Positions 1 through 64,000 of a DNA stretch of 64,000 nt are shown piece after piece. Under the pieces are notes generated by a model. The model did not search any database. It saw only the letters and a program-made list of their open reading frames with translations, and was not told where the DNA came from. Each line of letters begins with the position of its first letter. The stretch's first letter is position 1. Source of the DNA: Lysinibacillus sp. B2A1. Its GTDB lineage: Bacteria > Bacillota > Bacilli > Bacillales_A > Planococcaceae. The stretch spans positions 1,932,501 to 1,996,500 of the forward strand of contig CP027224.1 of the NCBI GenBank assembly GCA_002973635.1, in the 5' to 3' direction. The position numbers and the translations under genes were made by a program.

Positions 1-1096
1 AAGTATCCCAATTTTACTTGCACCACTTGGAGGAGCTATTGCTGACCGATTCAATCGACGTAATTTAATGGTATTATTTGATTTTGTTAGTAGTGTAATC
101 GTGTTTATTTTTTTATTTTGGCTTATAAGTGGTAATAGTTCAATCGTCTTTATCGGTATTGTCATGGTGTTACTTTCACTTGTTAGTGCCATGTATACAC
201 CAGCAGTGATGGCCAGTATCCCTGTACTTGTAGAAGAAGAGAAGCTTGAGCAAGCAAATGGCATTGTCAATGGGATTCAAGCATTGTCGGGTGTAGCGGC
301 TCCTGTGCTAGGAGGAATATTATACGGCATGATTGGCTTAAAAGTGCTTGTCGTCATCAGTGGGGTGCTCTTTTTTCTATCAGCCTTATTAGAGATGTTT
401 ATTACCATTCCATTTAATCAACGAGAACAGGACGGACATATTATTCCAACACTTATCAATGATTTGAAAGAGGGCTTTAGCTATGTAATGAAGCAATCGT
501 TTATATTCAAATGCATGATTTTAGCGGCATTATTAAATTTATTATTAACGCCATTGTTTGTTGTAGGTGTTCCGATTATTCTCCGTGTCACAATGCAAAG
601 TAGTGATACTTTATATGGAATAGCAATGGGATTAATCGATTTTGCTACTATTTTAGGGGCTTTATCGATGGGATACTTTGCAAAAAAACTTGGTATTAGG
701 AATTTGTATATTTGGATTTTCATCACAGCATTATTGATTGTTCCAATGGCTATTTCAGTTATGCCTCTTATGCTTACGATTGGCTATTATCCATCTTATA
801 TTATTTTTGTCGTCAGCACCCTTTTAATAGCTATAATTATTACAATAATTTCCATTTATGTTATTACCGTTGTCCAAAAAGAAACCCCAAATGAAAATTT
901 AGGGAAGGTTATGGCTATTATTATTGCTGTTTCACAATGTATGGCACCAATTGGACAAATATTGTATGGTTTATTATTTGAGATATTTACTAGTAAAATC
1001 TATGTTCCAATTTTAATGATTGGTGTATTCATGGTGATCCTGGCTTTAGCGACCAAAAGAATTTTGCGGTTTGAAGAAAGTGATACAGGAAAATAA
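1..1096 (+). CDS. MFS transporter, 5' end outside window
   Basis: The reading frame is open from base 2, so the gene begins upstream of the window. The first residues read GGAIADRFNRRNLM, which is the cytoplasmic loop 2-3 motif A (GxxxDRxxRR) of major facilitator transporters. About ten hydrophobic segments follow and the protein ends in a charged tail. The layout fits the drug-exporting MFS_3/EntS-like group: a proton-driven exporter in the cytoplasmic membrane. The substrate cannot be told from sequence. An intrinsic terminator follows 18 bases after the stop. Confidence 0.85.
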   Translation, partial: SIPILLAPLGGAIADRFNRRNLMVLFDFVSSVIVFIFLFWLISGNSSIVFIGIVMVLLSLVSAMYTPAVMASIPVLVEEEKLEQANGIVNGIQALSGVAAPVLGGILYGMIGLKVLVVISGVLFFLSALLEMFITIPFNQREQDGHIIPTLINDLKEGFSYVMKQSFIFKCMILAALLNLLLTPLFVVGVPIILRVTMQSSDTLYGIAMGLIDFATILGALSMGYFAKKLGIRNLYIWIFITALLIVPMAISVMPLMLTIGYYPSYIIFVVSTLLIAIIITIISIYVITVVQKETPNENLGKVMAIIIAVSQCMAPIGQILYGLLFEIFTSKIYVPILMIGVFMVILALATKRILRFEESDTGK

Positions 1097-1113
1097 TTAG
1101 CTTTTTTTTAGGG

Positions 1114-1138
1114 GTCCCTAATATAAGGGACTTTTTTT
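1114..1138 (+). terminator. Intrinsic terminator of MFS gene
   Basis: GTCCCT (1114-1119) pairs with AGGGAC (1126-1131) around a short AT loop and is followed by seven T. It separates the MFS gene from the MerR operon. Confidence 0.85.
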
Positions 1139-1178
1139 CTTGCCTAAATGACATGAAAAACAAATCTTGGAGAAACAC

Positions 1179-1209
1179 TTGACCTTCAAGTTGGTTGAAG
1201 GTTTACCAT
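1179..1209 (+). promoter_or_regulatory. MerR-type promoter and operator
   Basis: A -35 box TTGACC (1179-1184) and a -10-like box TACCAT (1204-1209) are separated by 19 bases, the over-long spacing that MerR proteins correct by twisting DNA. The spacer holds a perfect 8-bp inverted repeat, ACCTTCAA (1182-1189) and TTGAAGGT (1195-1202). The site lies 22 bases before the merR-like gene, so the regulator probably activates itself and the efflux pump behind it. Confidence 0.85.
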
Positions 1210-1231
1210 TGGAATTGAGAGGTGTGATGAT

Positions 1232-1996
1232 GTGAAAAAATATATGACCATTCAAGAGTTCTCTGAAAGAACGGGTATAGCGAAAAGCACACTACGCTTT
1301 TATGAAACCAAAAATTTACTACTACCAGAGGAAAGGAGCTTAAATGGCTATCGAGTGTATGCAGACAGTCAGATTGCAACAGTAAAGTTAATATCCACTT
1401 TGCGTTTGGCAGATGTTCCTATTAATGAAATTCAACATTATTTACAGGAGCAGGATGAAATGAATCGTCAAAAGATGATGAAAAAATGGATTCAGCATAT
1501 GAAGAAAAAACGAGATTTATTGGATATTAGCCTGCGCTATTTAGAAAGTGACTCAATTCGAGATGATATTTATTTAATTGATAAAAATGATGAAAAAATT
1601 ATTTGGTATACTGCTAAATCTACGACAGGCAAATTTGGAGCAAGCTTTGCACAAAGAGCAAATGAATTGAAACAATTAAATATCCGTATTAAAAGCTACT
1701 ACTTAAATTATTTATCGGGGCAAGACGAAATTAAAGCCCAAATTGGCTTTGGCGTTCCAGTAGACACAAATTTAAATATGCCTATAGATTGTGATTTTAT
1801 TGAACATATGCCTGCCTGTATATGTCTGGCATTACCATTTAAAGAGCATATGTCAACGATTAAGGATGGCTATATTAAATTACTACAATATGCACTTCAA
1901 CATAAATGGGTCCCGACGCGCTCCATTCTAGAGTGGTATCGAGGTGATGATTTTACACAATTAGATTTATTATTGCCTGTTATTCAAATGGAGTAG
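1232..1996 (+). CDS. MerR-family regulator with effector-binding domain
   Basis: The 254-residue protein has an N-terminal winged helix (about residues 5-75; MTIQEFSERTGIAKSTLRFY is the MerR helix-turn-helix), a coiled-coil dimerisation helix (about 85-115), and a C-terminal half resembling the GyrI-like/BmrR drug-sensing fold. The start is GTG, 7 bases after GAGAGGTG. The 19-bp-spaced promoter directly upstream and the RND pump gene 34 bases downstream suggest a ligand-activated regulator of efflux. The ligand is unknown. Confidence 0.85.
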   Translation: MKKYMTIQEFSERTGIAKSTLRFYETKNLLLPEERSLNGYRVYADSQIATVKLISTLRLADVPINEIQHYLQEQDEMNRQKMMKKWIQHMKKKRDLLDISLRYLESDSIRDDIYLIDKNDEKIIWYTAKSTTGKFGASFAQRANELKQLNIRIKSYYLNYLSGQDEIKAQIGFGVPVDTNLNMPIDCDFIEHMPACICLALPFKEHMSTIKDGYIKLLQYALQHKWVPTRSILEWYRGDDFTQLDLLLPVIQME

Positions 1997-2030
1997 GAGT
2001 AGATTTAATACAAAATTAGGAAGGTGAAAT

Positions 2031-5000
2031 ATGAAACGATTCATCCGTTTTAGTATGAAAAATACTTTAACAATGCTATTAGTCATACCTCTTATTATTG
2101 TAGGAGGAATTTATTCATTAAAAACATTACATATGGAGAAGTATCCGAACGTCGATATGCCATATTTGACAATCATAATTCCTTATCAGGGAGCCTCGCC
2201 CAAACAAGCTATGAATGATATTGGGGAGCAAATGGAAAGGGAATTCCTCAAGCTTGAAGGAAGAAAAAATGTTTATACAAACGGTGTAATGAATGCGGTC
2301 TATTCGACAATCGAATTTGATATGACCGTGGATATGAAGGAGGCAGAGCAGCTTGTAAGGAGAAGTGTGGATAGCTTACAATTGCCTAAATTAGCAGGTG
2401 AACCTCAATATGAATTAACGAGACCTGGTGGAAATCCAATTAGTTTTACAATGGGTATATATGCACCTGAAAAAATTGACGAAGTCCAAAAGTTTGTAAA
2501 GAACATAATACTTCCACGATTAACTGTCATAGAGGGTATAAGTGAAATAGAATTGAATGGAACAACAGAAACGTCCGTATTTATTCGACTTTTACCGCAA
2601 AAATTAACAGTAAATGGTTTTACATTCAATGATGTACGAGAGGCAATTGCAGCAAGTAATCTTTCTGTGCCAACTGGAGACATTACTATTTCAAATGAAA
2701 TAGTACCAGTACGAATAAATAGTGCATTTACATCAATTGAGGATATTAAAGATGTAAAGCTTTTTACGAAAGAAGAATTTACTGCAAAGACTTTAGGGGA
2801 AGTAGCTGAAGTAACAGATGAAAGTAAATATATTAATAATCTGACACGTATTAATGGCAAGGAGGGTGTCAGTTTCAGTATCATTCCTAAGGGTGGTGCC
2901 AATGTTGTAGCAATTGTTGATCAAGTTAAAAAAGAAATGGATTCTTTAGCTATTCCAGATGATTATAAAGTGGAGATTTTGCACGATCAATCTATTGAAA
3001 TTAATCAATCGGTCCATTCGATGCTCCGTGAAGTATTTTTAGGTGCATTCATGACAATTATCATCACCTTATTGTTTTTAAAAAATATTCGTTCAACTAT
3101 TATTGCAGTCATCTCAATCCCAGTTTCAATTTTTGCATCGTTTCTTTGGCTAAAGACATTGGGATATACATTAAATATTATGACACTTGCTGGGATTGCT
3201 GTAGCAGTTGGACGAGTTGTAGATGATTCTATCGTCGTAATTGAAAATATATTTAGGAGAGTAAGGGCATCGAAGGAAAGAGATGAAGAATTAATAGAGC
3301 AAGCAACAAGTGAAGTTGCAACTGCAATTACTTCCTCAACGATAACAACCATTGCTGTTTTTCTTCCACTTGCTTTTGTACCAGGAATTGTAGGCAGTTT
3401 TTTCAAGCCACTTGCATGGACCATCGTCATTTCACTGTTCATTTCATTAATGGTGGCAGTCACTATTGTACCAATATTGTCAAAGATCTTTTTATTAAAA
3501 ATTACGCCTGAACTCTCACAAGAGAATGTACTTCAAAAGTGGTATCGAAAAAGTTTAACTTGGGCTTTACATCACCGTCTAATTACTTTATCTGCTGCAC
3601 TAGTAATTTTAATAGGCACTACTGTCAGCGTTGCACCTAAGCTAGGGACAACCTTTCTACCACAGGAGAAAGTGAATCATTTCAAGATAGAATTGACAAT
3701 GGAGAATGGAACTCCTTTAGAGATAACAACTAATGTTGCTGGTAAAGTGGAAAATATATTGCTAAATCAAAAGGAAATCAACCTTATACATACAGTTATT
3801 GATTCGCAATCAAAAAATGCAACGATTTCATTTGTAGTCAATGATTCTGTTAAGGAATTGAATGAATATGTCAGCAATTTGCGACTACAGTTAACAACAA
3901 TTAGTGGACCTAAGGATATGAAAGTATCAGGTATTGGAGGAATTATTGGAGGGGCAGAAAGCAAATATACGTTAGTAGTAAATGGTACGAATTTAGAGGA
4001 AATTAAAAGAGCGAGTGAGCAGATTACAGCTGCTTTAAATAAAGTGCAGGGTATGGAGAATGTGACAACATCTTTAGAGGGGGAAGTACCTGAAATCATT
4101 GTCGATTTGGACGATATGAAACTTGCCGAAAAAGGAATGATGCCAGCAATGGTTGCACAAAATCTTCGAGCACTCATTAATGGCGATGTAGTCACAACTA
4201 TGCAAGCTGCAGATGAAACAAAAGAAGTGAACCTGGGATTAAAAATGGATGAGATGACTTCGCTTAAAGATTTAGGAAAAATCCAAATTAGTAATGTAAT
4301 GGGGATTCCCGTCATGCTGAATGAAATAGGAGAACTAAAAAGAGTTCATAATATCACTTCAATTTCACATCTAAATGGTGAAGAATATATTATGGTGTAT
4401 GGAACCATTACTGATGAAAAAGTAGGAGATGTTATCGCTCAGGCAGATAAGGTGATTAATCATCTACAGCTTCCTGAAAATGTTAGCTATTATAAGGAAG
4501 GTGTATCTGCTTCGATGGATGATGGTTTCAGAGATTTATCAATTGCCATAGGAATCAGTATATTTTTAGTGTATTTGGTACTGGTATATACCTTTAAGGA
4601 AGGAAAAGCACCATTTGTTATCTTGTTTGCTATTCCGTTCTCAGTTATAGGTGCATTAATCGGTCTTTATATTGTAAAGGAGCCGATTGGAATGCCTGCA
4701 ATGATTGGTTTACTAATGTTAAATGGGATTGTTGTAACGAATGCAATCGTTCTTATAGATAAGGTGAAGCAATTTGAAGGATGTGGAATGACCAAACAAA
4801 CAGCTTTAGTGGAAGCAGGCGTTATACGTATTCGTCCTATTTTAATGACAGCTATTGCAACAATGGGCGCTTTAATACCCATGGCAATTTCGAATGAAAC
4901 TGGGATGGTTTCAAAGTCCCTTTCTGTTGTAGTGATAGGTGGACTATTTACTTCTACTTTTTTAACACTGTTTATTGTACCTATACTTTATAGCTTATTT

Positions 5001-5033
5001 CAAAAGAGTAAAAAATCGCTAAGTCATATTTAA
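2031..5033 (+). CDS. RND-family efflux pump (SwrC/AcrB-like)
   Basis: This 1,000-residue membrane protein has the RND plan: one N-terminal transmembrane helix (about 13-30), a large extracytoplasmic loop, a bundle of helices (about 335-500), a second loop, and a final bundle (about 845-990). Helix 4 carries the proton-relay segment AVGRVVDDSIVVIENI, with the paired Asp residues of HAE-type pumps. Gram-positive relatives such as SwrC/YerP of Bacillus subtilis export surfactants and amphiphilic drugs. It follows the MerR gene and probably shares its inducible promoter. Ribosome binding site GGAAGGTG. No membrane-fusion partner is nearby, as is usual in Firmicutes. Confidence 0.92.
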   Translation: MKRFIRFSMKNTLTMLLVIPLIIVGGIYSLKTLHMEKYPNVDMPYLTIIIPYQGASPKQAMNDIGEQMEREFLKLEGRKNVYTNGVMNAVYSTIEFDMTVDMKEAEQLVRRSVDSLQLPKLAGEPQYELTRPGGNPISFTMGIYAPEKIDEVQKFVKNIILPRLTVIEGISEIELNGTTETSVFIRLLPQKLTVNGFTFNDVREAIAASNLSVPTGDITISNEIVPVRINSAFTSIEDIKDVKLFTKEEFTAKTLGEVAEVTDESKYINNLTRINGKEGVSFSIIPKGGANVVAIVDQVKKEMDSLAIPDDYKVEILHDQSIEINQSVHSMLREVFLGAFMTIIITLLFLKNIRSTIIAVISIPVSIFASFLWLKTLGYTLNIMTLAGIAVAVGRVVDDSIVVIENIFRRVRASKERDEELIEQATSEVATAITSSTITTIAVFLPLAFVPGIVGSFFKPLAWTIVISLFISLMVAVTIVPILSKIFLLKITPELSQENVLQKWYRKSLTWALHHRLITLSAALVILIGTTVSVAPKLGTTFLPQEKVNHFKIELTMENGTPLEITTNVAGKVENILLNQKEINLIHTVIDSQSKNATISFVVNDSVKELNEYVSNLRLQLTTISGPKDMKVSGIGGIIGGAESKYTLVVNGTNLEEIKRASEQITAALNKVQGMENVTTSLEGEVPEIIVDLDDMKLAEKGMMPAMVAQNLRALINGDVVTTMQAADETKEVNLGLKMDEMTSLKDLGKIQISNVMGIPVMLNEIGELKRVHNITSISHLNGEEYIMVYGTITDEKVGDVIAQADKVINHLQLPENVSYYKEGVSASMDDGFRDLSIAIGISIFLVYLVLVYTFKEGKAPFVILFAIPFSVIGALIGLYIVKEPIGMPAMIGLLMLNGIVVTNAIVLIDKVKQFEGCGMTKQTALVEAGVIRIRPILMTAIATMGALIPMAISNETGMVSKSLSVVVIGGLFTSTFLTLFIVPILYSLFQKSKKSLSHI

Positions 5034-5047
5034 TAACATTACGACAG

Positions 5048-5095
5048 AAAAGCGCAAGAAATCAACGTTTCTAAATTGATTTCATGCGCTTTTTA
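5048..5095. terminator. Bidirectional terminator between rnd and mco genes
   Basis: AAAAGCGC then AAGAAATCAA pairs with TTGATTTC then ATGCGCTTTT across a short loop, with T runs on both strands. It serves the converging RND pump (+) and multicopper oxidase (-) genes. Confidence 0.8.
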
Positions 5096-5139
5096 GTTTT
5101 GACCAGTTTGATCCCAGATTTTTTAACGATAATGTTTCG

Positions 5140-6975
5140 CTAGTACCATGTTTTCCTACGCCTAGTTGACATCCTTTCTTGGGGTTGAACCTGAGCAGAT
5201 GGGAAAATCGGTTGAGGGATTTTACTTATATCAATTTCTCGATGAACAATGGTCTGTTTATCTTCATTCTTAAGATGAAGGTTATGATCCTCGGTTGCTT
5301 GGGTAATACCTGAATCATTACTTAAGAGTGGTGTTGTTTGCTGATTACTGTTTTCAATAGTAGTGGCAGTTTCATGATGTTCAGATGGAGAATGTTCAAT
5401 TATTGCTTCGGCATGAGGCTGTTGCACAGGATGAACATCCTTTATCACAAGGATTGGTCGCATCATATCATGATCCTCATGCTCAAGAAAATGACAATGC
5501 CACATATAATGACCGATATGGTCTTTCCAGTGCATAATAATTTTTGTTACTTTTCCTGCATCTGCTTTGACGGTATCTTTCCAGCCTTGTTCATAGTCTC
5601 GAGGTTCTTCTGGAGGTCCTGTAAATTCTAGCCTTCCTTCATTTTGATAGAGCTCTAAATCAAAAGGACGTCGTTCCACTATTTTGAATTGTACTAAATG
5701 TAAATGAATGGGATGGATAAACGGTGTGGCATTAATAAAACTCCACATCTCTATACTATCAAGTGCAGGTTTTTCTGTAGCAGGATCATGGTACATTCGA
5801 TTATTTAATAAAAGCATCGGCCTGCCAAAATCATCCGTTGTAGCTGTTAATGGTAGATGTCTCTCGATATGCGCATGGTGAGGGTGCAGATCCATTGAAA
5901 CTGCAAGCATATCTGGGATTTCGCTAGTATCCTCACATTTTAAAGGGAGATTAACTTTGAATTGCATAATAACATTTGTATGCTCATCGATGAAATCCTC
6001 ATCAGAATTGACTAATAGTATTTCCTGACCGTCACAATTAGAGAAATCAATAATGACATCTGTACGTTCAGCAGGTAGTAATTCAACAGATTGTATTTCT
6101 CGAGGGGCTGTTAAAAAACCGCCATCTGTCCCAATTTGAATCATCGGCTCTCCATTTGAAAGGCTGATGACATAGCCCCTTCTATTGGAGCCATTTAGAA
6201 AACGAAATCTATATTTACGAGGCTCGACATTTAAATAGGGCCATACCTTACCGTTTACGACGATTGTATTTCCAACAAATCCAGGTGTAATAGATGGGTG
6301 GACGGGAACTGGAAAAGGCGGTTCATCAGGATAGAATAGTGAACCATCTTCATTAAACGATTTATCTTGAATTAAAATTGGATATTCGTAGTTACCACAG
6401 GGCAAATTAGAACGCTCCTCAAGGGCATCTCTCAGTAGATAAAAGCCCGCTAACCCTGCATAAACATTTAAGCGAGTCAATGCCATTGCATGGTCATGGT
6501 ACCACATTGTTGTACCAGGTTGATGATTTGTATATTCATGTACTTCTTTATTGAATTTTGGTCCCGTATGCATATAGTCTCTTGTGTACCATGCTTCTGG
6601 ATGACCATCGCTTTCCCAATCTACATTTGCGCCATGTAAATGCGTGACAGTCCTTACCTCTTGTGAATCGTTGGCCGCATGAAGCGTAAAATCGACAGGC
6701 AGAAAATGCTTTCTAGGTAAGAGGTTTTTATATCTGACATAAATCGTTTTGTCTTTCTTAGCTTCAATCGTCGGGCCAGGATAAAGCCCGTTATAGCCCC
6801 AAATGATGGATTTTGGGAAATCCTTATGGAAACAGTGCTCTGCTTGTATCATTTGTAACTCATAATAATCTTTTCTTTGTTGACCTCTATAATATTTTGG
6901 TTTAGCAGTGCTTGGTTTCGGTAGCTCATCAACAAATTTTGGAATAGTAGCTGGATCAGCGGGGTTAATATTCAT
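5140..6975 (-). CDS. CotA-like multicopper oxidase with C-terminal tail
   Basis: Copper sites are complete: THLHGANVDW (T2/T3), WYHDHAMA, HPIHLHLVQF (T1), and HCHFLEHEDHDMM, the last with the T1 Met ligand. The sequence around LNVYAGLAGFYLLRD is typical of the spore-coat laccase/bilirubin oxidase CotA. No signal peptide is visible, also as in CotA. A tail of roughly 90 residues follows the last copper motif; it is rich in His, Gln, Glu and Ser and ends in a basic RRRKTWY stretch, making the protein about 100 residues longer than the 513 of CotA. Likely roles are laccase, bilirubin or Mn(II) oxidation on the spore surface. Start uncertain: ATG at 6975 is followed by the conserved-looking N-terminus; in-frame TTG codons lie at 6981 and 7002. 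Confidence 0.88.
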   Translation of the reverse strand: MNINPADPATIPKFVDELPKPSTAKPKYYRGQQRKDYYELQMIQAEHCFHKDFPKSIIWGYNGLYPGPTIEAKKDKTIYVRYKNLLPRKHFLPVDFTLHAANDSQEVRTVTHLHGANVDWESDGHPEAWYTRDYMHTGPKFNKEVHEYTNHQPGTTMWYHDHAMALTRLNVYAGLAGFYLLRDALEERSNLPCGNYEYPILIQDKSFNEDGSLFYPDEPPFPVPVHPSITPGFVGNTIVVNGKVWPYLNVEPRKYRFRFLNGSNRRGYVISLSNGEPMIQIGTDGGFLTAPREIQSVELLPAERTDVIIDFSNCDGQEILLVNSDEDFIDEHTNVIMQFKVNLPLKCEDTSEIPDMLAVSMDLHPHHAHIERHLPLTATTDDFGRPMLLLNNRMYHDPATEKPALDSIEMWSFINATPFIHPIHLHLVQFKIVERRPFDLELYQNEGRLEFTGPPEEPRDYEQGWKDTVKADAGKVTKIIMHWKDHIGHYMWHCHFLEHEDHDMMRPILVIKDVHPVQQPHAEAIIEHSPSEHHETATTIENSNQQTTPLLSNDSGITQATEDHNLHLKNEDKQTIVHREIDISKIPQPIFPSAQVQPQERMSTRRRKTWY

Positions 6976-7279
6976 GGTCAAAACATCACGTCCCTTTTTC
7001 AATACTTTGCTAATTACTTCATCATATGGGTGAAAACAATAGGCAACTGGGACAATAATGTAGGAAATTGTGCTAATATATAAAAAATATCGACACTTCA
7101 GTAATGGGTGCGTAGTTCAGACCCCCATAGAGAAAAGTGAGTGAAGTGAATAATCATTGAAATGGAGCAAATTTTAAATTAGTAAAATTTAGTAAATGTT
7201 GAAAAGTACGGACTACATGACACAGTTGTTTTATAATTGAACTATTAGTTAATCTGGGGTTTGGAGAAGTGGTGATACG

Positions 7280-8701
7280 TTGGAACTAACATTGGAACAA
7301 TTAAATAAAACAATAATGGAAATGCGAACAAAAGGCCTTTTAGCTGAAGCATTAACCCTTGCTGAACAAGGTCTATTAGTAGCAGTAGAGAGTCAAAGTT
7401 ATAAACATGGACTGGATTTGTATTATCAAAAGATCTTAATACACTTCTCACTAGGCGACACATTAAGCATGGTGAGTCTTATTCCGGAATATGAAGCATC
7501 TTGTCAAAAATATGGGACTGCGAAAGACTTCATGCATTATTACCTAGTAATGTCTTTATTATATGATGTAGTTGGTTTTAGAGAAAAAACAATCGACATG
7601 ACAAAAAAATCAATCGACTATGCACTTGATCTTAACGATTTAATGATGCTTGTCCGAGGTCATAATAATTTATGCTACCTTGAGGTTGAGAAAGGCTGCA
7701 ACGATGAAGCACTGCAAGCTGGTAAAATGGCTAGAAAATACAATCAGCTATTATCGAAGGAGCTACCTGAATTAGCTAGGCTACATGATATTCGTATTAA
7801 TAATAATTTAGCCGATGTTTATATTTTTAAAGGGGATTTTGACACAGCACAAAATTTATTGGACTGTACGTTAAATTCAACGATTATTCAGCACCATAAT
7901 CGCGAAAAGGTGGCAGCTTTGTTTGGTTATGGGTTTTTATATGAAAAGCAAGATAAGCTAAAAGAGGCAGTAAACTATTACAAACAGTCAATAGCACTGG
8001 CACAATCGTATGGGGACAATGCTATAACTAAGAAAGTAATGCGTTTACTTTTAAATGTACTGTATCAGTTGAATTGGCGAGATGAAATTTTTGAAGTACA
8101 GCGTGCATATATTGAGCTTTCCGAGAAAATGAGCGTAGATAATTTGCTACAGCAGGTAATGAACTTAGAATTTAATCGCCATAAAGAAAAGCTTGAAAAA
8201 AAGGCACTCTATGATCCTTTAACGGGTGTCTTAAATAGGCATTTCTTAGATATTAAGATAAACGAATGGTTATATGAGGCAAAACTTAACAAGCATTTTG
8301 TTGGTCTGGCTGTTTTAGACCTTGATTATTTTAAATTGTATAATGATACGTATGGTCACTTATTTGGTGATCGGGTTTTACAAATTCTTGCGCTTGGTTT
8401 ACGAGATTTTTTACTGAAAGAAGATGCAGAGATTATTCGTTTTGGCGGGGATGAATTTGTCATTTGTATTCGTCATGAACAGAAAGAATATGTAAAAGAG
8501 CTTGTCAGGGATATGCATTCCTACCTACTTACATTGACGCTGGATCAACATGCTGAAAGTGAAACACTGAAGGTGAGCATGGGCACATGTATCAATGAAC
8601 AGAAAAATTATGACTATAAAACTTTATTTGAGCATGCAGATCAATGTTTATACCAAGCTAAAAAAAATGGGCGTACCGACTGTATTATTGAAGAATTGTA
8701 A
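7280..8701 (+). CDS. Diguanylate cyclase with N-terminal TPR-like sensor
   Basis: Residues 1 to about 290 form helix-turn-helix pairs of tetratricopeptide type with no transmembrane segment, so the protein is probably cytosolic. The last 170 residues are a GGDEF domain with an intact RFGGDEF active site and the preceding DPLTGVLNR and DLDYFKLYNDTYGH motifs, consistent with synthesis of cyclic di-GMP from two GTP. The usual RxxD inhibitory site five residues before GGDEF is not seen (the sequence there is KEDAEII), so product inhibition may be absent. Start is TTG at 7280 behind GGAGAAGTGGTG. It stands alone; the TPR part probably binds a protein partner. Confidence 0.88.
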   Translation: MELTLEQLNKTIMEMRTKGLLAEALTLAEQGLLVAVESQSYKHGLDLYYQKILIHFSLGDTLSMVSLIPEYEASCQKYGTAKDFMHYYLVMSLLYDVVGFREKTIDMTKKSIDYALDLNDLMMLVRGHNNLCYLEVEKGCNDEALQAGKMARKYNQLLSKELPELARLHDIRINNNLADVYIFKGDFDTAQNLLDCTLNSTIIQHHNREKVAALFGYGFLYEKQDKLKEAVNYYKQSIALAQSYGDNAITKKVMRLLLNVLYQLNWRDEIFEVQRAYIELSEKMSVDNLLQQVMNLEFNRHKEKLEKKALYDPLTGVLNRHFLDIKINEWLYEAKLNKHFVGLAVLDLDYFKLYNDTYGHLFGDRVLQILALGLRDFLLKEDAEIIRFGGDEFVICIRHEQKEYVKELVRDMHSYLLTLTLDQHAESETLKVSMGTCINEQKNYDYKTLFEHADQCLYQAKKNGRTDCIIEEL

Positions 8702-8924
8702 TGAATATTATCATCGTTTTTTTAATTCCTATTCGTATTTGTGAATAGGAATTTATACTTTGAAAAGGCTGTCATTTTTGATCTATGATTGAAAAATAAT
8801 AATATCTATTCGGATCATTTGAAAACCTTATTCTAGCAACGTACAATATATGAAATTAAGAAACACGACAGGGTAAAATTGTTGTATAATGTTGTGGTAT
8901 GAGGAAAGAAAGCAGGTTGACAAA

Positions 8925-9023
8925 ATGGAAAGCAAAATGAATGATTACGTAGCTTTAGAAATGCTAGATCAGGCATTCGTGTCAAAGCATAAGCTAGATG
9001 TGAAACAAAAGGTGAAAAAATGA
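8925..9023 (+). CDS. 32-residue ORF coupled to ypmB
   Basis: A short frame beginning MESKMNDYVALEMLDQAF ends in a TGA that overlaps the ATG of ypmB (ATGA at 9020), the pattern of translational coupling. A TATAAT box stands at 8885-8890, 35 bases upstream. The peptide is charged and soluble. In Bacillus subtilis the gene before ypmB is ypmA, but I do not recognise this sequence as YpmA. It may be a small protein or a translated leader. Confidence 0.45.
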   Translation: MESKMNDYVALEMLDQAFVSKHKLDVKQKVKK

Positions 9024-9502
9024 AAAACTGGTTGATTTTCATTTCTGTCTTTATGGTTTCATTGTCACTTGTCATAGGTATTTTAGTACTCTGGAAAGCC
9101 GAGGCTCCGTTTCGTTCAATTGAAGAGAAGGCTGAACAGCTGGCACTTGATGCCAAGGTCCTTGCAATTGTTTCGGAGTCCTACACATATAATGGCAAAC
9201 ATTCGTATGTTACTGTATTTGGAGTAGACGAATATGGTGATAAAAAAGCCGTCTTTGTTCCTACGAATCTAGAAGCTGATTCAATTCAGGAAGTATTTTT
9301 GAAAGATGGTATTAACGAAAAGCAAGCATTATCGGTTTTTAAAAAGGAAGGGAATGTACAAAAGGTACTCAATATGAAATTAGGCTATGAGGAGCCCGGT
9401 GCTGTTTGGGAAATAACGTATCTAAACGAACATGATAAGCTCAACTATGTCTATATTATGTTTGAGGACGGCGATTGGTGGAAGCGCATTACGAATTTAT
9501 AA
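9020..9502 (+). CDS. ypmB: YpmB-family membrane-anchored protein
   Basis: The 160-residue protein has one N-terminal membrane anchor (about 4-26) and an extracytoplasmic part with two PepSY-like repeats (DUF5590), ending in IMFEDGDWWKRI, typical of YpmB. Its biochemical role is not established. It sits 15 bases upstream of aspB in the same order as in Bacillus subtilis. Confidence 0.75.
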   Translation: MKNWLIFISVFMVSLSLVIGILVLWKAEAPFRSIEEKAEQLALDAKVLAIVSESYTYNGKHSYVTVFGVDEYGDKKAVFVPTNLEADSIQEVFLKDGINEKQALSVFKKEGNVQKVLNMKLGYEEPGAVWEITYLNEHDKLNYVYIMFEDGDWWKRITNL

Positions 9503-9517
9503 GAGGAGTAGATTCCA

Positions 9518-10711
9518 ATGAAAAATTTATTAGCAAACCGTGTAAAAACTTTAACACCATCTTCAACTTTAGCCATTACTGCAAAAGCTAAAGCGTTAAA
9601 AGAGCAAGGAATTGATGTCATTGGTCTAGGTGCTGGTGAACCAGACTTTAACACACCGCAAAATATTTTAAATGCTGCCATTGACTCAATGGAGAAAGGT
9701 TTTACTAAATATACGCCTGCTGGCGGACTTCCAGTACTTAAGCAAGCGATTATTGATAAATTACAACGCGACAACAACCTTACATACAAGGCTAATGAAA
9801 TCATTGTAGGTGTTGGTGCAAAGCATATTCTCTACACATTGTTCCAAGTTATTTTAAATGAGGGCGATGAGGTCATCATTCCAATCCCTTATTGGGTATC
9901 CTATCCTGAGCAAGTAAAGCTGGCTGGCGGTGTGCCTGTTTACGTTGAAGGTACAAGAGAGCAAGGCTATAAAATTACAGCAGATCAATTAAGAGCTGCC
10001 GTAACAGATAAAACAAAAGCAGTCATCATAAACTCTCCTAGCAATCCATCAGGTATGATTTATTCTCGCGAAGAGCTAGCAGAACTCGCTGCTGTTGCAG
10101 AAGAAAAAGATATTTTAATCGTGTCAGATGAAATTTATGAGAAGCTTGTATACAATGGTATTGAGCATTTTTCAATTGCACAACTTTCCGATGCAGTGAA
10201 AGCACGTACAATCGTTGTAAACGGTGTAGCAAAATCTCACTCTATGACAGGCTGGCGTATCGGGTATGCTGCAGGAGATGCAGACATTATTAAACCAATG
10301 ACTGATCTAGCATCACACTCTACATCTAACGCAACAACAACTGCACAATATGCAACAGTAGAGGCATACAATGGATCACAGGACACAGTAGAAGAAATGC
10401 GCCAAGCTTTCGAAGCTCGTCTTGAGAAAATCTATCCGCAGGTAAGTGCAATTCCTGGCTTCCATGTGTTAAAGCCACAGGGTGCATTCTACTTATTACC
10501 AGACGTAGCAGAAGCTATGGCTCATACTGGCTACGATTCAGTGGATGCATTTGCTGCAGCTATTTTAACAGAAGCAAACGTAGCAGTGATTCCAGGCTCT
10601 GGCTTTGGTGCACCAACTACAATGCGATTATCTTATGCTACATCTTTAGAACTATTAGAAGAGGCAGTCCGCCGTATTGATGCATTTGTCAAATCAAAGT
10701 GGCAAGACTAA
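9518..10711 (+). CDS. aspB: Aspartate aminotransferase
   Basis: This 397-residue class I/II PLP enzyme transfers the amino group between aspartate and 2-oxoglutarate. PLP lysine is K239 in [25 protein letters not shown] (about 172-179) and SDEIYEKL (about 203-210) supply further cofactor contacts. Length and the N-terminal [16 protein letters not shown] are typical of Bacillus AspB. Ribosome binding site GAGGAG, 8 bases before ATG. It precedes asnS by 28 bases, linking aspartate supply with asparaginyl-tRNA synthesis. Confidence 0.96.
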
Positions 10712-10739
10712 TCCTTCTAACCAACTTTGGAGGATTTCT

Positions 10740-12035
10740 ATGAAAAAAATTATGATTCAAGATATGCCAAAACATATCGGTGAAACAGTCAAGCTAGGCG
10801 CTTGGTTATCAAACAAACGTTCAAGTGGAAAAATTGCCTTCTTACAATTACGTGATGGCTCTGGCTTTGTACAGGGCGTTGTTGTGAAAGAAGAAGTAGG
10901 TGAAGAAATTTTTGCCGTTGCAAAAGGTATGACACAAGAAACATCAATGTACGTTACGGGAGAGGTTAAAGCAGATGAGCGTTCAAGCTTTGGTTGTGAA
11001 CTAGCTGTAACAGGTATCGAAGTGCTGCATGCGGCAACAGATTTTCCGATTACACCAAAAGAACATGGTCCAGAGTTCTTAATGGATAACCGTCACCTAT
11101 GGCTACGCTCACGTAAGCAGCATGCAATTATGAAAATCCGTAACGAAATTATTCGTGCAACTTACGAGTTTTTCAACAACAACGGCTTTACAAAAATGGA
11201 CCCGCCAATTTTAACTGGATCAGCTCCTGAAGGTACTTCGGAGCTATTCCACACGAAATATTTTGATGAGGACGCATATCTTTCTCAATCTGGTCAGCTC
11301 TATATGGAAGCGGCTGCGATGGCATTAGGAAAGGTCTTCTCATTCGGTCCAACGTTCCGTGCTGAAAAATCAAAAACACGCCGTCATCTAATTGAATTTT
11401 GGATGATTGAGCCAGAAATGGCCTTTGTGGAATTTGAGGAAAATCTTGAGGTGCAGGAACAATACGTGGAACATATCGTGCAATCTGTACTAGCAAACTG
11501 TAAATTAGAACTAGAGCGTCTTGGTCGTGATACGTCAACTCTAGAAAACATAAAAGCACCATTCCCTCGTATCTCTTATGACGATGCGATTAAATTATTA
11601 CATGAGCAAGGATTTAACGATATTGAGTGGGGCGATGATTTCGGTGCACCACATGAAACAGCTATTGCCAATTCATTTGACAAACCTGTATTCATTACTT
11701 GCTATCCGGTAGGTATTAAACCATTCTATATGCAACCACATCCTGATCGTGATGACGTTGTATTATGTGCTGATTTGATCGCACCAGAAGGCTATGGTGA
11801 AATCATCGGTGGTTCTGAGCGTATTCATGACTATGAATTATTAAAATCACGTCTTGAAGAACATAATTTATCATTAGATGCTTATGCTTGGTATTTAGAA
11901 CTACGTAAACAGGGCTCTGTACCACACTCAGGTTTCGGTCTAGGGTTAGAGAGAACCGTGGCATGGATTTCAGGAACAGAGCATATCCGTGAAACTATTC
12001 CGTTCCCACGTTTACTAAACCGTTTATATCCATAA
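10740..12035 (+). CDS. asnS: Asparaginyl-tRNA synthetase
   Basis: The 431-residue class IIb synthetase has an N-terminal OB-fold (about 1-105: [20 protein letters not shown]) and a catalytic core with motif 2 [16 protein letters not shown] and motif 3 [13 protein letters not shown]. The start is the ATG at 10740 behind TTTGGAGGATTTCT; a longer in-frame extension into aspB lacks a ribosome binding site. Length matches AsnRS of Bacillus (about 430). Confidence 0.96.
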
Positions 12036-12111
12036 ACAATAACTAGTATGATCTTTGTACCTTTCCCTTTCGGTACAGATTAACTACTGCCCGTTAAAGC
12101 GGGACCAATTT

Positions 12112-12144
12112 AAAAGTCGCGTAGGGTATATCTACGCGGCTTTT
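12112..12144 (+). terminator. Terminator between asnS and dnaD
   Basis: AAAAGTCGCGTAG pairs with CTACGCGGCTTTT across a 7-base loop, ending in TTTT. Two weaker hairpins (GTACC/GGTAC at 12057-12076 and CCCG/CGGG at 12090-12103) precede it. Confidence 0.75.
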
Positions 12145-12177
12145 CTACTTACTACCAAAGAAGGAGTCAAATAACAT

Positions 12178-12906
12178 ATGAGCACAAATAATAGCCGACT
12201 CCGCATATGGACTGAACAGCGAATGATTCAAGTTCCCCAGCTCTTTTTTCAGTTTTATAAGGAGTTAAATATGAAGGATGAAGAGGCACTAATCGTTTTC
12301 CATTTACTTGCGTTCCATATCGAGGGCAATGACTTTCCAACACCTGATGATTTAATGAACCGCCTCACAATGCCTGACAATGATATTACTTCTGGTCTAC
12401 AGCGGTTAATGCAAAAAGGCTTCCTTGAAATTACCCGTGATGTTGATGCAAACGGTAAGCTATATGAAAAATATTCGGTTTTTCCACTTTGGGAGCGTAT
12501 TATGCAGCTGATTGAAATGAAAGAGCAGCAAAAATCTGCAACTGCACTTCGACAAGAAGAGGGTGAGATTTTCCGTTTATTTGAAGAGGAAATGGGGCGT
12601 CTTTTATCTCCTTTAGAGCTAGAAAAAATCGGTTCGTGGCTAGATGAGGACAAACATAGTCCAGCGCTCATTAAAGAGGCGCTAAAGGAGGCAGTGTTTG
12701 CGGGGAAGCTAAGTATTCGTTATATTGATCGTATTTTGCTGGAGTGGAAAAAGAAAAATATTACAACACCTCAGGCTGCACAAAAGCAAAGTGAACAGTT
12801 CCGTGAAAAACAAACGATTCATAGACCATCAGTCCGTACATCACAGCAAGGGATGCAGTCGACAAATAAAGTACCATTTTATAATTGGTTAGAAGAGAGA
12901 GAATAG
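12178..12906 (+). CDS. dnaD: DNA replication initiation protein DnaD
   Basis: The 242-residue protein has the winged-helix N-domain of DnaD (about 15-110, QVPQLFFQFYKELNMKDEEALIVFHLL) and the C-terminal DnaB2 domain (about 130-200) with the YIDRILLEWKKKNI helix that binds DNA. DnaD helps load the replicative helicase with DnaB and DnaI at oriC and at stalled forks. It lies between asnS and nth as in Bacillus subtilis. Confidence 0.94.
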   Translation: MSTNNSRLRIWTEQRMIQVPQLFFQFYKELNMKDEEALIVFHLLAFHIEGNDFPTPDDLMNRLTMPDNDITSGLQRLMQKGFLEITRDVDANGKLYEKYSVFPLWERIMQLIEMKEQQKSATALRQEEGEIFRLFEEEMGRLLSPLELEKIGSWLDEDKHSPALIKEALKEAVFAGKLSIRYIDRILLEWKKKNITTPQAAQKQSEQFREKQTIHRPSVRTSQQGMQSTNKVPFYNWLEERE

Positions 12907-12916
12907 GGGGACTAGT

Positions 12917-13579
12917 ATGCTAACAAAAAAACAATGGGAGCATTGTCTAGCTGAAATGGATCGCATGTTTCCTGAGGCACATTGTGAGCTCGTACATGAG
13001 AATCCCTTTGAGCTAACGATAGCCACATTGTTATCTGCACAATGTACTGATGTTCTTGTCAATAAGGTTACGAAAACGTTGTTCCAAAAATATAAGAAGC
13101 CTGAAGATTATCTAACAGTATCCTTAGAGGAATTACAGCAGGATATTCGTTCTATCGGCTTGTATCGAAATAAAGCAAAGAATATTCAAGCTTTATGTCA
13201 GCGCTTGTTAGAGGAATATGAGGGCGAGATACCAGCAAGTCGGGAAGCTTTAGTAACCTTGCCAGGTGTAGGACGTAAAACGGCTAATGTCGTATTGTCG
13301 GTAGCATTCGATATTCCTGCGCTTGCAGTGGATACACATGTTGAGCGAGTGTCCAAGCGATTAGGACTTTGTCGCTGGAAGGATTCGGTGCTTGAGGTGG
13401 AAGAAACGATTATGAAGAAAACACCAATGGACAAGTGGTCGAAAACTCACCATCAGCTCATTTTCTTTGGCCGATATCATTGTAAAGCTCAAAATCCAGG
13501 TTGTCAGGCTTGTCCGTTACTCGGGGATTGTAGGGAAGGACAAAAGCGTTTGAAAAAAAGGCTGGTGAAAGAGGCATGA
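12917..13579 (+). CDS. nth: Endonuclease III
   Basis: The 220-residue DNA glycosylase/AP lyase removes oxidised pyrimidines. The helix-hairpin-helix is LPGVGRKTANVV with the catalytic Lys; the catalytic Asp is in VDTHVERVSKRLG. The C-terminal [4Fe-4S] loop has C-x6-C-x2-C-x5-C (CKAQNPGCQACPLLGDC). It starts 10 bases after dnaD and its stop overlaps the ypoC start. Confidence 0.96.
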   Translation: MLTKKQWEHCLAEMDRMFPEAHCELVHENPFELTIATLLSAQCTDVLVNKVTKTLFQKYKKPEDYLTVSLEELQQDIRSIGLYRNKAKNIQALCQRLLEEYEGEIPASREALVTLPGVGRKTANVVLSVAFDIPALAVDTHVERVSKRLGLCRWKDSVLEVEETIMKKTPMDKWSKTHHQLIFFGRYHCKAQNPGCQACPLLGDCREGQKRLKKRLVKEA

Positions 13580-13902
13580 ATATAGAGGCAATTGCAAAGG
13601 AAAAAGTTGATGCTTGGTTTACAGAGTGGCAAGGGCTAGAAGGCAAAATTCACATAGCCCATGATACAAGAAATGGAGAGGCTAAGGGCTTGATGGAAGC
13701 GGCAATTGTTTTGTTTGACCGTCTAGTGGAAGAGGGTGGAGATGAGATTTTGCCGATAAATGGAGTTGAACGAATAGCCTTTATAAAAGCAAAGCCTGGT
13801 CAATATGCCTGTTACCGTCAGCTAGGTGAATTATTTAAGGAGACAAAAAAACGAGCTGCTCGCTTACGATTGCAGGCTACTAAAACTAATTCGAATGGGT
13901 AA
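13576..13902 (+). CDS. ypoC: YpoC-family protein
   Basis: This 108-residue soluble protein begins at an ATG overlapping the nth stop (ATGA). It occupies the ypoC position of Bacillus between nth and ponA and has the expected size and charged helical character. Function unknown. It ends the dnaD-nth-ypoC operon; after it comes 1.3 kb of repeats. Confidence 0.65.
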   Translation: MNIEAIAKEKVDAWFTEWQGLEGKIHIAHDTRNGEAKGLMEAAIVLFDRLVEEGGDEILPINGVERIAFIKAKPGQYACYRQLGELFKETKKRAARLRLQATKTNSNG

Positions 13903-14002
13903 AGATTTTTGATTAAATCAATTTCGCCTTGGCGTAATTGTAGCTGCCGCTTTTCTTTCGCTACAGATAAACAATGCGTCCAGATTTTGAATTGTGCTCA
14001 GG

Positions 14003-14074
14003 CCTGCACGAGGGACGACACGATGTCGGTCATTTCGGTAATGCCACAGGACGTGGCGTTTTTACCGATGCAGG
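14003..14074 (+). repeat. Hairpin repeat, CACAGGACGTG core, copy 1
   Basis: An outer stem CCTGCA/TGCAGG (14003-14008 and 14069-14074) encloses TCGGTA/TACCGA (14035-14040 and 14063-14068), capped by GCCACAGGACGTGGC. The core CACAGGACGTG is at 14045-14055. Confidence 0.7.
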
Positions 14075-14231
14075 TCAGTTAGCCGTTTTCGCAGGATGCG
14101 AAGATGTTAGGCTAACATCCTTTTTTCATTCCTTTGAAAATCCGTGACATCCGCCAGAGGCTTTGGGCCAACAGTTGTTTTTTGCGCGAAAGCGTAGTGC
14201 TAACGTAGCGTCAGTAGCAAGATGTTGGTCA

Positions 14232-14270
14232 CTCAGTCATTGCCACAGGACGTGACGTTTTTAGACTGAG
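14232..14270 (+). repeat. Hairpin repeat, CACAGGACGTG core, copy 2
   Basis: CTCAGTC (14232-14238) pairs with GACTGAG (14264-14270) and encloses the same core (14244-14254) and T run as copy 1. The stem sequence differs entirely from copy 1 while pairing is kept. Confidence 0.7.
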
Positions 14271-14379
14271 TTCCTCTATTTCAGTAGGTGTTTGGGCCCC
14301 CAATGAAATGGAACCAATACCGCATTCATCTCAGCATCTTTAGAGGAGGGAGTCTTCTACAGAATGAAGATAGATGAAA

Positions 14380-14414
14380 AGCAGAGGAGCATCATTATTG
14401 ATAGCTCCTCTGCT
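14380..14414 (+). repeat. 35-bp direct repeat (hairpin), copy 1
   Basis: A hairpin GCAGAGGAGC/GCTCCTCTGC with an internal 13-base loop, identical over 35 bases to 15195-15229. This copy has no T run after it. Confidence 0.85.
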
Positions 14415-14478
14415 AATAGTGTTGAAAAACTAAATGGTCAAGGGAATCTTTGAGAATACTACTAAGTCAAATGAAGGT

Positions 14479-14605
14479 GATTTCCGTTCCAGGCTACTCG
14501 CTTTCCTGTGGGCGAGCGACGAGCCGCTTCCTACGCTGACGCTCCGTGCAGGGTCTCGTCTGTCTCGCTATCCCACGGGAGTCGAGTAGCCTTGCACTCC
14601 AATCA
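14479..14605 (+). repeat. Palindromic Bacillaceae-type repeat, copy 1
   Basis: Borders GATTTCCGTTCC and CACTCCAATCA enclose a palindrome with AGGCTACTCG (14491-14500) against CGAGTAGCCT (14583-14592). I recall similar GC-richer palindromes between genes in Lysinibacillus and relatives; copy number here can only be counted within the window. Confidence 0.65.
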
Positions 14606-14890
14606 GCAATAGTGTAGAACTTTAAATATTTTCTTCCCTCAAAAGAAAAGTAAAAGCATGTTACTCACCATCATTAAATGGATAAAATAGTGGTACAATT
14701 CTACAGCTGTTAACCTACATTTTATGCATAAAACTACTTTGTAACTTTACATAAAGCCACTTGCTGTCGCTCTGCTTTAGCATAGAAAAATGTTATCAAA
14801 GCTTTTGCACAATTTAGTGATGGCTAAGACTTCAAATTTATCACTATACATTTGTGTGAAATGCCAGAAGAAAATACTATGTGCAGTGGT

Positions 14891-15114
14891 TGATTGGAGT
14901 GTAGACTGAGTGACTCCTCAGGGATTCAGCGTCACAGATGAGACCCTGGAGCGAGCATATTAGGGGAACGAAGGCTAAAAGCATCACGTCCTGTGATAAC
15001 GCCTTCGTGACCAACCTCCTGTTGCCCCAAGCGGCTCATCGGATGCCCCCAGGAAGCTCTGCTCTGCGCGAAAGCGAAGCGTCAGCGGCAAAGCACTCAG
15101 TCGGAACGGAAATC
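14891..15114 (-). repeat. Palindromic Bacillaceae-type repeat, copy 2, inverted
   Basis: The same borders occur in reverse: TGATTGGAGTG (14891-14901) and GGAACGGAAATC (15103-15114). Just inside, ACTGAGTG (14905-14912) pairs with CACTCAGT (15094-15101). The interior differs from copy 1 and contains a third CACAGGACGTG-core hairpin in reverse (14969-15007, stem CGAAGGC/GCCTTCG), as if one repeat had inserted in another. Confidence 0.65.
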
Positions 15115-15194
15115 AACCCCTCGTTTTGAAAAAGGGCTATACTTTTTAAATTGTCACCTTGATTTCATTGACATAATAGTATTTCAACAACATG

Positions 15195-15236
15195 AGCAGA
15201 GGAGCATCATTATTGATAGCTCCTCTGCTTTTTTTA
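15195..15236 (+). terminator. 35-bp hairpin, copy 2, with T run on plus strand
   Basis: Identical to 14380-14414 but followed on the plus strand by seven T. It lies immediately beyond the ponA stop, yet the T run is on the strand opposite to ponA transcription, so it would stop plus-strand transcripts entering ponA rather than ponA itself. Confidence 0.7.
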
Positions 15237-17906
15237 TTCTGTACTATCGTTTTCTTCATTTGGAACGACAGGGTCAGTCGGCGGTGTAGGTGGTTGACCA
15301 CCGTTAGTAGTGCCATCATTGGTGTTGTTGCTACCATCATTGCCACTACTGCCGTTATTACCATTAGGGTTGCCGTTACCATTGTTATTACTATTTCCAT
15401 TACCATTTCCATTGTGATTGCCATTATTACCATTGCCGTTACCTTGATCTGGTGTCGTGGGTTGTTCTAAATCAGGCTCATCCGGAGTTTCAGGCTCAAG
15501 GTTTTCGTCTGGCATACTCGACACTTGGAAGGAGGTTGTACCTGGTTCGCTTCGTGTACCGTCCACAATAGCGACGACAGAGATCGTGTAATTGCCATCC
15601 TCTAAATTGTTTGCAACTGTTAGGCCTTTGCTTTCTGTTGTCCCAAGAGGAATTGTTTCTCCACCTTCTCGTGTAGCAGAGACCTCGAAGGTTGTTGGCA
15701 ATGGCTCGTTTGTTTCAGGATTTAGGATGGCATCATGATCCCAAGAAATATTGATTGATTGAGCGCCTAAATCTAAATTTGCTGAAACATTATAAGGTGT
15801 TGAAAGTTCAGGAGCCTCGTATTCATTTGATACTTCTGTAGGCTCTGTGCCACGAACAAATAGTTCAGTTTGGCGTTTGTTACTTGGTGTGAAATCACTT
15901 GCTAATTTCAGCGGTTTTGAGCCTGCCTCAATTGTAACCTCTACAACAGAACTTGGTTTTTTGAAACGTGGTGTTTCAACATTCGCCGAAATTTCTTTCA
16001 TGATTTGTTTAAATAGATGCTGTGGTAAACGACGTTCATCCCAAGTTGTGATAGGGTCAAAGTGTTTTTCGTAACCACTCCATATGGCGATTGAATAGTT
16101 AGTTGTGTAACCTGCAAACCATGAATCTGGCACACTTGTGCTTGGTAAGTTATATTTATCAAAATCAGCTTTTGAATAGTTAGTTGTACCCGTTTTACCA
16201 GCAATATCTAACCCAGAAACATTGGCAGCAGTACCTGAAGCATCAGGCTTATTGCCAACTACATCTCGTAGCATGTCTGTTACCATGTAAGCCGTGTAAT
16301 CACTCATCGCAACATTAGGCTTTGGTGTGTAGTCCTTTGTTGACTTACCATCCCGGTAAACAATTTTTAAAATTGCATGAGGGTCAGTATAAACACCGTT
16401 ATTTCCAAATGCTGCATAGGAAGCCGCCATTTGGATAGGAGACATGGCAATATCTCCACCACCAATCGCATCGGATTCATAGACGTTTTTCGACTCAATA
16501 CCTAAACGGCCAATGAATTCCTGTGCCTTATCAGGACCAACCTCTTTTAAAGCTTTAACAGCTGGAACGTTTCGGGAAGCATATAATGCCTTACGTGCTG
16601 TCATAGCCCCCATATATTTACCATCCCAGTTTGTAATGGTTTGCTGAGTTCCTGTGTATTTCATAGGTTCATCCACAAGTGTTTGACCTGTTGACCATTT
16701 TAAATATTCAATGGCTGGACCATAATCCAATAATGGCTTCATAGTAGAGCCTGGCTGATTTTGTTTTAGATCGTCTGCATAGTTCCAACCACGATTGCCA
16801 TACTTGCGTCCACCACCAACTGCTTGAATTTGACCAGTTTTTGTATCAACAACAGCTACACCAGATTGAATTTTTTCTGTTGGGAAATTACTATCATCAT
16901 TCATGATGTTTTCAACAATTGATTGAGCGTTTGGATCAAGTGTTGTGTACACCTTAATACCTTCTGCCATTGCAGTACCATCACCATTTTTCTCTAGTTC
17001 ATTTATGACGATATCAAGGAATGCATCATATTTAGAGCCAGCAAATTTTTGACGTGTTGTATCATCGGCTAAACCTGCTTGAACGTCTACTTTTTTTGCT
17101 TCTTCCATTTCAGCTTTTGTAATTTTACCATGTTGATACATTAATCCTAAAACTGTATTACGACGCTTTTCTGCAAGTTCAGGATTTTTTAATGGATCGT
17201 AAGCATTTGGACGCTGTACTAAACCTGCAAGTAATGCTTCTTCATCTAATGTTAAATCTTTTAAATCCTTACCATAGAAATATTGAGCGGCTGTTCCGAA
17301 ACCGTATACACGACCTGACATAAGCATTTTATTAAAGTACATTTCAAAGATTTCTTCTTTTGAATATTTACGCTCTAATTGGAAGGCAAGCCAAGCCTCT
17401 TGTGCTTTACGTTTTAATTTTTTCTCATTTTGTAAAAAAGAGTTCTTCACAACTTGCTGTGTTAAAGTTGAAGCCCCCTGTGATCCAAAGCCGTCGCGGA
17501 AGTTGGCAATAATTGCCCCGCCAAGACGATAAAAATCCATACCATGGTGATCGAAAAAGCGTACATCTTCCGTAGCAAGGATAGCATTAATCATATCCTC
17601 AGGTATATCATCATATTTTATATATTTACGATTTTCTGCACCGATTGTTGCAAATAGATCACCATTTTTATCAAAGAACTCTGAAGAAACAGGATCCTTC
17701 AGTAATTCTTCCTTTAGCTCAGGTGCGCTACTAGCATAAAAAGCGAACATTCCAGCTCCTCCAATAAAACATGCAGCACCTATTGCCAACAGCGTTAAGA
17801 AAATGCGCTTAAACCATAGCTTTCCAGATGATTTGGGCACTTTCTTTTTATTTTTTTGAGCGAGAGCTTTTTGGCGCTCACCGCGTGTTTGACGACGTTC
17901 AGTCAT
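15234..17906 (-). CDS. ponA: Class A penicillin-binding protein 1
   Basis: The 890-residue bifunctional peptidoglycan synthase has a basic cytosolic N-terminus, one transmembrane helix (about 33-55), a glycosyltransferase family 51 domain (about 75-250, catalytic Glu in ATEDVRFFDHHGMD), and a transpeptidase domain with STMK, SRN and KTGT motifs. A fibronectin III-like domain (about 700-790) follows, then a tail of about 80 residues made mostly of Asn, Gly, Pro and Thr. The start codon overlaps the recU stop (ATGA), the conserved recU-ponA coupling. Confidence 0.95.
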   Translation of the reverse strand: MTERRQTRGERQKALAQKNKKKVPKSSGKLWFKRIFLTLLAIGAACFIGGAGMFAFYASSAPELKEELLKDPVSSEFFDKNGDLFATIGAENRKYIKYDDIPEDMINAILATEDVRFFDHHGMDFYRLGGAIIANFRDGFGSQGASTLTQQVVKNSFLQNEKKLKRKAQEAWLAFQLERKYSKEEIFEMYFNKMLMSGRVYGFGTAAQYFYGKDLKDLTLDEEALLAGLVQRPNAYDPLKNPELAEKRRNTVLGLMYQHGKITKAEMEEAKKVDVQAGLADDTTRQKFAGSKYDAFLDIVINELEKNGDGTAMAEGIKVYTTLDPNAQSIVENIMNDDSNFPTEKIQSGVAVVDTKTGQIQAVGGGRKYGNRGWNYADDLKQNQPGSTMKPLLDYGPAIEYLKWSTGQTLVDEPMKYTGTQQTITNWDGKYMGAMTARKALYASRNVPAVKALKEVGPDKAQEFIGRLGIESKNVYESDAIGGGDIAMSPIQMAASYAAFGNNGVYTDPHAILKIVYRDGKSTKDYTPKPNVAMSDYTAYMVTDMLRDVVGNKPDASGTAANVSGLDIAGKTGTTNYSKADFDKYNLPSTSVPDSWFAGYTTNYSIAIWSGYEKHFDPITTWDERRLPQHLFKQIMKEISANVETPRFKKPSSVVEVTIEAGSKPLKLASDFTPSNKRQTELFVRGTEPTEVSNEYEAPELSTPYNVSANLDLGAQSINISWDHDAILNPETNEPLPTTFEVSATREGGETIPLGTTESKGLTVANNLEDGNYTISVVAIVDGTRSEPGTTSFQVSSMPDENLEPETPDEPDLEQPTTPDQGNGNGNNGNHNGNGNGNSNNNGNGNPNGNNGSSGNDGSNNTNDGTTNGGQPPTPPTDPVVPNEENDSTE

Positions 17907-18553
17907 TCTACAATCTCCTCACTTTCAGAACCATGGCTTTTTGCTTCAATGAGCTGCTGGATAATCGGTAAAAAGTCGATACGTGGATAATAGCTTGTAG
18001 GAATTTCGAAAGCTTCTCTTTCAATCGTTGAAAAAGGTATCGATTTACGCTCACCATTCTCCATTGCTTGCCAGGCCTTTTGTAAAACTTCATATGGCAC
18101 AATAAAATATCGTTCAAAAGCTGAAAAACGAACGATAATAAAAGCCACACCATTTTGTTCCGTCACTTGCTGCATATGAGTCATTTGATGTAAGTGTATA
18201 TTTTTTAAAGGAAAACTTGTTTTGGAAGCTGTCTCTTTTGCATCAAAATCAATATAAAGCCCTTTCCAAACACCATTATAATCTGTTGTTGAAGGTGTTC
18301 GGAAGTATGCTTCGCGAATTACTGCAGCACTTCGTGATGGATACTCTACTTTGACGATTTGTACGGGAACAGGTTTCTTATGAATGATAGCAAGTCGTCT
18401 TTTTAAATAATAGTCGTTTGCTTCATTGATTTCATCTTCTAGTGTTTTCCCTCGATTACTAAAAGAAATTTCTTTGTTATCATCCTTCTTTGACCCATTT
18501 TGAATTGCTTGATTTGGGGTATACAATTTCCCATTTGGATAACGAATTGTCAT
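17903..18553 (-). CDS. recU: Holliday junction resolvase RecU
   Basis: The 216-residue RecU fold is shown by the central segment GVWKGLYIDFDAKET, containing the catalytic D-x-K of the restriction-endonuclease-like core, and by PSRSAAVIREAYF. It cleaves four-way junctions during recombination and chromosome segregation. The start ATG at 18553 lies behind AGAGGGTGA. It is translationally coupled to ponA. Confidence 0.95.
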   Translation of the reverse strand: MTIRYPNGKLYTPNQAIQNGSKKDDNKEISFSNRGKTLEDEINEANDYYLKRRLAIIHKKPVPVQIVKVEYPSRSAAVIREAYFRTPSTTDYNGVWKGLYIDFDAKETASKTSFPLKNIHLHQMTHMQQVTEQNGVAFIIVRFSAFERYFIVPYEVLQKAWQAMENGERKSIPFSTIEREAFEIPTSYYPRIDFLPIIQQLIEAKSHGSESEEIVE

Positions 18554-18966
18554 TTAGTTCACCCTCTATAATACTGCTACTATATACACTAGTTTACCAT
18601 GATTCAGTAGCAGTTCTCCACCTCTGGCTCGTTCAAACCATAGCAGAAATCATACGACAAGAATCAATCAATATAGTACACTTTCCGCCTTCTAAAGTCG
18701 AAAAGTTGTCAAAAAAAGGGCTGTGCTTTCTACTCAAAATGCCAAAAAAACAGATAAAGTTTTCAAGCAATTCAGTAGTAAATTTGTCCTTTCTATTCGC
18801 CCCAATCTAGCTAGAAGATTATTCGGACAGCATAGCCATAAAGATGTTTTAATAAAAAAATATCGAAATTCTTCTTCTTTCAGCTAACTTACGCTTTTTT
18901 TGTCACGCATGAAGGTAATTTTATACATGCGGGGAAATACATAAGTAAAGCAAAGGAGGCGTTGTA
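18554..18966. other. Divergent intergenic region recU / small gene
   Basis: About 410 AT-rich bases separate recU (-) from the plus-strand yppE/mrfA group. Apart from the ribosome binding site GGAGG (18955-18959), I see no gene, strong promoter or hairpin. Confidence 0.5.
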
Positions 18967-19161
18967 TTGAATAAGTTAGAACAATTAGTTGCGCAGTTGG
19001 ATCTGGTCAATCAATTACTTATAACAAGAGTGTCTTTGGAAAGCAATGCGCATAGCATGCATTTTTTTATGCAACTTGAAGCTGTTAGCCAGAAAGTAAG
19101 CTTAGCAGAAAAGAACTGGCAAGTAAAGAATGCTTGTTCGCCTATAAGTAGTGAAAAATGA
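18967..19161 (+). CDS. Small hypothetical protein, TTG start
   Basis: A 64-residue frame starts at TTG, 7 bases after a strong AAAGGAGG. The product is largely helical (MNKLEQLVAQLDLVNQLLI) with no membrane segment. It stands where Bacillus subtilis carries small ypp genes between recU and yprA, but I do not recognise the family. Confidence 0.55.
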   Translation: MNKLEQLVAQLDLVNQLLITRVSLESNAHSMHFFMQLEAVSQKVSLAEKNWQVKNACSPISSEK

Positions 19162-19413
19162 TGGACTTTGGTACACTTATCTCATATGCAAAGTAACTCC
19201 CTCAATATGAGTATTTTAAATACAATATTTACCATTTTCTGTACTTGTAAAGCAAGAGGTGAGAGAGACATGCTATTATTATAAACAACTTGCTTGTCAT
19301 GTATCATAGTTGAGATTTTCGATGTCAGTACTACCATACATGCTGAAGAAAAGTTTTTAAGTTCAAACAAGCAAGATTTATAATTGTTGTAATGAATGAG
19401 ATGAGGTGCGAAA

Positions 19414-19800
19414 TTGTTATTAATACAGCAAACTTCCATATTAATAGATGAATGTGAAAAAAGTGTTGCACGCTTTTGGCAAATGCGTGAAGAGGATCGT
19501 ACACCTGATTTTTTTAAGGAGGTTAAGCCACATGCTGATGCTATTCATCAACATTTAATAGAGTGGCAACAGGAGGCCAATTTGTGGATTCAAAACAATA
19601 ATCCAAAGTATATGCATATCCAACAAATTGCTTCTGTGGTGGAATCCATGGAGCAATTTGTTGTGCAATCTTTTTTTAAAGAAACAAGTAAAAAACGTTT
19701 TTTAGATGCTATTCATTCTACCTCCTTTACATTGAAAAATTTTGAGCGAATCGTGAAGGAGGGAACAAAAGGTGTTATCCAAAAAGAGAACCATCAATGA
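19414..19800 (+). CDS. yppE: YppE-family (DUF1798) protein
   Basis: The 128-residue helical protein shows the family pattern: FFKEVKPHAD near residue 33, PKYMHIQQI near 65, then a helix ending in KKRFLDAIHSTSFTL. YppE of Bacillus subtilis is about 123 residues and forms a helical bundle of unknown function. Start is TTG behind GATGAGGTG. Its 3' end overlaps the mrfA start by 29 bases. Confidence 0.75.
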   Translation: MLLIQQTSILIDECEKSVARFWQMREEDRTPDFFKEVKPHADAIHQHLIEWQQEANLWIQNNNPKYMHIQQIASVVESMEQFVVQSFFKETSKKRFLDAIHSTSFTLKNFERIVKEGTKGVIQKENHQ

Positions 19801-22045
19801 ATTATTAAACGAGTGGAGATATGATGAGGAATTAAAAGAAAGAATTTTACACTGGCAGACACTTGAAGGACGTGAAGCAAAATATGCTCCGTTCCCGGGA
19901 AATCTACATCCTTCTCTGGTAAAGGCACTTCAGTCAAGAGGAATCGAGCAGCTTTATACACATCAGCGAGAAGCCTTCGATTTGGCACAGAGTGGTACGT
20001 CCTTTACTGCTGTTACACCAACAGCATCAGGTAAATCATATTGCTATCATCTACCAGTTCTCCAAACAATATTAGAGGATAAAAATGCAAGAGCTATTTA
20101 TTTATTTCCGACAAAGGCTTTAGCACAGGATCAGAAAAATGATTTAAATGAGTTAATTGAACAAAGTGGAGAAGAGATATTAAGCTACACATATGATGGA
20201 GATACCTCACCCGGAATTCGCCAAAAGGTTCGCAAGGCAGGGCATATTGTAATGACAAATCCTGATATGCTGCATTCAGGAATATTACCACACCATACAA
20301 AATGGGTATCCCTTTTTGAAAATTTACAGTATATAGTTATTGATGAATTACATACATATAAAGGTGTATTTGGTTCACATGTAGCCCATGTTATACGCAG
20401 ACTTAAGCGGATCTGTGCATTTTATGGTAGCAAGCCGGTGTTTATTTGTACTTCAGCAACTATAAAAAATCCAAAGGAATTAGCAGAACTTCTAACAAAT
20501 GAGACTCATACATTAATTGCTGATTCAGGAGCGCCAGTTGGTAAAAAAACATTTCTTTTTTATAATCCACCTATTGTTCATAAAACATTTGGCGTGCGTC
20601 GTAGTGCTATCTTAGAGGTAAGTGACCTAGCTAAAAGATTATATATAGCAGGTATTCAAACCATTATCTTTGCTAAAAGCCGTGTAAGAGTAGAAATGAT
20701 AGTTACTTATTTAAAGGAGCTGACACGAGATAAGCTTCTTGATGAATCAGTACGAGGGTATCGTGGAGGCTATTTACCTTCTGAGCGAAGAGTGATTGAA
20801 CGTGGTCTTCGAGAGGGGACTATTCAAACAGTTGTTAGCACAAATGCATTGGAATTAGGAGTGGATATTGGTCAACTTCAAGCATGCATTATGACGGGTT
20901 ACCCAGGAAATATTGCAAGTGCCTGGCAGCAAGCGGGACGTGCTGGTCGTCGGCAGGACGAGGCGTTAATTATTTATGTAGCACAATCGTCTGCACTGGA
21001 TCAGTATGTGGTCAATCACCCACTCTTTTTACTTGGGAGTGCACCTGAAGAAGCACGTATTTATCCCGAAAATATGTTAATTTTAATGGACCACTTAAAA
21101 TGTGCAGCATTTGAGCTACCTTTTTCAACGCATGATGCATACGGAGAGTATGAAATTCAAGAATTATTAGATTACCTAGCAGAGGAAGGCGTTGTTTTTA
21201 AAACAAGCGATAAGTGGCATTGGATGAGTGATCGTTTCCCGGCGCACGATATTAGTCTGCGCTCAGCCTCTCAGGAAAATGTTGTAATCATCGATATGAC
21301 AATTCCTGCACAAACAAAGGTCATCGGTGAAATGGATCGTCACAGCGCAATGACATTATTGCATGAAGAGGCAATCTATTTACATCAGGGCATTCAATTT
21401 CAAGTAGAAAAGCTTGATTGGGAAGAAAAGAAAGCCTTTGTACGAGAAGTAGATGTCGATTATTACACAGATGCTAATCTAGCAGTTGAAATGAAAGTGC
21501 TAGAAGAGGATCGTAATAGAGATTATAGTGGGGGTACAATTAGCTTTGGTGATGTTGGGTTAGTTGCTCAAGCCACACTATTTAAAAAAATACGCTTTGG
21601 CACACACGATAATATCGGATCGGGTCCAATACATTTACCACCAGATGAGATGCATACAAGTGCTTCTTGGCTATCACTTCATATATCAGAACAGTGGTCA
21701 GAGGCGGAATTGACTGAGGTAATGATTGGAATAGCCTATGCAATGAATGCCTTTATTCCTCTGTTCATTCAATGTGATAGTAGTGATGTAGCAGTCGTGC
21801 CTCAAGTCAAAGCATCCCATAATGAGCTACCAACATTTTTTGTTTACGATAAGTATCCTGGAGGAATCGGATTAAGTGAAAAGGTCTATGATTTATGGGA
21901 GGACTTATTAACAAAAACGCAGCACCATGTCATAAGCTGTCCTTGTGAGGCGGGCTGTCCGTCTTGTATTGGTCCACAAGACTCTATGATTAATGTAAAA
22001 AGTAAAGTCGTGAAACTACTTCAAATGTTAAATAATAATTATTAG
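19772..22045 (+). CDS. mrfA: DNA repair helicase MrfA (YprA)
   Basis: This 757-residue superfamily 2 helicase has Walker A TPTASGKSYCYHLPVL, a DELH box (IVIDELHTYKG), motif III TSATI, and motif VI QQAGRAGRRQDEA. The C-terminal MrfA-type zinc-binding region includes CPCEAGCPSCIGPQDS. MrfA unwinds DNA 3'-5' and in Bacillus subtilis works with the exonuclease MrfB in mitomycin C repair. Start GTG at 19772 behind GAAGGAGGG. No mrfB follows here; accessory DNA begins instead. Confidence 0.9.
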   Translation: MLSKKRTINELLNEWRYDEELKERILHWQTLEGREAKYAPFPGNLHPSLVKALQSRGIEQLYTHQREAFDLAQSGTSFTAVTPTASGKSYCYHLPVLQTILEDKNARAIYLFPTKALAQDQKNDLNELIEQSGEEILSYTYDGDTSPGIRQKVRKAGHIVMTNPDMLHSGILPHHTKWVSLFENLQYIVIDELHTYKGVFGSHVAHVIRRLKRICAFYGSKPVFICTSATIKNPKELAELLTNETHTLIADSGAPVGKKTFLFYNPPIVHKTFGVRRSAILEVSDLAKRLYIAGIQTIIFAKSRVRVEMIVTYLKELTRDKLLDESVRGYRGGYLPSERRVIERGLREGTIQTVVSTNALELGVDIGQLQACIMTGYPGNIASAWQQAGRAGRRQDEALIIYVAQSSALDQYVVNHPLFLLGSAPEEARIYPENMLILMDHLKCAAFELPFSTHDAYGEYEIQELLDYLAEEGVVFKTSDKWHWMSDRFPAHDISLRSASQENVVIIDMTIPAQTKVIGEMDRHSAMTLLHEEAIYLHQGIQFQVEKLDWEEKKAFVREVDVDYYTDANLAVEMKVLEEDRNRDYSGGTISFGDVGLVAQATLFKKIRFGTHDNIGSGPIHLPPDEMHTSASWLSLHISEQWSEAELTEVMIGIAYAMNAFIPLFIQCDSSDVAVVPQVKASHNELPTFFVYDKYPGGIGLSEKVYDLWEDLLTKTQHHVISCPCEAGCPSCIGPQDSMINVKSKVVKLLQMLNNNY

Positions 22046-22059
22046 TTAAATATAGAGGG

Positions 22060-22098
22060 GAAGAGGATATGGACTAAATCTTCAATCCCTCTTCTTTT
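22060..22098 (+). terminator. Terminator after mrfA
   Basis: GAAGAGG (22060-22066) pairs with CCTCTTC (22088-22094) and is followed by TTTT. The loop is long, so it is moderate. Confidence 0.55.
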
Positions 22099-22157
22099 AT
22101 TAATTTATAAATCATTTTACGGTTAAATCATCATGGAGTTTTGAGTTGTTCATCCAA

Positions 22158-22474
22158 TTATATACGATTTTCATCTAGTTTCTCTTTTGACCAAGTTCCA
22201 TCCAAGTACAATTTTTTCGTGATTTGATTGTTCTTGTTTGGTTAACCGTTTAATTTCTAATTGTAAATCATCTTCATCAAAATCTGAATCAATGTATTTA
22301 TGTGCCGTTTCTTTATTTGTTAAAATATCTGTGACTGCTTTAATAATGTTTTGATAAAGAGCCTCTTAATCTAGCCATCTTTAATCTGCTAAGACTATTC
22401 CCATATTCCTTCTCCATTTCAATGCGCAATTTTTCGATATTGAATCTCATCCCATGCAAATAAACAGTGATCAT
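22158..22474 (-). pseudogene. Frameshifted hypothetical gene
   Basis: A start ATG (22474) with an excellent AGGAGG site opens a frame MITVYLHGMRFNIEKLRIEM that stops after 44 codons. A neighbouring frame continues in protein-like sequence (ALYQNIIKAVTDILTNKETA through IKRLTKQEQ), and after an A run the third frame ends KLYLDGTWSKEKLDENRI. Two indels have broken one gene of roughly 100 residues. Family unknown. Confidence 0.6.
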
Positions 22475-22690
22475 AACCTTTCCTCCTCGAAAATTACATC
22501 ATCAAGATACTTTAAAATGAATTTGTTATTTATGATAAAGAAGCATTAATTTGTATTATTAGACGTTTTAAGTTTATTTTTTTAATTAACTATAAAAATT
22601 TCCTGCACACACCTGTGAAAATATCCTGTTGAAACTACTGAAAAATATACACTTTGCCTTTAGCATTATGTTAATTATTTTCAAGTATGG

Positions 22691-22719
22691 TTGACAGCCA
22701 ATACAAGAGAGAGTATTAT
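22691..22719 (+). promoter_or_regulatory. Sigma-A promoter of tetR-like gene
   Basis: TTGACA (22691-22696) and TATTAT (22714-22719) are separated by 17 bases. The -10 box runs into the operator palindrome. Confidence 0.85.
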
Positions 22720-22761
22720 TTTATTATGAATTAAAAAACAAATTAATTCATAATAAAATAA
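22716..22761. promoter_or_regulatory. 18-bp-arm operator palindrome
   Basis: TTATTTTATTATGAATTA (22716-22733) and its exact reverse complement (22744-22761) flank a 10-base spacer. The site overlaps the -10 box and ends at the ribosome binding site, the position for autorepression by the TetR protein encoded next. Confidence 0.85.
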
Positions 22762-22774
22762 GGAGGTGTAATAA

Positions 22775-23362
22775 ATGGCAAAAGGACCAAAAGGCTTTTC
22801 TGATGAAGAAAAAGTTGAGCTAAGAATAAAGCTTTGTACTGAATGTGAGCGGAGTTGGGCATTACATGGTTACAAGAAAACAAGTATTGGTGAATTAACA
22901 GCAAAAATAGGAATATCAACAGGATCATTTTATTTATTGTATTCGGCTAAAGAGGATTTGTTTTGCGACACCTTAGAGCGCGTGCAAAATAGGTTAAAAA
23001 GCAATTTGCAAGAAATTATTAATAGTGAAAGGGGCAAAGCTGGTTTTATTAGTGCCATGAAATGGCATTTTAAAGAATTTGATAAATCACCATTTCTATA
23101 TGATCTGGGAACTCCAGATTTCTTAGCCTTTTTAAACAAAATACCTAAAGACCGTATCGAAAAACTACACTTTGATAGCGAAACTTTTTTCTACGATACC
23201 ATTGATCTTGCAGGACTCAGACTGAAAGTTGAAAAAGAAAAAGCATATGCTGTTATAAGTTCGATGCTATTTTTAGTGACATTGAAAGATAAACTTGCTT
23301 ATGACCGTTTTGAAGTATTTGAATTTCTATTAAATAGTACGATAGATACAATTTTTGAATAA
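22775..23362 (+). CDS. TetR/AcrR-family repressor
   Basis: The 195-residue protein has a TetR N-terminal helix-turn-helix (about 10-60: GYKKTSIGELTAKIGISTGSFYLLYSAKEDLF) and a divergent ligand-binding half. Ribosome binding site AAGGAGGTG. It probably represses its own promoter via the palindrome directly upstream. Its likely target, the membrane-protein gene just downstream, is decayed. Confidence 0.88.
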   Translation: MAKGPKGFSDEEKVELRIKLCTECERSWALHGYKKTSIGELTAKIGISTGSFYLLYSAKEDLFCDTLERVQNRLKSNLQEIINSERGKAGFISAMKWHFKEFDKSPFLYDLGTPDFLAFLNKIPKDRIEKLHFDSETFFYDTIDLAGLRLKVEKEKAYAVISSMLFLVTLKDKLAYDRFEVFEFLLNSTIDTIFE

Positions 23363-23392
23363 AGAGAAAAAAATCAATGGAGGTAAAAGAAG

Positions 23393-23657
23393 ATGGCTGA
23401 GAATTTATTGAAGACCTTCAGGATTTTTGAAAAACATTAGCACCACTATTCATTATATTAAATATTGCTGTCAGCATAATTTTGCTTGTGATTGGAGTTG
23501 TCTTACATAAAAAAGTGGATAAAACAAGAAAGCAAGAATTTGCCGACAAATTTGTATCGGAATTTCTATTCTGTTTTTTAGGATATATATCTAACTGGGG
23601 TGTTCTTATTTCATATTTTAGGGGCATTCCTATTAGAAGGATTTACGGGAGCTTAAA
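23393..23657 (+). pseudogene. Decayed small membrane-protein gene
   Basis: An ATG behind AATGGAGG starts MAENLLKTF and stops early. The next frame carries FIEDLQDF, a TGA where Trp is expected, then KTLAPLFIILNIAVSIILLV, a clear transmembrane helix. Near the end a third frame continues VFLFHILGAFLLEGFTGA and stops. At least two indels and one nonsense change separate these pieces. The gene lies 30 bases after the TetR gene and was probably co-regulated. Confidence 0.6.
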
Positions 23658-23669
23658 AAGAAAAAGCCC

Positions 23670-23862
23670 TCTTGTATGATGTATGAGTGTCAACGCCTAA
23701 ATTGATTCACCATCACACAGGAGAACTCCATTTATGAATTCTAATACGAACCAAAAGATTAATCAAGCCACTGAAAAAGTCCTCGTCATCAGTATCGACA
23801 TTGCCAAGCGTACAAATTACACATGCTCGGTTGACAGGCAAGGCATACAAACAAAGAGATAA
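23670..23862 (+). mobile_element. 5' fragment of an IS110-family element
   Basis: A frame from ATG 23734 (behind CACAGGAGAA) encodes 42 residues including VLVISIDIAKRTNYTCSVD, the N-terminus of IS110-type DEDD transposases with the first catalytic Asp (SIDIAK). It then runs into unrelated sequence and stops. About 60 bases of the element's leading non-coding end probably precede it. No other part of the element is in the window. Confidence 0.6.
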
Positions 23863-23918
23863 AACTTGTGTTTCTAAAAATATATTAAGATTATGTAATG
23901 GAAATAAGGAGACTTATA

Positions 23919-25880
23919 ATGAAAAAAACAAATAGGCTGGTTGCTTTTGTAACCACCGTAATTACAATTTTCAGTTGCTTTTTCTACTTTCCTATGTCAA
24001 CATTTGCAAGTGCTGAAGTAACTCCATCAGGTGTGGATATTTCAAAAATCGAAACAATAGTTGATGATATTATGGAAGGTAAAATAGGGGTTACCGTACC
24101 GGGTGCGGCAGTTTCTATAGTTAAAGACGGAAGGCTAATTTTCAGCAAAGGGTATGGGGTAGCAAACATAAAGGAGGATATTCCTGTCGATCCCACATCT
24201 ACTGTATTTGAAATTGGATCGGTCAGCAAAATTTTTACATGGACAGCAGTAATGCAACTAGTTGAAGAAGGAAAGATTGATCTGCATACAGATATACTAG
24301 AATATATCGGGTATGAGCGCCTTAATTTGGTTTATGATAAACCAATTACGATTTTAGATTTAATGAACCATACCGCAGGATTTGAAGAAAATGCCAGCGG
24401 AATGCTTACTTTTGATAAAGAAAAAGTTATTCCTCTTGAAAAATGGGTGAGTGCAAAACATCAACCCAAGCAAATATATGAACCAGGAACGGTTATCGCA
24501 TATTCTAACTTCGGTACAGACATTGCCGGATATATAGTGGAAGTTAAATCTGGGGAACTCTTTGAAGAATATGTAAAAAACCATATCTTTGATCCTTTAC
24601 ATATGCAAAGAAGTACTGCCTATGCAAATTATTATCACCTGCCAGAGTTTGTAGAAAATAAAAGCAAGGGTTATGGCAGGGCGTCAGAAGGATTTGAGCT
24701 GCTACCAGAAAACTTTTTAAATGAGGCACCTGCTGGAGCGATTACCTCAACCGCAGAAGATATGGCAAAGTTTATGATCGCCCAAATGGATTATGAGGGT
24801 GCTTTAGAAAACTCATTATTTAATTCGCCTCAAACACTTAAAGAAATGCATACCGATTCCCTTTCTGTTACTGCCGGTATGCCTTCTAATGCCCATGGGT
24901 TTTGGATGCGTCAGGAAAACGGAGTTCGTTTACTTGAACATGGAGGAAATACAACCAATTTTTCCGCATTTTTAAGTCTCGTCCCGGAAGAGAATTTCGG
25001 TGTTAGTGTGCTTACCAACGTAGCTGGAGAATCGGGTGGTGTGCGGACTGAAATTGTAGATAAGCTTTCTGCCCAGTTTTCTCATCAAGCAACGGTTACT
25101 GTGCCAAAACGCCATACCCAAAATCTCAGTGGAACTTATTATTCGGGCCGAATGATTCATAGCAACTTCCTTTCAAGTTTATATTTGGTTTCTGGTGATA
25201 GTATTGTTGTAAAGGACATGGGGAACGGGGAAATTGAAGTACGGCCTTCCATCGATCCAAATCGAGAAACACTTCACTTTGCAGAGGTCGCCCCCTTGGT
25301 TTTTGAACGAATGGATTCCAATCCATCTATATTGGAACGAAGCGGAGGGTCTCTCGCTTTTTTATCCTTTGAGTTAGATGAAAACGGTCAGGTTGATAAA
25401 GTTCGCACAGGAAATATTCGGGACTATTTAAAAATGCCGCTTTACAAAAACATCCAGCTCAATCAGATTGCTTTTGTTTTTTGTACAATAATTTTTATTA
25501 CAGGCTCCATCGCTGCGCTCATATCTGTCATTTTGTTGAGAAAACGTAAAAAGCAGGGGATCACTCTTTATATACCGGCATATAAACAAACAAATTTATT
25601 ACCAGTTATCGGTCTATTATGTATAATCAACATGATAGTGACTATATTGAGATTTATGTCGGCTATGTCCTCTCCAATTGGAGATTTTAGGATACACCTA
25701 ATAATCAATGCAGTTTTTTCTATTGGCATGGTAATTGCAGCTATCCCTATTTTAAGATCATTTAGGGATAAGCAAGTTAGCGGAAAAAGAAAAATATGGA
25801 ATGCTATATTGATAGCAACAATCTGTATGTTCATTGTATTGATGATTCAGTACCGCTTTTTGTTGTTTTGGACTATCTAA
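23919..25880 (+). CDS. Membrane-anchored serine hydrolase (beta-lactamase/PBP4*-like)
   Basis: The start is ATG 23919 behind AAGGAGA, giving 653 residues. A signal peptide (to about residue 32) leads to a class C beta-lactamase-like domain with SxxK (FEIGSVSKIFTW), the YSN motif (AYSNFGTDIAG) and HGGNTTNF in place of KTG. The last 150 residues form four transmembrane helices. Relatives cleave D-amino-acid peptides or modify wall polymers; true beta-lactamase activity is not implied. The gene stands alone in accessory DNA. Confidence 0.85.
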   Translation: MKKTNRLVAFVTTVITIFSCFFYFPMSTFASAEVTPSGVDISKIETIVDDIMEGKIGVTVPGAAVSIVKDGRLIFSKGYGVANIKEDIPVDPTSTVFEIGSVSKIFTWTAVMQLVEEGKIDLHTDILEYIGYERLNLVYDKPITILDLMNHTAGFEENASGMLTFDKEKVIPLEKWVSAKHQPKQIYEPGTVIAYSNFGTDIAGYIVEVKSGELFEEYVKNHIFDPLHMQRSTAYANYYHLPEFVENKSKGYGRASEGFELLPENFLNEAPAGAITSTAEDMAKFMIAQMDYEGALENSLFNSPQTLKEMHTDSLSVTAGMPSNAHGFWMRQENGVRLLEHGGNTTNFSAFLSLVPEENFGVSVLTNVAGESGGVRTEIVDKLSAQFSHQATVTVPKRHTQNLSGTYYSGRMIHSNFLSSLYLVSGDSIVVKDMGNGEIEVRPSIDPNRETLHFAEVAPLVFERMDSNPSILERSGGSLAFLSFELDENGQVDKVRTGNIRDYLKMPLYKNIQLNQIAFVFCTIIFITGSIAALISVILLRKRKKQGITLYIPAYKQTNLLPVIGLLCIINMIVTILRFMSAMSSPIGDFRIHLIINAVFSIGMVIAAIPILRSFRDKQVSGKRKIWNAILIATICMFIVLMIQYRFLLFWTI

Positions 25881-25981
25881 ATTGTCAACAAAATTCTTAC
25901 TACTACTTTTAATGTCAGCATAAGAATCTATCAAACTCCACTCTGGTTAACGTTTAAATATCATATAGATTTTAATAAAAG

Positions 25982-26012
25982 CAGGCAAAGTTATTCACCT
26001 TGCCTGTTTTTT
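25982..26012 (+). terminator. Terminator after serine hydrolase
   Basis: CAGGCAA (25982-25988) pairs with TTGCCTG (26000-26006), followed by six T. Confidence 0.85.
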
Positions 26013-27029
26013 ATATTCCTATCGGATTTTTTTGACTTTCTGTCACAAGTGGTAGATTATCAGCCTTCAAAATTAAGGGTGAAATAGACCTAGTGCCAAA
26101 TTGCGTACAATAGTACATGGTGAACCATCGTTAGATAATTAACTGGGATGGTAGGGTGGAACAAGATACCCATATGAAGGTAATACAAGGCATTATTAAA
26201 CTTAGGAGCAGTATTGTTCCATTATGAATTAATTATTTCGGCTGGCTATGCTCAATATTTTAGGGAATGTTCTAATTCAGTGATTAAAACATAGCTATAG
26301 TTTAAGCAACGACTACTATAGTTGTATAAATCCATAAAAAGACCACTGCACCTCCAATTGTTAGATAGTGTGTCTAACAATTGGGGCGCAGTACAAGACT
26401 GGTGGTTCTGATTAATTCCAGAAATAACACTTGATAAATTATGAATTTTTCTCCAAAATGATACAAATGAATATTCTGATAAAGAGGTTTAAAGAAGGCT
26501 ACAAGGGTATACAGTGTTTGTTGTAGTTTCTGAGTAGCTTAAACCCTTTCGATAATATTTTAGAATGTATGTATATAATTTAAGTGTTTATAATATATAC
26601 CTAATACAGATGTACTATATGTGAGAGAAAATTGTTGCCCTTGATTGAAAATATCAATGTTCAATCTTAACTGACAGAGAAATGTTCTTTAGTACAATAA
26701 TCACGCCATTTGGAAATAATGAAGCAGCAGCGTCAGGAACACTTGTTATCTTTGCAGATAAACAAGATTCTAACTAGTTAGTAAGCTACTATAAAAAACT
26801 CCATTTTCAACAGGAAAAAAGGGATTAATTCTTGATAGTTATTTATTATAGTTTTTTTCTATCATTATCATAGAAATCATGTGATAGACGAATGGTTGAG
26901 TTCTTTTTACAATGAAGATAAGAAACTCATGCAGATGAATACAATGTAAAGTGAGTTTTGATTTGCAATAATGTTATGCATTTTAACCCGCAAAATTTAC
27001 AAAGTATAAAAGTAATACAAAACTATTAC
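26013..27029. other. 1-kb non-coding stretch
   Basis: No frame longer than about 35 codons is convincing. It contains one long imperfect palindrome (26345-26392). A 32-codon frame near 26692 has some protein-like sequence but no family I recognise. The rest is AT-rich and looks like decayed DNA. Confidence 0.5.
26345..26392. repeat. Palindrome resembling fused IS ends
   Basis: CCAATTGTTAGA (26354-26365) and its exact reverse complement (26373-26384) flank 7 bases; pairing continues outwards imperfectly to ACTGC/GCAGT. The ACTGCRCC...AATTGTTAGA pattern recalls inverted repeats of IS3-type elements, so this may be a tiny internally deleted element. No T run, so not a terminator. Confidence 0.4.
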
Positions 27030-27042
27030 GAGGTGATTGTTA

Positions 27043-28563
27043 ATGCAAAAAGATTTAAGCCAATTCATTAGAAGTAAACCATTTTTGGACAAAGTTGTTT
27101 CAGTTGAGGAAGCAGCTTCTTGGATTGAAGACGGAATGAACCTTGGGATGAGTGGATTTACACTATTTGGTGAGCCAAAAGAATTTCCACTTGCACTTTC
27201 TAAGCGTGGTAAGCAAGATAACTTTAAAGTCAACTTATATACTGGTGCTTCATTAGGGCCAACTGCTGACCAATCAATGGCTGAGGCAGAAATCATTAAC
27301 TTACGTGTTCCCTACCAAGGAAACTCTGTAATGCGTGGGAAAATCAACAAAAGTGAAATATACTACATTGACCAGCATTTATCACATACAGCGGAAGAAG
27401 TAAGAAAAGGAACATTAGGAAAAATTGATTATGCCATTATCGAAGCAGCTGGAATTACTGAAGAAGGTTATATTATTCCAACCGGCTCTGTAGGAAATTC
27501 ACCAATTTTTGTAGAACAAGCTGAAAACGTTATCATTGAAATCAACACTACGGCACCTAAAGCATACGAAGGCCTTCATGATATCTTTGTACAGAAAGAG
27601 CAAGGTGAGCGTAGCGAAATTCCAATTTACAAAGTTTCAGATCGAATTGGAGAAATTGGCATCAAAGTTGATCCTGAAAAAGTAAAAGGAATTGTTTTAT
27701 CAGAGCAACCTGATGTTCCTTCACCATTATTCGAGCCAAACGAAGAAACACAGCAAATTGCCAATCACTTATTAAACTTTTTAGCAGGTGAAGTAGCAGC
27801 AGGAAAATTGCCAGAATCATTAGCTCCATTACAATCTGGGGTAGGGTCTGTTGCGAATGCCGTTTTAAATGGTATGAAAAATTCTCAATTTAAAGATCTA
27901 GAAGTGTTTTCTGAAGTATTACAAGATGGTGTCTTTGATTTAATTGACGCTGGTATCGTTAAATTTGCAGCTGGTACTGCATTCTCACTTTCGAAAAAGC
28001 GTGTTGATTCATTAGCAGCAGATTTAGAGAAATACAAAGATAAAATTATGTTTAGACCTCAGGAAATTTCGAACAATCCAGAAATTATTCGTCGTTTAGG
28101 CGTGATCTCTTTTAACACTGCAATAGAAGTAGATATTTACGGAAACGTCAATTCAACACACATTAACGGTACAAAAATTATGAATGGTATTGGTGGATCT
28201 GGGGACTTTGCTAGGAATGCTAGAATTACTATCTTTGTAACGTCTTCACTAGCAAAAGATGGAGCGATTTCAACGATTGTACCTTTCGTATCGCATATTG
28301 ACCATACAGAGCATGATGTGGATGTGATTGTGACAGAACAGGGATATGCTGATCTTCGTGGACTTCCACCAGTAAAGAGAGCGGAAAAGCTTATCGAAAT
28401 CGCACACCCTAAGTATAGACCGCAATTACGTGCTTACTTTGAAGAAGCGAAAGAGAAAGTTGGCGGCCAAACACCACATATTCTACAAAAAGCTTTCTCT
28501 TTCCATACAAACCTAATAGAAAAAGGAACTATGTTAATGGAAGAGAAAGAAGTAACAAATTAA
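27043..28563 (+). CDS. Acetyl-CoA hydrolase / succinyl-CoA:acetate CoA-transferase
   Basis: This 506-residue class I CoA-transferase has the catalytic Glu in FSEVLQDGVFDLIDAG, the oxyanion/CoA loops GSVGNSP and GIGGSGDFARNA, and the C-terminal VTEQGYADLRGL. It resembles Cat1/ScpC/AarC, which exchange CoA between succinyl- or propionyl-CoA and acetate. Start ATG 27043 follows GAGGTGA by 6 bases; an upstream TTG is less likely. A 9-bp hairpin (28578-28607) follows. Which acyl-CoA is used cannot be told. Confidence 0.9.
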   Translation: MQKDLSQFIRSKPFLDKVVSVEEAASWIEDGMNLGMSGFTLFGEPKEFPLALSKRGKQDNFKVNLYTGASLGPTADQSMAEAEIINLRVPYQGNSVMRGKINKSEIYYIDQHLSHTAEEVRKGTLGKIDYAIIEAAGITEEGYIIPTGSVGNSPIFVEQAENVIIEINTTAPKAYEGLHDIFVQKEQGERSEIPIYKVSDRIGEIGIKVDPEKVKGIVLSEQPDVPSPLFEPNEETQQIANHLLNFLAGEVAAGKLPESLAPLQSGVGSVANAVLNGMKNSQFKDLEVFSEVLQDGVFDLIDAGIVKFAAGTAFSLSKKRVDSLAADLEKYKDKIMFRPQEISNNPEIIRRLGVISFNTAIEVDIYGNVNSTHINGTKIMNGIGGSGDFARNARITIFVTSSLAKDGAISTIVPFVSHIDHTEHDVDVIVTEQGYADLRGLPPVKRAEKLIEIAHPKYRPQLRAYFEEAKEKVGGQTPHILQKAFSFHTNLIEKGTMLMEEKEVTN

Positions 28564-28577
28564 TGTAGGGGACTACA

Positions 28578-28618
28578 AAGTGCTACTAAATGTAGCGTGT
28601 AGCACTTACTATATTTTC
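28578..28618 (+). terminator. Hairpin after CoA-transferase gene
   Basis: AAGTGCTAC (28578-28586) pairs perfectly with GTAGCACTT (28599-28607). The following T stretch is interrupted, so termination strength is uncertain. Confidence 0.55.
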
Positions 28619-28730
28619 TTCATGGTCTAGATGAATATATTTTAAAGTGTTATTTAACTATTATTATCAGTGAAATGAATAAACAAAAGAATAACTAACA
28701 AGATAATTAATAGGGAAAAGAGGATTAAAA

Positions 28731-29240
28731 ATGGATGTAAGATACCCAATTGGCAAACTACAAGTTCCTGAAAAAGTAACATTTGAAAATATACATGAAT
28801 GGCTAAAGAAAATCGAAACTTACACGACTCGATTAAGAGAAACAGTGGGCTCATTAAATGAAGAGAAATTAAGCAGTACTTATCGTGAGGGTGGCTGGAC
28901 AGTTCGTCAACTTGTTCATCACATTGCAGATTCCCAGTTAAACATGTATCAACGTTTGAAGCTAGCTTTAACAGATGAGAATCCAATAGTACCAGCTTTT
29001 GATGAAGAAAAGTGGGCGATTCAATCAGATACAATGCTTCCTGTAGAACCCTCAATTAAAATGCTAGAAGGTATAAATGAGCGTATCGTTTTTTTAGGAA
29101 ATAATTTAACTGAAGTTCAATTAGATCGAATCTTTACTCACCAGACAAACGGTAAAATAACAGTTGCAACAAAAATGGCAAAGCTAGCTTGGCACGAAGA
29201 GCATCACTTAGCCCACATACAAATCGCATTATCGCAATAA
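28731..29240 (+). CDS. bstA: YfiT/BstA-like DinB-fold bacillithiol transferase
   Basis: The 169-residue four-helix DinB-fold protein begins RYPIGKL and has YREGGWTVRQLVHHIADSQ and WHEEHHLAHIQIAL, which place the three zinc-binding His of YfiT. In Bacillus, YfiT/BstA is a metal-dependent bacillithiol S-transferase. It is shorter at the C-terminus than YfiT by about 8 residues. Ribosome binding site AAAGAGG. Confidence 0.8.
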   Translation: MDVRYPIGKLQVPEKVTFENIHEWLKKIETYTTRLRETVGSLNEEKLSSTYREGGWTVRQLVHHIADSQLNMYQRLKLALTDENPIVPAFDEEKWAIQSDTMLPVEPSIKMLEGINERIVFLGNNLTEVQLDRIFTHQTNGKITVATKMAKLAWHEEHHLAHIQIALSQ

Positions 29241-29386
29241 TACAATTTGTATGGTAGTGACCTAGGTTCGATTGTTTATAAAGAAAAGGGCTCTATTTTT
29301 AAATAATGTTAGATTTTCAGGTTAACCCCGTCCTAAATTTGGAGGGGTTATACTTATTTGAACTTTTAAATTAAACAACTTTAATG

Positions 29387-29505
29387 TCACTCTCCAAAAA
29401 TTTTAAAGGCCCCTTCAAATGGTTTAACGAGTCTGAGTAGCATTTTTAACGTGTAAGCTTCGTTTGGTCCAAGAAACCGGTAAATTCTCCTTTTTGAACA
29501 TGAAG
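29387..29505 (-). pseudogene. Fossil of an ABC-transporter ATPase
   Basis: On the minus strand, KGEFTGFL is followed in the next frame by GPNEAYTLKMLLRLVKPF and GAFKIFGE then stop. This matches the Walker A region of an ABC ATPase (GFLGPNGAGKST...LKMLL.L.KP..G...IFG) with a frameshift and damaged Walker A. Only about 40 codons remain. Confidence 0.5.
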
Positions 29506-29666
29506 TTCGACTCTATAAAGAGAACAAAGTGACAAATTCATTTTATTGTTGCAAATACAACAAAGTGGGTATATATTAAGCTAATACTAATAAGGTTCTT
29601 TGGTCTACTTAGTTCTATATTACGCTATATTAATTAAATTTAATTCGTTAAGGAGAATCAAACAAG

Positions 29667-30116
29667 ATGATGAATTGGCACGTAAAAGAATTTAATCAAT
29701 TAACTACAAAAGAATTATATGAAATATTAAAAGTAAGAGCAGAAGTATTTGTAGTCGAGCAGCAATGTATATTCCAAGATTTAGATTCAAAAGATGAAGT
29801 ATCCTATCATCTGTTTATTGAAGATAATTCTGAAATAGTAGCATATTTAAGAATTTTACCTCCAAATATTTCATACTCAGAAGCAGCGATTGGCAGAGTT
29901 CTCACTAAAGCAGAACATCGAAAGAAAGGCATTTCTAGGAAATTGGTTCAAAATGCTATAAACTTTGTGACAGATAGTTTGGGAGAACAAACTATTAGAA
30001 TTTCTGCACAGGCCTATTTGTTGAAATTTTACAATGATTTAGGATTTGAGTCAGTGTCAGAAGTATACTTGGAGGATGGTATAGAGCACATTGAAATGTT
30101 GTATAAGAAAATGTAG
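29667..30116 (+). CDS. GNAT acetyltransferase, ElaA-like
   Basis: The 149-residue protein has LYEILKVRAEVFVVEQQCIFQDLD at the N-terminus, typical of the ElaA group, and the acetyl-CoA loop IGRVLTKAEHRKKGISRKLV. Substrate unknown. Start behind AAGGAGAATC. It stands alone. Confidence 0.85.
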   Translation: MMNWHVKEFNQLTTKELYEILKVRAEVFVVEQQCIFQDLDSKDEVSYHLFIEDNSEIVAYLRILPPNISYSEAAIGRVLTKAEHRKKGISRKLVQNAINFVTDSLGEQTIRISAQAYLLKFYNDLGFESVSEVYLEDGIEHIEMLYKKM

Positions 30117-30361
30117 ATATTCACTGTATAAACAAAAGTTTTAAACTATTTATCTCATTCATTTTGATAGATGATTATTGCATTTTCTAGTCTAAAAATC
30201 AACTTTATTATTTCTAAAGATTTGTAATTATAAATCGCTTTAGCAAGGCTACATCCGTGTGGGAAAGCAAGCTTGACTTTCATTGTCACTTTGCCAATCA
30301 CAACACCAATTTGATTCATGTTGACCATTCGAATTATTTAAACATTTTCATATTCCCCATC

Positions 30362-30410
30362 TTAAGGCGTCATATGCAGACTTTCTTGCATGTGGCGCCT
30401 TAACATTTTT
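30362..30410 (+). terminator. Intrinsic terminator in intergenic region
   Basis: TTAAGGCG (30362-30369) pairs with CGCCTTAA (30396-30403), with further pairing inside (ATGCA/TGCAT), then CATTTTTT. The 245 bases between the acetyltransferase gene and this hairpin contain no clear gene. Confidence 0.7.
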
Positions 30411-30521
30411 TGTTTGTTCATATTCCGTTCATATTATCGTCATAGAGAATATATCTTCGTCCAATAAGCTATCCTTAATGCTCATATATGATGTCTAATA
30501 AATAGATAGAAAAAGGAGAAG

Positions 30522-31502
30522 ATGAGAGTGAAACTAAAAGAAGAGGTAATGAAAATGAGGATGGGTAAACCACTCATCTTTATGCTTAAAGCAATAGGAG
30601 TTATAGCTATTGCAACAGTACTTTTTCTGGCCATTGTTTTTATTGTTAATATTGTCTGTAACAAATTCGAGCAAGGAAAAATAGATATTTATGGTCAGCC
30701 TGTAACTGTAGACGGGAAGGATATGAATGTCTTCATTCAAGGAGAAGGCGAAGAAACCATCGTGCTTTTACCTGGTTATGGAACAGCAGCACCAGCACTT
30801 GATTTTAAACCACTAGTAGATGAATTATCTCCATTTTACAAAGTTGTTGTAATTGAGCCCTTTGGTTATGGATTAAGTGATCTAACTGAAAAGGAACGAA
30901 GCACAGCGAATATTGTCAGTGAAATACATGAAGCTTTACAACGTCTTCATATTGAACGGTATACTCTAATGGGCCATTCCATTTCAGGCCTTTATGGACT
31001 AGATTATGTGAATAAATATCCAAACGAAGTGAGTGCATTTGTCGGGCTAGATAGCAGTGTTCCAACGATAAGTGAGAAAAAAATTGATTCTTCCATAATA
31101 AGAACTATAAAACTACTTAAAAAATCGGGTTTAGCAAGATTGCAGGTGAAGCTAGGTGATGACCCATACGCGGTACTACCCTATGATGATAAAACAAAAG
31201 AACAAATGAGAATTCTTAAGCACAAAAACATGTATAATCCTAGCCAGTTAAATGAAGCTGAAATTATGTATGAAAATTTTAGAGCAGCTGAAAATTTATC
31301 ATTCCCAAAAAATCTTCCTGTTATATTCTTTATACAAGAGAATCACCCAGTAACTGACAGATGGATACCAGAGCATCAAAAACAAATAAAAGATTCTGAA
31401 CATGGGAAAGTGATGACATTTGAAGGAGATCATTATTTATATCGTACCAAAGCAAAAGAAATTGTAGAAAATTTCAGGGCGTATATGGATGAAATAAAAT
31501 AA
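30522..31502 (+). CDS. Membrane-anchored alpha/beta hydrolase
   Basis: One N-terminal transmembrane helix (about 19-42) precedes an alpha/beta hydrolase with LLPGYGTAAPALDF (oxyanion region), nucleophile elbow MGHSISGLYG, and C-terminal GDHYLYR supplying the catalytic His. The active site probably faces outward. Substrate unknown. Start may be ATG 30522 (AAAAAGGAG with short spacing) or a later in-frame ATG at 30549 or 30558. Confidence 0.82.
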   Translation: MRVKLKEEVMKMRMGKPLIFMLKAIGVIAIATVLFLAIVFIVNIVCNKFEQGKIDIYGQPVTVDGKDMNVFIQGEGEETIVLLPGYGTAAPALDFKPLVDELSPFYKVVVIEPFGYGLSDLTEKERSTANIVSEIHEALQRLHIERYTLMGHSISGLYGLDYVNKYPNEVSAFVGLDSSVPTISEKKIDSSIIRTIKLLKKSGLARLQVKLGDDPYAVLPYDDKTKEQMRILKHKNMYNPSQLNEAEIMYENFRAAENLSFPKNLPVIFFIQENHPVTDRWIPEHQKQIKDSEHGKVMTFEGDHYLYRTKAKEIVENFRAYMDEIK

Positions 31503-31521
31503 TACATTTTATAAGAAGCAC

Positions 31522-31550
31522 TTTACATATACTCAATATTATGTTAAATT
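31522..31550 (+). promoter_or_regulatory. Promoter of cfr-like copy 1
   Basis: TTTACA (31522-31527), 17-base spacer, TAAATT (31545-31550). Both boxes and the spacing are the same at copy 2 (38825-38853). Confidence 0.7.
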
Positions 31551-31585
31551 AATCGATAATAAATTTGACTGGGGAGGTGCAAGCA

Positions 31586-31747
31586 TTGTTAACTGTTTTT
31601 AGAATTCTGTTTGGTAAAAATGTAAAACTTGGAAATGGTTTAGCAGACAAAGGGAGTAGTCTGTCCTTTTTTATGCTATACAACCATATAAAAATAGTTA
31701 TCGGAGCTTTGCCTCTATGCCAAGTAAATTACAAAGTAATGACTTAG
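31586..31747 (+). CDS. Leader peptide of cfr-like copy 1
   Basis: A 53-codon frame starts at TTG 31586 behind the very strong GGGGAGGTG (31571-31579). It reads MLTVFRILFGKNVKLGNG at the start and matches the copy 2 leader through residue 41 except one position (I37 against T37). A missing base after codon 41 changes the frame, so the C-terminus differs. The frame covers the antiterminator arm, so ribosome position should decide whether the terminator at 31787 forms. Confidence 0.65.
   Translation: MLTVFRILFGKNVKLGNGLADKGSSLSFFMLYNHIKIVIGALPLCQVNYKVMT
31696..31707 (+). promoter_or_regulatory. Antiterminator arm, cfr-like copy 1
   Basis: AGTTATCGGAGC, within the leader frame, can pair with GCACCGATAATT in the left arm of the terminator (31788-31799), with one A-A mismatch and one G-T pair. 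Pairing here would disrupt the terminator hairpin. The arm is identical in copy 2. Confidence 0.65.
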
Positions 31748-31786
31748 TGTCCTTATGTATTTGAGCATATTTTTTGTATGAAGTTT

Positions 31787-31816
31787 GGCACCGATAATTC
31801 TATTGGTGCCTTTTTT
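31787..31816 (+). terminator. Attenuator terminator before cfr-like copy 1
   Basis: GGCACCGATA (31787-31796), loop ATTC, TATTGGTGCC (31801-31810), six T. It lies between the leader and the methyltransferase gene, so it must be overcome for expression. Confidence 0.88.
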
Positions 31817-31899
31817 GTGTTTATTTTTAACTAAAGGATAGACAACTCCTTTCTATTTACTCCTATAAAACTAGAGAGTCATATGGAAGGATGAGCATG

Positions 31900-32952
31900 A
31901 TGCAATTAAAACAAAGCAATAAGTATATAAGAATAAACGATTTCTTAAATGAACATAATTACCCTAATTTTAGAAAGAAACAAATATTGAATGCCATTTT
32001 TAAAGAAAGAATAGATAAGTTCAATGAAATGAATGTGCTTCCTAAATCGTTGAGAGAGAAATTAGTTAAAGAATTTGGAGAGTCTATTTTAGATGTTACT
32101 CCTTTAAAGGAACAACATTCTGAGCAAGTTTCAAAAGTCTTATTTGGAATTGCAGGAGATGAAAAAATAGAAACGGTAAATATGAAATATAAAGCTGGTT
32201 GGGAGTCATTTTGTATATCCTCGCAGTGCGGTTGTAATTTTGGTTGTAAATTTTGTGCAACTGGAGATATAGGTTTAAAACGCAACTTAACATCAGATGA
32301 AATTACTGACCAAATTTTGTATTTTCACTTAAAGGGACATTCAATTGATAGTATTTCTTTTATGGGAATGGGAGAAGCATTAGCTAATGTACAAGTTTAT
32401 GATGCTTTAAATGTACTGACAAATTCTGAGTTGTTTGCCTTAAGTCCTCGTAGAATATCGATATCGATTATAGGCATTATTCCGGGTATTGAAAAAATGA
32501 CCCAAAACTATCCGCAGATCAATCTAACGTTTTCATTACATTCTCCTTATAATGAACAGCGGAGCAAGCTAATGCCAATTAATGAACGCTACCCATTATT
32601 GGATGTAATGGATACATTAGATGAGCATATACGTATGACCTCAAGAAAAGTTTACATTGCTTATATTATATTACCAGGAGTAAATGATTCTATTGACCAT
32701 GCAAAAGAAGTAGTAAAACTTTTAAGAGGTAGATATAAGAGAGGGAACCTATTCCATGTAAACATCATTAGGTATAACCCAACTGTTAGTTCACCTATGA
32801 GGTTTGAAGAAGTAAATGAGAATCATGTTGTAAACTTCTATAAAGAATTAAAGTCAGCAGGAATTAACGTTACCATTAGAAGTCAATTTGGTATTGATAT
32901 AGATGCTGCTTGCGGGCAGTTATATGGAAACTATCAAAAAAACAATAATTAA
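31900..32952 (+). CDS. cfr-like: Cfr-type 23S rRNA (adenine2503-C8) methyltransferase, copy 1
   Basis: From the ATG at 31900 the protein has 350 residues and key cysteines fall where they do in Cfr: C112, C116 and C119 (CNFGCKFC, radical SAM cluster) and C338 (IDAACGQLYG, methyl-carrying Cys). The end VTIRSQFGIDIDAACGQLYG is Cfr-like, not RlmN-like. The family adds a methyl to C8 of A2503, protecting the peptidyl-transferase centre from phenicols, lincosamides, oxazolidinones, pleuromutilins and streptogramin A. A GGAAGGATGAG site favours ATG 31900 over 31891. It is about 90% identical to copy 2. The resistance spectrum is inferred from the family. Confidence 0.9.
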   Translation: MQLKQSNKYIRINDFLNEHNYPNFRKKQILNAIFKERIDKFNEMNVLPKSLREKLVKEFGESILDVTPLKEQHSEQVSKVLFGIAGDEKIETVNMKYKAGWESFCISSQCGCNFGCKFCATGDIGLKRNLTSDEITDQILYFHLKGHSIDSISFMGMGEALANVQVYDALNVLTNSELFALSPRRISISIIGIIPGIEKMTQNYPQINLTFSLHSPYNEQRSKLMPINERYPLLDVMDTLDEHIRMTSRKVYIAYIILPGVNDSIDHAKEVVKLLRGRYKRGNLFHVNIIRYNPTVSSPMRFEEVNENHVVNFYKELKSAGINVTIRSQFGIDIDAACGQLYGNYQKNNN

Positions 32953-33262
32953 TAAATAAAAGTGAAAGTAATGTTTAGAACGTGGGAAGTATCCTAAGAG
33001 ATTTGCCTCTCTCACACTAAAGGGATATGTGGGACTTTCCATTATTACAACATCATGTCTGTTTATTATTTATTTTTCTGTAGTTCTAAAGCATACTTCA
33101 AATCAACTAGTTTGTGATTACAAAATTCTGAATGCCTAAAGAAGGTATTTCCTTTGCTGCACATCTTTGAGAAGGGGATGTTGTCGTGTGCATTGCATTT
33201 GAGTTATCCACGACATAGTTCAATATTGACTACACAAAATAATTGATAATTTATTCAAATAA

Positions 33263-33306
33263 AACGGATTTGGACGATAGGCAGTTTCCAAATCCGTTAC
33301 TTTTTT
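33263..33306. terminator. Terminator between cfr-like copy 1 and ferredoxin
   Basis: AACGGATTTGGA (33263-33274) and its exact complement TCCAAATCCGTT (33287-33298), then ACTTTTTT. T-rich sequence also follows on the minus strand, so it may serve both converging genes. The roughly 260 bases between the end of the repeat and this hairpin show no gene. Confidence 0.8.
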
Positions 33307-33411
33307 ATTTATTAATGTTCCAAGTTTTAAAATGCTTATGTATCATGTTTTAATGTAATAAACCCTTCAAAAACATTTGACAGTTAAACATAACCATTAT
33401 CAAATCCCGTT

Positions 33412-33648
33412 TTAGTTTCGAAAATGATTAAGTGCTAATAGGGTTGCCGAATTATATTCAGTAGGCAAATCGTCCTCAAAATAAATAGCCTCTACTGGAC
33501 AAACTAATTCACAAGCACCGCAATCAATGCAAATATCAGGATTAATTACATATTGGGTATCTGTCATAACAATGCAATTTACAGGACAAACATCCAAACA
33601 GACAGCTGCTTTTTCATCCCTACATAATTCTGTAATTACAAAAGCCAT
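33412..33648 (-). CDS. 7Fe/8Fe-type ferredoxin
   Basis: The 78-residue protein has C-x7-C-x3-CP (CRDEKAAVCLDVCP) near the N-terminus, typical of a [3Fe-4S] or atypical first cluster, and a full [4Fe-4S] motif CIDCGACELVCP. A soluble low-potential electron carrier. Ribosome binding site AGGAGG. It starts 11 bases after the ywhD-like gene and so lies in its operon. It could feed electrons to the neighbouring radical SAM enzymes, but that is speculation from position. Confidence 0.9.
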   Translation of the reverse strand: MAFVITELCRDEKAAVCLDVCPVNCIVMTDTQYVINPDICIDCGACELVCPVEAIYFEDDLPTEYNSATLLALNHFRN

Positions 33649-33659
33649 TATAAATCCTC

Positions 33660-34187
33660 CTATCTAGATAGTTGTTGTCTTAATTCTTCAGGTGACTGTT
33701 TCCAGTACTCTTCATTAAATCCAGATAAAAACTGATAAAGTAGTTGTTTCGAATTTATATCTACATGATTCAAGATAAATTTCCCTTTAAGTGCCTTGTC
33801 TAAATAATTTACTTGTTCTGGCAATGATTTATAGCCAAGTTTAATTCGGCGTTCTTCTTTTGATACGCGTACTTCACTTGCTGTACATCCCGCATAAAAA
33901 GGTCCATTTTGAGCAATTTGAATAGCTACCCAAACAATCCAATAACGATTATAATTGTCACTAGCATGAGCTAAATCAGGGGAAAAGCGAACTTTTTTTT
34001 CAATTATACTTCGCCCATGTAAGGCTTCTAAGTCAATAAATACGTGGTTGTTTTCACAATCTATAATAATAGGTGTTACATTATTTAAATCAAGGGTACC
34101 TACTCCATAACCTCCATCTCCATCTGTTGAATCGTTACTTAAAATAGTAAAATGCATTTTTTTTTCATAGAAATCACCTTCAGACAA
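33660..34187 (-). CDS. YwhD-family protein
   Basis: The 175-residue protein contains FTILSNDSTDGDGGYGVGTL, then PIIIDCENNHVFIDLEALHGRS, YWIVWVAIQ and FYAGCTASEVRV, which I recognise as the YwhD family of unknown function. The start is uncertain: the annotated frame opens at TTG 34187 without a good ribosome binding site, whereas the best ATG (34168, 5 bases after AAGGTGA) is one base out of frame because of a run of nine A. Operon with the ferredoxin gene. Confidence 0.65.
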   Translation of the reverse strand: MSEGDFYEKKMHFTILSNDSTDGDGGYGVGTLDLNNVTPIIIDCENNHVFIDLEALHGRSIIEKKVRFSPDLAHASDNYNRYWIVWVAIQIAQNGPFYAGCTASEVRVSKEERRIKLGYKSLPEQVNYLDKALKGKFILNHVDINSKQLLYQFLSGFNEEYWKQSPEELRQQLSR

Positions 34188-34650
34188 TTTGTATTTCTAG
34201 ATTAATATAAGATTGAAATTGTAAGCTCCCAGCATTTTATTTGTTTTGAATAAACCTATACTCTGAATCCTCTAATACTTTTTAATTAATTATTATAAAT
34301 AAAATATACAACTTATTTTCATTTCTTGTCTTCAGGCTTACGTCTGAAATTTTTTGGAATGGTAAGGTTACTATAATAAAGTAATTTGAACTTTAATTTT
34401 GAAAAACGCTAATCATAGTATAGATAGTCAACAGTGTAATCAGCATATAACTGATTTAGAAAAAACAAAAGTGTTTTTCTGAAAGCGGATTTAGAAAATC
34501 CATTTTTATTATATTCTTTAAAATTCTTCACTTTAATTAACAATCCTTTAAACAAGTATTGAATCCTTAATGTTTGATAAGTGTTATGAGAAGCAGATAT
34601 AAGTTATTGAAGGATAATAATTCCTTTTGTCGAATTTTGTTATAGACGAA
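34188..34650. other. Divergent intergenic region
   Basis: About 460 very AT-rich bases between the ywhD-like (-) and kinase-like (+) genes. No gene, repeat or clear promoter could be picked out with confidence. Confidence 0.4.
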
Positions 34651-34663
34651 AGGAGAAATAAAA

Positions 34664-35248
34664 GTGCAAGTTACAAAGTATTTTCATGGACTACCGAAGG
34701 AAAGTCAAAATATTATTTATTCTTATGGAAATGAAAGGATATTGGGTGAAAGTATTAAAATAATACAAAACAATATAAAACGTTCTATTATATTTGATCT
34801 TAATGGGAAAGATATTATTTTAAAAAAATTGTTATCTAAAGGAAAAGGCGACAATGATATTCATGCATTATTAGATCTAAATGATAGCCCTTATTTTCCA
34901 ACGATTTTCGCATATAAGACCAGAGATTTTTTATTTATAGAAAAAGCAAAGGGAAGGCCCTTACCAGAGATTTTAAAAAAGGGTATTTGTCTTACAGAAT
35001 TAAAAATAATTCTTGGTCATTTGGTTAAAGCAAAAAGAGCTATGATGGATGTAAATAGATATGACTATGATTTTAAACTTGAACATATCTTTTGGGATAA
35101 AGAAAATAAGAAAGTTACATGGATCGATTTAGGAATTTGTATGAAAACACCTAAAAAATACTCAGAAGAGGAAAAGGAAAAAAGGATTCAACTATGTATT
35201 ACAAAAATAAAAATCAATTTTTTAATTAATGGTTATGACTTATTTTAA
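34664..35248 (+). CDS. Small protein-kinase-like protein
   Basis: The 194-residue protein shows a reduced kinase fold: a Lys-containing strand (DIILKKLL), a hinge-like FLFIEKAKGRPL, a catalytic-loop-like DYDFKLEHIFWD (D-x-K-x-E-H in place of HxD...N), and TWIDLG as the DFG-like metal site. It resembles RIO/APH-type or bacterial lipopolysaccharide-kinase-like proteins and is much shorter than antibiotic phosphotransferases. Start GTG behind AAAGGAG. Substrate unknown; it sits between the two cfr-like copies. Confidence 0.55.
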   Translation: MQVTKYFHGLPKESQNIIYSYGNERILGESIKIIQNNIKRSIIFDLNGKDIILKKLLSKGKGDNDIHALLDLNDSPYFPTIFAYKTRDFLFIEKAKGRPLPEILKKGICLTELKIILGHLVKAKRAMMDVNRYDYDFKLEHIFWDKENKKVTWIDLGICMKTPKKYSEEEKEKRIQLCITKIKINFLINGYDLF

Positions 35249-35393
35249 ATTTGGGTATACATATTTTAGGGATTTTAGGAAGCGGGGAAAAGCACAACTG
35301 GGTAGCAGTCAATGCACGAAGGAAATTTCTCTAACTGGTTAATGCGAGTTTGAAAATTTCCCAATAGAACTGTTACTTAACTATAGCTACGAA

Positions 35394-35444
35394 TGTATTT
35401 CCAAGAATGATGTATTTCCAAGAATGATGTGTTTACAAGAAGGT
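35394..35444 (+). repeat. 17-bp tandem repeat
   Basis: TGTATTTCCAAGAATGA occurs twice in tandem (35394-35427) with a third degenerate unit after it. Confidence 0.7.
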
Positions 35445-35448
35445 TATG

Positions 35449-35497
35449 CTCCCCTTTAAAGACAGATGCTATAGTCTTTTTTCTAAGGGGAGTTTTT
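35449..35497 (+). terminator. Terminator after kinase-like gene
   Basis: CTCCCCTT (35449-35456) pairs with AAGGGGAG (35485-35492), with inner AAAGAC/GTCTTT pairing and five T after it. Confidence 0.75.
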
Positions 35498-35514
35498 AAT
35501 TGCAAAGCTATGCC

Positions 35515-35952
35515 CTAATTTTCATCTTTTATTTTCCAATCGTTGTATATGATATCCTGAAGAACATTTTTCAGTTGTATAAATTGCTGCTCAGAGATAT
35601 TTGATTGCCTCATTACTTGACGAGACACTTCAGGGAGCTTACGACGAACATTACTTCCTTCCTGTGTTAAATAAATTTGCATTTGTCGTTCGTCATTCCT
35701 GGAACGCTCACGGCAAATGTAACCCTTTGCCTCTAACTTTTTTAGTAACGGTGTTAATGTACCTGAATCTAAAAATAAACGTTGTCCCAACTCTTTCACA
35801 GTTATTTGTTCGTTTTCTTCTAAAGCTAGTAAGGTGATATAACCTGTATAAGTTAGATCATAGGGCTTCAATAATATTGTGTAATGTCGAATGATTTCTT
35901 TTGATGTAGCATACAAAAGAAAGCACAGTTGATTATCTAAATGATTAGGCAT
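35515..35952 (-). CDS. ohrR: OhrR-type MarR-family peroxide sensor
   Basis: The 145-residue winged-helix protein has HLDNQLCFLLYATSKEIIRHY near its start, placing the reactive Cys of OhrR, and the MarR wing RSRNDERQMQIYLT. OhrR represses ohr until organic hydroperoxides oxidise this Cys. It is divergent from ohr and an OhrR operator lies between them. Confidence 0.9.
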   Translation of the reverse strand: MPNHLDNQLCFLLYATSKEIIRHYTILLKPYDLTYTGYITLLALEENEQITVKELGQRLFLDSGTLTPLLKKLEAKGYICRERSRNDERQMQIYLTQEGSNVRRKLPEVSRQVMRQSNISEQQFIQLKNVLQDIIYNDWKIKDEN

Positions 35953-36009
35953 AAAAATCCCCTCTTAAAGTTCTTCTACTACCATTTATATTAAAAATAA
36001 AGTTTCTAC

Positions 36010-36038
36010 TTGTCAAACGCAATTAAATTGTGTACAAT
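36010..36038 (+). promoter_or_regulatory. ohr promoter
   Basis: TTGTCA (36010-36015), 17-base spacer, TACAAT (36033-36038), 60 bases before ohr. The spacer is part of the OhrR operator. Confidence 0.8.
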
Positions 36039-36048
36039 TCAATTTGTA
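36019..36048. promoter_or_regulatory. OhrR operator
   Basis: GCAATTAAATTGTG followed by TACAATTCAATTTGTA closely matches the known Bacillus OhrR site, two tandem TACAATT-AATTGTA inverted repeats. It overlaps the -10 box of ohr. Confidence 0.85.
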
Positions 36049-36098
36049 AAAATTAGATTGTTTGCAATTTAAAATACTAAATAGATTAGAGGTTTTCG

Positions 36099-36506
36099 AT
36101 GATGAAAGAATTATATTCAACTACGATGATTAATAATGGTGGGCGTAGTGGCACATCATATGCAGAGGATCAATCGCTATCTTTAAAAATTGCACCACCT
36201 GGCTCAAAATTAGACAATGTTACAAACCCAGAACAATTATTTGCTGCTGGTTATAGTGCCTGCTTTAATAGTGCATTAGATTTAATTAAACGCCAGAAAA
36301 AACTTAAAAATTCATCAACGATTAAAGCAACAGTTAAATTAATGGAACAAGCTGCTTTTGATTATGTGCTTGCTGTTGTTATCGAAGGACATATTGAAGG
36401 ATTAGCCTTGGAAGAAGCACAGGAATTATTAGAGTTAACTCATACTGTTTGTCCATATTCAAAAGCAACAATGGGAAATATTAATGTAACAATTAAAGCT
36501 GTTTAA
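36099..36506 (+). CDS. ohr: Organic hydroperoxide resistance protein
   Basis: The 135-residue OsmC/Ohr-fold peroxidase has both redox Cys: GYSACFNSAL and HTVCPYSKAT. It reduces organic peroxides with a dithiol cofactor. It begins the ohr-nitroreductase unit and is controlled by the divergent OhrR. Confidence 0.93.
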   Translation: MMKELYSTTMINNGGRSGTSYAEDQSLSLKIAPPGSKLDNVTNPEQLFAAGYSACFNSALDLIKRQKKLKNSSTIKATVKLMEQAAFDYVLAVVIEGHIEGLALEEAQELLELTHTVCPYSKATMGNINVTIKAV

Positions 36507-36533
36507 ATTTTTTTCAAAAAAGAGGGAGATTAC

Positions 36534-37160
36534 ATGTCGTCAACTACACCAGTAAAACAGATTATGCAGGAGCGTAAATCGGTTCGTAAATACAATGCTA
36601 AAACTAAAATATCTCGTGAAACAATAGTGCAGCTACTACAAGATGCTATTTCAGCTCCTTCTTCGAGTAATATGCAACCATGGCGATTTATTGTCATTGA
36701 TGATAAGGAAATTCAAAAGAACATTAATTTCTTTTCATTTAACCAAGAGCAAATAGAAACAGCCTCTGCCATTATCGCTGTCATTGGAGATATTGAAATG
36801 TATGTAAATGCTAAGGAGATTTATGCAAAAAATGCGGAGCTAGGCTATATGCCAGAAGAAATTGCCAAAAAACTTGGACAAGACGCATTAGCAATGTACG
36901 GTTCAGCTTCAACAAAAACATTAGAAAACATAGTACATTTTGATGCTGGCTTAGTATCGATGCAGATAATGTTATTGGCGAAAGAAATGGGTTATGATAC
37001 AGTTCCGATGGGTGGGTTTGATAAAACGAAATTCGCTGAATATATGGAATTACCTGCAAACGAAATACCAATATTATTAATAGCAATTGGTGAAGCAGCA
37101 GCTCCAGCTTATGGTTCTTCTCGTCTTCCAATTGATCGCATTGTAAGATTCAATAAATGA
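36534..37160 (+). CDS. Nitroreductase-family flavoprotein
   Basis: The 208-residue FMN enzyme begins MQERKSVRKYNAKTKISRE and has APSSSNMQPWRFIVI, the FMN-binding region of the NfsB-like family. It reduces nitro compounds or quinones using NAD(P)H. It follows ohr by 28 bases, so it is probably induced by peroxides with ohr. Confidence 0.88.
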   Translation: MSSTTPVKQIMQERKSVRKYNAKTKISRETIVQLLQDAISAPSSSNMQPWRFIVIDDKEIQKNINFFSFNQEQIETASAIIAVIGDIEMYVNAKEIYAKNAELGYMPEEIAKKLGQDALAMYGSASTKTLENIVHFDAGLVSMQIMLLAKEMGYDTVPMGGFDKTKFAEYMELPANEIPILLIAIGEAAAPAYGSSRLPIDRIVRFNK

Positions 37161-37168
37161 ATTTTTAG

Positions 37169-37206
37169 GCAATGTCCCAAATATATTTTGCGGACATTGC
37201 TTTTTT
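37169..37206 (+). terminator. Terminator after nitroreductase
   Basis: GCAATGTCC (37169-37177) and GGACATTGC (37192-37200), then six T. The following 460 bases to the AhpD-like gene hold no recognisable gene. Confidence 0.88.
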
Positions 37207-37666
37207 AAAACTTTATATTAGGGGTGAATAGGATGTCTGCTTAGTCGTAGCAGTTGAGTATGTATTTTAAAACATTTGCAACTATATCAAAGCAAACAGC
37301 ATCTTAATGTCCATATTCTTTTTATAAATCAAGGCATTAAAATGGTCTTATTACAACCGTCTTATTATATGGTCTATTTTTATGTCATGAAAAAATTATG
37401 ATTGTCGATATTTATGGAACCTGAATAAGCTCGAAGTAATTGGTTCATCATTCAAAAATCAATAATGGCAATGAGACGAACGTCTATAAACTTCCCCTTT
37501 GTTCTAATATTTTACAAGTAGCAGAAAGTCCCCCTTTGCGATGAAAGTCTAAGGGGGTGAGATAATAAGTTTTTAAAAAAGTTTTCCTGATGATATCTTC
37601 ATTTATATAATATTATAGCCTTAACTATTTCATAAAAATAAACCTTCCAACTTCTAGTGTCCTTCT

Positions 37667-38098
37667 TCATTGTTCCCCTCCCTCCAAGCTTGGCTCTAAA
37701 GATAAAATTGCCCCAAAATACTGTTGAGCTGTAGTAAAAGTAATAAACGCACAAAGCTCACTTATTTCTGCTTCTGAAAAAAATTCCTGTAATATTTCAA
37801 AAGAAGAATTTGAGATATCTCCTTTTTGCTGTAAAAAAACCTCTGCAAAGCCTACAGCAACAGATATTTTTTCATTAAACATATATGGCTCTGGTTTCCC
37901 TTTTGCTTTACAATACTCACAACCATTTTTTTGCGCTAATGTTCTTCTAACCTGTTCTTTTAACTGTGATGATAAAAGTCCATCTCTTTCTAACACCTTT
38001 CCTAAATATGACCATGCTTCCATAATTTCTTTATTGTGTCCTAATAACCTCTGAAAAGGCGTATTCCCAAAAGCTGATTCATTAATTCTTGCCATCAT
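37667..38098 (-). CDS. AhpD-like (carboxymuconolactone decarboxylase family) protein
   Basis: The 143-residue helical protein contains LAQKNGCEYCKAKGK, the C-x-x-C redox site of the AhpD/CMD family. Members act as alkylhydroperoxidases or decarboxylases. Ribosome binding site AAGGAGGGG. It is divergent from an Lrp-type regulator 117 bases away, which may control it. Confidence 0.78.
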   Translation of the reverse strand: MMARINESAFGNTPFQRLLGHNKEIMEAWSYLGKVLERDGLLSSQLKEQVRRTLAQKNGCEYCKAKGKPEPYMFNEKISVAVGFAEVFLQQKGDISNSSFEILQEFFSEAEISELCAFITFTTAQQYFGAILSLEPSLEGGEQ

Positions 38099-38215
38099 AA
38101 CCCCTCCTTGTTATATTAAATATAAAATATTGAAAGATTAATTTGCATTAAATAAAAAATTAATTTTTATAAAATAAATTAAATAATTAATGAAAAATAG
38201 GAGAATTCGTTAAAG

Positions 38216-38650
38216 ATGAAAATCGATGAAATTGATCATAAAATTATAGAGGAATTAAGCAAGAATAGTCGTCTGTCAATGAGTGAGCTTGGGAGAAGAA
38301 TCAACCTTTCTTCCCCCTCAGTGACCGAAAGGGTAAGACAGATGGAGTCATTTGGTGTAATAAAAAAATATACGTTGGAAATTGATTATGAAAAATTAGG
38401 ATTTCCCATTCAATGTATAATTGAAGCAACTGTTAAAAACGGAGATTATAAATCATTTAAAAATTTTATAGAGGGACTTCCAAATGTAGAGTTTTGTTAC
38501 CGTATAGCTGGTAATGCTTGTTATATGCTTAAATTGCAATTTGCAACTATTGCAAAAGCAGAAAAGTTTATTGATGCTGTGAATCCGTATGCATCCACCG
38601 TAACACATTTCATTTTTTCTCAAATTCAAACAACATTAAGAATTGATTGA
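38216..38650 (+). CDS. Lrp/AsnC-family regulator
   Basis: The 144-residue protein has an N-terminal helix-turn-helix (KNSRLSMSELGRRINLSSPSV) and the C-terminal RAM ligand domain (VEFCYRIAGNACYMLKLQF). It probably senses an amino acid and may control the divergent AhpD-like gene. Confidence 0.9.
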   Translation: MKIDEIDHKIIEELSKNSRLSMSELGRRINLSSPSVTERVRQMESFGVIKKYTLEIDYEKLGFPIQCIIEATVKNGDYKSFKNFIEGLPNVEFCYRIAGNACYMLKLQFATIAKAEKFIDAVNPYASTVTHFIFSQIQTTLRID

Positions 38651-38741
38651 TATTGTTTGTGTGTAGAAATAGATAACGAAACTCTTTTTTATACAACTAA
38701 TCCAGATTGAGGTAAGTTGCCTTTTACTATATTTATATCAA

Positions 38742-38774
38742 TAAAGTCCCTAAACGAGCAATTTAGGGACTTTA
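38742..38774. terminator. Bidirectional terminator after lrp-like gene
   Basis: TAAAGTCCCTAAA (38742-38754) and its exact reverse complement (38762-38774) around a 7-base loop. Confidence 0.75.
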
Positions 38775-38824
38775 TCATATCGAAAAATAGAATATTTCCT
38801 TACGTACACTTTTATAAGAAGCAC

Positions 38825-38853
38825 TTTACATATACTCTATTTTATGTTAAATT
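38825..38853 (+). promoter_or_regulatory. Promoter of cfr-like copy 2
   Basis: TTTACA (38825-38830), 17-base spacer, TAAATT (38848-38853), as in copy 1. Confidence 0.7.
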
Positions 38854-38889
38854 ACTCGATAATAAATTTGACTAGGGGAGGTGTAAGCA

Positions 38890-39069
38890 ATGTTAACTGT
38901 TTTTAGAATTCTTTTTGGTAAAAATGTAAAACTTGGAAATGGTTTAGCGGACAAAGGGAGTAGTCTGTCCTTTTTTATGCTATACAACCATATAAAAACA
39001 GTTATCGGAGCTTTCGCCTCTATGCCAAGTAAAATACAAAGTAATGACTTAGTGTCCCTGTTTATTTGA
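38890..39069 (+). CDS. Leader peptide of cfr-like copy 2
   Basis: A 59-codon frame starts at ATG 38890 behind GGGGAGGTG. It begins MLTVFRILFGKNVKLGNG and ends SNDLVSLFI, 21 bases before the attenuator hairpin. A stem GGACA/TGTCC followed by TTTTTT (38949-38976) lies inside the frame and could be an extra early terminator when the leader is untranslated. Conservation of frame and start signal between two diverged copies argues that the peptide is translated. Confidence 0.68.
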   Translation: MLTVFRILFGKNVKLGNGLADKGSSLSFFMLYNHIKTVIGAFASMPSKIQSNDLVSLFI

Positions 39070-39090
39070 GCATATTTTTATATTAAGTTT

Positions 39091-39120
39091 GGCACCGATA
39101 ATTTTATTGGTGCCTTTTTT
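39091..39120 (+). terminator. Attenuator terminator before cfr-like copy 2
   Basis: GGCACCGATA (39091-39100), loop ATTT, TATTGGTGCC (39105-39114), six T. The competing arm AGTTATCGGAGC is present upstream, about 39000-39011, within the leader. Confidence 0.88.
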
Positions 39121-39204
39121 GTGTTTATTTTTAATAAAAGGGATAGACAACTCCTTTCTATTTACTCCTATAAAACTAGAGAGTCATAGGGAAGGATGAG
39201 AAAA

Positions 39205-40263
39205 ATGCAATTAAAACAAAGCAATAAGTATATAAGAATAAACGATTTCTTAATGGAACATAATTACCCTAATTTTAGAATGAAGCAAATACTGAATGCC
39301 ATTTTTAAAGAAAGAATAGATAAGTTCAATGAAATGAATGTACTGCCTAAATCGTTGAGAGAGGATTTAGTTAAAGAATTTGGAGAGTCTATTTTAGATA
39401 TTACTCCTCTAAAGGAACAACATTCTGAGCAAGTTTCAAAAGTCTTATTTGGAATTGCAGGAGACGAAAAAATAGAAACGGTAAATATGAAATATAAAGC
39501 TGGTTGGGAGTCATTTTGTATATCCTCGCAGTGCGGTTGTAACTTTGGTTGTAAATTTTGTGCAACTGGAGATATAGGTTTAAAACGAAACTTAACATCA
39601 GATGAAATTACTGACCAAATTTTGTATTTTCACTTAAAAGGACATTCAATTGATAGTATTTCTTTTATGGGAATGGGAGAAGCATTAGCTAATGTACAAG
39701 TTTTTGATGCTTTAAAAGTACTGACAAATCCTGAGTTGTTTGCCTTAAGTCCTCGTAGATTATCAATTTCGACTATTGGCATTATTCCAGGCATTCAAAA
39801 AATGACCCAAAACTATCCACAGGTCAATCTAACTTTTTCATTACATTCACCTTTTAATGAGCAGGGAAGCAAGCTAATGCCAATTAATGAACGCTACCCA
39901 TTATTGGATGTCATGGATTCATTAGATGAGCATATACGTATGACCTCAAGAAAAGTTTACATTGCTTATATTATATTGCCAGGTGTGAATGATTCTATTG
40001 AACATGCAAAAGAAGTAGTAAACCTTTTAAGAAGTAGATTTAAGAGAGGGAATTTATTCCATGTGAACATCATCAGGTATAACCCAACTGTTAGTTCACC
40101 TGTGAAGTTTGAGGGAGTAAATGAAAATCAAGTTGTAAACTTCTATAAAGAATTAAAGTCAGCAGGAATTAACGTTACCATTAGAAGTCAATTTGGCATT
40201 GATATAGATGCTGCTTGCGGGCAGTTGTATGGAAACTATCAAAAAAATATGAAACAAAGGTGA
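39205..40263 (+). CDS. cfr-like: Cfr-type 23S rRNA (adenine2503-C8) methyltransferase, copy 2
   Basis: The 352-residue protein, counted from ATG 39205, has C112/C116/C119 and C338 as in Cfr and copy 1. It keeps the canonical SISTIGIIPGI where copy 1 reads SISIIGIIPGI. Ribosome binding site GGAAGGATGAG. Unlike copy 1 it is followed after 76 bases by an L3 gene with no terminator between, so it heads a three-gene unit: cfr-like, L3 paralogue, SurA_N-like. Expression should depend on the leader attenuator. Resistance activity is inferred from the family. Confidence 0.9.
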   Translation: MQLKQSNKYIRINDFLMEHNYPNFRMKQILNAIFKERIDKFNEMNVLPKSLREDLVKEFGESILDITPLKEQHSEQVSKVLFGIAGDEKIETVNMKYKAGWESFCISSQCGCNFGCKFCATGDIGLKRNLTSDEITDQILYFHLKGHSIDSISFMGMGEALANVQVFDALKVLTNPELFALSPRRLSISTIGIIPGIQKMTQNYPQVNLTFSLHSPFNEQGSKLMPINERYPLLDVMDSLDEHIRMTSRKVYIAYIILPGVNDSIEHAKEVVNLLRSRFKRGNLFHVNIIRYNPTVSSPVKFEGVNENQVVNFYKELKSAGINVTIRSQFGIDIDAACGQLYGNYQKNMKQR

Positions 40264-40339
40264 GAATAATGTTTAGAACGTGGGAAGTACCCTAAGAGAT
40301 ATTTTGCTAGCTATCTATTAAAATTTTAGGAGGGTATTT

Positions 40340-40975
40340 ATGATAAAAGGAATCTTAGGAAGAAAAATAGGCATGTCTCAAGTGTTCAGTGATAGTGGTG
40401 ATCCCATAGTTGTGACAGTTGTTGAAGTTGAAGAAAATGTGGTGTTACAGAAGAAAACGTTGGAAAGTGATGGATACAATGCTATTCAAATTGGTTTTTC
40501 TGATAAGAAGAATCCAAACAAGGCGGAAATCGGTAGAAGTCAAAAAGCAAATACTACTCCTAAGAGATATGTTAAAGAAATTCGTGGAGCATCATTAGAA
40601 GTTGGCAAACGAATAAGGGCAGATATATTCCAAGAAGGTGACATTGTAGATGTTACTGGTATATCTAAAGGAAAAGGATTTCAGGGTGTCATTAAAAGAC
40701 ATGGATTAAGTGGAGGTCCTGCATCTCACGGTTCAAGATTCCACCGGGCTCCTGGCTCCATTGGTGTAATCGCTAAAAATGATGGCATGAAAGTGTTCAA
40801 AGGAAAAAAAATGCCCGGACGTATGGGTGGAAAACAGACAACTATTCAAAATCTTACAATTATAAAGGTTGATAGTGAACGTAATTTGTTATTAATTAAA
40901 GGAAATATTCCCGGAGCTAAAAAGTCGTTTGTAATAATAGAAACTGCCATAAAAAAATTGAATGAAAAATGGTGA
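40340..40975 (+). CDS. rplC-like: Ribosomal protein L3 paralogue with enlarged peptidyl-transferase loop
   Basis: The 211-residue protein is a full L3 ([29 protein letters not shown]-like [38 protein letters not shown]). It is not in a ribosomal protein operon. The loop between PGSIG and VFKGKK (residues 143-151, VIAKNDGMK) has nine residues; from memory the normal L3 of Bacillus, Staphylococcus and Escherichia has six or seven. This finger approaches A2503 and is where L3 mutations give linezolid and pleuromutilin resistance. Strong AGGAGGG site. The role as a resistance-variant L3 is inference. Confidence 0.88.
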
Positions 40976-40981
40976 TAATTA

Positions 40982-41608
40982 GTGATAAACAAAAAGAATA
41001 ATAGCAAAAATATTTGTAGAGATCCTGTAGTCATTTCAGATTTTTTGATGTTGACTGACAATGATAAAATTCAACTACCGTCCATTGTGGCAAAAGTTAA
41101 CGGCTATGAAATAAGTTTAAACTATTTAAATATTGAGCTGATTAACGACATGAAATTGGGTATCATACCTTCTGAAATGTCTTCATCAGACCTTCTTGAG
41201 AGTTATTATTATGCTCTTGAATCAGTCATTGAACATGAGCTTATTGTACAAAAAATGAATGAGGATAGCAGCATTTCTAGATGGGAACCTGATAAAGAAC
41301 AAGTTACTGAATGTATGCAAGAATTATTTGACGAGTTTGGAATTGATATATCAGAAGAATATTCTAAACAGGAGATTGAAGAATTGGTATTGCAGGAATT
41401 GCGTATACAACAATTTATTGATAATCAGTTAGGAGACAATAGTGTATCCAAGGAAGAGATTGAACACGAATACCAAAATTCACCTGAAAAAGGAGAAATG
41501 CAAAAGGAATATATTCGTGTTATCCTTGAATATGAAAAGCGAGAAGAGCAATATAAAAACTTTATTCTTGAATTGAAAAATGCAGCGTCAATTGAAACCT
41601 ATCTATAA
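40982..41608 (+). CDS. Cytosolic SurA_N-like protein
   Basis: The 208-residue protein contains IVAKVNGYEISLNYLNIELI and, after a helical stretch, YYALESVIEHELIVQKM, the pattern of the N-terminal chaperone domain of SurA/PrsA foldases. It has no signal peptide, lipobox or peptidyl-prolyl isomerase domain, so it should stay in the cytosol. Start GTG lies 7 bases after the L3 stop, with GGTGAT overlapping the L3 end: tight coupling. It might assist folding or ribosome loading of the L3 paralogue, but this is a guess from position. Confidence 0.6.
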   Translation: MINKKNNSKNICRDPVVISDFLMLTDNDKIQLPSIVAKVNGYEISLNYLNIELINDMKLGIIPSEMSSSDLLESYYYALESVIEHELIVQKMNEDSSISRWEPDKEQVTECMQELFDEFGIDISEEYSKQEIEELVLQELRIQQFIDNQLGDNSVSKEEIEHEYQNSPEKGEMQKEYIRVILEYEKREEQYKNFILELKNAASIETYL

Positions 41609-41624
41609 TTTCATATGAAATTAG

Positions 41625-41658
41625 ATCAATCCTTCCAAATTTTTGGAGGGATCTTTTA
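41625..41658 (+). terminator. Terminator of the cfr-L3-SurA_N unit
   Basis: ATCCTTCCAAA (41629-41639) pairs with TTTGGAGGGAT across a T loop, with GATC extending the stem, followed by TTTT. Confidence 0.8.
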
Positions 41659-41708
41659 TTGTATCCTTTTGAAACCCCCTTGCTATTTGAAGCTTCTAGC
41701 TATGGCAA

Positions 41709-41865
41709 GAAAAAAACCCCCAGTCGTACAATGAATTCAGGTCTGGTCAACCGACTTCGTACGAAAGGGGATCCAAATGGATAATAAAAGTTTAGCACAG
41801 ACAAAATGAAATTGTAAGTATCACACGTCTTTATGCAAAAAAAGCAGGTAGATTAATTATGAACA
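41709..41865 (+). mobile_element. Fossil left end and tnpA start of an IS200-type element
   Basis: CCCCCAGTCGTAC...GTACGAAAGGGG is the folded left end typical of IS200/IS605 elements. It leads to ATG 41777 and MDNKSLAQTK, a TGA where Trp is expected, then NCKYH, matching the IS200 transposase start (HTKWNCKYHIVF). The rest is lost or scrambled. The 230 bases after it hold no clear gene. Confidence 0.6.
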
Positions 41866-42090
41866 TATCAAGAAAATATACTAAGTTCAATATTTGGATA
41901 AGGTGGCGGGTGTTACATAAAATGGATTTTATTATATAATACTCTGTGAGCATCGAATAAATCATTTTTACCATCGATGCTATAGCGTTTTCAAATAGAC
42001 TATTCATTTTATAGAGGGAGTGATGTGTTATGCATTTAAAAACATATATTAGTCGGGACATAATAAACTATACTAGGAGGAATCTAAAAT

Positions 42091-42540
42091 TTGATTTGTT
42101 TAAGATTAATTGATCAAAATAATTGGGAAGAGTGCATTAAACTAAAGTTAAAACAGGAACAGCAAGGTTTTATAGCTTCAAATTTGTATTCAATTGCAGA
42201 GAGTAAAATATTTCCATATTTAAAGATAAAATCTATTTATTTCAGTGAAGAGCTAGTTGGTTTTGCAATGTATGGAATAGATTCAGATGATGGAAACTAC
42301 TGGATTTATAGATTTATGATTGATGAACGTTTTCAAGGACGGGGATATGGAAAGAGTGCACTGAAATTAATTATTCAGGATATAGCAAATAGTAATGATT
42401 GCACGGACGTTATATGGCTTGGGTATCAGCCGGAAAATGAACAGGGAAGAAGACTATATGCAAGTGTAGGTTTTGAAGAAGTAGGAATAGCTCCATGGGG
42501 TGAAATGTTAGCCAAATTTAGCTTTCCTAGTGGAAACTGA
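42091..42540 (+). CDS. GNAT acetyltransferase, BltD/SpeG-like
   Basis: The 149-residue protein has ELVGFAMYGIDSDDGNYWIYRFMIDERFQGRGYGKSAL, the acetyl-CoA-binding segment of spermine/spermidine acetyltransferases such as BltD, and ends YASVGFEEVG. It probably acetylates polyamines. Start TTG behind TAGGAGGAAT. Confidence 0.82.
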   Translation: MICLRLIDQNNWEECIKLKLKQEQQGFIASNLYSIAESKIFPYLKIKSIYFSEELVGFAMYGIDSDDGNYWIYRFMIDERFQGRGYGKSALKLIIQDIANSNDCTDVIWLGYQPENEQGRRLYASVGFEEVGIAPWGEMLAKFSFPSGN

Positions 42541-42607
42541 AGCTTAATGTATTCGAAGCTTCAGTAGTGAATGTAAACATATTTTAAATATGAAGCTATA
42601 GCCCATG

Positions 42608-42665
42608 AAAAACCCGAGCTATTTACAAAACTCTAATTTAGTATTTTGTAATAGGTTCGGGTTTT
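42608..42665. terminator. Bidirectional terminator
   Basis: AAAACCCGA pairs with TCGGGTTTT, with inner TACAAAA/TTTTGTA pairing. It closes the acetyltransferase gene. Confidence 0.8.
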
Positions 42666-42835
42666 CGATTGATATTGCTTTGACTATATAGAAATGTCCC
42701 AGCTTCGTATATATCCCAAAACTTTTATGACTCTGTTTTTCAACAAATAAATTGAATCATCTAATATTTACTTGGAGCATTTATTTATATTCAATATAAT
42801 TATGGAGAGTGACTAGTATTCACCATTTTGCGAAC

Positions 42836-42889
42836 ATGGTGTTAATGCTGGCTCTTTGCGTGAACACGCAAAAAATAATGCGTGTGTGA
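42836..42889 (+). other. Short ORF and hairpin upstream of CPBP gene
   Basis: A 17-codon frame (MVLMLALCVNTQKIMRV) contains a tight hairpin, TTTGCGTG/CACGCAAA at 42855-42872. Between here and 43000 the frame before the CPBP start is open but lacks a ribosome binding site. A leader or small peptide is possible, not shown. Confidence 0.25.
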
Positions 42890-42999
42890 ACTAAATTTTG
42901 ACGGAAAATACGGATTCTGTTGACAGTGAAGTCCGCTATGATCAAGAAGTGAGTTACAGAATTAACGCTCATTTTGAGAGTAAATGGAGGGATTATGTC

Positions 43000-43809
43000 A
43001 TGTCTGCGATTTACCGTAAATTTGTTGATTTTTTCAACTTGTCCGATCAAAAATATGTTTGTTTCGTTCGTAAGTTTGAAGCCAAGACAAAAAAAGAAAT
43101 CGCCTTTTACTTGTTTCTTGGCCTGCTACCTGGTCTGATTGCATATATATTCATCTATCCGCTTCGAGAGTTGATGATGGAATGGACTGGATTATCTGCT
43201 CACTATGTGCAGCTATATGTGCTCGTCCTAATGAGCGCTGGCTGGCATATGTGTGTTCCTTTCTTGATGCTGAGGTACAAGGATGGACTTTCATTTAAAG
43301 AATCGCTCGTATACTTAGGTTTTGCCAGACTTGATTTGAAAGGGCTGCTACTCGTCTTCCCAATTTTAACAATTCTATTTACGTTTTTAGCGTTGCCTTA
43401 TGTAAAATATGTCTATCCACCGTTGTTTGAATGGCTGAATGGATTCCAAGCCTTCCATATGGGAGAATGGCATGTTTTTTATCAAGGGTATTACGACCCG
43501 AATTTTCCTTTGCCGCTATTTTTACTTGGTCTAATTGGTAACTTTATTGGGGAGGAAATTTATTTTCGAGGTTATTTACTACGTAAAGTTGGACGCCTTA
43601 AACTTGACTGGCTATGGATTGCAATCATTTTTCAGTTCTATCACATGTGGCAAATACCAATCAACTGGGCGTATGTTCCGTTAGCCGTAATTATCCCTGA
43701 AGAAATATTAGTTAAGTTACGAAAAAATATTTATGGGGCTATCTTGCTGCATCTGTTCGTGAATTTTTTATGGGGAATGATTAATATGTATTTTGTTGGC
43801 GTACGATAA
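43000..43809 (+). CDS. CPBP-family intramembrane metalloprotease
   Basis: From ATG 43000 (behind TGGAGGGATT) the 269-residue protein has six to eight transmembrane helices and the CPBP motifs: GEEIYFRGYLL (EExxxR), FQFYHMW (FxxxH) and LLHLFVNFLWG (HxxxN). Family members process prenylated proteins or act in bacteriocin immunity and peptide maturation. It lies 83 bases before a ComP-like kinase and may mature or sense the peptide signal of that system. No peptide gene was identified. Confidence 0.85.
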   Translation: MSAIYRKFVDFFNLSDQKYVCFVRKFEAKTKKEIAFYLFLGLLPGLIAYIFIYPLRELMMEWTGLSAHYVQLYVLVLMSAGWHMCVPFLMLRYKDGLSFKESLVYLGFARLDLKGLLLVFPILTILFTFLALPYVKYVYPPLFEWLNGFQAFHMGEWHVFYQGYYDPNFPLPLFLLGLIGNFIGEEIYFRGYLLRKVGRLKLDWLWIAIIFQFYHMWQIPINWAYVPLAVIIPEEILVKLRKNIYGAILLHLFVNFLWGMINMYFVGVR

Positions 43810-43892
43810 GCTCTAGTGTGTCCTGTACGAGATTTTATGCTCCAATAATTATTGATTTTGTAGAGTATTCATTTGTAGTGAGGTGATGCAAA

Positions 43893-46154
43893 TTGCCAGA
43901 AATTGCACGCAAATACAATTTGGTTGTATATTGCTCTGCCTTGTTATTCCTGATTGTTGCGATTTATATTCATACGATTACATTAAAAAACCCATATACT
44001 GGTTTGATGTTCCGCGAAGATGAAGGAACTTGGGTCGTAGCATCTGTTGATCCTGCCGGCAAGGTGAGCGAATGGGACGTCCGCCTCGGTGACAAACTCC
44101 TAACTGTTGATGGCAAAAAGCCAGAAGTAATGAAGCTTGGTGACCGTGCTTATCTGAAGCGATTGGGAGCGCTTCAGTTTGAACGTGAGGGCTTAGGGCG
44201 ATTTGAATTGAGCAGTAATTCGGGGAAGCACGAAATGTATAAGACTTTATTTGTAGCATGTGCGGAACTGGCTCTGCTTGTTATCGGACTAGTTGCTTAT
44301 CGGAACAAGCCCGAATCCTATATGGTGCGCCGCTTTTATGCGTTGAACGTATTTTTGGCAGCTACACTACTATCGGTCTATTCCACAGAGACGGTACTTA
44401 CTGGATTGATGTTGCCTGTCGTTGCAAGTTGGTTGCCATACCTGTTGTTTGCCTTCTTCGTTGCCTTCGTGTTCCGCACGGTTCCAGGATGGGTTGCTTT
44501 TGCGATGGCTACCTATCGGGGACTGGCTGCCTTATTCGCCGTGTATACTATACTCGTCTTCTCACTGGGAGCCATACCTGGGTGGACCCGAAGCGCTCTT
44601 CATACCATTCTGATCGGGACATTACTTGCCATATTCGTCATTGCTATCGTGTATTGGCGCGGGATGGACCGGGCTGAAAAAAACCGGTTGCTGACCTTTG
44701 TTACTGCGTTGACATTTGGCCTGATGCCTTATCTGTTTCTGTATGCGCTCCCCGATCTGCTATGGGGGGAATACATAGCGTTGCCTGATATGACATTGGC
44801 AGGTCTCATTATCCTTCCTGCTTCCATACTATGGCTGTGGGCTAGACAAAGGCTGCTCGATATCCAATTTTATCTTCCTAGTTTAGTTATTCATGGTTTG
44901 TATGTTGGGCTTGCGTCAATCGTGATTGCGGCACTTATCCGTTCAAATGCATCTATAGTAACACTTTCATTGTGTGGCGCGTTCATTGTCCTGACATTGT
45001 TGCATCGACTCGGCCTTGATAACTTCAAACGGCAGCGGGAGAAACGGGAAAATCGTTTGGATCGTCTGCGGTTGGAGATGTCGATAAGATTTGCCGAGTA
45101 TCGCAATAGCCGTGATTTATTGCGAATGCCTGCAGAGCTTATCCATAGTGTGACAGACATCGAGGGACTCTGCTTCGTTTGGAAACGGGGAAGTGAAACC
45201 ATTATGTATGGAACTGGGCCATTTGTCGAGATGCAGGAGTTAAACCAATTCCAGCAATCCGACCTGAGTGTTTTTGCACAAGTGATGGATCTTGTGCAAC
45301 CCGATGGAATGGTCATTGGTTATTTAGGACTCGGTTCAAAAAAAAATAATACGTCCTTTACATCAGAAGAGCTCAGCTTAATCGACAAAGTAAGGATGGA
45401 AACGGTCCGTTTACTAATGGGTGCAGCCCTACTTGACGAACTACGGGAAGCGAAAAGTGGGCTACCAAAGGAAACCACGGAATATAAACTGCTAGAGGCA
45501 CAGCAGGCAGAGCGGGTGCGAATGTCATATTACTTGCATGATCATGTTTTGCAGAATTTAATCTTTCTTGCACGCGATTTAGAAGAATTACATGATACTG
45601 AACAAAGTGATAAGCAGTTGACTGCTTTATGGTTGAAATGTTTGTACGATACGCAACGCGATATTCGAATGTTGTGCGATGATTTATACCCTCACATTAT
45701 TGATCAGGCAGGGCTAGATGCAGCGCTGCTCTGGCTCGCGCGAACAGTTAAGGAGAATGGAGGGCCAACTATTAAGTTAGAGAACAAGCTACCAGATACG
45801 CTGCCTTCACTATACAAAATGACGATGTTCCGCATTGTGCGTGAACTTGCTAATAATACGGTCAAGCATGCGAGGGCACAGAAGCTAGAGATTCAATTAT
45901 GGGAAATGGACGATGCGTTCTACGGTCAAATTAACGATGACGGCATTGGATTCGATCCAACGAATGTGAGTGGTATTCGGCCCGATTTCCAAGGATTCGG
46001 ACTTGTCACGATCAACAGTCAAATTGTCCAATTTGGAGGCGATATCAAGATTGACTCAGGAGCTGAACGTGGAACGATTGTCCGCATTAGGCTTCCGAAA
46101 CAGGGAGGTGAAGTAAACTATGAAACAGCCAATCAAGGTGCTGCTACTCGATGA
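43893..46154 (+). CDS. ComP-like membrane histidine kinase with PDZ-like domain
   Basis: The 753-residue kinase starts at TTG 43893 behind GTGAGGTGA. A transmembrane helix (about 8-28) is followed by a PDZ-like domain (VASVDPAGKVSEWDVRLGDKLL, about 45-110), then about eight more helices to residue 360, a GAF-like linker, the HisKA_3 site YYLHDHVLQNL with phospho-accepting His near 549, and a HATPase domain (RELANNTVKHAR, DDGIGFD, GFGLVTI). The plan is that of ComP, the pheromone receptor of Bacillus competence. It overlaps the response regulator gene by 35 bases. The DNA is richer in G+C than neighbours. Confidence 0.85.
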   Translation: MPEIARKYNLVVYCSALLFLIVAIYIHTITLKNPYTGLMFREDEGTWVVASVDPAGKVSEWDVRLGDKLLTVDGKKPEVMKLGDRAYLKRLGALQFEREGLGRFELSSNSGKHEMYKTLFVACAELALLVIGLVAYRNKPESYMVRRFYALNVFLAATLLSVYSTETVLTGLMLPVVASWLPYLLFAFFVAFVFRTVPGWVAFAMATYRGLAALFAVYTILVFSLGAIPGWTRSALHTILIGTLLAIFVIAIVYWRGMDRAEKNRLLTFVTALTFGLMPYLFLYALPDLLWGEYIALPDMTLAGLIILPASILWLWARQRLLDIQFYLPSLVIHGLYVGLASIVIAALIRSNASIVTLSLCGAFIVLTLLHRLGLDNFKRQREKRENRLDRLRLEMSIRFAEYRNSRDLLRMPAELIHSVTDIEGLCFVWKRGSETIMYGTGPFVEMQELNQFQQSDLSVFAQVMDLVQPDGMVIGYLGLGSKKNNTSFTSEELSLIDKVRMETVRLLMGAALLDELREAKSGLPKETTEYKLLEAQQAERVRMSYYLHDHVLQNLIFLARDLEELHDTEQSDKQLTALWLKCLYDTQRDIRMLCDDLYPHIIDQAGLDAALLWLARTVKENGGPTIKLENKLPDTLPSLYKMTMFRIVRELANNTVKHARAQKLEIQLWEMDDAFYGQINDDGIGFDPTNVSGIRPDFQGFGLVTINSQIVQFGGDIKIDSGAERGTIVRIRLPKQGGEVNYETANQGAATR

Positions 46155-46743
46155 TCATCCGCTTGTCATGGAGGGTTTGAAGAATCGACTTGAGCGTGAG
46201 CAGGATATGTTGGTTGTAGGAACGTTTAATGAACCTCACGAGGTACTTAAACGTATGGGTGCACTAAAGCCAGATGTTGCCGTTATTGATATTTCAATGC
46301 CAGGTATGACGGGATTCGACTTGGTGATAGAAATAAAGAGAACATACGATACGGCAATCAAGTTGATTGTGTTGTCAGGTTACGTCTACGATGAATATGT
46401 GCATAAGGCTTATGAGATAGGAATTCACGCTTATTTATCCAAACAGGCAACCTACCCGCAAATTATAAACGCCATTCGGCAGAGTATGCTTGGGCTGCGG
46501 ATCGTACCAGAGAAAATGACTACTTTACCAAGAGCTGACCAATTGACACCAACAGAGAAGGAAGTACTAAAGCAAATCGCACTAGAGAAGACCAATAAGG
46601 AAATTGCTAGGGAATTAGCGATGAGCCAGCGAACTGTAGAATACCATATGGCAGCTATTAACCAAAAGCTCGATGTAAAGACGAGGGTTGGGGCGGTAGC
46701 AAAAGGCTATGAGATGGGATTGCTAGAACGTCTATATGACTAA
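46120..46743 (+). CDS. ComA/NarL-family response regulator
   Basis: The 207-residue protein has a receiver domain with acidic pocket LLLDDHP, phospho-acceptor D57 (VAVIDISMPG), and a LuxR-type helix-turn-helix (LTPTEKEVLKQIALEKTNKEIARELAMSQRTVEYH). It is the partner of the overlapping ComP-like kinase and should act as a transcription activator. Start ATG 46120 behind GGGAGGTGA. No ComX or ComQ gene lies beside the pair. Confidence 0.9.
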   Translation: MKQPIKVLLLDDHPLVMEGLKNRLEREQDMLVVGTFNEPHEVLKRMGALKPDVAVIDISMPGMTGFDLVIEIKRTYDTAIKLIVLSGYVYDEYVHKAYEIGIHAYLSKQATYPQIINAIRQSMLGLRIVPEKMTTLPRADQLTPTEKEVLKQIALEKTNKEIARELAMSQRTVEYHMAAINQKLDVKTRVGAVAKGYEMGLLERLYD

Positions 46744-46943
46744 GGCTAGTATTAAGGGAAAACCTCTCTATTAGACTGCCAGTTTTGTAGGTATAGAGAA
46801 TTGATGATGAAACTATTTATATCATTCCACATCTATATTTTTTCGGTATTTAAGTATGAACAAACGATCGCCAGTTGCACTAAACGTGATGCCGGCGTGT
46901 TTTTTTATAAGCTAATCCAAAGATTGATGAAGCTACAAATTTA

Positions 46944-46982
46944 TTAAAAACCACTTTCAGTTACAGTTACTGGAAAGTGGTT
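46944..46982 (-). terminator. Terminator of the merR2 gene
   Basis: AACCACTTTC (46949-46958) pairs with GAAAGTGGTT (46973-46982); on the minus strand TTTTT follows. The stem overlaps the last codons of the gene. Between 46744 and 46940 no gene is visible. Confidence 0.7.
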
Positions 46983-47698
46983 CTTTTATGAAACAAAGCT
47001 AATGTATCTTTGGCACCTGCTATAGCTTCTAGTAATGATTTACCTAATTGGTCCGTTACTGACACAATATCTTCTTCATCTGTTGGTGTATTTAAAATCG
47101 CCACAATATTAGGGCTTGGTTGTTGGATTTGTTTGAGTAAACGTAAAATGGCATTCATTGAGTAATGGGCATTTCTTAAACTACGAATGACTCGTAGCTG
47201 CTCAAGTTCCCTTTCACCATATGCTCTGTTACCGTTGTCTAGTCTCGGAACTGTAATGAGTCCGTTGCGTTCCCAATTCCTAATAACTTCAGATGTAATA
47301 TCTAATAGCTGTGCTGCCTCCTTTCGAGAATAAGTGCGTGTATTGACAGTAGGACATTCTTTCAACCATTTCTCCACAATTCTTGTAGCAGACAAGGCAT
47401 GAACATATTCTCGTTCTAAATTGGTCAGATAGTCTATTGTTAGTTTTTCAGCCTGCGCAAAATTTTCTTTTCCACAAGCATATACAATTGAACGAGCTCT
47501 TTTCCGAATATCCCCTTGTACAATTTCACACTGAAAGAGCGTCCGTGCGACCATTAACTGAAATAAATGGGTGTCTGAATAAATACGATAGCCATTTGCT
47601 TGTCTTGGTACAGGAGAGATAAAACACCATTTCTCATAAATGCGCACAGTGTTTGGGTGTACCCCAACAAGTGTTGCGATTTCTTTTGTTTTGTACAT
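46967..47698 (-). CDS. Regulator with two MerR-type DNA-binding domains
   Basis: From ATG 47698 the 243-residue protein carries a MerR helix-turn-helix at the N-terminus (YKTKEIATLVGVHPNTVRIYE) and a second complete one from about residue 120 (TYSRKEAAQLLDITSEVIRNWER...LDNGNRAYGERELEQLRVI). Ordinary MerR proteins have one. It follows the ABC permease by 9 bases and probably regulates the exporter operon. The start is chosen by the AGGTGTG site in the end of the permease gene. Confidence 0.82.
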   Translation of the reverse strand: MYKTKEIATLVGVHPNTVRIYEKWCFISPVPRQANGYRIYSDTHLFQLMVARTLFQCEIVQGDIRKRARSIVYACGKENFAQAEKLTIDYLTNLEREYVHALSATRIVEKWLKECPTVNTRTYSRKEAAQLLDITSEVIRNWERNGLITVPRLDNGNRAYGERELEQLRVIRSLRNAHYSMNAILRLLKQIQQPSPNIVAILNTPTDEEDIVSVTDQLGKSLLEAIAGAKDTLALFHKRTTFQ

Positions 47699-47707
47699 CA
47701 GACACAC

Positions 47708-48442
47708 CTACTTCCATTTAAAGAATTTAATCGCTCCACATAAACCGATTATAATGCATAGAGCTAAAATCATGATATGGAATAGACCATCAGTTAGTGG
47801 CTCCCCTGTACTTGCCTGTTTCAATAAGTGAATACCATGAGAAAGTGGCAAAATATCCATCACCCATTGGAAGAATCGAGGCATAACCTCATACGGAATC
47901 GTTGCTCCTGAAAACAGTAACATCGTGAAGTAAGCAACAGAGCTCCAAACATTTGCTGACTTTTGGTCAGGTACTAAGCTTCCAATGAAAATTCCGATAC
48001 TATACATCGCTATAATGACAAAAGTGTATACCAAAAGGAATATACCCCAGGAGCCTTTTAGTTCATAATCAAATAAAAAATGATAAACAATTGTGACACC
48101 GATAAAGGAAACAATTGCTGAAGAAAGTTGAATTAGTCCTTGGGCAAATAGAATTTGGAGAGGGGATACAGGTGTCACTTGAAATCGCTTTAAAATCCCT
48201 CGGTGACGGTAATCTGCAATGGTCAGTGGTACACCCATAACCCCTGTTGCAAGTACACCAATTGTAATTACAGCTGCGTACGATAATTCAAAGTTAGATG
48301 CACCAGCTATACCGTCCTTACTCAGTAAATAACCAAATAGGGTAGCTAATATAATAGGAAAGCAGATTCCAAAAATGAGAATATCAATGCCCTTCCAAAC
48401 GAGCTTGCCCTCTATTTTTAAAAAGGTTAGAAATGTACTCAT
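47708..48442 (-). CDS. ABC-2 type exporter permease
   Basis: The 244-residue protein has six transmembrane helices and the ABC-2 pattern of drug or bacteriocin exporters (GVPLTIADYRHRGILKRFQVTP). From ATG 48442 it overlaps the ATPase stop (ATGA) and uses GAGGAGGATT in the ATPase end. Its ATPase partner is disrupted, so the exporter is probably inactive unless another ATPase serves it. Confidence 0.86.
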   Translation of the reverse strand: MSTFLTFLKIEGKLVWKGIDILIFGICFPIILATLFGYLLSKDGIAGASNFELSYAAVITIGVLATGVMGVPLTIADYRHRGILKRFQVTPVSPLQILFAQGLIQLSSAIVSFIGVTIVYHFLFDYELKGSWGIFLLVYTFVIIAMYSIGIFIGSLVPDQKSANVWSSVAYFTMLLFSGATIPYEVMPRFFQWVMDILPLSHGIHLLKQASTGEPLTDGLFHIMILALCIIIGLCGAIKFFKWK

Positions 48443-49058
48443 ACCCAATCCTCCTCGCCAGCAAAATATAGGTACGCATTTTCTAGCGTGGCTTTCTTAC
48501 TTACATGGATTACTTCTTGGATTGTGCCATGAAAGACCGTTTTGCCTTCTTTTAAAATTAAAATTTTATCACATAACGCCTCCACCTCGTCCATGTAGTG
48601 CGATGTTAGGACAATTGCCAGACCTTTTTCTTTCATTGCTAAAAGCTGTTTCCAAAGCATACGCCTAGCCTTTGTATCTAATCCTGTTGTAAGCTCATCA
48701 AGGAAAACAAGCTTAGGATTTGAAATTAATGCTAGTAACACCGCTAAGCGTTGACGTTCACCTCCTGAAAGAGATTTCACAAGTTGAGTTTCCTTTCCAA
48801 CTAGACCAAATGTCTGTAAGAGTAGAGGTACATCAGCAGTTTGTTTATAAAGCGATTCCCATTGCTCACATGCCTCACGCACCGTTAATCCTTCTTGGAA
48901 ATTTGTTTCTTGAAACTGTACACCTACCTCTTGAAAGACTTCCTTGCGATGGAGAATTGGTGACTTTCCGAGCATTGTGAGCTCTTGGTAATTACTTTTT
49001 TCAATACCGAGCACTGCTGCAATAGTAGAGGATTTCCCTGCACCGTTTGCCCCAAGTA

Positions 49059-49069
49059 AGCCAATTACC
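49059..49069. repeat. Target site duplication, left copy
   Basis: AGCCAATTACC, identical to 50680-50690, directly abuts the IS end. Confidence 0.9.
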
Positions 49070-50679
49070 CATAGCTGTCAACTTAAGATTTCTACACATC
49101 TAATCAAATGATTTTATAATTAGAAATGATAGGTTTCATTTATCGTTAAAATGGGAAAAAGTATTTTAGACATATCTAAATAAACCCCTCTAGGTGAGTT
49201 GGTTATATTTGGATATTTTACGTGAATTGAAGGCGTTGAAAGGCTGTTCCTTTGGTGGACTTTGATTTCCGGGCCGTCTTGAGCAGGAACTCGGTGGTCA
49301 AATGGATAAAGTCTTTCAATCCCTTCTCTTTTTTTATGCATTCTTCATATAGCTTCGGTAAAATCTCTGTCGCGATACTACGAATGGCCACCATCTCACT
49401 AATTTCTATGCCCTTCTCCTTCCAGATGAAGTTTCTTATTTGATAGGCCATCAATTGACTAATAAAATAAACTAGGATGGTCCCATATAAATGACAAAGC
49501 CACCTGTCTTTCTTCATCACTTTGAAGTGGTTGATGCCTAAATCAGATTTCCACACTTTAAAATGCAACTCAATTTGCCAACGTAAGCGATACAATTCCA
49601 TGATATGACGAGCAGACATCCACTCTGGCAGATTCGTCATATAAATCGTAATGCCTGCTAAATCACGTACCACTTGTTTGGGCACCTTTCCTGATTTCTG
49701 GGCTCGTCGATTAATTTTTTTGATGTGTTGCGCTTTCCCCTGCTCATCATGGGAAAAAATAATACAACGAGCTGGAAAATGAGCATCCCGTCCAAAATGA
49801 ACACCCTCTAATTCTAAAAGTTCCTCTGGTAGTAACTTTTTACAAAGTGCCACGAAATCAATGCGATGATAAAGACTACTTTGAATAACCTCACCATTTG
49901 AGTGATAGGAAGGAAATAGATTTTCGAAAGCGGCATACGCATCTGTCCGTATTTTTGTAATAAAAAAACCCTTTTTTTCCTCGATTTTTTTTAATTGTTC
50001 GAAGTTAAAATAACCCAAATCTTGTAGACAAAGTTCATGTTCTGTCAGAAACGGAATCCGCATGGCACCTACTTTCGCATCATTCATTCGGTGAAAAGCA
50101 ACGTGAAGAAATGTCGATTGACCGGATAAGAGATCCAATTCAAATTGAATTTTGGCGGATGCTTGTTTGGTTTTTTGAGCGCGCTTTTGAAAACGATCTG
50201 GTACACTAACTGTGGTGGAATCAAGTACCCGAATACTGGTAAATGGCCATGGTTCAGACAGAGAGAGCGAAGAAAAAGATAGTTGATGTTGTGCCCATAC
50301 GAATTCTTGAATGAGTCGTTGTAAAAAAGCCGTGGCTTCCGGGGTAAATTTTTTATCCATGGCTGCCCGACTAATGGAAATGGCTTGTTTCATTTGTAAG
50401 GTTGTGCATAACTCTTGGATTGAGCAATCTGCTAAATTCCCATGGACATGAAACAATAAGGATAGGAAGTCACTCGCAGAGACTAGTCGCTTTCTTTGAA
50501 TAAAACCCGTTTCTTTGGCTATTTCATCTACTCTTTCAGGACAAATGACTTCAAATAGCTTTTGGAGTAATTGTATATGTTTCGGTGTCGACATCAAAAG
50601 CACCCCTTCCCAAAAAAGTTTTGTATATATCTATACCACTTTTTAGAAGAAGTACACATTTCTTAAGTTGACAGCTATG
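49070..50679 (-). mobile_element. Complete IS4-family (IS231-like) insertion sequence
   Basis: The 1,610-bp element has perfect 19-bp inverted ends (CATAGCTGTCAACTTAAGA) and an 11-bp target duplication, the size usual for IS231-type elements. It contains one transposase gene. The perfect ends and duplication indicate a recent, probably still mobile insertion. Confidence 0.92.
49218..50594 (-). CDS. IS4-family DDE transposase
   Basis: The transposase (458 residues from ATG 50594, behind GGAAGGGG) has catalytic segments IRVLDSTTVSVPD (first Asp), ITKIRTDAYAAF (second Asp region) and YRLRWQIELHFKVWK, the Y-x2-R-x3-E-x6-K signature of IS4 elements. The frame is intact. Confidence 0.92.
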   Translation of the reverse strand: MSTPKHIQLLQKLFEVICPERVDEIAKETGFIQRKRLVSASDFLSLLFHVHGNLADCSIQELCTTLQMKQAISISRAAMDKKFTPEATAFLQRLIQEFVWAQHQLSFSSLSLSEPWPFTSIRVLDSTTVSVPDRFQKRAQKTKQASAKIQFELDLLSGQSTFLHVAFHRMNDAKVGAMRIPFLTEHELCLQDLGYFNFEQLKKIEEKKGFFITKIRTDAYAAFENLFPSYHSNGEVIQSSLYHRIDFVALCKKLLPEELLELEGVHFGRDAHFPARCIIFSHDEQGKAQHIKKINRRAQKSGKVPKQVVRDLAGITIYMTNLPEWMSARHIMELYRLRWQIELHFKVWKSDLGINHFKVMKKDRWLCHLYGTILVYFISQLMAYQIRNFIWKEKGIEISEMVAIRSIATEILPKLYEECIKKEKGLKDFIHLTTEFLLKTARKSKSTKGTAFQRLQFT

Positions 50680-50690
50680 AGCCAATTACC
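50680..50690. repeat. Target site duplication, right copy
   Basis: AGCCAATTACC, identical to 49059-49069. Confidence 0.9.
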
Positions 50691-50951
50691 TCCCCAGGCT
50701 TGATGCTAAAACTAATGTTGTCGACAGCTTCCTTAGTACCGTATGTGACGGATAGTTTTTTGACTGTTAAGATCATATTTGTTCCCTCCCTATATAAGGC
50801 TTAGGAAGCTACTATATCAAAGATTGGTGGGGGTGGTGTTATATTGGAGGCTTTTATTTATGTGGATTTTAAATAAAGTATGATAATTTTTTACCAAACA
50901 CTGTTTCACCCCGTAGGATTTATGGTATTGACCTAAAAAAATGGGACAAAC

Positions 50952-51014
50952 AAAAACACCTTTCGTTGAGAAAAGGGTATAAGCATACCCAATACTCAAC
51001 GTAGAGGTGTTTTT
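50952..51014. repeat. Compound hairpin
   Basis: AAAAACACCT with CGTTGAG pairs with CTCAACG and AGGTGTTTTT; inside lies a second hairpin GGGTAT/ATACCC (50975-50990). T and A runs on both sides could make it a terminator in either direction, though no gene is clearly placed to use it. Confidence 0.55.
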
Positions 51015-51091
51015 AACTTGGCTATAGCTGCGATAAATCCGTAAATATTCTTCCATTCTCGGTAGAAAAGTACTTCACTAGTTTAATAAAT

Positions 51092-51146
51092 TTTAAATGC
51101 AATAACCACCTATCAAATGATGCGATAGGTGGTTATTGCATTTAAA
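51092..51146. terminator. 23-bp perfect palindrome after HipA-like operon
   Basis: A left arm of 23 bases (51092-51114, centred on AATAACCACCTATC) is the exact reverse complement of 51124-51146, with a 9-base loop. It ends 9 bases from the stop of the minus-strand gene, so it is probably its terminator; the arms are unusually long and perfect. Confidence 0.7.
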
Positions 51147-51155
51147 TGGTTTAAC

Positions 51156-51557
51156 TTATTGAAACTCTCGAAAATTTGGTTCCTCAGGATAGTATAGCTC
51201 TTTTCGTAAGCAGACATCCCGATGTGTGAGGGTTTCGCCTTTAAAACGTAGCCAAATTTCGTCATCTGCCATGACACCATGAGTTTTACGCACGATGCCC
51301 CAACGATTATAGGCTTGCATTTCCAGTGAAGCCAGTAATTCTTTGGCATTGACCCGAGTAGGGGGGAAAGTTCGCCATTTTAGCCAACGTTCTAGTTCTT
51401 CTAAGGAAATATGCCCCTCCATAGTCGGTGAAAATTGTTTGTTAAAATCATCAATATAGTTAATGACATAAGGTGTGCCACCATTAGCCGGTTTTAACTC
51501 AACATGTGCAATAATGTCATCCATCCACAGCACGTCAAACGACATGTAATCAATCAT
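51156..51557 (-). CDS. Partner protein of HipA-like kinase, unknown
   Basis: The 133-residue soluble protein begins MIDYMSFDVLWMDDIIAHVEL and starts 4 bases before the end of the kinase-like gene (ATGA overlap), so they are co-translated. I do not recognise the family. Trp-rich and charged; no membrane helix. Position suggests an accessory or antidote protein for the kinase, but there is no sequence proof. Confidence 0.6.
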   Translation of the reverse strand: MIDYMSFDVLWMDDIIAHVELKPANGGTPYVINYIDDFNKQFSPTMEGHISLEELERWLKWRTFPPTRVNAKELLASLEMQAYNRWGIVRKTHGVMADDEIWLRFKGETLTHRDVCLRKELYYPEEPNFREFQ

Positions 51558-52357
51558 TTACCTTCACTCCCTTCCATGAATAAATGTTTCAATGTGGGAT
51601 CACGCAACTGTGAAAGTAATACGTCCTTTGAACGGCCAAAATCATACGGTGATTGTTCGATTGCAGCCATTAACTTATCTTTATCGATAAATGGTGGTCC
51701 CTTGTATAGGGCTAGTTGCCTTGCAAAAGATGAATTCAGTGGTTTTGCCTTCACTTTTCGCTTTAAAATCGTTAATGGTTTGCTAGGAGGATAGTCATTT
51801 TCATCAGATAACAGGCTAAGTCCGTTATCGAAAATAGGTGCTAGCTCCCACGTTTTTTCTTTTGGATCATATAAAAATAAAATGTTATTCGTATGCCGGT
51901 CTTCATTTAAAATGAGGGCATCGAAAGCGAAGAGCTGGGCAATCTGTTGGCGTACATCAAGACCTGTAAACTGCTCGACCTGCCCCATTAATTGCTCGAA
52001 TTTTTCTGTAGTAGAAAGTGTGTTGTTATTTGTAATCGGGTCAGTCGAGCTGAAATTTGCTTCAAACAGACGCTCAAGTGTCACTTCCTGTTTTGTACCA
52101 CGAAAGTCTGGTGAATAGCAGCCATCAAATTGCTTATCGTTAGTTAACTGAATAGTACATGGCTGATAGACGACATAGTTTGAGTGATCAAGTGTTGAGC
52201 ATTCAAGCACGAGTGAAGCGAGTACTTCTGCTTGTCCTTCTTATCCGCGTGCATTTTGTTTGACCCACTTGTTGCTGATACGCCATTTCGATTGATCGCC
52301 TTTACTAGAAGTACTAATAATACGTTCAGCATCAATAGGAATATGAATTATTTTCAT
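51554..52357 (-). pseudogene. HipA-like kinase gene with in-frame stop
   Basis: The gene starts at ATG 52357 (MKIIHIPIDAERIIS) and has a TAA at codon 39 (52241-52243); the same frame then continues EGQAEVLASLVLECSTLDHS to the end. The long part has the HipA C-terminal kinase motifs: DALILNEDRHTNNILFLYD (catalytic loop) and LAPIFDNGLSLL (metal-binding DNG). A single change from a Tyr codon would explain the stop. A 218-codon frame restarts at 52210 and includes the catalytic loop, so a shortened protein could still be made. Confidence 0.68.
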
Positions 52358-52467
52358 GTCATCACGTCCCTTTTAATATGAGTTTCTTCTATTATATAGT
52401 GTCATCATCATTTAACGCACGAAAAGTTATCCGTCCAGCATTGAAAATTATAAGGTAAGTAATAATT

Positions 52468-52508
52468 AGAAGACTGTTATTCTAGATATAGAATCCAGTC
52501 TTCTTTTT
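52468..52508 (+). terminator. Orphan intrinsic terminator
   Basis: AGAAGACTG (52468-52476) pairs with CAGTCTTCT (52496-52504), with inner ATTCTA/TAGAAT pairing and T run. No plus-strand gene precedes it within 1.5 kb. The 260 bases from here to the next gene show nothing further. Confidence 0.7.
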
Positions 52509-52770
52509 ATGTTGAAAATGTTCGAATTGTATTGCGTTCTGATTATAGTATGCTCGTAATGAAAGTATAGAAACAATATTTACTGGTAGTATAGGGCAGT
52601 ACAGAAAGTTGTTAGTGACAAGAAGTTAAAAAATAGTTAAATTGGAGTAAGTGGAGGAATATAGTAAGGGTAGTAAAAATTATACATTAGAAAACCTCGC
52701 ACTAAAAGAGCTAGGGCTTAAAGCAATTATAACGAAATTTATTGAAAGGTAAAAAAATAGGTAAATAATT

Positions 52771-55700
52771 TTGATAGCACATAAATTTACGAAATCAAAA
52801 AAATTACTGATAATTATAAGTTTTATTGTTAGCTTATTATCATTGCGCTTTGGATGGTTTCTTTATTTTAATGCTCCTACGAATCAAACGGCAGAAAAAG
52901 GAATTGTTGATTTACGTCATGTTACGTTAAAGGAAGATAAAGTTATTTTTTTAAATGGTGAATGGCTATTTTATCCTTCAAAGTTTATTATTGACGATTC
53001 TGGTGTGAATAACGAACAACAGTATATACAAGTTCCTGGGAATTGGAGAGAGAAAATGGAGTCGTTAGAGGGATCAGCAATAGGTTATGGCTCCTACAGG
53101 CTTAAAATTTTGCTTCCCAATCAGGAAGAAACTATTTATGGAATTAAATTAGAAGGATTCGGGTCGTTTGCAAGTATTTATGTGAACGGAAAATTGGTGA
53201 ATAGTGAAAACCTTGCTAACAAATCCCCAATAGAGAAAATTAAAAAACAGGGACCCATGACGGCTATATTTTCCTCTAAAGCAAAAGAGATTGACTTAAT
53301 TATTCAAGTATCCAATTATGATAGTTTTAATTCGGGAGGTTTAAAAGATTCGGTTCATTTTGGGCTCCAATCTGCAATTACTAAAGGAGCTACCTTTTCA
53401 GAATCATTGCAATTGCTAGTTAGTGTAATTTTTTTTCTACACGGTTTCTATGCGCTGTCCATTTTCTTCCTTGGAAGAGGGCAATATGAAAAGGAATTAT
53501 TCTATTTTAGTTTTTTACTCATTCTTAATGGATTTATTATTTTAATAGACGATAATGTTCTGTTAGATCTCCCTATAAAGAATGCACTCTACATTAAATT
53601 ACTGATAGTACTATTAATCGGACTACTGCTCTTAACATTAAAATTTATTAATGAACTCTATAAAATTAAGTCTTCAGTATCAAATGTATTATATGTATTA
53701 TTCATCCCCATATCTCTGACGCTATTGACAACATCAGCTTTGCACTACACACCTATGAAATTGATTGTAATTATTTACGGAATTTTTATTGCCACTCAGC
53801 TTATCGTGCCTACTATTTCAGCTATTGTAAAAGGAAATATTGATGGGATTTTTATACTCTTTTATTTAATTTGCTTCATATCAAATGGTATTTGGGGAAC
53901 TGCCATTAAAATTCTTGTAGTGAATATACCCTATTATCCATTTGATTATTTCATTTCTATAATTGTTATTGCTCTTCTACTGATTAGACGACATATAAAT
54001 GTGATTCGATTAAATAATGAACAGTATGAAAAACTAGTAAGGTTGGATGTTCAGAAAGATATATTTCTTGCGAATACTTCCCACGAACTTCGTAATCCAT
54101 TACACGGTATACTAAACATTACACAAACGCTTCTTGAAAGTGAATCATCGCAATTAACAAAAAAAAGTAAAGAAAATCTGGAGTTGCTATTACAAATTGG
54201 CAATCGAATGGCATTTACTTTGAATGATTTATTAGATATCAATCAATTAGAAGAAGGACAGATTCAGCTAAATCAAAAAACATTAAATATATATAGTGTT
54301 ACATCTGGGGTTATTGATATGATTCAATTTATAAAAAATACAAAAAAGGTGGAGATTATCTCAGAGATTCCAGCATTATTCCCCCCAGTTTATGCGGATG
54401 AGAGCAGGCTTGTTCAAATTGTTTTTAATTTACTTCATAATGCTGTCAAATTCACGCATGAGGGAAGTATTACGATTAATGCCATTCATGATGATAGGGT
54501 AGCAACGATATTTATCAGTGATACTGGCATAGGGATGAGTGAGAATGAAATCGAACGCATTTTCCTTCGTTATGAGCGTTTTGAAAAGACTACTACAACG
54601 GGAATCGGACTTGGTTTAAATATAGCCAAACAGTTAATTGAACTCCATGGGGGCACAATTACAGTACGATCAGTAGAAGACAAGGGGACAACCTTGTCTT
54701 TCACGTTACCACTAGCAATCAATACAAATGTATCTATAGAAAAGGAAGTTTCAGCAACAGATGTGGATTCATTAACTAAAAATTCTCTTGATACCACAGA
54801 GAAACAATTAACTGATGATGAGCAAAGGGTAATGCTAAGCAGTAACATACTTATTGTTGATGACGATCCGATTAACTTAAAGGTTATTAGTAGTATTTTG
54901 GGAGGACTATATAATATTCACACGGTCACAAGTGGAGTAGAGGCGCTGAAAATGATTGAAAATGGGAATTGGGATATTATCATTTCCGATGTTATGATGC
55001 CAAAAATGTCAGGCTATGAATTATGTAAGGAAATTCGCAAGCGTTTTACAATTGTAGAGCTTCCCGTCTTGCTGCTGACTGCTAGAACCCAACCAATAGA
55101 TGTTTACACAGGATTTCTTGCAGGGGCAAACGATTATGTTTCAAAGCCTACAAATGCCCTTGAACTAAAAGCACGTGTTCAATCGCTGCTTGCACAAAAT
55201 CAAGCAATTAAAGAGCAATTACGTTTAGAAGCGGCATATTTACAAGCTCAAATAAAGCCACATTTTCTTTTTAACACGTTAAATACAATCTCTTCTTTAG
55301 GTGAATTAAATCCTTCCAGAATGACAGATTTATTGATTGAATTCGGTAATTATTTACAAAAAAGTTTTAGTACAGACAACATAAAAAACTTAATTCCCAT
55401 AGAAGAAGAACTTGACCTTGTACATTCCTACCTGTTTATCGAAAGTGAAAGATTTGGCGATCGACTTGAAGTTTCTTGGGATTTAGATGAGCTTAAGGGG
55501 ATTCTCATACCACCTCTTTCAATTCAAACAATCGTAGAAAATGCTCTAAATCATGGCATTCTCAAAAAAACAGAAGGTGGAATCGTTGTCATTTCAGTAA
55601 AAAACTACGAGAACTATCATGTTGTTTCTGTAGAGGATAATGGGGTTGGTATGACAGTTAGTCAAGTTGAGACAATTCTTTTAAGGACAAACAAGCATGA

Positions 55701-55854
55701 ACACGGTATCGGCATACCCAATACAAACCATCGTCTTAAACGAATTTTCGGAGGAGGTATTCAGATTGAAAGTCAACTAGATAAAGGCACAATTGTTTCA
55801 TTTTGCATTCCTAAACAGTTACCAGATCTTTTACAGCAATCAATTGATGATTGA
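52771..55854 (+). CDS. Hybrid sensor kinase with two kinase cores and a receiver
   Basis: The 1,027-residue protein has an N-terminal membrane helix, an extracellular galactose-binding-like 7TMR-DISM sensor (about 45-200), seven transmembrane helices (about 215-410), HisKA with HELRNPLHGILN, HATPase (GIGLGLNIAKQLIELHGG), a receiver domain (NILIVDDDPINLK; Asp in IIISDVMMPKMSG), then a LytS-type His_kinase (QIKPHFLFNTLNTISSL) and a second HATPase (IVENALNHGIL, HGIGIPNTNHRLKRIFGG). Two phospho-accepting His types in one chain suggest a built-in phosphorelay. Start TTG, with a weak ribosome binding site. No response regulator gene is adjacent. Confidence 0.85.
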   Translation: MIAHKFTKSKKLLIIISFIVSLLSLRFGWFLYFNAPTNQTAEKGIVDLRHVTLKEDKVIFLNGEWLFYPSKFIIDDSGVNNEQQYIQVPGNWREKMESLEGSAIGYGSYRLKILLPNQEETIYGIKLEGFGSFASIYVNGKLVNSENLANKSPIEKIKKQGPMTAIFSSKAKEIDLIIQVSNYDSFNSGGLKDSVHFGLQSAITKGATFSESLQLLVSVIFFLHGFYALSIFFLGRGQYEKELFYFSFLLILNGFIILIDDNVLLDLPIKNALYIKLLIVLLIGLLLLTLKFINELYKIKSSVSNVLYVLFIPISLTLLTTSALHYTPMKLIVIIYGIFIATQLIVPTISAIVKGNIDGIFILFYLICFISNGIWGTAIKILVVNIPYYPFDYFISIIVIALLLIRRHINVIRLNNEQYEKLVRLDVQKDIFLANTSHELRNPLHGILNITQTLLESESSQLTKKSKENLELLLQIGNRMAFTLNDLLDINQLEEGQIQLNQKTLNIYSVTSGVIDMIQFIKNTKKVEIISEIPALFPPVYADESRLVQIVFNLLHNAVKFTHEGSITINAIHDDRVATIFISDTGIGMSENEIERIFLRYERFEKTTTTGIGLGLNIAKQLIELHGGTITVRSVEDKGTTLSFTLPLAINTNVSIEKEVSATDVDSLTKNSLDTTEKQLTDDEQRVMLSSNILIVDDDPINLKVISSILGGLYNIHTVTSGVEALKMIENGNWDIIISDVMMPKMSGYELCKEIRKRFTIVELPVLLLTARTQPIDVYTGFLAGANDYVSKPTNALELKARVQSLLAQNQAIKEQLRLEAAYLQAQIKPHFLFNTLNTISSLGELNPSRMTDLLIEFGNYLQKSFSTDNIKNLIPIEEELDLVHSYLFIESERFGDRLEVSWDLDELKGILIPPLSIQTIVENALNHGILKKTEGGIVVISVKNYENYHVVSVEDNGVGMTVSQVETILLRTNKHEHGIGIPNTNHRLKRIFGGGIQIESQLDKGTIVSFCIPKQLPDLLQQSIDD

Positions 55855-55989
55855 TAGGTTTGTTTGATAAATAAAAGGTCTTCATGGTCATTAGAGTAAA
55901 AATCTCTCTACTTAGCCTGACAAGTCTATCGAGCAGAGTGTGCTGATAGTGGTAGGGCTGGATTCTAAAATTAAAGAATGGGATGGATT

Positions 55990-56553
55990 ATGAAAGAAAC
56001 TACCCTTCACATATTTGAATATACAGGTCTTTTTGCAATATTGATTAGCTTATTTGTTAATATTGTTATTAGTATTATTGGTATATTACCGAGTGTTTTT
56101 ATTACAGCAGCTAACCTTGCGTTTTTTGGGTTTTATCAGGGGTTAATTGTTTCAATTATAGGTGAGGGATTAGGTGCAGTCATTAGCTTTGTTTTATATA
56201 GAAAGGGTCTGAAAATATGGAGATTAAAGGATTTCCAACACCCAGTAATGGTAAAACTAAAGCAACTTGAAGGAAGTAAGGCTTTCTGGATGATTTTATG
56301 TTTGAGAATTCTTCCTTTTATTCCTTCTGGTGCTATAACATTAGGGAGCGCTTTTTCCAAAGTCTCGATTGGTTTATTTGCAATCGCTAGTACTCTAGGA
56401 AAAATACCTTCACTTATTATGGAAGCTGGCGCAGTCTTTGGTTTTATGCAAGTCAATCTAAAATGGAAAATTGTCATTTTAGCAGTCTTCGTTCTTATAT
56501 TGATGTGGATTGGGAGAGTTAGAAGAAAAGAGATAGCAAATAGAAGCACTTAG
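55990..56553 (+). CDS. VTT (TVP38/DedA-like) membrane protein
   Basis: From ATG 55990 (behind GGATGG) the 187-residue protein has five or six membrane segments and the VTT-domain pattern: GILPSVFITAANLAFFGF, GAVISFVLYRKG and LRILPFIPSGAITLGSAFSK. The family includes lipid scramblase-like and undecaprenyl-phosphate flippase proteins. It may share a transcript with the copper oxidase downstream. Confidence 0.82.
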   Translation: MKETTLHIFEYTGLFAILISLFVNIVISIIGILPSVFITAANLAFFGFYQGLIVSIIGEGLGAVISFVLYRKGLKIWRLKDFQHPVMVKLKQLEGSKAFWMILCLRILPFIPSGAITLGSAFSKVSIGLFAIASTLGKIPSLIMEAGAVFGFMQVNLKWKIVILAVFVLILMWIGRVRRKEIANRST

Positions 56554-56664
56554 TATTCTTTCAATTGAGGTATATATTATCATAAGATGAATTTTAATAT
56601 CCATAGATTCTCCATATTTTTTTGTTACAGTTCCATTGTAATGAAAAATAAAGGAGGAAACATA

Positions 56665-58194
56665 ATGAATTCAAAAATTTTAATTACTTCATTACTACTT
56701 GGAACTGTTATTATTGGAGGATGTAATGCAAGTAATTCAGGTTCTAATGAAGGTAAAACTATGGATCATTCCAGTATGGGGCAGAAAGAAATATCGAACA
56801 TGGAGGGGATGGATCATTCCAATATGCCTCAGAGGGAAATGGCAGATATGGAGAACAGCCATGCGAATCATACAAATCCACTATCGTTAAATAATTCCAC
56901 CGGAGAAAATGAAATAGCGCTACCCACACTAGTTGAACCTAAGAATGGAGTCGTTAATATTACTGCACAACAAGGAACGATGGAAATCTTTAAAGGTATT
57001 GAAACTGAGACATATGGATATAATGGTTCGTTCTTAGGACCTATTATCCGTTTGAAAGAAGGAGAAACTGTAACATTTAGAACTAAAAATGATTTATCCG
57101 AACAAACAACATTCCATTGGCATGGCGTAGAGATTCCAGGCGAAGGCGATGGAGGTCCACATCAAATACTTGAACCAGGCGCATTAAAAGATGTGAAATT
57201 TACAGTAAGTCAGGAAGCAGCAACATTATGGTTTCATCCACATCCAGAGGGTGCAACAGCTGAACAGGTGTACAAGGGTTTAGCTGGTTTAATCTATATT
57301 GAAGATGAGCATTCCAAAAAACTTGAATTACCAAAAGAATACGGAGAAAATGATTTTCCTTTAATATTTCAAGATAGACAATTTACTGAAAAAAAACAAT
57401 TTGACTACCAATCAGTGCTTAGTGAAGATGGTACAATTGGAGACGCATTGTTAATAAATGGTACACTAAATCCAAAACTTACAGTAGGTAAAGAAAAAGT
57501 GAGACTTCGTTTATTGAACGGATCGAATGCACGGAATTATACATTTAAATTAAATACGGGAGATAAGTTCCAACAAATAGCGACTGATGGTGGTTTTTTA
57601 AATAAACCAATTTCTATGAATGAAATTTCATTAACACCAGGTGAGAGAGCAGAAATTATTGTTGACTTTTCAAAATTTGATTCTAAAAGTAAAATCGCTT
57701 TAGTAAATAAAGAAGATAGAATTTTATTACCATTTACAGTTGATGAACAAAAGAAGAATGTAAGTGAAATCCCAAAAAATTTAAATGATTATATGGTTAC
57801 AGATGCTGAGAGAAACTTACCAGTAACGAAAAAACTTGAACTTTTCGGAATGGGAAAAATGGTAACAATAAATGATAAAAAATTTGATATGAACCGTATT
57901 GATTTCACTCAAAGACAAGGTGATACTGAAATATGGGAATTATACAATAAACCAGATATGATGGGTGGCATGATACATCCTTTCCACATCCATGGTACGC
58001 AATTTAAAATAGTTTCAATGGATGGAAAAGAACCTCCTGCAAACCTAAAGGGCTGGAAGGACACAGTTTCAATCGAAGCTGGTCAAACAGTTAAATTAGC
58101 AGTAAAGTTTAATGATAAAGGAATTTACATGTTCCACTGTCATGTTCTTGAACATGAAGAAAATGGAATGATGGGGCAAGTTGAAGTAAATTAA
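56665..58194 (+). CDS. Lipoprotein multicopper oxidase with Met/His-rich segment
   Basis: From ATG 56665 (behind AAAGGAGG) the 509-residue protein starts with a lipoprotein signal ending IIGGCN, then a Met/His-rich segment with two MDHSxM repeats (about 35-75) likely to bind Cu(I). The oxidase has all copper motifs: HWHGVEIPGEGDGG, LWFHPHPEGATAEQVYKG, HPFHIHGTQF and MFHCHVLEHEENGMMG. It resembles CueO/Mco cuprous oxidases that detoxify copper at the cell surface. It is not closely similar to the CotA-like oxidase at 5140-6975. Confidence 0.9.
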   Translation: MNSKILITSLLLGTVIIGGCNASNSGSNEGKTMDHSSMGQKEISNMEGMDHSNMPQREMADMENSHANHTNPLSLNNSTGENEIALPTLVEPKNGVVNITAQQGTMEIFKGIETETYGYNGSFLGPIIRLKEGETVTFRTKNDLSEQTTFHWHGVEIPGEGDGGPHQILEPGALKDVKFTVSQEAATLWFHPHPEGATAEQVYKGLAGLIYIEDEHSKKLELPKEYGENDFPLIFQDRQFTEKKQFDYQSVLSEDGTIGDALLINGTLNPKLTVGKEKVRLRLLNGSNARNYTFKLNTGDKFQQIATDGGFLNKPISMNEISLTPGERAEIIVDFSKFDSKSKIALVNKEDRILLPFTVDEQKKNVSEIPKNLNDYMVTDAERNLPVTKKLELFGMGKMVTINDKKFDMNRIDFTQRQGDTEIWELYNKPDMMGGMIHPFHIHGTQFKIVSMDGKEPPANLKGWKDTVSIEAGQTVKLAVKFNDKGIYMFHCHVLEHEENGMMGQVEVN

Positions 58195-58229
58195 CTATAG
58201 AATTGTTTTAGAGGCCACAAATAAATGGA

Positions 58230-58334
58230 GTGACCCCTGTACTTACTTTGATTGTTTTAGCCTCTACAGTTGGTATTGGGGTTTCAGAAATTGTTATATT
58301 TAGTGGATTTTTTAATGAAAAAGTCTATAAATAA
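58230..58334 (+). pseudogene. C-terminal fragment of a membrane protein
   Basis: A frame of 34 codons reads TPVLTLIVLASTVGIGVSEI then FSGFFNEKVYK: one transmembrane helix and a short tail, without its own ribosome binding site. Probably the remains of a membrane-protein gene beside the copper oxidase. Family not identified. Confidence 0.3.
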
Positions 58335-58469
58335 TGATGTTTTACCATCATTCAGGATTCCTGATTGTATTTTTATTATTCATTCACTGAAGGCTCAAGT
58401 TTACATTTATTTTAAGCCTAGGCTTAATTCTATGTAACAATAGAACCGTATTAAAAGGAGCAATAAAAA

Positions 58470-58889
58470 ATGAGATTATGGCATGTGGATTTATTAAAGT
58501 ATCTACCAAAAGGACAACTACTTTCACAGTGGAGAGAATTAAATAGTATATTTGCCAAAGAGGATAAACATATATTAATTAATTATATATATGAGTATTC
58601 TAAAAACGATTTGTATATTTATACAGAAAAAGTAATTGAAGAAATGAAAAATCGTGGTTATCAAATTAGATCATTTGAAAAAATGAATAAATACTTCGGA
58701 AATTTAGAGTCAGTTAAGCATGTTAAACCTTTTAAAAATCATCATGACACTGAATATCTTCAAATTTGTTATTACAATCTGAAGGAAAAATTTATACGGG
58801 GTCAGAAAGATTTTGAAGAAGAGATGTATAATAATTTATATAGGTACGTAAAAGACATACTTCAGAACAGTATCGATGGTTTTAACTAG
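58470..58889 (+). CDS. Pyrimidine-dimer-glycosylase-like (TIGR02328) protein
   Basis: The 139-residue protein begins MRLWHVDLLKYLPKGQLLSQWREL, the signature of the TIGR02328/T4 endonuclease V-like family of putative DNA glycosylases, and keeps the EEMKNRGYQIRSFEKM region. Activity unproven. Ribosome binding site AAAAGGAGC. It stands alone; the 300 bases after it have no recognisable feature. Confidence 0.68.
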   Translation: MRLWHVDLLKYLPKGQLLSQWRELNSIFAKEDKHILINYIYEYSKNDLYIYTEKVIEEMKNRGYQIRSFEKMNKYFGNLESVKHVKPFKNHHDTEYLQICYYNLKEKFIRGQKDFEEEMYNNLYRYVKDILQNSIDGFN

Positions 58890-59189
58890 ATTTCTCTTCA
58901 CAAGTTATACTAGTAGTGTGTTGTTTTTAAGCATTTATGAACAACAGTGCTTGAGCATGTGCTAAAGAAACCACTGTAAGATTATCTAATACTTGTAGTT
59001 TGTTATAATGTGTCCTGATAATCTCAAATTTGGCCAAAACCTTAAAAATCAAATTAGAGTATTTGTATTTTTATAACCCTAATTTTGCAAGATTAATTGA
59101 GTTTATATAAAAAATACTTAAAAACTTCCGATATTCACATTATATTATGAATAAATAAAGTAATAGCGAGTATGAGGAGGTGTTGACAA

Positions 59190-59681
59190 ATGGGAATGAT
59201 CGGTTACTACATTGCTTTGCCAGAAGAAGAAATCCAGCAGCTTGCGAGCGGAACTAAAATGCTAGAGGACATGGACCCCTATAACAGGGAAAATCTTGAT
59301 ATTGATAAATCATGGCAGGCGCTTTATTACTTACTCTGCGAAGATATTTGTGATGGCGAGCCACCTCTTGGTTATGTCGTTCCAATGGATCAGGCTAACT
59401 ATTTGGAATTTGGAGATATTGGTGCCTTTTATTTAGCTCACCGACAAATTTGTGAAGCCTATCAAGCCATTGAAGCGATGACACAAGATGAGCTTCTAGC
59501 TAAATACAACTATAATAAGATGCTTGAGGAGAACATCTATCCTCTCTACGGCGACGGTGAAGAGAAAGATGGAGAAGCAGAACAGTTTTTTGACTATCTA
59601 TACAGTTATTTTATGGACATTCGCAAGTTCTTTGCTGAAACCATATCTGAAGGCAAAGGACTAGTATTCTGTATTTCATAA
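59190..59681 (+). CDS. DUF1877 (YfbM-like) protein
   Basis: The 163-residue acidic protein begins MGMIGYYIALPEEEIQQLA and contains LDIDKSWQALYYLL and GDIGAFYLAHRQI, the pattern of DUF1877. Function unknown. Ribosome binding site GAGGAGGTG. Confidence 0.78.
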   Translation: MGMIGYYIALPEEEIQQLASGTKMLEDMDPYNRENLDIDKSWQALYYLLCEDICDGEPPLGYVVPMDQANYLEFGDIGAFYLAHRQICEAYQAIEAMTQDELLAKYNYNKMLEENIYPLYGDGEEKDGEAEQFFDYLYSYFMDIRKFFAETISEGKGLVFCIS

Positions 59682-59697
59682 TACCTATGCATACTAC

Positions 59698-59740
59698 AAA
59701 GTCTGGCACACGAATAACGTAGCACCTGCCAGACTTTTGC
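59698..59740 (+). terminator. Terminator after DUF1877 gene
   Basis: AAAGTCTGGCA (59698-59708) and its exact complement TGCCAGACTTT (59727-59737). Confidence 0.75.
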
Positions 59741-60264
59741 CTAATAGAGAATTAACTTAGTATTTCGTTTACCTGAATTTGTAACTATATACGCATCTAT
59801 TGAACTTTGTCATTGACCTGTAAATCCTTCATTTATTCGCTTTTACCTCGAAAACGGACGTTTGCTATCTATTCCAATACTGCGTTTTACATAAAATCAC
59901 TTCTTGTTTGGTGAAATTTCACATCTATTAAAGTTTCATATTGAATATCTTTTTCAGCTTTTCAAGTTAGATAAATTTAAAAAATCAATTCTGTTATTCA
60001 TTCATCCATCCCTTCCTTAAACATTTATTTATGACAATTAAATTTATCCTTAAACTCATAAATTGAAATAGACATAGGGCATTCCTTACATTACATTTAG
60101 TATGGTTTAGTTTGTTTGCGACCATTTTGGGAAGGTGCCTGTTTTTAATTGTTATAGACCGTTGAAACTAAAGGAATTAAATTTATGAAATTATCTCAAG
60201 TGTTTAAAACTCCAAAAAACTTGCCCAATAATCCATTGATAGCTAGTTATGCACATTTTATAAT
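59741..60264. other. Intergenic region before siderophore gene
   Basis: About 520 AT-rich bases without a convincing gene. Near its end a 33-codon frame (from 60185) runs through the Fur box and is probably chance. Confidence 0.4.
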
Positions 60265-60279
60265 TGAGAATGATTATTA
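60265..60279. promoter_or_regulatory. Fur box
   Basis: TGAGAATGATTATTA matches the 7-1-7 Fur consensus TGATAATnATTATCA at 13 of 15 positions; further ATTATTGATA repeats follow at once. It lies 28 bases before the substrate-binding protein gene, so iron probably represses it. Confidence 0.75.
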
Positions 60280-60307
60280 TTATTGATAAAATTTAAAGTA
60301 GAAAAAA

Positions 60308-61273
60308 ATGAAAAAGATAAAGTATATCACGCTAGTGACAAGTTTTATTGCAATATTCCTCTTATTTGCAGCTTGTTCTAGTAATGAAGCTAAACAATCA
60401 GCAACACAAAATCCGGAAACAAAAACGTTTAAACATGAGTCAGGTGAAACAGAAGTGCCAGTTAATCCTGAGCGGGTTGCTTCTGATCAGTATATGGGAC
60501 AATTATTGAAGTTAGGAATAAAGCCAATGGGTGTACGTGATAATATGTTAACAGAGACGTGGATTGACCTAGCAAACTTAGAGGAAGGAACACTTGATGG
60601 TATTGAAAGCTTAGGAGGATTTCCTCTTAATTTAGAAGCACTTATTTCTATAAATCCAGATCTCATTATTAGTTCGCTTCCAGACAATGTAGAATCTTAT
60701 AGTAAAATAGCTCCCACAGTTCATATTGCATATGCTTCACCAAATTATTCGTCCCCAATGGATAAGTTTCTGAAACTTGCTGAGCTGTTTGATAAAACAG
60801 AGCAAGCCCAACAGTGGATTGACCAGTTTGAACGAGATGTTGCTAAAGTGCAAGAGCAGATTCTTCAATCTGGAAAAATAAAAGAAGGGGAGACTGTTTC
60901 TGTGATGGCAGTTTTCGATAAAAATGTCTATGCTTTTGGACCTAAAGGGGCATATGGTGGAAGTATGATTTACGACTACCTAAAACTACAGCCAACACCC
61001 CAAGCTGAAGAACTGCATGGACAGGCGATTAACAGTGCAAAGCTTTCACTTGAAATGGTTCCAGAATATATGGGCGACCATGCATTTATTACGGTCATCG
61101 ATGAAGCTAAAGGAAAAGAATTAATGGAAAGTAGTTTTTGGAAAACTATACCTGCTATAGCAAACAATCAAGTTTATTTTTATGAGTCACCTATTTTTGC
61201 CATGGATGACCCTTATTCAATGGAGGCGCAGTTAAAAATTATTCAAGATTTATTAATGCCAATAGAAAAATAA
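60308..61273 (+). CDS. Iron-siderophore ABC substrate-binding lipoprotein
   Basis: The 321-residue protein has a lipoprotein signal ending LLFAACSS and a FepB/FeuA-like fold: ETEVPVNPERVASDQYMGQL, then ISINPDLIIS and APTVHIAY. It captures ferric siderophore outside the membrane. No permease or ATPase gene is near, so it must share a transporter encoded elsewhere. Its PBP domain closely resembles the C-terminal half of the Btr-like regulator next to it. The ribosome binding site is weak. Confidence 0.88.
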   Translation: MKKIKYITLVTSFIAIFLLFAACSSNEAKQSATQNPETKTFKHESGETEVPVNPERVASDQYMGQLLKLGIKPMGVRDNMLTETWIDLANLEEGTLDGIESLGGFPLNLEALISINPDLIISSLPDNVESYSKIAPTVHIAYASPNYSSPMDKFLKLAELFDKTEQAQQWIDQFERDVAKVQEQILQSGKIKEGETVSVMAVFDKNVYAFGPKGAYGGSMIYDYLKLQPTPQAEELHGQAINSAKLSLEMVPEYMGDHAFITVIDEAKGKELMESSFWKTIPAIANNQVYFYESPIFAMDDPYSMEAQLKIIQDLLMPIEK

Positions 61274-61296
61274 TAACATAGTAAGTATAGACTTTT

Positions 61297-61330
61297 AACC
61301 GTTCTTTGCCTAGCTGCGAAGTACGGTTTT
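61297..61330 (+). terminator. Hairpin between binding-protein and regulator genes
   Basis: AACCGT-CTTTGC pairs with GCGAAG-ACGGTT (61297-61328) and is followed by T-rich sequence. Confidence 0.65.
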
Positions 61331-61375
61331 AGTCATTTTTTCAAAGCAGGGTTATGGAAAAAAGGAGGAAGATCT

Positions 61376-62983
61376 ATGCAAAACATTATTCCAAGCAGTA
61401 TAGCTTTTCATTTGTTATCTTTGGAGCGGCTAGAGAATGAAAAAGTAAAGCAATTGCCAATGAAGAATTTTGGCCTTATAGCTGTCGTTCAGGGAAGTTT
61501 AGTCAGTGAATTTCAAAATCAAAAATTGACAATAACAGCAGGTGAAGTAGTTGTATTTACGCCAACTACCCAAGTTGTTCATGTAGAAAATTGTACGTAT
61601 TATTTTATAAATTATCAAGTTTTTCAACTGAATGAAAAAGGGGTGTCGGATTCTTTCTTTCACCTTACTAGTAAAGAGCATATGCCCACTAAAGTGAAAA
61701 TACCGATTCGCTCGCTCACAAGAGGCTTGGAACAAATGTATCGTCATGCGTGGAGTACGGATGTTTTCCAGCAGTGTACAAATCATCTTTATTTTCAAGA
61801 ATGGATGATGCTTATTCTTACAGAACAAATGAAACAAACGAATCAAGAACATAATAGTGTCCAAGCCGTGGAACAAATAATAGCTTACATAGAAGCCTTT
61901 TATCATGAAGAGCTTACAGTAGAGCAGCTTGCGATAAAAGCTGGGATGAGTAGGCGACAATTTACCCATGTATTTCAAAAACTTACAAGTCACAGTGTTA
62001 CTCAATATATAACAAATATTAGAATTGAAGAGGCAAAAAAGCTATTAGTCAAAAATGAAACACTCGCTTCCATCGCAAAAGCAGTTGGCTATCAAGATGA
62101 ATATTATTTTAGTCGCCGTTTTAAACAAGTAGTTGGAAAATCGCCCCGACAATATACAAAGCTTCAAAAAGGTGCAGTTAAGGCTATCAAACTTCCAGTA
62201 ATGCCACAGCGAATAGTGGCAGACCAATATATGGGGCACTTATTATGTTTAGGTATTACTCCGATTGGTGCCAGAACAGGTATGTTGAAACAAGATTTTA
62301 TCGCTCCATTACAGTCAATATCATCACATTTACATCAGACAGTAGATTTAGGAAATGATTTTTCTACAAGTTCAAGTCGAATTATGCAACTACAACCAGA
62401 TTTAATTATTACGCAAAATGAAGCTCATTATAAAACGCTTAAGTCAATAGCGCCAACAGTTGTAATTCCATATCGTCACACACCACCACTTACAAAGTTG
62501 CGTTTAATTGGTGAAGCGGTTGGAAAAGTGAAGCAAGCAGAGCAATGGATTGAAAAATATGAATATCGCATTGAACGTATACGGTCACAAATTATTAGCC
62601 GGTTAGGGACAAGCTTATCCGTTACAAACTTATTGTTCCTTGCTAATAAGTTGTATGTCCTAGGCCCATATGCTGGCTATGGTAGTTATAGCTTGTATCA
62701 GGCCTTACAACTTCAGTCACCTGCTAAACAGCGTAAAGAATTGAATGAGTTGTCTTTAAGTGCGGAAATTCCTATTTCTAATCTACCAGAATATGTCGGT
62801 GATTATATCTTTTTATCTGCCTATGGCAAGATCTCGATGCTGACTGAAAATGAAGCTTGGAAAGGATTAAATACTGTACAAAAAGGGAATGTTTCTTTTT
62901 GTAATCCTTATCGTTTTGCATTTGAGGACCCATATTCTTTAGATGATCAACTGATGACGATTAAGCGCACTTTACTAATGTAA
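61376..62983 (+). CDS. btr: Btr-like AraC regulator fused to a siderophore-binding domain
   Basis: The 535-residue protein has an N-terminal sensor region, an AraC double helix-turn-helix (about 160-265: LTVEQLAIKAGMSRRQFTHVFQKL and ASIAKAVGYQDEYYFSRRFK), and a C-terminal periplasmic-binding-protein domain (about 275-535, MPQRIVADQYMGHLLCLG). This is the plan of Btr/YbbB of Bacillus subtilis, which binds bacillibactin and activates the feu uptake genes. It probably activates the binding-protein gene upstream when siderophore enters the cell. Ribosome binding site AAAGGAGG. Confidence 0.9.
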   Translation: MQNIIPSSIAFHLLSLERLENEKVKQLPMKNFGLIAVVQGSLVSEFQNQKLTITAGEVVVFTPTTQVVHVENCTYYFINYQVFQLNEKGVSDSFFHLTSKEHMPTKVKIPIRSLTRGLEQMYRHAWSTDVFQQCTNHLYFQEWMMLILTEQMKQTNQEHNSVQAVEQIIAYIEAFYHEELTVEQLAIKAGMSRRQFTHVFQKLTSHSVTQYITNIRIEEAKKLLVKNETLASIAKAVGYQDEYYFSRRFKQVVGKSPRQYTKLQKGAVKAIKLPVMPQRIVADQYMGHLLCLGITPIGARTGMLKQDFIAPLQSISSHLHQTVDLGNDFSTSSSRIMQLQPDLIITQNEAHYKTLKSIAPTVVIPYRHTPPLTKLRLIGEAVGKVKQAEQWIEKYEYRIERIRSQIISRLGTSLSVTNLLFLANKLYVLGPYAGYGSYSLYQALQLQSPAKQRKELNELSLSAEIPISNLPEYVGDYIFLSAYGKISMLTENEAWKGLNTVQKGNVSFCNPYRFAFEDPYSLDDQLMTIKRTLLM

Positions 62984-63100
62984 ATGGAATGAGAAAGGTC
63001 TCCTAGAATTTTGATTAAGCAAAGGGCAATATCATACAAGAACGTGATCTCAGTTTTTGCTATACTGAGCTGCAGGTAATCAGGAAAGGAGACAAAACAT

Positions 63101-63925
63101 ATGAAGCAGGAAATAAGAATAGTAAAATATGATGCACAATTAAAGGTTGAAGCCTATCATTTTAAGGGGATTATGCAAAAATTCCCTAATCATTTCCATG
63201 AATATTATGTGATTGGGTTTATAGAAAATGGTAAACGACTTTTATCCTGCAAATCTAAGGAATATATTATTGAACCAGGAGATTTGTTAATATTTAATCC
63301 CCGTGACAATCATGCTTGCGAGCAAATTGATGGTAAGACATTGGATTATCGCTGTATAAATATCCAACCAGAAATTATGAGAAGGGCTGTCTTTGCAGTT
63401 ACGGGAAAAGAACAACTGCCTTATTTTACGTCCCAAGTACTTTTTCATAATGAATTGGTAGTTGTACTCCGGGATCTACATCAGATGCTTATGCAGGAAG
63501 AAGTTTGCTTGAGAAAAGAGGAAGTTTTTTATTTTCTTTTAGAACAATTAATTGAAGAATATACGGAGCAGGGAATATCAACAAATATTTTAGAGCAAAA
63601 CACAAAAATAACAGCAATCTGTGAATTTTTAGAAAAACATTATATGGATAATATTGCACTAGAAGATCTATGTAATCTAACAGGATTGAGTAAATACTAT
63701 TTACTTCGATCTTTTACAAAGCAAATGGGTATCTCCCCATATAGCTATTTGGAGACTATACGAATTGAAAAGGCAAAAAAAATGTTAGAACATGGAGTAT
63801 TACCAATCGACGTGGCATTTAAAACTGGGTTTACTGACCAAAGCCATTTTTCTAACTTTTTCAAGAAGTTTATAGGGCTTACTCCTAAACAATATATGAA
63901 TATTTTCAAGGATGCACGAAACTGA
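63101..63925 (+). CDS. AraC-family regulator with cupin domain
   Basis: The 274-residue protein has an N-terminal cupin (FPNHFHEYYVIGFIENGKRL, EPGDLLIFNPRDNHACEQ) and a C-terminal AraC DNA-binding domain (about 170-270: IALEDLCNLTGLSKYYLLRSF and AFKTGFTDQSHFSNFFKKFIGLTPKQY). Ligand unknown. It precedes a transporter gene by 25 bases and probably controls it. Confidence 0.88.
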   Translation: MKQEIRIVKYDAQLKVEAYHFKGIMQKFPNHFHEYYVIGFIENGKRLLSCKSKEYIIEPGDLLIFNPRDNHACEQIDGKTLDYRCINIQPEIMRRAVFAVTGKEQLPYFTSQVLFHNELVVVLRDLHQMLMQEEVCLRKEEVFYFLLEQLIEEYTEQGISTNILEQNTKITAICEFLEKHYMDNIALEDLCNLTGLSKYYLLRSFTKQMGISPYSYLETIRIEKAKKMLEHGVLPIDVAFKTGFTDQSHFSNFFKKFIGLTPKQYMNIFKDARN

Positions 63926-63950
63926 TCTAAATTACATAGAGAGGATTTTT

Positions 63951-64000
63951 ATGGATACAAAAAAAGAGATTCATGGACATTTTTTAGCAGTAGTCACTAT
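63951..64000 (+). CDS. Probable EamA/DMT transporter, 3' end outside window
   Basis: An ATG behind GAGAGGATT starts MDTKKEIHGHFLAVVT and runs off the window. A short charged start leading into a hydrophobic helix, directly after an AraC gene, is typical of EamA exporters; the family is an inference from context. Confidence 0.45.
   Translation, partial: MDTKKEIHGHFLAVVT

Follow-up and report, generated by a model that had tools for sequence, protein, structure and literature searches.

Does a methyltransferase gene of the Cfr family, when it is followed by a complete gene for ribosomal protein L3 (uL3) and by a third, chaperone-like gene, form one drug-inducible unit that alters the peptidyl-transferase centre in two ways? 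The question is raised by a stretch of 64,000 nucleotides of Lysinibacillus sp. B2A1 (contig CP027224.1, positions 1,932,501 to 1,996,500), here called the window, in which two cfr genes are present and only the second is followed by L3 (Table 1). An earlier account made from the letters alone, here the sequence-only reading, had proposed that this unit remodels the centre both by RNA modification and by protein swap.

Table 1. Features of the two cfr loci, in positions of the window
Feature	Position	Strand	Basis or remark
Leader ORF of cfr copy 1	31586-31747	+	TTG start, ATG in the other 12
Attenuator of cfr copy 1	31787-31810	+	sequence, leader comparison
cfr copy 1, 353 aa	31891-32952	+	ORF and profile match; no L3 after it
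Whole compact unit	38823-41657		leader ORF and attenuator, cfr, L3, SurA-core-like gene, terminator
Probable promoter, TTTACA-17-TAAATT, TG ahead of second hexamer	38825-38853	+	scan, not above shuffles
Leader ORF of cfr copy 2 (MLTVFRILFGKNVKLGN...)	38890-39069	+	homologous leaders at other cfr loci
Antiterminator 5' arm TTATCGG	39002-39008	+	pairs with CCGATAA at 39095-39101
Attenuator (intrinsic terminator) of cfr copy 2	39091-39114	+	hairpin scan, leader comparison, folding
cfr copy 2, Cfr-family A2503 C8-methyltransferase, 355 aa	39196-40263	+	ORF and profile match
L3 (uL3) paralogue, 211 aa	40340-40975	+	ORF, profile match, phylogeny, alignment, fold search
Codons of 8-residue loop VIAKNDGM (residues 143-150)	40766-40789	+	replaces 5-6 residue peptidyl-transferase loop
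SurA-core-like protein (208 aa) lacking a parvulin domain and a visible signal peptide	40982-41608	+	
Terminator-like hairpin closing the unit	41629-41652	+	hairpin scan, RNA folding

The reading frames lie where the sequence-only reading had placed them, in the order cfr, L3, SurA_N-like gene and terminator, and our scan found neither a terminator-like nor a plus-strand promoter-like site in the 76 nt that separate L3 from cfr copy 2; the gap from L3 to the third gene is 6 nt. The region 38650-41800 holds two terminator-like hairpins (1.1 in shuffled sequences), which are the leader attenuator and the hairpin past the third gene; a closing hairpin is not obvious within 55 nt past the third gene in BPa_S21 and Heyndrickxia sporothermodurans. 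The promoter scan is weak evidence, as it returned 9 sites, fewer than the shuffle mean of 13.8, and CTTTACATA of the probable promoter is retained in 13 of 14 aligned upstream regions (absent in G150), with a variable second hexamer. A homologous leader ORF precedes cfr at all 13 parsed loci; the fourteenth, G150 (Cfr 66% identical), was excluded from this parse and shows no leader ORF. The leader also accompanies plasmid cfr, cfr(D) and cfr(B), and is missing from the single cfr(C) record examined. The parts of ribosome-mediated transcription attenuation are present, namely a leader ORF, a terminator and a mutually exclusive antiterminator, whose arm is TTATCGG in 12 of 13 leaders and TTATCGT in one. 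The TTATCGG/CCGATAA pairing forms in the predicted fold of the truncated leader transcript, and the arms vary so little that they offer little covariation. Furthermore, the order cfr, L3, third gene is identical in all five loci with a full-length third gene (one cfr being frameshifted), and the arrangement is therefore beyond chance. A leader-controlled cfr-L3-chaperone-like unit is thus supported at the level of sequence.

Both Cfr proteins of the window pass the threshold of the NCBIfam Cfr model (TIGR04432, 617.9 and 615.4 vs 550) and stay below that of the RlmN model (275.6 and 271.8 vs 290); both match PF04055 and carry the radical SAM motif CxxxCxxC as CNFGCKFC. They are 93% identical to each other. 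The window protein shares 83% identity with Cfr(B) and 73% with the staphylococcal enzyme, and a published study already places Bacillales Cfr proteins, Lysinibacillus included, near cfr(B) (PMC11047308). The DNA downstream of copy 1 resembles that of copy 2 until about 50 nt past the gene, where similarity ends.

The window L3 scores above the bacterial L3 cut-off (TIGR03625, 259.4 vs 142.9), and in a Foldseek search its predicted structure retrieves ribosomal L3 chains (best E 8.5e-25). The sequence-only reading would have lost its case had this been the housekeeping gene; that identity is ruled out, since a second L3 of the same genome lies within the S10 operon (C1:5307402-5308025), in a neighbourhood, with the neighbours named by eye from the sequence, of rpsJ-rplC-rplD-rplW-rplB-rpsS-rplV-rpsC. 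A recent duplication of the host rplC is likewise ruled out, because the paralogues form a separate clade (100/100) and the housekeeping L3 falls in another set. With the housekeeping gene elsewhere and in another clade, the window L3 is a true paralogue, horizontally acquired. It contains no cysteine, its frame is uninterrupted in all five loci, and dN/dS of 0.05-0.18 over 10 pairs points to strong purifying selection. A relative in Siminovitchia terrae is annotated plainly as "50S ribosomal protein L3".

At the peptidyl-transferase centre the paralogue has a loop of eight residues (VIAKNDGM) instead of the usual five or six. The housekeeping L3 of the same genome keeps a normal loop, from which we assume it to be drug-sensitive. 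An acquired second L3 stands beside this intact copy, and its alteration falls where resistance changes have been published. Because the predicted structure has a pLDDT below 50 in this loop, its placement rests on the alignment. The sequences compared support a variant located precisely in the loop reaching into the drug pocket. In a clinical Enterococcus faecium strain, a linezolid-resistance deletion takes out the segment matching this loop; according to the reports, the deletion comes with a growth cost, the strain also carries optrA, and its authors suggest that the L3 deletion may potentiate OptrA and not act alone, while uL3 changes in Thermus are tiamulin-specific, without cross-resistance (PMC7345174/PMC12691684). 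The same loop is found in the sole rplC of a Salinicoccus genome (G407) which has no Cfr; this gene appears mosaic, the loop having apparently entered it by recombination. A scan of the class for the loop pattern gave matches in 3 of 398 genomes, of which that in G425 is not in L3, and none of the three matches in the virus collection lies inside an L3 gene.

The third protein had been called SurA_N-like. The likeness to the SurA core holds in the fold search, and the label fails as a Pfam assignment, since at E 0.001 the protein has no SurA_N match nor any other Pfam or NCBIfam match. Among 34 members of its family, SurA_N_2 is matched by six (best E 0.029) and DUF5939 by 18 (best E 0.0017). 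A profile also matched 39 residues of ribosomal protein S3 (E 0.0029), but the fold search favours SurA over such a relationship. It has no parvulin match, and no hydrophobic signal was seen by eye in its first 30 residues. Its gene has dN/dS of 0.22-0.41 over 10 pairs. In 12 of 261 genomes the protein has weak matches (23-28% identity) to longer ORFs, of 255-304 residues and perhaps PrsA, and these were excluded as third genes. We infer a cytosolic chaperone-like helper of L3.

The triad also occurs in three more genomes of the genus, in one of which (G049/BPa_S21) cfr is frameshifted and L3 intact, and in H. sporothermodurans. Among 261 family genomes there are 13 strong cfr loci, of which four have L3; of the nine that lack it, two have only vestiges of the third gene, and seven show neither extra gene in the stretch examined. 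The paralogue is rare, in 4 of 261 family genomes and 1 of 398 class genomes (the window's own). Three lineages or more (B. ndiopicus/G068, G045 and cfr(B)) have lost L3 and also a large part or the whole of the third gene, though these need not be independent losses. Searches for L3 outside chromosomes gave 62 of 72,556 plasmid records (4 at 60-80% identity and 58 below 60%, best 63%) and 13 of 50,697 phage records (2 at 60-80%), and carriage by plasmids or phages was rejected; one match (H25) served as the source of an S. aureus L3 sequence. Twelve Clostridioides "plasmid" records contain L3, and the two inspected resemble chromosomal fragments, both containing the rpo/S10 ribosomal region.

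An E. faecium plasmid retains, behind cfr(B), decayed pieces of the L3 gene and of the third gene, which makes cfr(B) a descendant of such an operon; as it persists after losing both, the extra genes are dispensable there. The remnants are absent from the PLSDB gene table, which is incomplete, and none were found in five plasmid records examined (two cfr, two cfr(D), one cfr(C)) out of 181 matching. Two S. aureus records (H77, H78) show an additional downstream piece of nucleotide similarity.

Given the gene layout, the paralogy and loop of L3, the selection on it, the spread of the triad and its remnants, we consider it probable that this is a resistance operon, induced by antibiotic, which alters the peptidyl-transferase centre in two modular ways, by rRNA methylation and by uL3 substitution. 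A ribosome stalled by drug on the leader ORF would favour the antiterminator over the attenuator, and cfr, L3 and the third gene would be transcribed. Cfr would methylate C8 of A2503, and the L3 paralogue would vie with its housekeeping counterpart for a place in newly assembled 50S subunits, setting its longer loop against the centre and lowering the binding of pleuromutilins, oxazolidinone-site binders and similar drugs. The third protein, a putative cytosolic SurA-core or trigger-factor-like chaperone translated in step with L3, may hold the paralogue and favour its use in assembly. The pairing proposed in the sequence-only reading is supported in part: its architecture, paralogy and loop hold at the level of sequence, and it is strengthened by conservation across genera, by the selection on L3, by the loop in the mosaic Salinicoccus rplC and by the remnants at cfr(B). 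The arms are less tightly bound than it implied, with nine of 13 strong cfr loci lacking L3, one cassette whose L3 is intact beside a frameshifted cfr, and the loop present in a genome that has no Cfr. Against the two-way operon speak the minority of strong cfr loci that have L3, the rarity of the paralogue, the frameshifted cfr, the persistence of cfr(B) after losing both extra genes, the tiamulin specificity in Thermus, the optrA and growth cost in E. faecium, the low pLDDT of the loop and the lack of a Pfam or NCBIfam match for the third protein.

The position of L3 downstream of cfr in all five carriers examined, and the resemblance of the helper to a folding or assembly factor, would suit a compensatory role, in which paralogue and helper give no resistance themselves and rescue ribosomes whose function or assembly suffers from A2503 methylation. 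We think this unlikely, since the loop occurs in the only rplC of the Cfr-less Salinicoccus, L3 stays intact where cfr is broken, and nine of 13 strong cfr loci manage without it. That Salinicoccus loop, together with the modular loss of either part, fits instead two separate determinants under one leader, L3 alone substituting the target of a natural product beyond Cfr's spectrum; a shared leader and a conserved order suggest a joint response, however, and there is no candidate compound, which makes this explanation quite improbable. Finally, the loss of L3 and the extensive or complete loss of the third gene in several lineages might mean that a stray rplC copy was caught between cfr and a chaperone fragment and has no role, but the low dN/dS of both genes, the unbroken L3 frames and the reuse of the loop in another genus already disfavour such a passenger, and we regard it as very improbable.

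Taken to its full extent, the two-way operon would be mobile and drug-inducible, methylating A2503 and exchanging uL3 for a resistance-type version that a cytosolic chaperone of its own delivers, and would be of the kind from which cfr(B) came by shedding the other two genes; this we hold tentatively, at a little short of an even chance. Were it true, the L3 gene would, as far as the literature searched shows, be the first ribosomal protein gene acquired as a resistance determinant, and its helper, to our knowledge, the first chaperone dedicated to a ribosomal protein in bacteria. Cells could then gain resistance to peptidyl-transferase drugs in the form of a replacement ribosomal protein, besides rRNA methylation, efflux, ABC-F protection and mutation. 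IAKNDGM would be a portable module, also entering housekeeping rplC by recombination and missed by resistance-gene catalogues, and such genes would pass in annotation as ordinary L3 and be overlooked. Loci of the window type would be intact environmental relatives of the ancestral cfr(B) operon, and the swap on demand of a core protein to change the drug sensitivity of ribosomes would become a testable question.

We found no description of a cfr-L3 operon or of an acquired L3 gene in the open literature, searched by titles and the starts of abstracts. The unit shares family and homologous leader ORF with Cfr and Cfr(B), but here cfr is the first gene of an operon that also holds L3 and a chaperone-like gene, both of which are remnants only at E. 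faecium cfr(B). Chromosomal rplC mutations giving linezolid or pleuromutilin resistance affect the same protein and segment, but in the housekeeping gene, whereas here an extra acquired gene has the longer loop and the housekeeping rplC is normal. Altered L3 has already been proposed as a resistance factor, since ARTS regularly flags rplC among seven core genes in producers of protein synthesis inhibitors; these hits are mostly phylogenetic incongruence with fewer duplications, and the passages concerned contain no mobile L3, cfr or leader (PMC9290621). Conditional swaps of ribosomal proteins are represented by the zinc-responsive paralogues of L31, L33, L36, S14 and S18 (PMC12186496), but here L3 is free of cysteine, the leader is of the drug type and a resistance gene belongs to the unit. 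SurA, PrsA and trigger factor differ from the third protein, which has no parvulin domain and no visible signal peptide and is coupled to an L3 gene. Target replacement, as in mecA and ileS2/mupA, offers the likeness of an acquired, insensitive second copy of the target, the insensitivity of the L3 paralogue being presumed. The ARTS study also names duplicated gyrB and fabB/F as such cases (PMC9290621); unlike other target replacement, the part exchanged here would be a ribosomal protein that needs 50S assembly, encoded in the same operon as an rRNA methylase.

The layout that the sequence-only reading had seen, a cfr gene with leader and attenuator followed by a full L3 gene, a SurA-like gene and a terminator, was borne out by open reading frames (ORFs) and hairpins (table). 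The observation is real, and better than sequence alone could tell. The window occupies C1:1932501-1996500 of the host genome, a single contig of 5.51 Mb, the two cfr copies are 93% identical and ~7 kb apart, and both Cfr proteins and the L3 paralogue exceed the cut-offs of curated models. The profile of the third protein matched ribosomal protein S3 over 39 residues (127-165; E 0.0029), by chance or mimicry. Elsewhere in the window, three Bacillaceae-1 RNAs (RF01690) are clustered on both strands (14061-14126, 14214-14280, 14959-15025).

Features of the cfr-L3 cassette and of the second cfr gene, in window coordinates
Feature	Position	Remarks
cfr copy 1	31891-32952	own leader ORF and attenuator upstream
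cfr copy 2	39196-40263	own leader ORF and attenuator upstream
L3 paralogue gene	40340-40975	full length; AGGAGG ahead of start; 76 nt after cfr copy 2
Third gene	40982-41608	208 residues; 6 nt after L3
Terminator-like hairpin	41629-41652	3' of third gene

The possibility that this L3 is the housekeeping copy fails, since a second L3 gene, 62-65% identical to the paralogue, lies within the S10 operon of the same genome (C1:5307402-5308025). Three further searchable carriers (G040, G027 and G049, the last being the same genome as G620) have one paralogue and one housekeeping L3 apiece. A tree built from 34 L3 proteins puts all six paralogues in their own clade (100/100) and the housekeeping L3 of the window's genome in another starred set, so the paralogue was acquired and not copied locally.

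The order cfr-L3-third gene was found at all five loci with a full-length third gene, namely the window, G040, G027, G049 (Lysinibacillus sp. BPa_S21) and Heyndrickxia sporothermodurans J6TS2. Similarity to the window begins at ~38820-38850 and stops at ~41610-41657 in three of these loci, with different flanks, and G040 has the flanks of the window. The G049 cassette has a cfr split by a frameshift (L052:8153-9216), with L3 and the third gene intact. Together, these alignments point to a conserved, moving unit. Two ORFs in G040 (L050:9594-10945), by eye an IS3-type transposase pair, lie between an AsnC-type gene and the cassette. In Siminovitchia terrae there is an L3 that is 92% identical, and the third protein is represented by a fragment of 117 residues. 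Within the family, 4 of 261 genomes carry the paralogue and 12 carry a strong cfr, at 13 loci; among 398 genomes drawn from the class, the paralogue was found in none besides the window's own. L3 and the third gene accompany cfr at 4 of the 13 strong loci; the other nine are without L3. Two of the nine (G068, G045) keep third-gene traces only, and at seven neither gene was found in the downstream stretch covered, for most of them ~1.5 kb. The G045 trace, a 44-bp match to the third-gene start behind cfr (L054:9970-10013), is a further sign of loss.

A leader ORF of the form M[LI]T[VI]FRILFGK... was present at 13 of 14 cfr loci, with 53 codons in 11 of the 13; none was found upstream of cfr in G150. 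Leader TTATCGG is able to pair with CCGATAA of the attenuator 5' arm, and folding gave the terminator for the full transcript and the antiterminator for a transcript ending inside the terminator. Covariation gives no support to the antiterminator pairing because the arms hardly vary. The predicted arrangement is of the kind usually seen in drug-dependent attenuation. The dN/dS ratio was 0.046-0.176 for L3 and 0.221-0.406 for the third gene (10 pairs each, five cassettes) and 0.104-0.177 for cfr (6 pairs, the frameshifted G049 cfr omitted); the pairs have common ancestry and are not independent, and in most of them the strongest constraint is on L3.

The sole plasmid match to the third protein, in Enterococcus faecium NZ_LR135358.1 (L068:5464-7295), lies ~320 bp behind cfr(B), at a locus with integrase and excisionase genes nearby. 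Its leader ORF and Cfr(B) are 80% and 83% identical to those of the unit, and they are followed by remnants of L3 (first 15 residues, 80%, E 0.003; residues 192-210, 84%, E 2e-4) and by two third-gene fragments (residues 4-34 at 65%, 112-205 at 44%). DNA blocks corresponding to window positions 39180-40384, 40913-41084 and 41314-41612 are kept at 82-85% identity, the latter two with E 1e-51 or better. The remnants are absent from the PLSDB gene table, itself incomplete. Hence cfr(B) derives from a cfr-L3-third-gene operon whose other two genes were lost. The closeness of cfr(B) and Bacillales Cfr is described in the available text of PMC11047308, relative to which the remnants are the new part. 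Of 181 records, the five examined, which carry staphylococcal cfr, cfr(D) or cfr(C), gave no such remnant; the leader is kept with cfr and cfr(D) in examined records. The 'hypothetical protein' WP_013356267.1 before staphylococcal cfr (L069:2177-2356, L070:2212-2391) matches the leader ORF (78% over 41 residues). Two S. aureus plasmids (nucleotide matches H77, H78) show a second similarity to the cassette, far downstream of cfr. Clostridioides difficile NZ_CP149721.1 and NZ_CP033217.1 (L030, L031), labelled plasmids, hold an S10 ribosomal protein region and are probably chromosome pieces.

The unit had been proposed to remodel the peptidyl-transferase centre (PTC) twice under drug, by Cfr methylation of A2503 in 23S rRNA and by a uL3 swap. 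The unit itself is real. Chiefly three facts speak against a tight two-arm machine: nine of the 13 strong loci have cfr but no L3, the lineage leading to cfr(B) shed both L3 and the third gene, and the cfr of one cassette is frameshifted. A mechanism through Cfr and the L3 loop is probable, and the third protein as chaperone plausible. The literature searched contained no description of a cfr-L3 unit.

The loop in question, VIAKNDGM, was compared in 235 L3 proteins (272 minus 37 third-gene relatives), which are the best matches to the paralogue and not a fair sample. Eight of the 204 parsed have an 8-residue loop, each containing IAKNDGM, and in the remaining 196 it is 5 or 6 residues long. 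Of the eight proteins, five are close to the window's L3 and three (P0007, P0030, P0158) are 64-69% identical. In the alignment the loop's counterparts are E. coli residues 148-153 and S. aureus residues 156-161. According to the text available of each source, Thermus uL3 R149 changes give tiamulin resistance with no cross-resistance to other PTC drugs tested (PMC7345174), and an in-patient deletion of this L3 segment in E. faecium accompanied a linezolid MIC rise from 8 to 64 mg/L in a strain with optrA, which the authors suggest the deletion may potentiate (PMC12691684). The predicted paralogue model keeps the L3 fold, and the solved L3 chains that it matches include 7ttw and 5t7v, both from S. 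aureus that is resistant to linezolid and carries uL3 mutations. With pLDDT <50 over most of 125-158, the model gives no position for the loop.

P0158 is the sole L3 of Candidatus Salinicoccus stercoripullorum (G407), encoded in its S10 operon (G407:C32:67775-68431; L062 / L061). In 30-nt blocks against another Salinicoccus (G416), codons 1-90 and 171-222 of this rplC are 77-100% identical, whereas codons 91-170, containing GTIAKNDGMHVFKG, are 46-77% identical. At the protein level this foreign middle equals P0030. P0007 and P0030 are full-length L3 proteins that share this loop; they are identical in the C-terminal part, differ in the N-terminal part, and are perhaps mosaics too. Among 157 genomes of the order of G407, 1 has the loop pattern, and among 398 class genomes 2 have it within an L3 gene (the window's and G407). 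Cfr was not found in G407, where the best match was 35%. A lesser possibility is an assembly fault, because the genome is metagenome-derived (source name: MAG). Our reading is that the loop segment recombined into the housekeeping rplC, in the manner of mosaic penicillin-binding proteins.
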